Positions 1-34,371 of a DNA stretch of 34,371 bases are shown here, piece by piece (positions within the stretch are counted from its first letter, which is position 1; each line of letters begins with the position of its first letter). The stretch is from positions 1-34,371 of the forward strand of contig JACQCE010000121.1 in assembly GCA_016201765.1 (NCBI GenBank), in the 5' to 3' direction. The DNA is from Nitrospirota bacterium (GTDB taxonomy: Bacteria; Nitrospirota; Nitrospiria; JACQCE01). The notes beneath the pieces are model-generated. The model did not search any database. It saw only the letters and a program-made list of their open reading frames with translations, and had not been told where the DNA came from. The translations under genes and the position numbers were made by a program.

Positions 1-789
1 AAGACGATGCGGGACAAGGGCATCGATCCCAACGCGATGCAGGCCAGCACGGACGTGGCGCAGGACCTGAACAAAGGCGGCATGGCCGGCATGATCGGCC
101 AGCTGGGCGGGGTCACCGGCGAGGTAAAAGCCGGCGGCGATATTTTGAGTTATCAAGAGCGGATGCGGGCGCTGGATTACTATCTTTGCGAAGGGTGCGG
201 CTACGTCGGCAAGGGCGACAAGCCGGTGCTCTGCCCCGTGTGCGGCGCGGCGGGCGAATCGTTCAAGTTCGTCGACAAGACGGTCATCGAGGCGGCAGCC
301 AAGGCGGAGGGGGGGATTGAGCTGGAGACCGCGTATGATGACATCCAGTTGGAATGGACGAAGGACGCGCGGGAGCGGCTGCGGGAGACGCCGTCGGGTT
401 ATGTGCGTCGCCGGGCCAAGGCCAAGATCGAAAAGTCGGCCAGGAAGCTCGGCGTCAAAACCATTACCAAGGAGCTCGCCGGCCAGGTGATCGATGAATA
501 TCTGGAGCTGCCGGGCCAGGCAGGCCTGAACGGGGAGGGGAAGATGGGAGCAACGGAATGGACCGCGGAGGCGCAGCAACGGCTGGAGCGGGTGCCGCCG
601 GGTTTCATGCGCGATTGCACGAAGGCCTTGATCGAAAAGCACGCCAGGACGGTCAACGCCGCGACGATCACGCTGGACGTCGCCAATGCCGGGATTGAGC
701 AGGCCAAGACCACGATGGAAGAGGCGATGAAAAATCCGGGCAAGCTCGATGACATTATGAAAAATCTCATGGGCAGCGCCAAGGCCTGA
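1..789 (+). CDS. Zinc-ribbon (rubredoxin-like) protein with two PCP_red-like domains; 5' end probably truncated by the window edge
   Basis: Frame is open from base 1 (first ATG at 7). CEGCGYVGKGDKPVLCPVCG zinc ribbon followed by LEWTKDARERLRETPSGYVRRRAKAKIEKSARKLGVKTITKEL and TEWTAEAQQRLERVPPGFMRDCTKALIEKHARTVNAATITLDV, matching the pattern W-x-x-x-A-x-x-R-L-x-x-x-P-x-x-[FYV]-x-R. Confidence 0.8.
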   Translation, partial: KTMRDKGIDPNAMQASTDVAQDLNKGGMAGMIGQLGGVTGEVKAGGDILSYQERMRALDYYLCEGCGYVGKGDKPVLCPVCGAAGESFKFVDKTVIEAAAKAEGGIELETAYDDIQLEWTKDARERLRETPSGYVRRRAKAKIEKSARKLGVKTITKELAGQVIDEYLELPGQAGLNGEGKMGATEWTAEAQQRLERVPPGFMRDCTKALIEKHARTVNAATITLDVANAGIEQAKTTMEEAMKNPGKLDDIMKNLMGSAKA

Positions 790-843
790 CGCGGCGCCGG
801 TGGCCGGTCCCCTCGCTCTTCTCGCCGTGGTGTCTGATAGGTC

Positions 844-2289
844 ATGACCGATACTCCAAATCCCGCCGCCTCTTCTGCTCGCGCCGTCGGCGTCGGCAAT
901 CGCTACAAAGCCTACTCCATCTCCTGGAATCTGACCCAGCGGTGCAATCTCTTCTGCGCGCACTGCTACATGAGCGCGTTCTCGCACGCCGACAGCTCGA
1001 ACGAGTTCACGACCCAGGAATGCTTCCGGGTCATGGACGAAATCGCCGAGATCAATCCCGACGTGTTTTTGATCCTGACCGGCGGCGAGCCGCTGATCCG
1101 GAAGGATATCTTCGATCTGGCCGCCTACGGCACCGACAAGGGGTTCACGGTCGTTCTGGGGACCAACGGCGTCCTCCTGCGGGAGAAAGAGGCCAGGGCG
1201 ATGCGCCGCAGCGGCATTCAGGGCGCGTCGATCAGCCTTGATTCGACCGACGCGAAAAAACACGACGAGTTCCGCAAGCTGCCCCATTCGTTCCGTGACG
1301 CCGTCCGGGCGACGCAGATTCTCAAGGCCGAGGGGCTCGACTTCTCGCTCCACATGAGTGTGATGCCGTGGAACGTCTCGGAAATTCCGGCCATGATCGA
1401 TCTGGCCCGGGCGCTCGGGGCCAAAGTTCTGAATTTCTTCTTCCTCGTCCAGACCGGCCGGGGCGCCGAAATAGCCGATATCAAGCCGGAGCAATATGAA
1501 GAGATGCTGACCTATCTGGCCAAAGCCCAGGGCGTCGGCCAGGCGGCCGGCCGGGCTGACGGGCTCGGGAGCGTCTTCGATCAGCCGGAGGATCCCTGGA
1601 CCATGCCGGCCGGCCGCAGCGGGGAGTTGATCCTCCGGGCCAAATGCGCGCCCCATTTCCGCCGGATTATTTATCAGCTCGATCCCGAGTCGTCACTGCT
1701 GAAAAATTATGCCCAGGGCAGTTGTCCGGCCGGAAAATATTACTGCCGTATTTCGCCCAACGGCGATGTGACGCCGTGTCCCTATATGCCGGTGGCGGCC
1801 GGGAATCTGCGGCAGCAGTCGTTTGCCGAGATCTGGCGGTCGGCGCCGGCCTTGAACGATCTGCGCGACCCGAAGCTGGGCGGCCGGTGCGGCGAATGCG
1901 AATTTTCAGAAATCTGCGGCGGCTGCCGCTGCCGGGCCTATGCCGCGTACGGCGACTATCTGGCCGAAGATCCCGCCTGCGGCTATCAACCCGGTGCCTA
2001 CGGCGGCCGGCGGATCGCGCTGCCGCAGGAACAAACATTCGGCCTGGAGGTGACGATGACCCTCGCGTGGAGCGAGGGGGCGAAGGAGCGGCTCAAACGG
2101 CTGCCCTCGTTTGCCCGGGGGATGGTGGCCCGATCGGTTGAACGGTACGCCGGCGAACAGGGCATCACCCAGATCACCCCCGAGGTCATGCGGGTCGTCA
2201 GAGAGCAGGCCGAGGTGCGCTTGGGCCGCCGGTTTAATTTTTCGGAATTTTCCCGCGAAGCCCCTGCGCTCAAGCAGGGCGACGCTTGA
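844..2289 (+). CDS. Radical SAM/SPASM protein (NirJ/AhbC-like) with C-terminal PCP_red-like domain
   Basis: CNLFCAHCYMS (CxxxCxxC radical SAM motif), LTGGEPL, SPASM cysteines CRISPNGDVTPCPYMP...CGECEFSEICGGCRCRAYAAYGDYLAEDPAC; C-terminus LAWSEGAKERLKRLPSFARGMVARSVERYAGEQGITQITPEVM. Confidence 0.92.
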   Translation: MTDTPNPAASSARAVGVGNRYKAYSISWNLTQRCNLFCAHCYMSAFSHADSSNEFTTQECFRVMDEIAEINPDVFLILTGGEPLIRKDIFDLAAYGTDKGFTVVLGTNGVLLREKEARAMRRSGIQGASISLDSTDAKKHDEFRKLPHSFRDAVRATQILKAEGLDFSLHMSVMPWNVSEIPAMIDLARALGAKVLNFFFLVQTGRGAEIADIKPEQYEEMLTYLAKAQGVGQAAGRADGLGSVFDQPEDPWTMPAGRSGELILRAKCAPHFRRIIYQLDPESSLLKNYAQGSCPAGKYYCRISPNGDVTPCPYMPVAAGNLRQQSFAEIWRSAPALNDLRDPKLGGRCGECEFSEICGGCRCRAYAAYGDYLAEDPACGYQPGAYGGRRIALPQEQTFGLEVTMTLAWSEGAKERLKRLPSFARGMVARSVERYAGEQGITQITPEVMRVVREQAEVRLGRRFNFSEFSREAPALKQGDA

Positions 2290-2735
2290 ACCTGTTCCGT
2301 CTCGTCAATCACTGGCTCCACCTGCTGTCGGTCATCTTCTGGCTCGGCGGCCTCGCCTACCTGTTCCTGCTGTTGGTGCCCACGCTGCGGCGGACGGTGT
2401 CGGAGCAGGTCGCCGGTTCCGTGCTCTGGCGCCTCCATCGAACCTTTACGACGGTGATCTTCTTCCTGACGTTTGTGCTGATGGTCACTGGCGCGATCAA
2501 TCTGGGAATGAGCCGCCACGGCGGCACCTTTCCGCCGCAATATATCTCAATCCTCGGGGCCAAACTGTTTCTGGTCGTCATCTTTCTGACCATTGCCTGG
2601 AAAAATTACCTGGACGTGCGCCGCCAACCGGACCAGCAGGTCCTGGCCGAGGTGCCGATGCTGCGCCTGTCCTTCGTGCTGGCGATCGCGATCGTCTTTC
2701 TGGCCGCCGCGTTGCGCACCCTCTATCCCCATTAA
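2286..2735 (+). CDS. CopD-like small integral membrane protein
   Basis: Four hydrophobic helices, HWLHLLSVIFWLGGLAYLFLLLVP and LHRTFTTVIFFLTFVLMVTGAINLG typical of CopD-like families; TTG start overlaps the upstream stop codon. Confidence 0.7.
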   Translation: MNLFRLVNHWLHLLSVIFWLGGLAYLFLLLVPTLRRTVSEQVAGSVLWRLHRTFTTVIFFLTFVLMVTGAINLGMSRHGGTFPPQYISILGAKLFLVVIFLTIAWKNYLDVRRQPDQQVLAEVPMLRLSFVLAIAIVFLAAALRTLYPH

Positions 2736-2768
2736 CGACCCCCCAGTGATGTTCCCCATGATGCTTCA

Positions 2769-3170
2769 ATGACGACCGCAACGGCGACCGGAACTCCTGA
2801 ACAGAAACGGCCGTTGGATCTGACGATCTTCGGCGTCCTGTTTTTGATCAGCGCACCGATGGAGTTGGGAAGCATTCTCAGCACGGGATGGAACTATCCG
2901 GTCAAGTTCTTTGGTGTCGAATTGGCCGGCTTGGCCCGGACGATATGGTTGGGCGCCCATCCGTTGTTCCATCTGGTGATGGGTTACGGATTTCTAAAGC
3001 AGTATCGCTGGGTGATCTACCTCACGTGTTTTTATGCGGCCGACGCGATGACCAGCGCGGTTGTCAGGTTTTATCTGCAAGGATATGGTTTCTGGCGCAC
3101 GGTGTTTCTTGTTGCCATCCCTCCCTTTGTCATCTACGTAATCGCCCGCCGGCGCTACTTTGTCAGGTGA
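2769..3170 (+). CDS. Small multi-pass membrane protein, function unknown
   Basis: 133-aa ORF with several hydrophobic segments, in an operon with its neighbours. Confidence 0.65.
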   Translation: MTTATATGTPEQKRPLDLTIFGVLFLISAPMELGSILSTGWNYPVKFFGVELAGLARTIWLGAHPLFHLVMGYGFLKQYRWVIYLTCFYAADAMTSAVVRFYLQGYGFWRTVFLVAIPPFVIYVIARRRYFVR

Positions 3171-4086
3171 CGGGATGAAGGACAAATACATCTACGCGGC
3201 GGTGGCCTTTGTGTTTCTCGCCTTTCTCCTGATGCTGGTGAGTTTCGCGTTTGAGGCGGTCATGGGCAAACGGAGCCAGGTGGCGAAGCGCGGGCCGAAG
3301 TCCCCTCCGCAGTTTGATCTGTCCGGACAGGATTTTTCAGGGGTGAAGACCCTGACCATGCCCGACGGCAGCGTGCTGGATCTGATTCCACCCGGCATCT
3401 TCCTCCGGGGCAGTCGGCCGGGGGAGGGTGACACCGACGAGATGCCGCAACTGCCCGTCTATGTGAGCGCCTTCTATATCGATCAATACGAAGTCACCAA
3501 CGGGCAGTATGAGCAATTTACGAAGGCGACCAAGTTTCCCAAACCCTTCATCCCATTTTTCGAGGATGAGATCACCAAAATCACCACGCCGGCCCTCCCG
3601 GCCGTGGGCGTTTCCTGGGATGGCGCGGCCGCCTTTTGCAAATGGGCGGGCAAACGGCTGCCCACCGAGGCCGAGTGGGAAAAGGCGGCGCGCTGGGAGG
3701 ACGGACGGAGGTGGTCCTGGGGCAATGCGGATGAGGTCGGCCGGGCCAACCTCGCCGGCGAAGATGACGGCTTCAAATATTCGGCGCCGCCCGGCTCATT
3801 TCCGGCGAGCCGGAGCCTCTACGGGCCGTATGACATGATCGGCAACGTCAATGAATGGGTGGCCGATTGGTACGAAGAGGACTACTACGGCAAGGCGCCC
3901 CAGAAGGATCCGAAGGGGGCGGAAAAATCCCGCAACAAGGTGTTTCGCGGCGGATCGTGGAATGACATGGGGCTGAACGCCCGGGCGGCCAAGCGGTTTG
4001 CCGCCGTGCCCCATCGGACGGATGCGATCATTGGATTTCGCTGCGCGATGGATCTGGAGCCCAAAGAGGGCGGAAGTGCGGACTAA
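3160..4086 (+). CDS. Membrane-anchored SUMF1/formylglycine-generating-enzyme-like protein
   Basis: N-terminal TM helix; FYIDQYEVTNGQYEQF, PAVGVSWDGAAAFCKWAGKRLPTEAEWEKAARW, GNVNEWVADWY, VFRGGSWND, GFRCAMD are hallmark FGE-sulfatase motifs. Start may be 3160 or 3175. Confidence 0.92.
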   Translation: MSGDGMKDKYIYAAVAFVFLAFLLMLVSFAFEAVMGKRSQVAKRGPKSPPQFDLSGQDFSGVKTLTMPDGSVLDLIPPGIFLRGSRPGEGDTDEMPQLPVYVSAFYIDQYEVTNGQYEQFTKATKFPKPFIPFFEDEITKITTPALPAVGVSWDGAAAFCKWAGKRLPTEAEWEKAARWEDGRRWSWGNADEVGRANLAGEDDGFKYSAPPGSFPASRSLYGPYDMIGNVNEWVADWYEEDYYGKAPQKDPKGAEKSRNKVFRGGSWNDMGLNARAAKRFAAVPHRTDAIIGFRCAMDLEPKEGGSAD

Positions 4087-4157
4087 AAAGGGGACAGGCT
4101 ACTTTTTCATCCCCTATCTAACTGAAAGATGTAGAAAAAGTAGCCTGTCCCCTTTTT
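4085..4157. repeat. Perfect 23-bp inverted repeat with 27-nt loop (REPIN-like and/or bidirectional terminator) between convergent operons
   Basis: AAAAAGGGGACAGGCTACTTTTT (4085-4107) and its exact reverse complement AAAAAGTAGCCTGTCCCCTTTTT (4135-4157). Confidence 0.9.
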
Positions 4158-4167
4158 ATGAGCGGCA

Positions 4168-4878
4168 TCACATCGGCGCAATCTTCGGCGGGTAGATCAC
4201 GTAGAGCAGGACGTACGTCGTGGTGCTGGTCACCAGCGCGATCACATAGAGCACCATCGTGAACGTGCCGATCGCCCGGTGGCGGCGCTCCCCATCCGGG
4301 AACCACCGTTCGATCCCTCTTTCCACGAAGAGGACCGCGGCAACCAGCAGAAAGCCAGAAATGTAGACGATGAGCCGGGCCACATTGTGCCAGCGGATCA
4401 CGGCCGCGACCGCAAACAGCACAAACGTCAGGCCGAGTATCTTATACAACGCTCCCGTGGTCATCGACAGCGCCCCCGCCTGCAGCACCCGCTGGCCGTT
4501 CTTTTTGATGGCGGTCCGGAATCCCAGGATGATCATGTAGACCGCCATCACCAGCCCGATGCTGACCACGAGGATGTGCACCGTCAGCAGCGGGCTGAAG
4601 ATATACGTATAGACCCACGCCGGCCCGCCAAACCCTTCCTGATTCTCCGTCGCCAGCGCCCCCAACCCCCTGGCCAGATAATAAAAGGTGAAATAGATCA
4701 GCATGCCCACCATCGCCCAGAGGACGAGCGTGTGATGGCGGTTGCCGTCACGGCGCCTGGCTAAACGCCAGCCGATGATGAAGAGGATGGTGAAGAACAG
4801 CGCCATGAGGAAGCTGGCATCGGCGCCGAACGTGCCGTGAGTGCCGAGAAAACCGGGGCTGGTGAGGAGGGCTTTCAT
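4168..4878 (-). CDS. DUF420-like multi-pass membrane protein
   Basis: Multiple TM helices with conserved His positions (HHTLVLWAMVGMLIYFTFYY, LLTVHILVVSIGLVMAVYMIILG, HNVARLIVYISGF); overlaps the upstream gene by 4 nt. Confidence 0.6.
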   Translation of the reverse strand: MKALLTSPGFLGTHGTFGADASFLMALFFTILFIIGWRLARRRDGNRHHTLVLWAMVGMLIYFTFYYLARGLGALATENQEGFGGPAWVYTYIFSPLLTVHILVVSIGLVMAVYMIILGFRTAIKKNGQRVLQAGALSMTTGALYKILGLTFVLFAVAAVIRWHNVARLIVYISGFLLVAAVLFVERGIERWFPDGERRHRAIGTFTMVLYVIALVTSTTTYVLLYVIYPPKIAPM

Positions 4879-5567
4879 CCAGAGCCGAACACGGCGCGCT
4901 GCAAGCCGTCCCAGAAACGGCCCCGCGCGTTGAGCGATCGCAAGACACCGTCCCGGATGACGGTCCGGGGCTCCTCGGCGCCCATGTAACGCACGATCAA
5001 CTCGTTGAACACCTTGGCGTGCTCCTTGTCCTCAACGATGTGGAGCGTGAAATAGGCGAGCGCCTCCTCCGGCACCCGTCCCGAGGCGCGCAACCCTTCG
5101 ACCAGATAGGTGAACATGGTGGGGATTGAATATTCATGCCCCGGGCCGATCGCACCCAGCGCGGCCAGAAAATGGCCGGAGCGGGTCAGCTCCAGATGGT
5201 ACTCGATAAAGCTGGAGGTTTCCGGCAACAAGGGCACCCGGCCCCATTCGGCGTCGTCCAGACCGAGCGCTTTGAGGAACGTGCGGTACATCGCCGGGTG
5301 GCTGTTGAAGATCGTATGCTGACCGAACTCGTCGTCAAACACGGTGCGAAAGAGTTTGGCGGCGTCGGGGTCGGGCAGCCGGGGCAGCAGGTTGGTCATG
5401 TAGGTGGTGAACACCTTGACCAGTTGATAGTGCTGCAGGCCGAACGCGCGGATCTGGTCGAGCGACAGCTTGCCGGTGGCAAACCGCCGTAAAAAGGGGT
5501 GGTGCACGGCCGGGTGTGTCGCAATCTCCTCTTCCAGTGTCGTCAGATGATCAACAGGTAACAGCAT
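4875..5567 (-). CDS. Heme-oxygenase-fold (PqqC/CADD/iron-containing redox enzyme-like) protein
   Basis: ATHPAVHHPFLRRFATGKLSLDQIRAFGLQHY, DDEFGQHTIFNSH, GPGHEYSIPTMF, FTLHIVEDKEHAKVFNEL (HxxxDxxH metal-ligand pattern). Confidence 0.82.
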   Translation of the reverse strand: MLLPVDHLTTLEEEIATHPAVHHPFLRRFATGKLSLDQIRAFGLQHYQLVKVFTTYMTNLLPRLPDPDAAKLFRTVFDDEFGQHTIFNSHPAMYRTFLKALGLDDAEWGRVPLLPETSSFIEYHLELTRSGHFLAALGAIGPGHEYSIPTMFTYLVEGLRASGRVPEEALAYFTLHIVEDKEHAKVFNELIVRYMGAEEPRTVIRDGVLRSLNARGRFWDGLQRAVFGSG

Positions 5568-5618
5568 CGCCCCTCCCCCACCCTCCCGGCAATCTCGCCG
5601 GCAATCTCGAATACCCGC

Positions 5619-6314
5619 TCAGATCCCCATGCTCATGAACTTTTCCTTCGCCTCATCCATCAGCGCCGCCGTCACGGCGGTCAGTCCCCGGTCCCGGGCG
5701 ATCCGCTCGATCTCCTTGCGGGCCATCGGCCGGACGAAGGACGGGATATTTTCCAGCCGTTTCTCCGCCTCTGGCGCCCACGTCATGCCGGTCGGCGCGT
5801 TCTTCGACGCTTCCATCACGGCGGGCGTAATCAGCGTAATGCCGTTCGAGCGGGCGTAATTTTCCACGCTGCTTTGCAGCATCGGCTTGACGAAGGCCGG
5901 GACCTGTTCCATCCGCTCCAGCGCCTCGCGCGACCATTCCATTTTGGCGCCCGGCTGTTGCATGCCGGAGATCATCGAGGAGAAGGGACATTTGCCTGCG
6001 CCGGTTCCCATGGCCGCGCTCAGGGCTGAGGCGGATGGGGCGGCACTGGCGGTTGCCGTGCTGGTTGACGCTTCAGCCACGGCCGGATCTTTGAGCGTCT
6101 CCCGGGTCAATTCCATCGGCCCCGCCGGTTCGGTCCGGCCGCCGAGCTTCACGCCCAGCGCCTGGACCATGCTCGTCTCGCCGGGATTGGTCACCATCGA
6201 GAAGCGGGAGCCGCACTCCGGGCACTCGAACGTGATTCCCAGCGAGGCTTCCGCCGGGCTTTCCAGCTTCTCGAACAGCATGAAGGTTTCACATTTTCGG
6301 CAGACGAATTTCAT
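5619..6314 (-). CDS. Zinc-ribbon protein with two C-terminal PCP_red-like domains
   Basis: MKFVCRKCETFMLFEK...ITFECPECGSRFSM ribbon; repeats MEWSREALERMEQVPAFVKPMLQSSVENYARSNGITLITPAVM and MTWAPEAEKRLENIPSFVRPMARKEIERIARDRGLTAVTAALM. Confidence 0.88.
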   Translation of the reverse strand: MKFVCRKCETFMLFEKLESPAEASLGITFECPECGSRFSMVTNPGETSMVQALGVKLGGRTEPAGPMELTRETLKDPAVAEASTSTATASAAPSASALSAAMGTGAGKCPFSSMISGMQQPGAKMEWSREALERMEQVPAFVKPMLQSSVENYARSNGITLITPAVMEASKNAPTGMTWAPEAEKRLENIPSFVRPMARKEIERIARDRGLTAVTAALMDEAKEKFMSMGI

Positions 6315-6342
6315 TCCTCGCTCCTTTCAGGTGATAGTCCAG

Positions 6343-7263
6343 CTATAACAAATTGGCCATGAGCTTCTTAAACTCGAGCGCCTGGGTCAGCCGTTCCGCG
6401 ATGGCGTCAAAGTGACGCACCGATGGCAACGTGGGATCGAGCAGCGGCTCGCCCCGGTCGGCCGCGGCCCCCAGCGCCCGGTCGAAGGGGATGCGTCCCA
6501 GAAACGGCACGTCCATCTCCCGGGCGATGATCTCCGCATCGCCGGAGAAGAGCGGCTCCTCCGCCCCACACCGGTGGCAGACCGTGCCGCTCATGTTTTC
6601 CACCAATCCCAAGACTTTAATCCCCAGGTCCCGGGCGTACGAGATCGATTTTTTGACCACCTGCGTGGCGACTTCGGAGGGAATCGTCACGATGACCGCG
6701 CCGTCCAGCTCGGGCAGATAGCCCGCCAGGACCGGCGGCTTGTCGGCCGCCGCGCCGGGCGGCAGATCGGTGAAGAGATAATCCAGCTCGCCCCACAGAA
6801 TATCGGCCAGAAATTCCCGGATCACGCTCATCTCCTGCAACCCCAGCCAGACGGGCGACAGCTCCATCGGCCCCTTCCAGCGGACCGGGGCGTCGGGCTG
6901 CAATAGAAATTCCATCGAGGCGACCTTGATCCCCAGCGGTCCGGTCGGTGGAATGGCGCCTTCGGGCGTGAGGGCGAAGCGCTGACCCTTGAGCCCCAGC
7001 ATGGCCGGCACGCAGGGGCCGTTCAAGTCGATATCCAGCAGGCCGACCTTGTGGCCGGCCCGCGCGAAGGCGAGCGCCAGGTTGACCGTGGTCATGCTCT
7101 TGCCGACGCCGCCCTTGCCGCTCATGACCAGGATCTTGCGTTTGATCCGGCCCATGCGGGTTTTCACCTGGAGCAACTGGTCGACGATCTGCTCCTGCAC
7201 CTTGGCGTCGTCGTTGTATTGCATCTTGGAGAGAACGGTTTTGAGATCTTTTTCTTCGGCCAT
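6343..7263 (-). CDS. Mrp/NBP35 (ApbC) family P-loop ATPase, putative Fe-S carrier
   Basis: KILVMSGKGGVGKSMTTVNLALAFARAGHKVGLLDIDLNGPCVPAMLGL, LFTDLPPGAAAD, VENMSGTVCHRCG (CxxC). Confidence 0.93.
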   Translation of the reverse strand: MAEEKDLKTVLSKMQYNDDAKVQEQIVDQLLQVKTRMGRIKRKILVMSGKGGVGKSMTTVNLALAFARAGHKVGLLDIDLNGPCVPAMLGLKGQRFALTPEGAIPPTGPLGIKVASMEFLLQPDAPVRWKGPMELSPVWLGLQEMSVIREFLADILWGELDYLFTDLPPGAAADKPPVLAGYLPELDGAVIVTIPSEVATQVVKKSISYARDLGIKVLGLVENMSGTVCHRCGAEEPLFSGDAEIIAREMDVPFLGRIPFDRALGAAADRGEPLLDPTLPSVRHFDAIAERLTQALEFKKLMANLL

Positions 7264-7267
7264 TGGT

Positions 7268-8299
7268 TTAGTCCCGTTCTGTCTGTGAGGGTTTGGGAGG
7301 GTCGTCCACCTTGAGCGACGGAGGTTTGGGTGTGCCGTCCGCCTTGAGATAACTGCGGAACCGGTTCATGAGTTCCTCGCCCAGGTTGCCGATCGGCCCC
7401 TTTTTGCTGACGTAGGTGCGGATCTCCTCCATCCGCTTGGCCGCCTCGGTGTTCCCTTGCAGCCGCTTGACCTTTTCCTTGGCGGTGTCGAAGGCGTCGA
7501 ACGTCAGCTCCCGGTAGCCGAGACTGCGGATCCGCATCACGGCCCGCATCATGGCTTCGTTGCGAAAACCGGTCAAGAGATCCGAAGTGATCAGATCGAC
7601 CTTGGCTTTGCGCGCTTTTCGCTCGGCGGCTTTTTTGATCCCGCTGCGCACAAAATCAGGGGCGGTCTGCAACCGGGCCCACGCCTCGTCGCTCCATTTG
7701 ACCTGGCTTAACGGAGTGTCCCAAATCTCGGTCAGCACGGGTGCTGTGATCTCCGTGATGCCCCGTTCGCGTGCCTGCTCTTCGACGTCATGGCGGAGCA
7801 TGGAGCTGACAAAGTCGCGGGCGATCTCGGGCGACTGCTCGACTTTGCGGGCCAGTTGTCCAAGCGCGTCCATCGTCCAGGGGAGGGTTGATTCGGGCCC
7901 CTCGTTATCGATCACCCCCAGCGCCTCCACTCTGGCGAAGAGGGTCGTATTCACTTCCATGTGGCCGCCGTCCCGGGCAAATTCCTCGGCAATCCGTTTG
8001 ATCATCCCCCGCATGAACTCCGGAACCGTCTCCAATCGTTCCCGCGCCTCCTGTGTCCAGGGCAGTTCGCCTTTTGCGATCTTGTCGGCCGCGTCCTGCA
8101 GGCCGGCCGAGCCGCCCATTGATCCCATCGCCTGGTTTTTCCATTCGGCCAGCAACTCGGCCGTAATCCGGGCGCAGCCCACTTCTCGGGCTTTCTTCTC
8201 GGCCAGTTTCTTGACCATGCCCTGCAGGAAAATCGGCGCGCGTTTGACGCTGTCGAGCGCTTCAGGCGCCCATTGGATGGTTTGCTCGGTCTGACTCAT
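7268..8299 (-). CDS. Protein with four tandem PCP_red-like domains
   Basis: IQWAPEALDSVKRAPIFLQGMVKKLAEKKAREVGCARITAELL; LPWTQEARERLETVPEFMRGMIKRIAEEFARDGGHMEVNTTLF; LPWTMDALGQLARKVEQSPEIARDFVSSMLRHDVEEQARERGITEITAPVL; VKWSDEAWARLQTAPDFVRSGIKKAAERKARKAKVDLITSDLL. Confidence 0.85.
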   Translation of the reverse strand: MSQTEQTIQWAPEALDSVKRAPIFLQGMVKKLAEKKAREVGCARITAELLAEWKNQAMGSMGGSAGLQDAADKIAKGELPWTQEARERLETVPEFMRGMIKRIAEEFARDGGHMEVNTTLFARVEALGVIDNEGPESTLPWTMDALGQLARKVEQSPEIARDFVSSMLRHDVEEQARERGITEITAPVLTEIWDTPLSQVKWSDEAWARLQTAPDFVRSGIKKAAERKARKAKVDLITSDLLTGFRNEAMMRAVMRIRSLGYRELTFDAFDTAKEKVKRLQGNTEAAKRMEEIRTYVSKKGPIGNLGEELMNRFRSYLKADGTPKPPSLKVDDPPKPSQTERD

Positions 8300-8483
8300 G
8301 CGGTGGTCGTGGATCAGGGATCACAGCCTCGTAAGCGGCCCTTATTCTAGGGCAAACCATCGTCGGGAGTCAACCAGTTTGCCGCGCTCGTATAGGGTGT
8401 CTCTGGGGGCTGGATGTGGAGGGATTGTGGCGCCAGCAACCCGTAACAGTAAAGCTATTGTTATTTATTATGAAATATTATAT

Positions 8484-8512
8484 TTGACTTACATTTATAC
8501 TTAGTGTAAGAT
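8484..8512 (+). promoter_or_regulatory. Sigma70-like promoter overlapping an inverted-repeat operator upstream of the TA pair
   Basis: TTGACT (8484-8489) - 17 nt - TAAGAT (8507-8512); CTTACA (8488-8493) N11 TGTAAG (8505-8510) inverted repeat overlaps both boxes. Confidence 0.55.
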
Positions 8513-8535
8513 TACTGAGCATCTGGGAGGTAACT

Positions 8536-8799
8536 ATGGAATCAGCATACGTGACCAGTAAGGGACAACTTGTGGTGCCGGCTCGATTGCGCCGGCGGTA
8601 CGGCATCAAACCGGGGACCAAGATCTGCTTCATTGAGCGGGATCATGAGATCCTGTTTCAACCGGTGACGAGGGAATATATCCACAGCGTGTGCGGGTTG
8701 CTGAGCAGCGACACATCGGTGACCGAAGAGTTGCTCAAGGAGCGGGCTCAAGATACGGAACGGGAGGAGGCCAGGCTTGAAAAGCGCCGTGCTGGATAG
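8536..8799 (+). CDS. AbrB/MazE-type (VapB-like) antitoxin
   Basis: YVTSKGQLVVPARLRRRYGIKPGTKICFIERD swapped-hairpin motif; RBS GGGAGG; overlaps the downstream PIN gene. Confidence 0.9.
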   Translation: MESAYVTSKGQLVVPARLRRRYGIKPGTKICFIERDHEILFQPVTREYIHSVCGLLSSDTSVTEELLKERAQDTEREEARLEKRRAG

Positions 8800-9175
8800 C
8801 TACGCCCTTCTGGCGTTCTTGTTCAAAGAGCCTGGCCATGAAAAGGTGGTGGCGCTGTTTGAGAAGGCTGCGGAAGCGGATCGGTCGCTGCTGATTGCGG
8901 CGCCGAATTGGGCCGAAGTCCGGTATATGGTCGAACGAAAAGTCGGGACAAAGCAATGGACCGAAGTTCGTCACAAGTTGCTCGGTCTGCCAATTGAGAT
9001 TATGTCGGCGGATCAAACACTGGCCGAACTGGCTGGAGAGATCAAAGCGTCCCACAAAATGTCCCTGGCGGATTGTTTCGCCGCGGCCTTGGCGAAACAG
9101 AGGAAGCTCGAAATTTATACGGGTGATCCGGAGTTTAAAGAAGTCGAAAATAGCGTCAAAGTTATGTGGCTTTGA
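8777..9175 (+). CDS. PIN-domain (VapC-like) toxin
   Basis: AVLDSYALLAFLFKEPG, NWAEVRYMVERK, MSLADCFAAALAKQRKLEIYTGDPEFKEVE: conserved PIN acidic residues. Confidence 0.92.
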   Translation: MKSAVLDSYALLAFLFKEPGHEKVVALFEKAAEADRSLLIAAPNWAEVRYMVERKVGTKQWTEVRHKLLGLPIEIMSADQTLAELAGEIKASHKMSLADCFAAALAKQRKLEIYTGDPEFKEVENSVKVMWL

Positions 9176-9276
9176 AATTAGATGCTTCTCACAATTGATG
9201 CAAACACCCCGTCATACAGTTTCTCCGCAAAATAACCGACCCATTCAAGGAATCATGTTGGATTAAGCATGTGGTG

Positions 9277-9972
9277 CTACTTGTTCGTATCTTGTCTCTC
9301 TTCTTGTCTTAACCGCCCCACAAAAAAATGCGCCTGACGGGTCGGCTCCGGCACGCGGTAGCCCCGGCCGCAGGCGAGGGTGTACCGGATCGCCGTCGGC
9401 AGATCGATTTTATGCCCGATCGACACATAGATCGGGTTGGTGCGATCTTTTGTGCGGACAGCCGCGCCGATCACGTGATCGTCCTCATCGTAGAGGTGTG
9501 CCACGCCGCTTTTTCGCAGCGGCGGCGCCTCGTGCCGGCCGAAGAGGCGCGACTTGGCGCAGCCAATGGTTGGAAGGTCGAGCAGCAGGCCCAAGTGACA
9601 GGCGATCCCGAACCGCCGCGGATGGGCCAGCCCCTGGCCGTCGACCAAAATCAGATCGGGCGTTCGGGTCAACTTGGCGAAGGCTTCGAGCAGAACGGGC
9701 AGTTCCCGAAAGGCGAGCAGCCCGGGGATATAGGGGAAGGTCAGCTTCACCGTGGCCGAGGCGGTTTCAACGATCTCCAGCCCGGGGGAACTCATGACGA
9801 CCACACCGGCGTAACCGTCCGGCGAATCTTTATAGGTGGCAATATCGGCCCCGGCCACAAAACGGACAGCCCCGAGCTGGTTCTCTGTGACAACGTGGTT
9901 GACCAATCGACGCTGGAGTGCGATCGCGTCTTTCGGTGTGAGCGTCCAGGGATGGAGGGTGCGAATCTTCAT
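9277..9972 (-). CDS. nfi: Endonuclease V (deoxyinosine 3'-endonuclease)
   Basis: AGADIATYKDSPDGYAGVVVMSSPGLEIVE, FPYIPGLLAFRELPVLLEAF, LILVDGQGLAHPRRFGIACHLGLLLDLPTIGCAKSRL. Start set at ATG 9972 (MKIRTLHP) rather than the ORF-track start. Confidence 0.93.
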   Translation of the reverse strand: MKIRTLHPWTLTPKDAIALQRRLVNHVVTENQLGAVRFVAGADIATYKDSPDGYAGVVVMSSPGLEIVETASATVKLTFPYIPGLLAFRELPVLLEAFAKLTRTPDLILVDGQGLAHPRRFGIACHLGLLLDLPTIGCAKSRLFGRHEAPPLRKSGVAHLYDEDDHVIGAAVRTKDRTNPIYVSIGHKIDLPTAIRYTLACGRGYRVPEPTRQAHFFVGRLRQEERQDTNK

Positions 9973-10124
9973 GAGGGGGATCGTTGGAAACGATAGGCGA
10001 TCCCGCAAGGCGAAATCAACATGTGGGGTACCCCGGCCGGGCGTCTTCATGTACAATGCAAAACAACAATGATCGACCCCGGCCCCGCGGTGCGGTTGCA
10101 CGCTCCCCACATTCCCCGCATTTC

Positions 10125-11708
10125 ATGACGAGTCGGCCCCCGACCGGCTGGAGGGCCGTCTGGCTGGCGATGCGCACCTGGCGCACGGCGGCGGTCAGTC
10201 TTCTATCGTTTTCTTCCGGCCTTCCTCTCGGACTGGTCTGGATCGCCATTCCCACCTGGCTGGCCCAGGAGCACGTTGATATCAAACTCATCGGGCTCTT
10301 TACGCTTGCCCAGGCGCCCTGGACGTTCAAATTTCTCTGGTCGCCGTTCATGGACCGTTATGCCGCGCCCGTGCCGAAAGCGGGGCGCAAGCTGGGCTGG
10401 GCGCTCCTGACGCAACTGGCGTTGTTCGGACTGACGTTGGCCCTCGCGGGCGTGCCGTTTCAGCCCAATGTCGTCTGGATCGTGGGCTCGCTGACCCTGG
10501 CGATGGCCTTCGCCTCGGCCAGCCAGGACATTGCGATCGACGCCTATGCCGTGGAAGTGTTGCGTCCCGAGGAGCAGGGGGTGGCCGTCGGCGCCCGGAT
10601 CGCCCTCTACCGGGCGGCGATGTTCGTGGCCGGCGGCCTGGCGATTTCCCTCGCGGGTTTGTGGTCGTGGCCCGCCGTCTTTGCTCTGGTGGCGCTGTGC
10701 TATCTCCCGATGATGGTTGTGACGTGGTTTGCCCCCAGATCGGAGTGTGACCGGGTCCAAGCGCCGCAGTCGCTGCGCGCCGCGGTCTGGGAGCCGTTCG
10801 TCAGCTTTCTCGCCATGCACCGGTCGCTGGAAATTTTGGCCTTTGTCATCCTGTACAAGCTGGCCGACAATCTGGCCGGCGCGCTCGTGCGGCCGTTTCT
10901 GGTGCAAGTGGGTTTTGATAACTTTGATGTCGGATTGGCCACGGCGACGATCGGGTTGTTCGCGACGCTGATCGGGACGCTGCTTGGCGGTGTGTTGACG
11001 ACGGCGTGGGGGTTGGGGAACGCCCTGTGGCTCTTCGGCGCGTTGCAAATCCTGTCCAATCTCGGGTATGTGGCCGTGGCGGAGGTGGGCGTCAACCGGC
11101 CGCTCATGTATGCGGCGATGGGGTTTGAAAGTCTGACGACCGGGATGGGGACCGGGGCGTTCAGCGTGCTCCTGCTCCGGATGACCCAAAAGCGGTTTTC
11201 CGCCACCCAGTATGCCCTCTTTTCCAGTTTGTTTGCGGTTCCGCGGATTCTGGCGGGACCCGTGACGGGGGTTCTGGTCGACGCGATCGGCTGGCGCAAT
11301 TTCTTTCTCTTCACGATTGCGGCGGGGCTGCCCGGGATGCTCTTGTTGCAGCGCTTCTGTCCGGTCGGGCGGCGCGACCCCGACTTTGCCGTGGAAAGAG
11401 TCGGTCCCGTGCTCCCGCTCGGACGAACCGCCTTGGTCGCCCGCGCCATGATCGGGGGCATGATCGGATTCATCGGAGGCGCGCTCATCGTCGCGTTGCT
11501 GGGCGCGATGAAACGCTTCCATGCGGCGCCGGAACAGGGGTTTGACCTCTTCTCCCCGTTGGTCGCGTTCTTTCTGCCCCAGACTGTTGCCGGGTGGGTG
11601 CAATTTGGGGGCGTGGTCCTGTTCGGCGGCATTACCGCGCTGGCCACGGCCGCCACATTTTTCGCCAGATCGGGTGGAGCAGCGACCGCAGCAAAAAACG
11701 AGCCATAA
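10125..11708 (+). CDS. MFS transporter, AmpG-like
   Basis: SFSSGLPLGLVWIAIPTWLAQEHVDIKLIGLFTLAQAPWTFKFLWSPFMDRY, ASASQDIAIDAYAVEVL; about 12 TM helices. Start uncertain (ORF open from 9984). Confidence 0.85.
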   Translation: MTSRPPTGWRAVWLAMRTWRTAAVSLLSFSSGLPLGLVWIAIPTWLAQEHVDIKLIGLFTLAQAPWTFKFLWSPFMDRYAAPVPKAGRKLGWALLTQLALFGLTLALAGVPFQPNVVWIVGSLTLAMAFASASQDIAIDAYAVEVLRPEEQGVAVGARIALYRAAMFVAGGLAISLAGLWSWPAVFALVALCYLPMMVVTWFAPRSECDRVQAPQSLRAAVWEPFVSFLAMHRSLEILAFVILYKLADNLAGALVRPFLVQVGFDNFDVGLATATIGLFATLIGTLLGGVLTTAWGLGNALWLFGALQILSNLGYVAVAEVGVNRPLMYAAMGFESLTTGMGTGAFSVLLLRMTQKRFSATQYALFSSLFAVPRILAGPVTGVLVDAIGWRNFFLFTIAAGLPGMLLLQRFCPVGRRDPDFAVERVGPVLPLGRTALVARAMIGGMIGFIGGALIVALLGAMKRFHAAPEQGFDLFSPLVAFFLPQTVAGWVQFGGVVLFGGITALATAATFFARSGGAATAAKNEP

Positions 11709-11782
11709 ATACTAAAATAAATCAATATATTACAAGAAGCGTCGGCTTCTGGACAGATTGAAATTCTCTGCTATAGTGTTCC

Positions 11783-12781
11783 ATGGCCATGGCGATGAGA
11801 ACCCATATTGGGGGGGAGACGATCTGGCAGCTGCGCGACCCCCAGGAGTCGTCATCGGGCCGCATGCCGTTACTCCCGTCACCATCCCACGAGGCGGGTG
11901 ACAAGAATCCCGCCGTGGCGTTTAGTCTCTCGCTGTGGGTCTGGGGGGGCGGTCAGTTCTACAATCGACAATGGCAGCTGGGATTCCTGTACCTGCTGTT
12001 CATGATCAATTTTTATCTCTTTCCCGGGATCATCATCCAGTACTGGACGCCGATCGAAACGGGTCTGGCCACGCTGGATATCAGCGCTTCGGAGCTCCTG
12101 GCTGTTCTGGGGATTTTTTGCATCACCGGTCTGATGGTCTGGGTCATCAATGCCGTGCAGGCCTATTATGGCGTGAATGACGGGATGGATGGGAACGAAG
12201 CCGTCCCCTTCGAGGGTGTCAGGAATCCGCTGCTGCCCGCGATCTGCTCGTTGTGTATTCCCGGTTGGGGGCAGTTTCTGAACGGGCAGACGAAAAAAGG
12301 CGTCTGCTTTTTGATGGCGGCGATGGCCGGAGTATTTGCGGTGGCGGTGGCGTTGGCCATTCCCTTTATATGGCCGACGCTGAATACCGAGGTGGACAAG
12401 CGTTTTGCCGAGGGAGCGCTTTTCATCGCGTGGCTGCTGATGCCTCCCATTCTGCTGGTCTGGGGCGGCAGCGTCTATGATGCGGTGAAAGTCTGCATTG
12501 ATCCGCTCAAAAAACAGCCGATTCGGGAACGGGTGGAGGCCGCCGTCAACCGGATGCGGATGCACGGATGGCGCGGCGTCCTCTCGCGCGTGGAGCTGAC
12601 CCTGATGTTCAGCCTCTACCTGGTGTTTTCCCTGGCGTTGAGCCGCTCCTTTTTCCCGCGGGAGTACTACGCCACGCTGTTGCACGATCTGCGGATGCGG
12701 ACCGCCCAGCAACAGATGGTGATCATTCCACATCGACTTGATCAACTGAGTCGGCTCATCTTTCCCTCCGATTCCCGCTAA
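11783..12781 (+). CDS. Multi-pass membrane protein with duplicated GxGQFxNxQ motif (TM2-like)
   Basis: WGGGQFYNRQWQLGFLYLL and PGWGQFLNGQTKKGVCFLM. Confidence 0.7.
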   Translation: MAMAMRTHIGGETIWQLRDPQESSSGRMPLLPSPSHEAGDKNPAVAFSLSLWVWGGGQFYNRQWQLGFLYLLFMINFYLFPGIIIQYWTPIETGLATLDISASELLAVLGIFCITGLMVWVINAVQAYYGVNDGMDGNEAVPFEGVRNPLLPAICSLCIPGWGQFLNGQTKKGVCFLMAAMAGVFAVAVALAIPFIWPTLNTEVDKRFAEGALFIAWLLMPPILLVWGGSVYDAVKVCIDPLKKQPIRERVEAAVNRMRMHGWRGVLSRVELTLMFSLYLVFSLALSRSFFPREYYATLLHDLRMRTAQQQMVIIPHRLDQLSRLIFPSDSR

Positions 12782-12868
12782 ATATCACGGTCCGGCAACA
12801 CTTGCGGGCACTGGGACCTGTCCCCGATAGCCGCAATTTCAAATCGGCACAGTACAGTCATAACGTGA

Positions 12869-13723
12869 GTGTATGGTATACAGATATCTGTGCGGGGTCC
12901 ACCCGGTGATCGACAGACAGTGCTTGCTGCTGTCATGCTTGCGGCGATGCTCCTCGGCGGCTGCGCGGGCTATTGGACTCGTGAACCGGAGCAGGGGTTT
13001 CGGGCGTCGGCCGATGCGGCCTTCCTCTACGGCCCGATCCGGGGTTTTGTGCAGACGCCGGCCGGAGGCCATCCCGGCACCACCTCGGACGACCGGCCGA
13101 CGCTGAAGGAATTGGGCGTTGAAACGGCTCCCATGATTGATGCGTCCGTCACGGCGGGATGGGGCGCGCATGATTTCTATGGCGGCGCCCGGGTGATCGA
13201 GCTGTCCGGCACGAGCACTCTGAGTCAGACCCTCCTGACCCATAACGTCACCTTTCCAGCCGGCACGGCCGTCAGCTCCGATGTGCGGTTGAACTGGTAT
13301 CGGATCGGGTATGCGCATCGCTGGCTGATTCGCCATGATGACGCGACGCTGAGGCTCGAGCCGTCCATCGAAGCGGCGATTTTCGATTTCGACTATTCGA
13401 TCGCCGGGGGAGGCCAGTCGACCAGCCGGACGTATCTGAAGGGCAATGTCCGACTCGGTTTTCGCACGGTGTGGAGTCCTTGTGCCCGCTTCTCTCTGTC
13501 GGGTGTCGTCCTTGAATCGGTGCCGATTCCCGGCTGGCCGATGATCCTGACCGCTCAGGCCTCGGGGGGCTATCGCCTCTGGGGCACGGCTGCCGGCGGG
13601 GGGGTGGTCTCCCTGGGGATCGGCTATGACCTGCTGGATCATAAGGACCTGCAAACCGTTCCGAATCATATCCATGCCGAGATCGGCCCCCAACTGTTGG
13701 CCGGCCTTGCCGTCAATTTCTGA
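12869..13723 (+). CDS. Putative outer-membrane lipoprotein/beta-barrel
   Basis: Lipobox-like LAAMLLGGCAG; alternating amphipathic strands ending in ...LLAGLAVNF (aromatic C-terminus). Exact start uncertain. Confidence 0.65.
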   Translation: MYGIQISVRGPPGDRQTVLAAVMLAAMLLGGCAGYWTREPEQGFRASADAAFLYGPIRGFVQTPAGGHPGTTSDDRPTLKELGVETAPMIDASVTAGWGAHDFYGGARVIELSGTSTLSQTLLTHNVTFPAGTAVSSDVRLNWYRIGYAHRWLIRHDDATLRLEPSIEAAIFDFDYSIAGGGQSTSRTYLKGNVRLGFRTVWSPCARFSLSGVVLESVPIPGWPMILTAQASGGYRLWGTAAGGGVVSLGIGYDLLDHKDLQTVPNHIHAEIGPQLLAGLAVNF

Positions 13724-13773
13724 TGGTTGCCTTTTGCCAAATGCCCTTGTTACCGTAGGCATGGAATCATTTT

Positions 13774-14829
13774 ATGACACGCACGAAGAGTCGACAGCGA
13801 CGCTGGATGACCTGGGCGGTGGCGGGACTGGCCATTGTCCTTCTGCTGGGCGGCGCGGGCGCGCTGACGCTCTGGAGCCGTGATGACGCCTCGCTGAAAG
13901 CGGCCGCCGAAGCCGCGTTTCAGCAGGGGAACGAGCTGAACAAACAGCAGCGGCTCGATGAGGCGCTGGACCAGTTCTCGCGGGCCGTCACCTGGAGTCC
14001 GGAGACGCACCGGTATCATCAGGCGCTGGTGTTGATGTTTGTCGCGATGCGGCGTGGGCCGCAGGCGGTTCAGTTTTACAAGGAGTTGATTCAGCGGAAT
14101 CCGAAGAGCGGCGTGGTGCACTATTGGCTCGGCCGTCTCTATCTGGAGCGGCAATCGCTCGATGACGCGGCGCGGGAGTTTGACCTGGCCCGGCAACTGG
14201 CGCCGCAGGACGAGCATGGCGTGATTTCGCTCGGCCACGTCTACCTTCGGCAGGGAAAAGAGGAGGAGGCGCTGGCCGCCTACCGGAAGGCCAATGAGCT
14301 GGCGCCCCGCGTGGCGGCGGTCCACGCCGGCCTGGGCACGATCTATTTCCACCGCAAGGAGGACGACAAGGCGGAGGCGGAATATAATGACGCGTTGATG
14401 ATCGATCCGTCGCTGACGGAGGCGCGCTATAATCTGAGCCTGATCTACGAGCGGCGGAAGGAATGGGAGAAGGCCGTCAAGCAATGGAAACAACTGTTGG
14501 AGGATGATCCCAACGAATCCCAGGCGCGCGAGCGGCTGGCCCGTTATGATGTGAGCGCCGGCCAGTATGCCGAGGCGGTGAACGAATACACCATGCTGTC
14601 GGAGGTGCGTCAGGCCTCGCCGGAGGTCTTTCTGGCGCTGGGGGAGGCGCAGGTGCTTCTGGCCTCCACGCTGCCCAACGTCGCCGAGCAGCGGCAACTC
14701 AAAGATGCAGCGGTCGAGGCGTTTCAACGCGTCATCGAGCTGGATCCCTCCAACGCGCAGGCCCGTCGGTATCTGGCTCAATTGAATCGCGGCCGGACGT
14801 TCCGGGGTGGCGCGCCCCATTCGCATTGA
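13774..14829 (+). CDS. Membrane-anchored TPR-repeat protein
   Basis: N-terminal TM helix; tandem TPR motifs e.g. LDEALDQFSRAVTWSPETHRYHQAL, EEEALAAYRKANELAPRVAAVHAGLGTIYF. Confidence 0.92.
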   Translation: MTRTKSRQRRWMTWAVAGLAIVLLLGGAGALTLWSRDDASLKAAAEAAFQQGNELNKQQRLDEALDQFSRAVTWSPETHRYHQALVLMFVAMRRGPQAVQFYKELIQRNPKSGVVHYWLGRLYLERQSLDDAAREFDLARQLAPQDEHGVISLGHVYLRQGKEEEALAAYRKANELAPRVAAVHAGLGTIYFHRKEDDKAEAEYNDALMIDPSLTEARYNLSLIYERRKEWEKAVKQWKQLLEDDPNESQARERLARYDVSAGQYAEAVNEYTMLSEVRQASPEVFLALGEAQVLLASTLPNVAEQRQLKDAAVEAFQRVIELDPSNAQARRYLAQLNRGRTFRGGAPHSH

Positions 14830-14830
14830 A

Positions 14831-14878
14831 GGTACTAACATCGCATGTTACTCCTCACGTTCGGTTCGGAGTAAAGAA
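14831..14878 (+). repeat. Hairpin repeat unit, copy A
   Basis: GGTACTAACATCGCATGTTACTCCTCACGTTCGGTTCGGAGTAAAGAA; stem ACTCC/GGAGT; resembles the three units at 33291-33439. Confidence 0.7.
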
Positions 14879-15487
14879 ATGAACATGCTCGGGCGAATGA
14901 TGAGATGGGGGGTGGCGGCGGCGTGGATCATGATTGCTCTGCCCGTCGAGGCGCAGGCGCAGGCGGTCCAGACGCCCCAAGAAACATCTCCAAAAACGTC
15001 CCCCAAAACATCTGATGACTGTGCGGCAGATGAGCCGGACGCTCGGACGGCCACCATCGAGTTCGTTCTCTCAAAAAAACACAAAGACCGGTCAGGGGAA
15101 ATCACGCAGTTGTTGAACAGTGCCGGCGAGCCGGTGCATGTCCGGATCAAACTCTTCCCCTTTCTCGATCCCCCGTCCAATCTCGGCATCGGCAAGTGTG
15201 TGAGCGCGGGGGTCGGGCGGACCGCGATCCAGGCCGCCACGACCCAGGGCACGGGGGTGACGCGGTTGATCCGGCAGGATATTCTGCCCCACCGATGGGT
15301 GAAGATCGGATCGACCGACACCGCCGAGCTGGCCTGGATCGCCGTCAGCGCCGACGATCTCAAACGGCTGGCCGATCCCGCGTTGACGACCGACGGGTTT
15401 CAGACGTTGTATCGGGAGCTTGCCGCGCCGAAAGAGCGGAAGTTGCCGTTCGGGATGGGGACGATGCCGGTGGAGCCGCCGCGATGA
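14879..15487 (+). CDS. Secreted protein of unknown function
   Basis: MNMLGRMMRWGVAAAWIMIALPVEAQAQA signal peptide; ATG immediately downstream of hairpin repeat copy A. Confidence 0.7.
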   Translation: MNMLGRMMRWGVAAAWIMIALPVEAQAQAVQTPQETSPKTSPKTSDDCAADEPDARTATIEFVLSKKHKDRSGEITQLLNSAGEPVHVRIKLFPFLDPPSNLGIGKCVSAGVGRTAIQAATTQGTGVTRLIRQDILPHRWVKIGSTDTAELAWIAVSADDLKRLADPALTTDGFQTLYRELAAPKERKLPFGMGTMPVEPPR

Positions 15488-15942
15488 CCGACGGGCGCGC
15501 TCCCAGAAGTGCCCCCAGAAGTGCCCCCAGAAGTGCCTATGACCGGGTGGGCGGGCTGGTCTACTTCGCCCGGATGCTGGATAAGATTCGTCTCCACGCC
15601 GCCGGCCGATTGCCGGAAGCGTATCATAAAAATCTCGGTATTGGTTTTGACGGCCGCTCGGTCCGGTTTCTCCATATAGACTATCCCGCCCTCCGCGACC
15701 GGGTTTTACAGGGTGGAACGGATGAAGAGGTGCTGCACTGGTGTTATGAGCGGGGACGGCGACCCACCGAAGAAGAGGTATTGGTCTGGAATTCGTTCAT
15801 GGTCAAACGGGGCTGGCGGGATGAAGCGGACGGCTCGACCCAGGAATTGAACGGCTATAAAGCCGCGAGCGGCTTATCCGGGCGCCACGATCTGGCCACG
15901 TTTTTTGACTATTATGAGGTCGACGAAGGCCGGAAGCCCTGA
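15484..15942 (+). CDS. DUF5069-like protein
   Basis: YDRVGGLVYFARMLDKIRLHAAGRLPEAYHKNLGIGFDGRSVRFLHIDY; ATGA overlap with the upstream stop codon. Confidence 0.75.
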   Translation: MTDGRAPRSAPRSAPRSAYDRVGGLVYFARMLDKIRLHAAGRLPEAYHKNLGIGFDGRSVRFLHIDYPALRDRVLQGGTDEEVLHWCYERGRRPTEEEVLVWNSFMVKRGWRDEADGSTQELNGYKAASGLSGRHDLATFFDYYEVDEGRKP

Positions 15943-15951
15943 TCCGGTTGC

Positions 15952-16401
15952 GTGAGGATGGCTGTCGTGTGGAAGCGTGGGTTTCGAGTGGTGTCGATCG
16001 CAGCGCTGCTGATGGGATCAGGTGTTGCCGGTGCGTTTCCGGCGTTCCCGGCGGCGGCCGCCGATCAGCCGGCGCCGCCACCGGCCTCGACCGGGGCACC
16101 GTTGCCGGTGATCGACGTGCTGCATCATGAGTGGCGGCCGGACGTGGTGTGGGAGCGGATCGGCAAAACCAAATTCATCTGGAGCGCCACGGTCCGAAAT
16201 AATTCCGACAGCCGGCAGCGGGTCTTTGTCTATTACGATTTGCTCGATGAACGGGGGGTGCCTTTGGCCCGGAACGTGTCCAATCGATTTGTGGAGCCAC
16301 ACCAGACCGTTGAAATCGCGGCGGATTCCTATATTCTGTCGGTCGACCTTCCGTATGTGCGGAGCAGCCGGGCGACGGCGAAAATCGGTTTTCCGAACTG
16401 A
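15952..16401 (+). CDS. Exported protein with FxLYD-like beta-sandwich domain
   Basis: Signal peptide, then TKFIWSATVRNNSDSRQRVFVYYDLLDERGVPLARN...VEPHQTVEI. Confidence 0.6.
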   Translation: MRMAVVWKRGFRVVSIAALLMGSGVAGAFPAFPAAAADQPAPPPASTGAPLPVIDVLHHEWRPDVVWERIGKTKFIWSATVRNNSDSRQRVFVYYDLLDERGVPLARNVSNRFVEPHQTVEIAADSYILSVDLPYVRSSRATAKIGFPN

Positions 16402-16424
16402 GCGTTCATTTATAGGGACTTGCG

Positions 16425-16465
16425 CCTGCCTGCCCCTGCCCGTCCGGCAGGCGGGGGCAGGCAGG
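16425..16465. terminator. GC-rich hairpin, possible terminator or intergenic palindromic repeat
   Basis: CCTGCCTGCCCC (16425-16436) / GGGGCAGGCAGG (16454-16465) with inner CTGCC/GGCAG stem. Confidence 0.55.
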
Positions 16466-16570
16466 TCGCCCCCCTCCTCGCCGGGGATAGATTTCCAATC
16501 TGTGAAGGTTTTGATTTTTCTCGTATGATTTCGCTACAATTGTATTGTTAGCCATCCTGGCGAGGCCATT

Positions 16571-17761
16571 ATGGAGCCCAAGCTTCCACGAGGCTCATCC
16601 GATCCGGCGACGGCGGTTCATCAGCGCGACACGCAAGTCGACACGCTGAACCGCCTGTCGGCCGCCATCAGTCAGTCCGGCAGTCTTGAGCTGGCGCTCC
16701 AATCCACGCTGACTCAATTGCTGGCGCTCACCGACGCCGACATGGGGTCGATCCATGTCATGGATGCCGGCACGAATTCGCTCAAGCTGATGGCCAGCCA
16801 GGGTGTCTCGGAGGGGTTTGTCTGCGCGGAACGGCGCATTCCGATCGGCGACTGTCTCTGCGGGGAGGCGGCCCGCACCGGAGGTCTGATCATCTCCGGC
16901 GATCTCACGAACGACCGCCGGTTGACCCGGCCGGCCTGCCGGGAGGAAAAATTCGGTTCCGTCGTGAGCATCCCACTATCATCACGGGAGCGGACGCTGG
17001 GCATTCTGACGGTCTACGCGAAGCGGCTGGGGGCCTTCTCCGAGACGGATCAGGATTTGCTGGTGTTGGTGGGGCGCCATATCGGTGTGGCGGTGGAAAA
17101 CGCCCAGCTCTCGGCGCGGATGCGTGAACTGGCGGTGGTGGAGGAACGGGGCCTGATCGCCCAGGAGATTCACGATGGTATCGCCCAGTCACTGGCCTAT
17201 CTCAGCCTGGAGACGACGAAACTCCAGCAATTGTTGGAGGGGGATCCCAAGCTGGCAAAGGCCGAGTTGGGCCACATTCGCCAGGTCATCAAAGAGACGT
17301 GCGAGGATGTGCGGGCGCTCCTGGTCGATTTTCGGATGAAGTTCAAGGAGGGCGAGGGGCTTGCCGATACGTTGAACCGGTGTCTTGAGGAATTCAGCCA
17401 ACAGACGGCGATCCGGACGCAGTTGATCATGAGCGGCGATCTCTCCACCCTGCCGGCGGCGGTGCAGGTGCCGGTGTTTCGCATCATTCAGGAGGCGCTC
17501 TCCAATGTCCGCAAGCACGCGCAGGCGCATGCGGTCGTGGTCACCACGGCCGTTTCCTCATCGACGCTGGAGGTGACCGTGTGTGATGACGGTCTTGGAT
17601 TCGAGCCGGAGGCGGCCGCTGAACGGGGCGCCGGCCACCTGGGGCTGGGGATCATGCAGGAGCGGGCGGCGCATCTGGGCGGCCATCTGCGGTGCGACTC
17701 GCAGCCCGGTCGGGGGACGACGCTGCGGCTGCATCTGCCGCTTGGCGGATCGGTTCGATGA
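16571..17761 (+). CDS. GAF-domain HisKA_3 sensor histidine kinase (NarX/LiaS type)
   Basis: GAF segment (SLELALQSTLTQLLALTDADMGSIHVMD...); EERGLIAQEIHDGIAQSLAYLSLE (HisKA_3); VTVCDDGLGFEPEA...GHLGLGIMQERAAHLGGHL (ATPase). Confidence 0.95.
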   Translation: MEPKLPRGSSDPATAVHQRDTQVDTLNRLSAAISQSGSLELALQSTLTQLLALTDADMGSIHVMDAGTNSLKLMASQGVSEGFVCAERRIPIGDCLCGEAARTGGLIISGDLTNDRRLTRPACREEKFGSVVSIPLSSRERTLGILTVYAKRLGAFSETDQDLLVLVGRHIGVAVENAQLSARMRELAVVEERGLIAQEIHDGIAQSLAYLSLETTKLQQLLEGDPKLAKAELGHIRQVIKETCEDVRALLVDFRMKFKEGEGLADTLNRCLEEFSQQTAIRTQLIMSGDLSTLPAAVQVPVFRIIQEALSNVRKHAQAHAVVVTTAVSSSTLEVTVCDDGLGFEPEAAAERGAGHLGLGIMQERAAHLGGHLRCDSQPGRGTTLRLHLPLGGSVR

Positions 17762-18456
17762 CATCCATGACGACCATCAAGGTCCTGGTGGTGGATGATC
17801 ACACCCTCTTTCGCAAAGGGCTGGTCAGCCTGCTCGGTCAGCAAAAGGGAATGGAGGTCGTGGGCGAGGCCAAAGACGGCGACGAAGGGGTGCGCTTGGC
17901 CCGGCAGCACCGGCCGGATGTGGTGCTCATGGATGTGAAGATGCCCCATCTGAACGGCATTCAGGCCGCCCAGGCGATTCGCGAGCTGTTGCCGGAGACG
18001 CGGATCATCATGTTGACCGTCTCGGATGAGGACGGCGACCTGTTTGCGGCGGTCAAGGCTGGCGCCAACGGCTATCTGCTGAAAAGCGTGGAGCCCGAGC
18101 AATTGATCAAATCGATTCATCTGCTGATCAAGGGCGAGCCGGTGATCTCCCATGCGATGGCCTCCAAACTGTTGGGCGAATTCCGCGCCATGGCCAAAAA
18201 GGCGGAGCAACCGCCGGAGCCGGCCCCGGCCGCGCTGACCGATCGGGAGACGGACATTCTGCAGTTGCTGGCCAAGGGACAGAGCAACAAGGAAATCGGC
18301 TCAAGCCTGGATATTTCCGAGCATACCGTGAAAATCCATTTGAAAAACATTTTACGAAAGCTCCACATGAACAGCCGCGTCCAGGCGGCGGTCTACGCCC
18401 ATCAGCACGGCCTGGTCCAGGCGCCGTCTCCGGGTCGCACGCGCGAGTCAGCATAG
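17758..18456 (+). CDS. NarL/FixJ family response regulator
   Basis: IKVLVVDDHTLFRKGL, DVVLMDVKMPHLNGIQA, LTDRETDILQLLAKGQSNKEIGSSLDISEHTVKIHLKNILRKL; overlaps the kinase stop codon. Confidence 0.96.
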   Translation: MTSMTTIKVLVVDDHTLFRKGLVSLLGQQKGMEVVGEAKDGDEGVRLARQHRPDVVLMDVKMPHLNGIQAAQAIRELLPETRIIMLTVSDEDGDLFAAVKAGANGYLLKSVEPEQLIKSIHLLIKGEPVISHAMASKLLGEFRAMAKKAEQPPEPAPAALTDRETDILQLLAKGQSNKEIGSSLDISEHTVKIHLKNILRKLHMNSRVQAAVYAHQHGLVQAPSPGRTRESA

Positions 18457-18467
18457 CAATCCTGCTA

Positions 18468-18495
18468 ATGTCGAATGTCGAATGTCGAGTGTCGA
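18468..18495 (+). repeat. Heptanucleotide tandem repeat, RTGTCGA x4
   Basis: ATGTCGA ATGTCGA ATGTCGA GTGTCGA, perfect 7-bp periodicity. Confidence 0.85.
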
Positions 18496-18571
18496 ATGAA
18501 ATCAAGACATTGAAAGTCATTACGCCAGCCGTTGTTCAATCGTTACTCTCCCTATTCGCCATTCGATATTT

Positions 18572-18597
18572 GCTTATAGCCTGAAAGGGCTATAAGC
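18572..18597. other. 10-bp perfect hairpin, 6-nt loop
   Basis: GCTTATAGCC TGAAAG GGCTATAAGC. Confidence 0.7.
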
Positions 18598-18648
18598 GCA
18601 TCGCCCGTTTTCCCCACCCGAATAAGCCATCCGCGGAATAGACGCGGC

Positions 18649-19035
18649 ATGTCCCTTCCATTAGACTGCGGCTATCACCTATGGAAGCGACAGATCACCG
18701 TGAACAAACGAAGACTTCTTTTGATCACGACGCGGTCGTTATTCGGGACGGGTCTGATGAGTCTTCTGGAGCAGCAAACGGACCGGGTTGCCATCGAAAC
18801 GGCGGCCGATGTCCGGACTGCCCTTCAAAAAAGTCAGACGTTTCAGCCGGACGTGGTCCTCTACTTCAGGGAGACCAGCCGGCCGGAGGACGAGGCGTTG
18901 TTGCAGGAACTGATGAGCCGGCACCGGGCCCGCGTCATTCATTGCACGCTGGAGGCGGATCGACTCACCATTTACGACCAGACAAGCATCAACCATGCCA
19001 CGGTGGACGATCTGATGACCGCCGTGCTGAAATGA
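18649..19035 (+). CDS. Degenerate receiver-like protein
   Basis: RRLLLITTRSLFGTGLMSLLEQQTDRVAIETAADVRTALQKSQTFQPDVVLYF: receiver-like periodicity without the acidic pocket or phospho-Asp. Exact start uncertain. Confidence 0.6.
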   Translation: MSLPLDCGYHLWKRQITVNKRRLLLITTRSLFGTGLMSLLEQQTDRVAIETAADVRTALQKSQTFQPDVVLYFRETSRPEDEALLQELMSRHRARVIHCTLEADRLTIYDQTSINHATVDDLMTAVLK

Positions 19036-19057
19036 CCGTCATCGAGGGAGGCGCAAG

Positions 19058-22000
19058 ATGAACCAGAGAGAGCAATGGCTGAAGGGGTTGCCGTGGCCGC
19101 AGGCCGCGGCGGTGGTGAGCGGATTGCTGTGGGCGTTCGGCGGGAGCGGCACCTTCCCCCCGGCGCTGGCCGAAGAGGAGCACAGCCACGGCGCCGCCGT
19201 GACGGCGGCCCAGCCCTCGCTGGCGTCGTGGGACGCCCAGCTCAAAGATCAACTCGATCGCGAATACACCATGGAAGGCCGGGAGGCGCAGCGGACCAAG
19301 GTCGAAGACGCGATGCAAAAGCTGATGGATGAAATCTCCCACGGCGGCGGGCGGCACGACGCCCAGGCGTCGCAAGGCCCCTATAACGAAATGGCCATGA
19401 GCCAGCAGATGGACCGGAGCTTCTTTCTGGGGCCCACCGGCGTCGCCGAGACGGTGACGGCCGGCGGCCAGTGTCCCAAAAGCGCGCCCGTGCGCGAGTT
19501 CGACATCTCGGCCATCAATGTCGAGATCACGCTCAATCAGTGGCAGGATTACCATCCAGGCTACATGTATGTGCTGACCGAGAATGTCAACAAGGTGCGT
19601 GACGAGGAAAAACGGAACAGGGAGGCGCGCAAGAAGGAAGGGTATGACATTGGCGCGGTGTCGACCGGGTTGCAGACCGATCTCATCCAACCGCTCAATA
19701 TCCGCGGCAACCAGGGCGATTGCGTGGTGATCACGCTGCGCAATCAGTTGGACGATGAAGACGTGGGATTGCACATCCATGGCTCCAGCATAATCATCAA
19801 ATCGACCGGCGCGGCGGCGACGGCGGCCAATCCCGACACGAATATCAAACCCGGCAAGAGCCAGGTGTTCAGCTGGTACATCCGGCCCGAGGAGCAGGAA
19901 GGCGTGCACATGTTGCACAGCCACGTCGGCCGCGAGCAGGCCAGCCTGGGAATGATCGGCTCCTTCATCGTGGAGCCGGTCGGCTCAACCTATCTCGACG
20001 CGGTCACCGGCCAGGAGACCAAGAGCGGCTGGCAGGTGATGATCGCCAATCCGACCATCCCCGATTTCAGGGAATTCGTGATCTTCTATCATGAGATCGG
20101 CGACGAATCGTTCCGGCCGCTCAACCGCAACGGCGAGATGATCCCGCAGCGCGACCCGAACACCGACGCCTACCGGCCCTCGGCCCGCGCCATCAACTAC
20201 CGGAGCGAGCCGTTCGGCGTCAACAATCTGGCCTTGCAGGAGAAATATTTTCATTTTGAAGATGAATCGATGGCCTACAGTTCCTACACCTTCGGCGATG
20301 TGCCGACGCCTTTACCCCGCTCCTACATGGGCGATCCGGCCAAATACCGGCTGGTCCACGGCGGCGGCGAAGTGTTTCATTCGCACCATCCGCACGGCGG
20401 GTCCATCCGCTGGTTGAGGCAGCCGAAGGCCGACAGCAAGGAGTCGGAACTGCTCACGGCGGCCGCCAACGGGCCGGTCAAATATCCCGTGATTCGGACC
20501 ACGTCCGACCGGGTCGATGTGGAAGTGATCGGTCCTTCCGAAGCGCTCGATCTGAATACCGAGTGCGGCTCGGGCCTCTGCCAGCAACTGGCGGGCGATT
20601 TTCTCTTCCACTGCCACGTCGCGCATCACTATGTCGCCGGCATGTGGTCCTACTGGCGGGTCTATAACACCCTTCAGAACGGCAACTATCCGGTGGGCAG
20701 CACCGATATCATGCCGGCGTTGCAGGAGTTGCCCGATCGGAAGGGGCGCATGAAGCCGGGTGTGACGTCTGACAAACTGGTTGGTCGGACGATGGATTGG
20801 TATGACAAGAAATGGAACATCACGTCCGGCAAGACCGATTTTGCCAAGCCGGTGGCCGATATTTTGGTGAAGGACTGGGTCAAAATGATGCTCCCGCCTG
20901 CCGGTCAACCGGGCCACACCGCCGATGAGAAGGGCCAGATCACGGCCTATGACTCGAGCGTCTGGGATTGGTCATGGGACGGGAACAAGGCGTTGGGCGA
21001 ACCGGAAGTGACCGGCGCCTTCCCCTGGCCGAAGTATGTCTCGCCGATGCCGGGCAAGCGGCCGCCGCTGCTCTTCGAAGAGAAGACGGGCAAACTGGCC
21101 TGGCCGCACTTCAAGCCGCACCTGGGCAAACGGGTGCCGTTTGCGCGCCATCACGGGCCGGCGCCCTGGCTCGAACCGATCCATGTCGACAAGACGAACG
21201 TCGCGGTCGGAGACGATCCCGGCAGTCTGGGCGCGCCGAACGAGGAGACCACGCTGCCGGCCAAGCCGGGTGAGCAGGGACGATGGAGTCTCTGCCCCGA
21301 GAACGCGGGCCGCAAGCAGTACACCATTCACTTCATCGAAACGCCCATCACGATGAACAAGGCGATCGGCAAGGAAAAGGCGGTCGTCGATCAACACGGC
21401 ACGATCTACGTGCTGCATGAAGAGGAAGCGGCGGTGCGTGCCAACAGCGATCTGGCCCGTCCGCTGGTCTACCGCGGGAACATCTATGACTGCGTGGATG
21501 TGATTCTGAAGAGCGAGTGGGAGGACAACAACACCACAAACTTTCAGATGTCGAAGATCAACATCCACCCGCACTTCATGCAGTTCGACAATCAGTCGTC
21601 TGACGGCGTGATCACCGGCTTCTCCTACGAGCAGTCGGTCCGGCCGTTTACGGAGATGGCCAAGAAGGAGCACAAGGGGCTTCCCGCGCCGATGACCTCC
21701 ACCGTGGTCGATGACACCAGGAGCGGAGCCGCCTCCATGACGGTGAAGATGGCCGAGGGCGCCACCCCCTTTCATGAAAATACCGACGTCATGATCGGGA
21801 TGCAACAGGTGAAAACGTCCGAGGTGCGGTGGATCCGGAAGATCGCAAAGGGCTCGAAGGAGGGGGAGTACACGCTCACCTTCAATGAGCCGCTCAAACA
21901 CGCGCACAAGAAGGGCGAGATCGCCTCGGTCGAATATGTCCGCTACCGTTACTGGGTGGATGTCGACCTCGGCACGGTCTTCTGGCACGATCACGCGCTG

Positions 22001-23992
22001 GGCGGCACGACCTGGCCGCACGGGGCGGTCGGCGGGATCATCATCGAACCGGTGGGCTCCACCTATCACGATCCGGTGACCGGCAAGCAGATCCGCAGCG
22101 GTCCGATCGCGGACATCCACACCACCGAACCGGTCGGCTACGGCGTGAACGGGAGTTTCCGGGAGATGGTGATGTATCTGCACGACACGGTGCCCTACAC
22201 GGCGCAGGTCGTGACGGCCGGCAACCCGCCCGGACAGACCGTCCAGGCGGCGATCGACGCGGGACAGGCGCTCTTCTTCCAGATGCCCTACAATCTGGAC
22301 ATCACGCCGGTCTCCGTGATCAACGGCGGCACGCACACCACCGGCGGCGGGATCTTCTTCCGCGCCGAATCGGTCGCCAAGCGGTTGAAGCACAACCCGG
22401 ACCCGTCGCTGGTCTTTTCGTCCAGGACCCACGGCGATCCAGGCACGCTGCTCTTCCGCGCCTACGTGGGCGATCCGGTCGTCTTCCGGTTGATGCACGT
22501 GATGATGAATGAGACCCACACCTGGAAGATCGCCGGCCACGTGTTCCGGACGGAGCGGTACGCCGAGCATTCCGACCTGCGCAACAACTGGCACGTCGGC
22601 ATTGCGGAGCGGTACGACCTGGTGAGCAAAGCCGGCGGCCCGATGGGGATCGCGGGCGACTACCTCTACTACAACGGTCGTCCCTCCCATCTCTCCGAGG
22701 GCAGCTGGGGCATCTTCCGGGTGCTGGACAAGGAGACGCCCGACCTGCAGAAGCTGCCGGGTCGCGAGGAGGTGCCGGCGTCGGCCAAGGCGGTCTGTCC
22801 CGCCGATGCGCCGGTCAAGGCGTTCAGCGTGCTGGCCGTCGATCGGGCGTTGAAATTCAACCCGAACGCGCCCGATGTGCTGGAGGTGGATTTCGACCGC
22901 AAGCTGGAGGTGGCCAATCCCAAGGGCAAGATCTTCATGCTCGAGGGGGAGAAGACGAAGGTGGCCGCGGACGGCTTCCGGCCGTCGCCGCTGACCCTGC
23001 ACGTGAACGTGGGCGACTGCATCAAGGTCACCCTGAAGAACGAGATGAAGGCGAACCGCGCCTCCTTCTCGGCCGACATGCTGGCGTTCGATCCGAAGGA
23101 TTCCCAGGGCGTGAACGTCGGCAACAACCCCGGGGATCAGACGATCGGCCCGGGCCAGACGCGGACCTACACCTTCTATGCGCATCCCTACACGGGTGAG
23201 GGCGCCGTGCTGGTGTGGGATTGGGGCAACTTCATCAACGACATCCGCGACGGCCTGTTCGGCGCGATCATTGTCGGCCCGAAGGGCTCCAAGTACCGGG
23301 ATTCGGTCACGGGCGAGGAGGTCACGCTCAAGAACGCCTGGCAGGTGGATGTGCTGGTCGACCGCTCGGTCCCGGGGAACGCGGGCCGCGCCGACTACCG
23401 TGATGCGTCCCTCTTCTTCCAGGATGAGGACAACATCATCGGGACGGCCTTCATGCCCTACATCCAGCAGATCGCCGGATTGACGGGCGTGAATTACCGG
23501 AGCGAGCCGTGGAGCTGGCGCGAGGAGCACGGCTGCGAGCTGGGGACGATGTACACCCCCTGCGCCGTCGCGGCGGAGTCGGATATTGCGACGCCGGTGG
23601 TGCTCTCTCACGCGGGCGACGAGGTCCGGCTGCATGTGTTCGGCGCCTTCAACGAGCAGAATCAAATCTTCAGCATCGAGGGACATGAATTCCCCCTGAA
23701 ACCGGACATGACGGGCGCCGATCTGGAGAGCTCGATCGAGTTCGGCTCGGCCGAAGGGCTGAACATCGTCCTGAACTCCGCGGGCGGGCCCTTTGCGATT
23801 CCGGGCAACTACATCTGGCAGGATCACCGGATGCCCTACGCCCAGGCGGGCGAATGGGGCTATCTGCGGGTGCTGCCGGCCGGGGATCGCAAGCTCCTGC
23901 CGCTGGGCGGCGGTGCGCCCGGTTCCCGGGCGGTGCAGGCGCCGAAAGAGGGTGACGGGGTTCCGGTCTCCCTGCTGGAGCCGTCGAAGTAA
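19058..23992 (+). CDS. Giant secreted multicopper oxidase, three homologous two-cupredoxin modules
   Basis: Signal peptide; module 1 motifs HIHG, HSH, HSHHPHGG, HCHVAHHYVAGMW; module 2 HPHF and WHDH; module 3 homologous but ligand-poor. Repeated module starts CPKSAPVREF / CPENAGRKQY / CPADAPVKAF. Confidence 0.93.
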   Translation: MNQREQWLKGLPWPQAAAVVSGLLWAFGGSGTFPPALAEEEHSHGAAVTAAQPSLASWDAQLKDQLDREYTMEGREAQRTKVEDAMQKLMDEISHGGGRHDAQASQGPYNEMAMSQQMDRSFFLGPTGVAETVTAGGQCPKSAPVREFDISAINVEITLNQWQDYHPGYMYVLTENVNKVRDEEKRNREARKKEGYDIGAVSTGLQTDLIQPLNIRGNQGDCVVITLRNQLDDEDVGLHIHGSSIIIKSTGAAATAANPDTNIKPGKSQVFSWYIRPEEQEGVHMLHSHVGREQASLGMIGSFIVEPVGSTYLDAVTGQETKSGWQVMIANPTIPDFREFVIFYHEIGDESFRPLNRNGEMIPQRDPNTDAYRPSARAINYRSEPFGVNNLALQEKYFHFEDESMAYSSYTFGDVPTPLPRSYMGDPAKYRLVHGGGEVFHSHHPHGGSIRWLRQPKADSKESELLTAAANGPVKYPVIRTTSDRVDVEVIGPSEALDLNTECGSGLCQQLAGDFLFHCHVAHHYVAGMWSYWRVYNTLQNGNYPVGSTDIMPALQELPDRKGRMKPGVTSDKLVGRTMDWYDKKWNITSGKTDFAKPVADILVKDWVKMMLPPAGQPGHTADEKGQITAYDSSVWDWSWDGNKALGEPEVTGAFPWPKYVSPMPGKRPPLLFEEKTGKLAWPHFKPHLGKRVPFARHHGPAPWLEPIHVDKTNVAVGDDPGSLGAPNEETTLPAKPGEQGRWSLCPENAGRKQYTIHFIETPITMNKAIGKEKAVVDQHGTIYVLHEEEAAVRANSDLARPLVYRGNIYDCVDVILKSEWEDNNTTNFQMSKINIHPHFMQFDNQSSDGVITGFSYEQSVRPFTEMAKKEHKGLPAPMTSTVVDDTRSGAASMTVKMAEGATPFHENTDVMIGMQQVKTSEVRWIRKIAKGSKEGEYTLTFNEPLKHAHKKGEIASVEYVRYRYWVDVDLGTVFWHDHALGGTTWPHGAVGGIIIEPVGSTYHDPVTGKQIRSGPIADIHTTEPVGYGVNGSFREMVMYLHDTVPYTAQVVTAGNPPGQTVQAAIDAGQALFFQMPYNLDITPVSVINGGTHTTGGGIFFRAESVAKRLKHNPDPSLVFSSRTHGDPGTLLFRAYVGDPVVFRLMHVMMNETHTWKIAGHVFRTERYAEHSDLRNNWHVGIAERYDLVSKAGGPMGIAGDYLYYNGRPSHLSEGSWGIFRVLDKETPDLQKLPGREEVPASAKAVCPADAPVKAFSVLAVDRALKFNPNAPDVLEVDFDRKLEVANPKGKIFMLEGEKTKVAADGFRPSPLTLHVNVGDCIKVTLKNEMKANRASFSADMLAFDPKDSQGVNVGNNPGDQTIGPGQTRTYTFYAHPYTGEGAVLVWDWGNFINDIRDGLFGAIIVGPKGSKYRDSVTGEEVTLKNAWQVDVLVDRSVPGNAGRADYRDASLFFQDEDNIIGTAFMPYIQQIAGLTGVNYRSEPWSWREEHGCELGTMYTPCAVAAESDIATPVVLSHAGDEVRLHVFGAFNEQNQIFSIEGHEFPLKPDMTGADLESSIEFGSAEGLNIVLNSAGGPFAIPGNYIWQDHRMPYAQAGEWGYLRVLPAGDRKLLPLGGGAPGSRAVQAPKEGDGVPVSLLEPSK

Positions 23993-24021
23993 GAACGCAT
24001 CAGAGGCACGGTCAATCGTGA

Positions 24022-24055
24022 GAGGGGGCAGGGGTTTCACACCCTCTGCCCCCTC
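24022..24055. terminator. Strong intercistronic stem-loop after the multicopper oxidase
   Basis: GAGGGGGCAGGGGT-TTCAC-ACCCTCTGCCCCCTC (one bulge). Confidence 0.6.
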
Positions 24056-24089
24056 GTCAGTTAGTGGCGGGTTCTTATAGGAGAGGTCA

Positions 24090-25049
24090 ATGGCTGGTCT
24101 GAGGGATAAGCGGCGGCGGATCGCGGTGCTTGTGGCCGGCATGGTCTTGCTGGGGGCGATGGGATGGCCGGGGCGTTCTGCCGCCTATGAAGAAATCGCG
24201 GTGCGTAACGGCGGCACGCTGACCGGCCGGGTGGTGCTGAACGGACCGGTGCCCGAACCACGGGTTTTTTCACTGGTCCTCTATCCATTCGGCCCGTTCT
24301 GCAAGCGCATTTCCGACGGCCAGGGGCATGTCCTGTTGCAGGAGTTTCTCGTCGGGTCGGAGGGAGGCCTGCAGGACGCCGTCGTGACGGTGCAGCATGT
24401 CTCGCAAGGCAAGCCGTTCCCTCCCATCAAAAATGAGTTCGTCGCGGTTGACTGCATGTTCCATCCGGCCGACGTGCCGCAGGCTGAGCAGTATATTGTG
24501 ACGGAGAAGGGGCGGTTGACCCACGCCCATCCGGTGGTGGCGATCCTGCAAAACCACCAGCCGATCTCGGTGATCAACAAAGACCCGATCATCCACAACG
24601 GCCAGGTCTTTCAGAGCGAACGGGGCAATATCGTGCTCAATTTTCCCCTGCCGGTTTCAGCCGAGCCGCGCGGGGGGCCCATTCATTTCGAACCGGGCAA
24701 GCGGATCGCGCAGATGATCTGCGGCATGCACGAGTTCATGCAGAGCTGGGGCTTCATGGTGGACAACCCCTATTACGCCCGGACCAAGCGGGACGGGAGG
24801 TTCAGCATTGATACCCTGCCGCCGGGGACGTATACGGTGTCGGCCTGGCATCCCCATCTGCAACCGATTGAACGGTCGATCACCATCCGGGCCGGTGAGA
24901 CCACCGCCATCGACTTTACATTCGACGCCAGGACGGTGGTCCGGCCGAGCTATGAGAGCCAGGAGAAGTTCCGGATCGGACCGGAATCCAAACCGCACGA
25001 GCACCTGCAGGGAGGCGAGTGTGAGCCCCCATACTGCACGCCGAAATAA
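24090..25049 (+). CDS. Secreted CarboxypepD_reg-like/cupredoxin-like protein, paralog 1
   Basis: Signal peptide; YEEIAVRNGGTLTGRVVLNG; NKDPIIHN and CGMHEFMQSW (type-1 Cu-like His...Cys-x2-His-x3-Met); C-terminal DGRFSIDTLPPGTYTVSAWHPHLQP. Confidence 0.82.
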   Translation: MAGLRDKRRRIAVLVAGMVLLGAMGWPGRSAAYEEIAVRNGGTLTGRVVLNGPVPEPRVFSLVLYPFGPFCKRISDGQGHVLLQEFLVGSEGGLQDAVVTVQHVSQGKPFPPIKNEFVAVDCMFHPADVPQAEQYIVTEKGRLTHAHPVVAILQNHQPISVINKDPIIHNGQVFQSERGNIVLNFPLPVSAEPRGGPIHFEPGKRIAQMICGMHEFMQSWGFMVDNPYYARTKRDGRFSIDTLPPGTYTVSAWHPHLQPIERSITIRAGETTAIDFTFDARTVVRPSYESQEKFRIGPESKPHEHLQGGECEPPYCTPK

Positions 25050-25923
25050 CAGGAGTTGGCCGGCCGCGTGGGGCGGTCGGTTCGCCGTGATGGGCGCGCT
25101 GCTGTTTCTGCTGGCGTCGCCGTCGCCGAGTCCGGCCTATGAGGAGATCACGGTCACCGGCGGCGGCACGGTGACGGGACGGGTCACGCTACAAGGCGCC
25201 CCTCCCCCCACCCGGATTTTTCATATGGTCTTCTCGCCGAATATTGAGTTCTGCACGCGCATCTCCGACGGCAAGGGCAACCGGCTCCTTCAGGAGTTTC
25301 ACATCTCAAAGGAGGGCGGGTTTCAGGATGTGGTCGTGGCCGTGGTGGGTGTCGAGAAGGGGAAGCGGTTCGATTATGCGCCCCGGATCGAACTGGAACA
25401 CTGCCGGATTGGGCCGTTTGTGACGCCGGTTCGGAACCATCAGCCGTTGACCATTGTGAACAAGGATCCGGTGGTGCACGACATCCAGGGCTACACGCTG
25501 AAGGACAACTACACCTTTGCCATGTTCAATAAACCGATGCTGCCGAAGGATCAGGTCGTGAAGGAAATCCGGTTGCGAAAAGACCACTCTATCTTCCGGA
25601 CCCAGTGCGGCGTCCATGATTTCATGCAATCATGGGGCATGGCGGTCGGCAATCCCTATTTTGCCGTGACCGATGCCGACGGCCGCTTCACAATTCCGGA
25701 CCTGCCGCCGGGCGACTATGACGTCGTCGCCTGGCATCCCTACATGCAGGTGCAGGCTCTCGCCCTCACCGTGCCGGCGAACGGCGAGGTCGCGTTGAGC
25801 TTCCAATTCAACGCCGGCGAGGTGAGCATCCCCTATTACAATCTTCAAACCGGCTACCGCCTCCAGCCGGCGCTTGATCTCATCCCGTTGCAACCGCCCT
25901 CCGTGGAGCTTCAGACGCCGTAG
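25021..25923 (+). CDS. Secreted CarboxypepD_reg-like/cupredoxin-like protein, paralog 2
   Basis: GTG start at 25021 with GGAGG just upstream, overlapping the end of paralog 1; YEEITVTGGGTVTGRVTLQG, NKDPVVHD, CGVHDFMQSWGMAVGNPYF, DGRFTIPDLPPGDYDVVAWHPYMQ. The ORF-track start at 24808 is rejected. Confidence 0.82.
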   Translation: MSPHTARRNNRSWPAAWGGRFAVMGALLFLLASPSPSPAYEEITVTGGGTVTGRVTLQGAPPPTRIFHMVFSPNIEFCTRISDGKGNRLLQEFHISKEGGFQDVVVAVVGVEKGKRFDYAPRIELEHCRIGPFVTPVRNHQPLTIVNKDPVVHDIQGYTLKDNYTFAMFNKPMLPKDQVVKEIRLRKDHSIFRTQCGVHDFMQSWGMAVGNPYFAVTDADGRFTIPDLPPGDYDVVAWHPYMQVQALALTVPANGEVALSFQFNAGEVSIPYYNLQTGYRLQPALDLIPLQPPSVELQTP

Positions 25924-26050
25924 CCGGGCACTCACTGTTCCCACTGCTGTGTCCCCATCTGCCCGAGACGGACCACTGGCCGATCCGGATGACGAGATTC
26001 AGGGCGAAGTGATCGTGTTGGTGTGAGGGATCAGCCACGCGCCCGCCGCG

Positions 26051-26443
26051 CTACAGTTCTTTTGCGGCTCTTTCGAGGAATTCTTTGGCCCTGCTGACTT
26101 TCAGCCACTGCTGCTCCGAGAGCAGATGTGCCAGGATTGCCAGGGAGCCGCCCAGATAAACCAGACCGGCAAGGAGGACCACTCCGGCTTTGACTTCGGG
26201 TGTCCAGGGCATATACAAACACAGGGCGACGGGGATGAGAAACAGCCCCAACGCAAAGACCCTGATGCAGACGCCGAGGAGGCAGACGAAGAGGAAGAGA
26301 TACCGGACGCTCTGCACCCCTTCCATGTAATACATCGCCCCCCGGATCTTTGCCCGAGTCAAGCACTGTCCCCAGTAGAGCCGGGCCAGCTTCTCCAAGG
26401 CTGCAACCAGTTCGTTCATGAAGGCCGCCTCATGGGGTTTCAC
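26051..26443 (-). CDS. Small membrane protein
   Basis: 130 aa with several TM helices, adjacent to the DUF883-like gene on the same strand. Confidence 0.6.
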   Translation of the reverse strand: MKPHEAAFMNELVAALEKLARLYWGQCLTRAKIRGAMYYMEGVQSVRYLFLFVCLLGVCIRVFALGLFLIPVALCLYMPWTPEVKAGVVLLAGLVYLGGSLAILAHLLSEQQWLKVSRAKEFLERAAKEL

Positions 26444-26453
26444 CCGGCCGGGC

Positions 26454-26783
26454 TTACTTGTTGGAGCGCCCGAACAGATAGCCGAGAAACAACGTCGTCA
26501 TGGCGGTGCCGGCAATGTAAACCCAGGGGTGTTTGTGGACGCTCTCATCGACTTCCTTGGCCGCACCGACGACTTTGTCTTTGCCCCGATGGTAGGCTTC
26601 GGCCGATTCCTGTCGGATGTGCTCACCCATGCTCTCAAGCATCGACTTGAGATTGCCGTATCTGACGGCAATCACCTTCGACAGCTCCACGCGTTTGTCT
26701 TTTGCAACCTCGTTGAGCAGTTCCAGCGCTTCGTTGATCCGTTTATCCCCGAATAGCTCTTCCATGGCTTTCCTCCGCTGCAA
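26454..26783 (-). CDS. DUF883/ElaB/YqjD-like membrane-anchored protein
   Basis: Long amphipathic helix and C-terminal VDESVHKHPWVYIAGTAMTTLFLGYLFGRSNK. Confidence 0.75.
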   Translation of the reverse strand: MQRRKAMEELFGDKRINEALELLNEVAKDKRVELSKVIAVRYGNLKSMLESMGEHIRQESAEAYHRGKDKVVGAAKEVDESVHKHPWVYIAGTAMTTLFLGYLFGRSNK

Positions 26784-27095
26784 CGATGATGGCGTTCCCT
26801 TTGAACGTCATCCCAATGAATAAGAAATGCAAGAAATGTTCCAGCCGCTTCAGCCCGTCCGTCCCCTGTTGTTCTTCGATATTTTGCTTGCACGCCTTCC
26901 CCGGCATCTTGGCGTGGTCACATTTTGCCACATTGTGATGCGGCTACGATGGCAAATTGCCACATCATTTCGATTGGTTGACCCCTTCCTCTCATATGAT
27001 CAGGTCACCACTGCGCGGCTTGACTCCCCCATCTCCGCTGGCTAGAATGGCGTGCGTTCCCTCATACCATCGGCACGACTCAGACGGAGCAGGCG

Positions 27096-28697
27096 ATGGC
27101 TGATGAACAATCAGGCTGGAAGGCCTACGCGCTGAAATTCCTGGAAGCGGCGCCCGACGGCGTCGTCATTCTGGACCGGGAAGGGCGGATTGCGTTCATC
27201 AACACGCAATTGCTGACCCTCTTCGGGTATGTCCGGGAAGAATTGATCGGCCAACCTGTCGAACTCCTGATTCCAGAACGCTTTCGCGGCCGCCATCTCG
27301 TCCACCGGGCCGACTATGCCGACCAACCCCGCGTGCGTCCGATGGGGGTCTGTCTCGAGCTCTCCGGCCTGCGCAAGGACGGCAGCGAGTTTCCGGTCGA
27401 GATCAGCCTGAGTCCGGTCGACACGGAGGACGGCATGCTGATCATGAGCGTGATCCGGGATGTCACCGACAGCAAACGGAAGGAAACCGAGATCCGGTGG
27501 CTGAACCGGGAGCTGGAGCAGCGGGTGGTGGAGCAAACGGCCGAATTGGCGGCCGAGAAGCGGCTGTTCCTGGACTATCTGGATGTCGCCGGCGTCCTGA
27601 TCGTGGCCCTCAATGTCGATCAGACGGTGGTGTTGATCAACAAACGGGGCTGCGAAGTCCTGGGATGGCGGGAAGAGGAGATCATTGGCAAAAACTGGTT
27701 TGAGACCTTTCTGCCCGGGCGGATCAGGGATGAGGTCAAGGGGGTTTTTGATCAGTTGATATCCGGCTATGCAGAGTTTGTCGAATATGATCGCAACCCG
27801 ATTCTCACGAAGCACGGCGACGAACGGATGATCGCCTGGCACAATGCCGCGGTCAGGGACGAGCAGGGCCGGATTCGGGCCACGATCAGTTCGGGGGAGG
27901 ACATCACCGAGAAGCTGCTGCTGGAGGAGCAGATCCGCCAGTCGGAGAAACTCGCCGTGGTGGGGCAGCTGACGGCCGGCCTGGCCCACGAGATCGGCAC
28001 GCCGCTCAACGTCATCAGCGGACGCGCGGAGCACATGCTCCGCAAGATGGCGGCCGACGATCCCCTGCGCGTCAACTTGCAGAGCATTCTCGGCCAGATC
28101 GAGCGGATTACGAAAATCGTGAATCAATTGCTCAATTTCACCAGAAGCCGGCCGCCGGTGCTCCGGCCCGTCCCGTTTGCGCCGCTGATCCGGGAGGTGC
28201 TGTCGCTGGTGGATCACCAGTTTCGGGACGGCCGCATCGCCGTGGAGCTCGACTGCTCCGACGATTTGCCCGTCATTGTCGCCGATCCCGATCAGCTTCA
28301 GCAGGTCCTGTTGAATCTGGTCGTCAACGCCGTCCAGGCGATGCCGGAAGGGGGCCGCTTGACGATCCGGGCCGGCCGGACGGTGGCGCGGCGTGACCGG
28401 GAGGACCAGCTCGGCGATCACTATTTGAAGATTGAAATCACCGACACGGGCATCGGCATTGCCGAGGAGCACCTGCCGAAAGTCTTCGATCCGTTTTTCA
28501 CGACCAAGGACGTCGGCAAGGGGACCGGCCTCGGCCTGGCCGTCAGCAACAGCATTGCGCACAAGCACGGCGGATTCATGCTGGTCAAAAGCCGGGTCGG
28601 TGAGGGCGCTACCTTCAGCGCCTATCTGCCCCTGTCGCCGGATTGGTCCAAGCCGTCCGGCGCGGGCATGACTGCGGGGGGGCCTCGGCGTGGATAA
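27096..28697 (+). CDS. PAS-domain sensor histidine kinase (NtrB-like)
   Basis: Two PAS regions; LTAGLAHEIGTPLNVISGRAEHML (H-box); LQQVLLNLVVNAVQAMPEGG (N-box); GTGLGLAVSNSIAHKHGG (G-box). Confidence 0.96.
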   Translation: MADEQSGWKAYALKFLEAAPDGVVILDREGRIAFINTQLLTLFGYVREELIGQPVELLIPERFRGRHLVHRADYADQPRVRPMGVCLELSGLRKDGSEFPVEISLSPVDTEDGMLIMSVIRDVTDSKRKETEIRWLNRELEQRVVEQTAELAAEKRLFLDYLDVAGVLIVALNVDQTVVLINKRGCEVLGWREEEIIGKNWFETFLPGRIRDEVKGVFDQLISGYAEFVEYDRNPILTKHGDERMIAWHNAAVRDEQGRIRATISSGEDITEKLLLEEQIRQSEKLAVVGQLTAGLAHEIGTPLNVISGRAEHMLRKMAADDPLRVNLQSILGQIERITKIVNQLLNFTRSRPPVLRPVPFAPLIREVLSLVDHQFRDGRIAVELDCSDDLPVIVADPDQLQQVLLNLVVNAVQAMPEGGRLTIRAGRTVARRDREDQLGDHYLKIEITDTGIGIAEEHLPKVFDPFFTTKDVGKGTGLGLAVSNSIAHKHGGFMLVKSRVGEGATFSAYLPLSPDWSKPSGAGMTAGGPRRG

Positions 28698-30105
28698 CAG
28701 GTTTGGGGAGAGCGCGCCGGGGGAGAAGACCAGAGGCCGGTTGTTGGTGGTGGATGACGATCCGGAGATGTGCCGGCTGCTCGGCGAGGTCCTGACCGAA
28801 GAGGGGCACACGGTTCGGACGGCCACGAACGGCGCGGAGGCGCTGGGCCTGCTTGCCGCCTCGAGCGGAGAGCCCTTCGACCTGCTCATCACCGACCTCC
28901 ACCTGCCGGCGATGAAGGGGCTCGACCTGATGCTCCAGGCCAGGCAACGGCAACCGGATCTGTCGGTGATCATCATCACGGCGTTCGGCTCGATCGAGTC
29001 GGCGATCGACGCGATGAAGCGGGGCGCGTACGATTATCTGCCCAAGCCGTTCAAGATGGAGGAGCTGATGCTGACCGTGCGCAAGGCGCTCAGGGAGAAC
29101 GCATTGCGCCGGGAGGTCGTCCGGCTCAGGGAGGAGCTGAGCCGGGACTACCGGTTCGGCAATCTGATCGGCAAAAGCAAGGCGATCCGGTCGATCTTCG
29201 ATTTGATCCGGAGCGTGGCCTCAGCCAGCAGCAACGTGCTCATCACGGGGGAGAGCGGCACCGGCAAGGAGTTGGTGGCCAAGGCGATTCATTACAACGG
29301 GCTCCGCAAAGACCGCCCGTTCGTGCCGGTCAATTGCGCGGCGATTCCCGACACGCTGCTGGAAAGCGAGCTCTTCGGCCACGTCAAAGGCGCCTTCACC
29401 GACGCCCGAAGCGACAAGCCGGGCCTGTTTGAAGAGGCCGAGGGCGGCACGCTGTTCCTCGATGAGGTCACCGAATTGCCGCCGCCGCTCCAGGCCAAGC
29501 TGCTGCGGGTGCTCCAGGAAAAGGAGATCCGGCGGGTGGGATCGACCAAGCAGATCCCGGTCGATGTGCGGGTGATCGCCGCCTCCAATCTGGATCTGGC
29601 CGGGCAGGTGGCCCAGCGCCAGTTCCGGCAGGATCTGTTCTACCGGCTCAACGTGATCCACATTCCCGTGCCGCCGTTGCGGGAGCGGCGTGACGACATT
29701 CTGCTGCTGGCGGAGCGGTTTCTGGCCGCCCGTCAACAGGGGGGGGGCGGGAAACCTATTCGCGGCTTCAGCGAGCAGGTGCTGGCCTTCTTCCTTGATT
29801 ACGGCTGGCCCGGCAACGTGCGGGAACTGGAGAACATCGTGGAACGGGCCGTCATCGTGGCCAAGGGTGAACTGATCACGATGGAGGATCTGCCTCCGTC
29901 GATCACCGGAAGCCGGATCGATTACGCCGCCGTGGAGCAGGCGGTCCGGCGACAGCTCTCCCTTGCCGGGCTGGAGCGGGATTATATCAACCGGATCATC
30001 GCACAGACCGACGGCAACAAAAACCGGGCGGCGCAGATTCTTGGCATTGATCGGAAGACGCTCTACCGGAAGCTCGGCCAATCCAAGTCCGACGTCCCCT
30101 CATAG
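28690..30105 (+). CDS. NtrC-family sigma54-dependent response regulator
   Basis: LLVVDDDPEMCRLL receiver; GESGTGKELVAKAIHY; ESELFGHVKGAFTDARSDKPGLFEEA; C-terminal HTH NKNRAAQILGIDRKTLYRKL. Confidence 0.97.
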   Translation: MDNRFGESAPGEKTRGRLLVVDDDPEMCRLLGEVLTEEGHTVRTATNGAEALGLLAASSGEPFDLLITDLHLPAMKGLDLMLQARQRQPDLSVIIITAFGSIESAIDAMKRGAYDYLPKPFKMEELMLTVRKALRENALRREVVRLREELSRDYRFGNLIGKSKAIRSIFDLIRSVASASSNVLITGESGTGKELVAKAIHYNGLRKDRPFVPVNCAAIPDTLLESELFGHVKGAFTDARSDKPGLFEEAEGGTLFLDEVTELPPPLQAKLLRVLQEKEIRRVGSTKQIPVDVRVIAASNLDLAGQVAQRQFRQDLFYRLNVIHIPVPPLRERRDDILLLAERFLAARQQGGGGKPIRGFSEQVLAFFLDYGWPGNVRELENIVERAVIVAKGELITMEDLPPSITGSRIDYAAVEQAVRRQLSLAGLERDYINRIIAQTDGNKNRAAQILGIDRKTLYRKLGQSKSDVPS

Positions 30106-30135
30106 CATTCCTTAACCGAACAAGGAGAACGACGA

Positions 30136-30519
30136 ATGAATATGACGTTGAGCAGGATTGTGCTGGTGCTGGTGATGGGGATGGCGGTCTGGGGGATGGT
30201 GACCTGGAGCGGGACGGCGCGGGCCGCTGAAAGCGTTCCCCAGAAGGGACAGCCGGTCTACGAGAAGTATTGTCTGCTGTGTCACGGCCCCGAGGGGCGG
30301 GGTGACGGGCCGCAGGGGCAACTGATGAAGCCGCCGGCCGCAAACTTCAAAAGCCCGCAGAGTAAAAATAAATCGGATGCGGAGTTGCTGAAGATCATCC
30401 GTGAGGGCCATCCGAACAGCGCCATGACGAAGTGGGCGGGGATTCTCTCGGAAGAAGACATGAAGCAAGTCCTGTCCTATATCAGGCAGCTCGCCGGCGG
30501 TCCGGACAAGGGGCTCTGA
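30136..30519 (+). CDS. Periplasmic monoheme c-type cytochrome
   Basis: Signal peptide; YEKYCLLCHGPEGRGDGPQG (CxxCH). Confidence 0.93.
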   Translation: MNMTLSRIVLVLVMGMAVWGMVTWSGTARAAESVPQKGQPVYEKYCLLCHGPEGRGDGPQGQLMKPPAANFKSPQSKNKSDAELLKIIREGHPNSAMTKWAGILSEEDMKQVLSYIRQLAGGPDKGL

Positions 30520-30524
30520 TTTTG

Positions 30525-30664
30525 GGTAGTGGGTCAGTTGAATGGATTCACCCGTGGCAAAAATGGGGACACGTCCCAATTTCGGTGAGCGCCGCGCGCC
30601 GCATGAGGAAATTGGGACGTGTCCCTATTTTTGAGACCGGTCACGGTGAAACTGACCCACTACC
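30525..30664. repeat. Nested palindromic element (MITE/REPIN-like)
   Basis: Outer perfect 15-bp TIR GGTAGTGGGTCAGTT (30525-30539)/AACTGACCCACTACC (30650-30664); inner 25-bp IR (30559-30583/30608-30632) with one mismatch. Confidence 0.85.
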
Positions 30665-30721
30665 TGATTTTGACTGGCACAGCCGTTTCTTTTATGATCG
30701 TGTGACACGCAGGGGAGCGGG

Positions 30722-31471
30722 GTGATGAAGCGGCTCGTGGTGGTGCGGCACGGCGAAAGCGTCTGGAACAAGGACAACCGGTTCACCGGCTGGGTCGATG
30801 TGGGGTTGTCCGAGAAGGGGGTTGGCGAGGCGGGCGCCGCCGCGCGGCTCCTCAAAGAGGCGGGATACACGTTTGATGTCGCCTACACCTCGGTGCTCAA
30901 GCGCGCGATCAAAACGCTCTGGATCATGCTGGAAGAGATGGACCTGATGTGGATTCCCGTCCATCAAAGCTGGCGGTTAAATGAGCGCCACTACGGCGCG
31001 TTGCAGGGGCTGAACAAGGCGGAGACGGCCCAGCGCCACGGCGACGCCCAGGTGAAAATCTGGCGGCGGAGCTATGATGTGCGGCCGCCCGCCCTCACGC
31101 CTGACGACGAACGGGCCCCCGGCCGGGATCCCCGCTACCGTCACCTGCGGCCCGATGAATTGCCGATGACCGAGAGCCTGAAGGATACCGTTGCGCGGTT
31201 TCTGCCCTACTGGAATGAAACGGTCGCGCCGGCCATTCGGGAAGGCCGGCAGGTTGTCATCGCGGCCCACGGCAACAGCCTGCGCGCGTTGGTGAAACAC
31301 CTTGATCGCCTCTCCGATGACGCGGTCGTCGATCTGAACATTCCGACCGGCGTCCCCCTGGTCTACGAGCTGCGGGATGATCTGACCCCCCTCCGCCATT
31401 TCTATCTGGGGGACGCGGCCCAGGTGGAAAAAGCTGCCAGGGCCGTGGCCGATCAAGGCCGATCGACCTGA
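30722..31471 (+). CDS. gpmA: 2,3-bisphosphoglycerate-dependent phosphoglycerate mutase
   Basis: [66 protein letters not shown]. Confidence 0.96.
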
Positions 31472-31522
31472 ATGCCGCTCTGATCCGCCCGACGGGCCGG
31501 GGGCCGGTGCCCCGGTCATTTC

Positions 31523-31549
31523 ACCCCAGCCTGTTTTCCCGGTTGGGGT
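31523..31549 (+). terminator. Candidate terminator hairpin downstream of gpmA
   Basis: ACCCCAGCC - TGTTTTCCC - GGTTGGGGT (one G-U wobble). Confidence 0.4.
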
Positions 31550-31699
31550 AAAATTCCTCAATCGGTTGTCCTTCTTCAAATGGGTTCGGGAAGCCCCTTT
31601 CTTCCATTTAACTGATTCTTCAGAAGAGTTGGCCGCCCAGCATGGCCGATTCGATCTCGCACGGTTTTTGCACTATTTCCTGGTGAGTAGGCGGCACAC

Positions 31700-32107
31700 A
31701 TGACTGTAACCAATGCAACACATCATCACCCCTCCATTCTGGTTGTCGAAGATGATGCCGATATGCGGGCATTGCTGCGGGATGAGCTGACGGACGAGGG
31801 GTATTGGGTCTGCCAGGCGGTGGATGGGGTCGATGCCGCCAGGCAGCTGGCGCACGAGGCCGAAACCGGCGGGTTTGACGTGATTATTACCGATCTGAAG
31901 ATGCCCCGGATGAGCGGGATGGATGTGCTGGCGATGGCCGGTGAGCGCTGCCCAAGCGTGCCCGTGATTGCGGTGACCGCCTACACCGATGCGCCGGAAT
32001 TTGTGAAAACGTATCAGAGCCGGTTTTTTGCCTATTTGCGCAAACCGGTGAAAATGGCGGAGTTGAAGACGGCCGTCCGGGCGGCATTGGAGCACGGCGG
32101 GGAGTGA
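31700..32107 (+). CDS. Single-domain response regulator (receiver only)
   Basis: SILVVEDDADMRALLRDEL, DVIITDLKMPRMSGMDVL, AVTAYTDAPEF. Confidence 0.95.
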   Translation: MTVTNATHHHPSILVVEDDADMRALLRDELTDEGYWVCQAVDGVDAARQLAHEAETGGFDVIITDLKMPRMSGMDVLAMAGERCPSVPVIAVTAYTDAPEFVKTYQSRFFAYLRKPVKMAELKTAVRAALEHGGE

Positions 32108-32313
32108 GTGTCATGCGCTGTCGACGTTGCGGCGGGATGATGCATCGGGAATGGTTCGTGACCAGGGAGTCGGAGCAGGCGGCCGAGCCCTATGAGGGGT
32201 GGCGGTGCCTCAGTTGCGGTGAGGTGCTCGACCCGATCATTCTGCGCAACCGCCGGGTTTTGAAGAGGGCGCCTGCCGTCGAACCGGTACACGCCCGCCA
32301 TCAGGTGGCATAG
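32104..32313 (+). CDS. Small zinc-ribbon protein
   Basis: MRCRRCGGMMHREWF...GWRCLSCGEVLDPIILRNR (two CxxC pairs); overlaps the upstream stop codon. Confidence 0.65.
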   Translation: MSVMRCRRCGGMMHREWFVTRESEQAAEPYEGWRCLSCGEVLDPIILRNRRVLKRAPAVEPVHARHQVA

Positions 32314-32325
32314 GGGAGGCGGCGG

Positions 32326-33300
32326 ATGCTTCGATGCGGCATTGCGCTGGCGGCGGGAGAGGGACGGCGATTGCAACCGTTCATTCATCGGTTGCGGGGT
32401 GATGCCCTGCCCAAGCAATATGTCAGGTTTCACGGCCGCCGGTCGATGCTGGAACAGACGATCAGCCGGGCCGAACGGCTCATCCCGCCCGACCGGCTGT
32501 TCATTGTCGTGGGGCGGGGCCACCTGGAGTTTCGAGAGGCTGCCGGACAGCTGGCGGCCCGTCCCCCTGGAACGGTCATCCTGCAGCCGGCAAATAAAGA
32601 AACGGGGCCTGGCATCCTCCTGCCGTTGATGCATCTGGTTGCGCGCCATCCTGATTCGGTGGCCGTGATCTTTCCCTCGGATCATTATATAGCGGAGGCC
32701 GAGCTGTTTATGGACCACGTCGATCTGGCCTGCCGGGCGGTTGAACGGGATCCGAACCAGTTGATCCTGCTGGGGGTGGAACCGCATGCGGCGGAGCCGG
32801 AGTACGGCTACATTCTGCCTGGCCGGAGGGCGACGGATGACGCCGGCGCCGGCGTCAAACGGGTCGCTCGATTTTTCGAAAAACCACACCCGGCCGACGC
32901 CGAGCGGCTGATCCGAGCCGGAGCGCTCTGGAATACCTTTGTGATGGTGGCCCGGCCGGCCAGCCTGCTGGATCTCGTGCGTCGGCTCGCGCCGTGGCTG
33001 TATCATGATTTTCTCAAAATCCAGCGGGTGATCGGAACCGGCCGGGAGCAGGCCGTGACGGAGGAGGTCTATCAGACGCTGGCCCCGGTTAATTTTTCCA
33101 AAGGGTTGCTGGAGCGGGTCACTCCGGATCATCCGTTGCAGGTGTCGGTCATTCCGGTGCGGGGCGTGTGGTGGAGTGATTGGGGATCGGAGCAACGGCT
33201 GGTGGCGGGTCTTGAAAAGACAGGGTGTACGGACTGGGATAATGGCTGCCGGCCGCCCCTGGGTGGAATCATGACGGGAGAGACACCGAAGTGGTACTAA
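32326..33300 (+). CDS. Sugar-1-phosphate nucleotidyltransferase (mannose-1-phosphate guanylyltransferase-like)
   Basis: IALAAGEGRRLQPFIHRLRGDALPKQYVRFHGRRSMLEQTISRAERLIP; FPSDHYI; WNTFVMVARPASLLDLVRRLAP. Confidence 0.9.
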   Translation: MLRCGIALAAGEGRRLQPFIHRLRGDALPKQYVRFHGRRSMLEQTISRAERLIPPDRLFIVVGRGHLEFREAAGQLAARPPGTVILQPANKETGPGILLPLMHLVARHPDSVAVIFPSDHYIAEAELFMDHVDLACRAVERDPNQLILLGVEPHAAEPEYGYILPGRRATDDAGAGVKRVARFFEKPHPADAERLIRAGALWNTFVMVARPASLLDLVRRLAPWLYHDFLKIQRVIGTGREQAVTEEVYQTLAPVNFSKGLLERVTPDHPLQVSVIPVRGVWWSDWGSEQRLVAGLEKTGCTDWDNGCRPPLGGIMTGETPKWY

Positions 33301-33439
33301 CATCGGATGTTGTCCCTCACAACAATCGTTCGGGATAAAGAAGGTGGTACTAAAATCGGACATAATCTCTCGCATTCGCTCGAGATAAAGGTGGTGCTGA
33401 AATCGGACATGATCCCTCACGTTGTTCGGGATGAAGGAG
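33291..33439 (+). repeat. Three tandem hairpin repeat units (copies B, C, D)
   Basis: Units 33291-33343, 33344-33390, 33391-33439, each starting GTGGTRCTRAMATCGGA; stems TCCC/GGGA, ATCTC/GAGAT, ATCCC/GGGAT. Confidence 0.85.
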
Positions 33440-33448
33440 GTGGTGAGC

Positions 33449-33646
33449 GTGAAACTTCGCAGGAAACAGGCGGCGACGGTTGCTCCAACCCTGAATGGGG
33501 AGGCGCTTCGTGATCGGATTGCGAGAAAAGCGTACGAGCGCTATCTGGATCGGGGCCAGTTGGACGGCTACGACCTCGATGATTGGCTGGAGGCGGAGCA
33601 GTTGATTCTGGCCGAATTGGGCGCCGAAGCCGGGGAAATGGATTAG
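33449..33646 (+). CDS. DUF2934-like small protein
   Basis: GTG start with GGAGG 8 nt upstream; RDRIARKAYERYLDRGQLDGYDLDDWLEAEQLI. Confidence 0.75.
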   Translation: MKLRRKQAATVAPTLNGEALRDRIARKAYERYLDRGQLDGYDLDDWLEAEQLILAELGAEAGEMD

Positions 33647-33822
33647 AAGTGTGGTTGTGAATGGATCGAGAGGGCAACGGCGCGCTTGTCGCCGCTGCCG
33701 TGGCGTTCAGCAAAGAGGGAACGACAAACCAGTCAGCATTCTGCAGAGGTCGTTGAGAGGGATCAAGACAAACTTATCGCTGCTACCGCAGCGCTTAGCA
33801 AGCTCGGAAGGGAGGAGATGTC

Positions 33823-34317
33823 ATGGCCACGGAAAAAACCAAAGAGACCCAAGCGATCACAACCCCGAGACCGTTTGCGGGACTGACCCATATGGAGCAG
33901 GAGATGGAGCGATGGGTTGATGATGTGATGGGACGCCCCTGGCGCCGCTTGGGGATGCCCGATTGGTGGCGCCGCCGGGAGTTGATGCCCCGGCAGCCGG
34001 CCGTCGAGATCGTCGAAGAGAAGGAGCAGGTGATCGTCAAGGCGGAGATTCCCGGCTTGAAAAAGGAGGAGATCCAGGTCAATCTCTCCGACGGCATGCT
34101 GACGATCTCGGGGGAACGCAAGGAGGAGGTGGAGAAGAAGGAGAAAGGCTATTACTATTCCGAGCGCTCCTACGGCAGTTTCCGCCGGTCGATTCAACTG
34201 CCCGCGGAGGTGAAGGCCGACAGGGTCAGCGCGATGTTCAAGGATGGTGTGCTGGAGATTCGACTGCCCAAAACCGAGCAGGCCAAGCAGCGCGAGGTGA
34301 CGATCAAGGTGGAGTGA
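33823..34317 (+). CDS. Hsp20/alpha-crystallin family small heat-shock protein
   Basis: PAVEIVEEKEQVIVKAEIPGLKKEEIQVNLSDGMLTISGERKEE...YSERSYGSFRRSIQLPAEVKADRVSAMFKDGVLEIRLPK. Confidence 0.97.
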   Translation: MATEKTKETQAITTPRPFAGLTHMEQEMERWVDDVMGRPWRRLGMPDWWRRRELMPRQPAVEIVEEKEQVIVKAEIPGLKKEEIQVNLSDGMLTISGERKEEVEKKEKGYYYSERSYGSFRRSIQLPAEVKADRVSAMFKDGVLEIRLPKTEQAKQREVTIKVE

Positions 34318-34322
34318 GGGCG

Positions 34323-34371
34323 GTGACGAGTGACAAGTGGAAAGTGACGAGTGGAAAGTGGAAAGTGGAAA
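34323..34371 (+). repeat. Heptanucleotide tandem repeat x7, running to the window edge
   Basis: GTGACGA GTGACAA GTGGAAA GTGACGA GTGGAAA GTGGAAA GTGGAAA. Confidence 0.9.

Follow-up and report, generated by a model that had tools for sequence, protein, structure and literature searches.

A six-domain multicopper oxidase related to MnxG, linked to blue-copper genes in Nitrospirota and carrying a possible second metal site

The DNA stretch analysed here (the window; all 34,371 nucleotides of Nitrospirota contig JACQCE010000121.1, assembly GCA_016201765.1) encodes a multicopper oxidase which we read, with a probability of roughly 0.6, as a secreted or periplasmic six-domain enzyme of the MnxG type. 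It would contain one type 1 (T1) copper in domain 2 (D2) and one trinuclear set at the D2/D3 boundary, take its electrons from a metal or blue-copper donor and, in the window lineage, keep a reduced site between D1 and D6. The D2/D3 layout is known from earlier work (PMC3600357), and a MnxG-like oxidase common to Nitrospina and Nitrospira was described in 2013 (PMC3578206); the enzyme is therefore not a new kind of oxidase. New here are the near-universality of the family in the window's class, together with its presence in Nitrospinota and Ca. Manganitrophus, the position of a blue-copper gene next to the oxidase in 52 of 66 loci, with ligands invariant in 68/68 sequences, and the co-occurrence of four D1 histidines with a single D6 histidine, H1590, which occupies a T3-ligand position.

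Results

The oxidase gene (19058–23992, + strand) starts with ATG and encodes 1,644 amino acids, including an N-terminal hydrophobic signal peptide that ends at PPALA/EE. The giant three-module multicopper oxidase proposed in an earlier note on this DNA was confirmed, with six cupredoxin domains and every quoted motif in its place: HIHG (H239, H241) and HSH (H287, H289) in D1, HSHHPHGG (441–448) and HCHVAHHYVAGMW (518–530) in D2, HPHF (837–840) and WHDH (976–979) in D3, YYNGRPSHLSEGSW in D4, SADM/VWDWGN in D5 and WQDHRMPYAQAGEW in D6. Pfam returned only generic Cu-oxidase domains, and the labels obtained from Pfam and NCBIfam were all generic or sub-threshold.

Copper-ligand roles were assigned by homology. 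When 29 members of the family were aligned with the Priestia MnxG and with further homologues, among them those from Streptomyces and Haladaptatus, a single conserved set emerged, HxxHxH and HCH-x3-H-x4-M in D2 and HxH and HDH in D3, whose 12 ligands could be aligned with Bacillaceae MnxG and with the Streptomyces and halophile homologues. In D2, the L3 motif HSHHPH (20378–20395, +; HSFHYH in MnxG) would supply H441 to the T1 copper and H444 and H446 to the trinuclear cluster, and the L4 motif HCHVAHHYVAGMW (20609–20647, +; HCHLYPHFGEGMW in MnxG) the trinuclear ligands H518 and H520 and the T1 ligands C519, H524 and M529. The remaining trinuclear histidines are H837 and H839 of the D3 L1 motif HPH (21566–21574, +; MHVH in MnxG) and H977 and H979 of the L2 motif WHDH (21983–21994, +), which is WHDH in MnxG as well. 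The three motifs HSHHPH, HCHVAHHYVAGMW and HPH, as well as both histidines of WHDH, were conserved in 112/112 family rows. Since all 12 primary-site ligands (four T1 ligands in D2 and eight trinuclear histidines at D2/D3) are thus invariant, the T1 copper is assigned to D2 (H441, C519, H524, M529) and the predicted trinuclear cluster to the space between D2 and D3. This is where the earlier note had guessed the cluster to be, between L3/L4 of module 1 and L1/L2 of module 2. The arrangement places the enzyme among the published bacterial six-domain oxidases, which have their trinuclear site at D2/D3 and a T1 copper in D2 only (PMC3600357). The description "ceruloplasmin-like" fits the domain count, but not the location of the cluster, which in ceruloplasmin lies between D1 and D6 (PMC3600357). 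Copper nitrite reductase was rejected as an identification on account of the HCH motif and the four HxH pairs.

The closest PDB match by sequence was MnxG of Bacillus (9bxa_A, E 1.1e-101, over several stretches). The AlphaFold model of modules 1 and 2 (residues 138–1240) was weak (pLDDT 63, much of D2 below 50) because only close homologues entered the alignment, and we relied on the Foldseek ranking of the model while disregarding its geometry; 9bxa_A came first (E 2.9e-43), followed by ceruloplasmin and factor V/VIII. The suspected kinship with MnxG was thus upheld by sequence, fold and the 12 shared ligands, and the window oxidase appears from its sequence to be a remote MnxG relative. Its score against the MnxG equivalog NF041487 was 116.8 versus a curated cut-off of 3100 bits, which was exceeded in none of 40 genomes. 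Neither the window nor 79 family loci contained a match to MnxE or MnxF with E below 0.04, and an Mnx complex (MnxEFG) was accordingly not recognised there; in the Priestia locus (L055), two small genes at the MnxE/F position precede the one for MnxG. The enzyme may have a metal-oxidase role, which is unproven given the NF041487 score and the failure to find MnxE/F partners.

The gene was present in 57 of 58 relatives belonging to the window's class, most of which carried two or more copies, and a full-length paralogue (74% identical) was found elsewhere in the window genome. Together with the 9bxa_A match and the invariance of the 12 ligands, this paralogue places the observation far beyond chance. 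In the phylum sample, 36/36 other genomes of the same class were positive, and the other classes gave 0/81 strong matches and four weak ones. The copies of Ca. Manganitrophus GAC4 were 77% and 74% identical to the window oxidase, that of Nitrospirae RIFCSPHIGHO2_01_FULL_66_17 80%, that of Troglogloeales 74%, and those of N. moscoviensis, Ca. N. defluvii and Nitrospinaceae about 60%. The phylogeny suggested by the earlier note covered MnxG out of the three Mn(II) oxidases named there (MnxG, MofA and McoA). The Nitrospirota/Nitrospinota family formed one clade (SH-aLRT 100%) apart from MnxG, with the Nitrospira and Nitrospina copies inside it and the window copy grouped with those of Manganitrophus and 66_17. 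A 2013 paper (PMC3578206) had already pointed out the oxidase of Nitrospina and Nitrospira, its similarity to MnxG and a role that it might have in relation to reactive oxygen. PMC9040806 reports two novel multicopper oxidases in every Manganitrophaceae genome, and these are probably members of the window oxidase family.

Several further sequences were encountered in the survey. In one copy (L020/L071) an in-frame TAA ends the reading frame ahead of the D6 ligand motif, and a second copy in that genome is intact. A Nitrospina-type copy on a 5.8-kb contig of very low coverage, assigned to a Candidatus Poseidoniales archaeon, is probably a binning error. Other giant multicopper oxidases of Nitrospirota (1,700–2,200 aa; contigs G138:C6, G138:C12, G132:C39, G051:C150 and G075:C33) were far more distant and are possibly MofA/McoA-like.

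One rival reading is that the enzyme is a full equivalent of MnxG, oxidising Mn(II) to MnO2 or Mn(III) for protection or as a source of energy. In favour of this are MnxG as the closest relative, the 74–77% identical copies in Ca. Manganitrophus and the two novel oxidases per genome reported for its family (PMC9040806). We nevertheless regard such equivalence as rather unlikely, considering the low identity to MnxG, the missed NF041487 cut-off, the failure to find MnxE/F homologues in the window or the 79 loci, the equal universality of the family in nitrite oxidisers and the preference, in PMC9040806, for Cyc2/PCC in Mn lithotrophy.

Directly downstream of the oxidase lie two genes for secreted type-1 (blue) copper proteins of the same family, each with a cupredoxin domain and a CarboxypepD_reg-like domain. 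The first (24090–25049, +) has the cupredoxin ligands H169 and C211-x2-H214-x2-M217; the second occupies 25090–25923 (+), its start being inferred within a longest ORF of 24808–25923. The predicted structure of the first product (pLDDT 88.6) matched the Nitrosopumilus purple cupredoxin and amicyanin with a probability of 1.00, and its fold and His...Cys-x2-His-x2-Met ligands identify it as a type-1 cupredoxin; it is these ligands that were invariant in 68/68 sequences. Beyond the 52 family loci in which the blue-copper gene is the next gene, it lay within 3.5 kb in a total of 56/66; two such genes were present within 2.5 kb in 20/66 loci, and 10/66, several of them from Nitrospinota, had none within 3.5 kb. 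With roughly five to nine copies of the blue-copper family per multi-megabase genome (an approximate reading), this linkage is not due to chance.

We infer that the linked proteins are electron-transfer partners of the oxidase. A rival reading makes the enzyme a cupredoxin oxidase or reductase of an electron-transport chain, in which the blue-copper proteins would be the physiological donor or acceptor irrespective of the substrate used for lithotrophy. The strong linkage to genes for T1 proteins, one or two per locus, the occurrence across lithotrophs using different substrates and the lack of a strong NxrA-type match in the window genome are all consistent with such a role, which we hold to be possible, though on the doubtful side, as the linkage is missing within 3.5 kb in those 10 loci and T1 proteins are also encoded elsewhere in the genomes. 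A tie to nitrite oxidoreductase was rejected: the type II DMSO-reductase model gave strong matches in N. defluvii and only weak ones in the window genome (86% complete) and in one Manganitrophus-family genome. Because the window genome has no strong NxrA-type match, the oxidase is not a speciality of nitrite oxidisers.

The surroundings of the gene contain further recurring elements. A 128-aa weak receiver-domain-like protein is encoded directly upstream (18649–19032, +), with a likewise placed homologue in L033. Genes for sigma-54-type response regulators and for PAS histidine kinases are found repeatedly in the neighbourhood of the oxidase (window 27096–30105; L036, L041, L043, L048, L050), which suggests two-component control of the oxidase genes; a sigma-54 promoter scan gave nothing above chance. 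Genes for formylglycine-generating-enzyme-like (FGE-sulfatase) proteins also recur (window 3160–4086; L041, L043, L045, L046, L049). A single run on the minus strand (4168–8299) encodes a DUF420 membrane protein, a haem-oxygenase-like/TenA protein, two PCP_red proteins (protochlorophyllide-reductase C-terminal-like) and an Mrp/NUBPL ATPase, and DUF420 and PCP_red homologues are also near the oxidase in L044, from a Nitrospira-type genome.

A second set of histidines marks the proposed D1/D6 metal site: the D1 L1 motif HIH (H239, H241; 19772–19780, +), the D1 L2 motif HSH (H287, H289; 19916–19924, +) and H1590 of the D6 motif WQDH (23825–23827, +). H1590 aligns without gaps to H520, the second histidine of the D2 HCH. 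Among 135 rows, 36 had the four D1 histidines and H1590, 98 had neither the complete D1 set nor H1590, and the remaining one had the D1 set in a sequence truncated before D6. H1590 was first picked out as the sole column splitting the groups fully and was then checked in an enlarged set, in which none of the other columns, out of 1,536 in all, had a frequency difference above 0.93; the 20 divergent sequences fetched after its discovery all conformed to the pairing. A tree calculated with these columns removed showed three switches of the D1 and H1590 traits, always jointly; three independent switches are too few for a tree-based pair test to reach significance. The complete set was absent from Nitrospira and Nitrospinota members, and in Nitrospira HSH is replaced by HxY/F/W and HIH often by xIQ or NIH. 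By homology with laccase-type oxidases such as CotA, the second histidine of D1 L1, the first of D1 L2 and the second of D6 L4 are the three ligands of one T3 copper.

As H1590 alone of 1,536 columns co-occurs with the four D1 histidines, the simplest reading is that a mononuclear or reduced metal site is kept at D1/D6, the position used in ceruloplasmin. The complete trinuclear centre of a ceruloplasmin-type oxidase was not found, the D1 side having 4/4 ligand positions and the D6 side 1/4 (H1590). The D1 histidines could instead be mere remnants that form no working site, inherited from a six-domain ancestor with three sites, and residual ligands between D1 and D6 have indeed been reported in other six-domain proteins (PMC3600357). 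We find this rather doubtful, since drift would not be expected to hold four D1 histidines and one D6 histidine together in 36 rows, nor to leave H1590 as the sole fully tracking column. Two claims of the earlier note need amending. Its statement that module 3 has no canonical ligands is not entirely correct, given H1590 in WQDH. Its reading of module 1 as a self-contained set, with ligands progressively lost, was not supported: the D1 L1/L2 motifs belong to the D6/D1 interface, and Nitrospira and Nitrospinota lost them while keeping the main site.

Discussion

In the mechanism we favour, the T1 copper would accept electrons singly from a reduced donor, for which low-valent ions of Mn, Fe or Cu and the co-encoded blue-copper proteins are the likeliest candidates, and pass them over the Cys519-His518/His520 bridge to the trinuclear cluster, where O2 would be reduced to water. 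In the window lineage, which includes Ca. Manganitrophus, H239, H241, H287, H289 and H1590 would keep a reduced metal site that lacks a T1 copper; this is probably either a single copper bound by three histidines in a T3-like manner or a site for the substrate metal. The reduction of O2, the kind of donor and the metal in the second site are inferred, and the substrate is a guess. Speaking against this reading, the Nitrospira and Nitrospinota members lack the second site and have yet been retained. Defence against reactive oxygen through Mn(III), proposed for the homologue of N. gracilis and N. defluvii (PMC3578206), seems to us very improbable: the proposal was speculative in that paper and leaves both the linked blue-copper genes and the D1/D6 site unexplained.

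According to PMC9040806, the novel Manganitrophaceae oxidases could take part in electron uptake from Mn only on condition that a carrier in the periplasm received the electrons. In Ca. Manganitrophus, the linked blue-copper proteins may be this carrier. By extension, the window/Manganitrophus lineage might possess a dual-site, lithotrophic electron-harvesting oxidase, in which the MnxG-type D2/D3 site is joined by a working five-histidine D1/D6 site, perhaps binding or oxidising Mn or Fe, and electrons go to dedicated blue-copper carriers and not only to O2. We consider this improbable. The near class-universal, uncharacterised copper enzyme of Nitrospira-type lithotrophs, for which a second metal site is predicted, makes a well-defined target for study.

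Among known systems, the oxidase resembles MnxG of Bacillus (PDB 9bxa; Priestia megaterium plasmid copy, L055), with which it shares six cupredoxin domains, the T1 copper in D2, the trinuclear ligands in D2 and D3 and aligned WHDH and HCH...GMW motifs. MnxG, however, has about 1,220 aa, MnxE/F subunits and no D1/D6 histidine site, whereas the window oxidase has about 1,640 aa, a long D2–D3 linker, an extra D3 insert and blue-copper neighbours in place of MnxE/F. The MnxG-like oxidases of Nitrospina gracilis and Ca. Nitrospira defluvii (PMC3578206) belong to the same family (about 58–61% identity over the full length), without the complete D1/D6 histidine set. Ceruloplasmin and hephaestin are likewise six-domain chains of three modules, and the second histidine set sits at the D1/D6 position of the trinuclear centre of ceruloplasmin; unlike them, the window oxidase has its main site at D2/D3, a single T1 copper and neither a T1 site nor an HCH in D6. 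In two-domain laccases and NirK-type trimers, too, the site forms where the second domain of a module meets the first domain of its neighbour; in the window oxidase the modules are fused in one chain with one complete site only.
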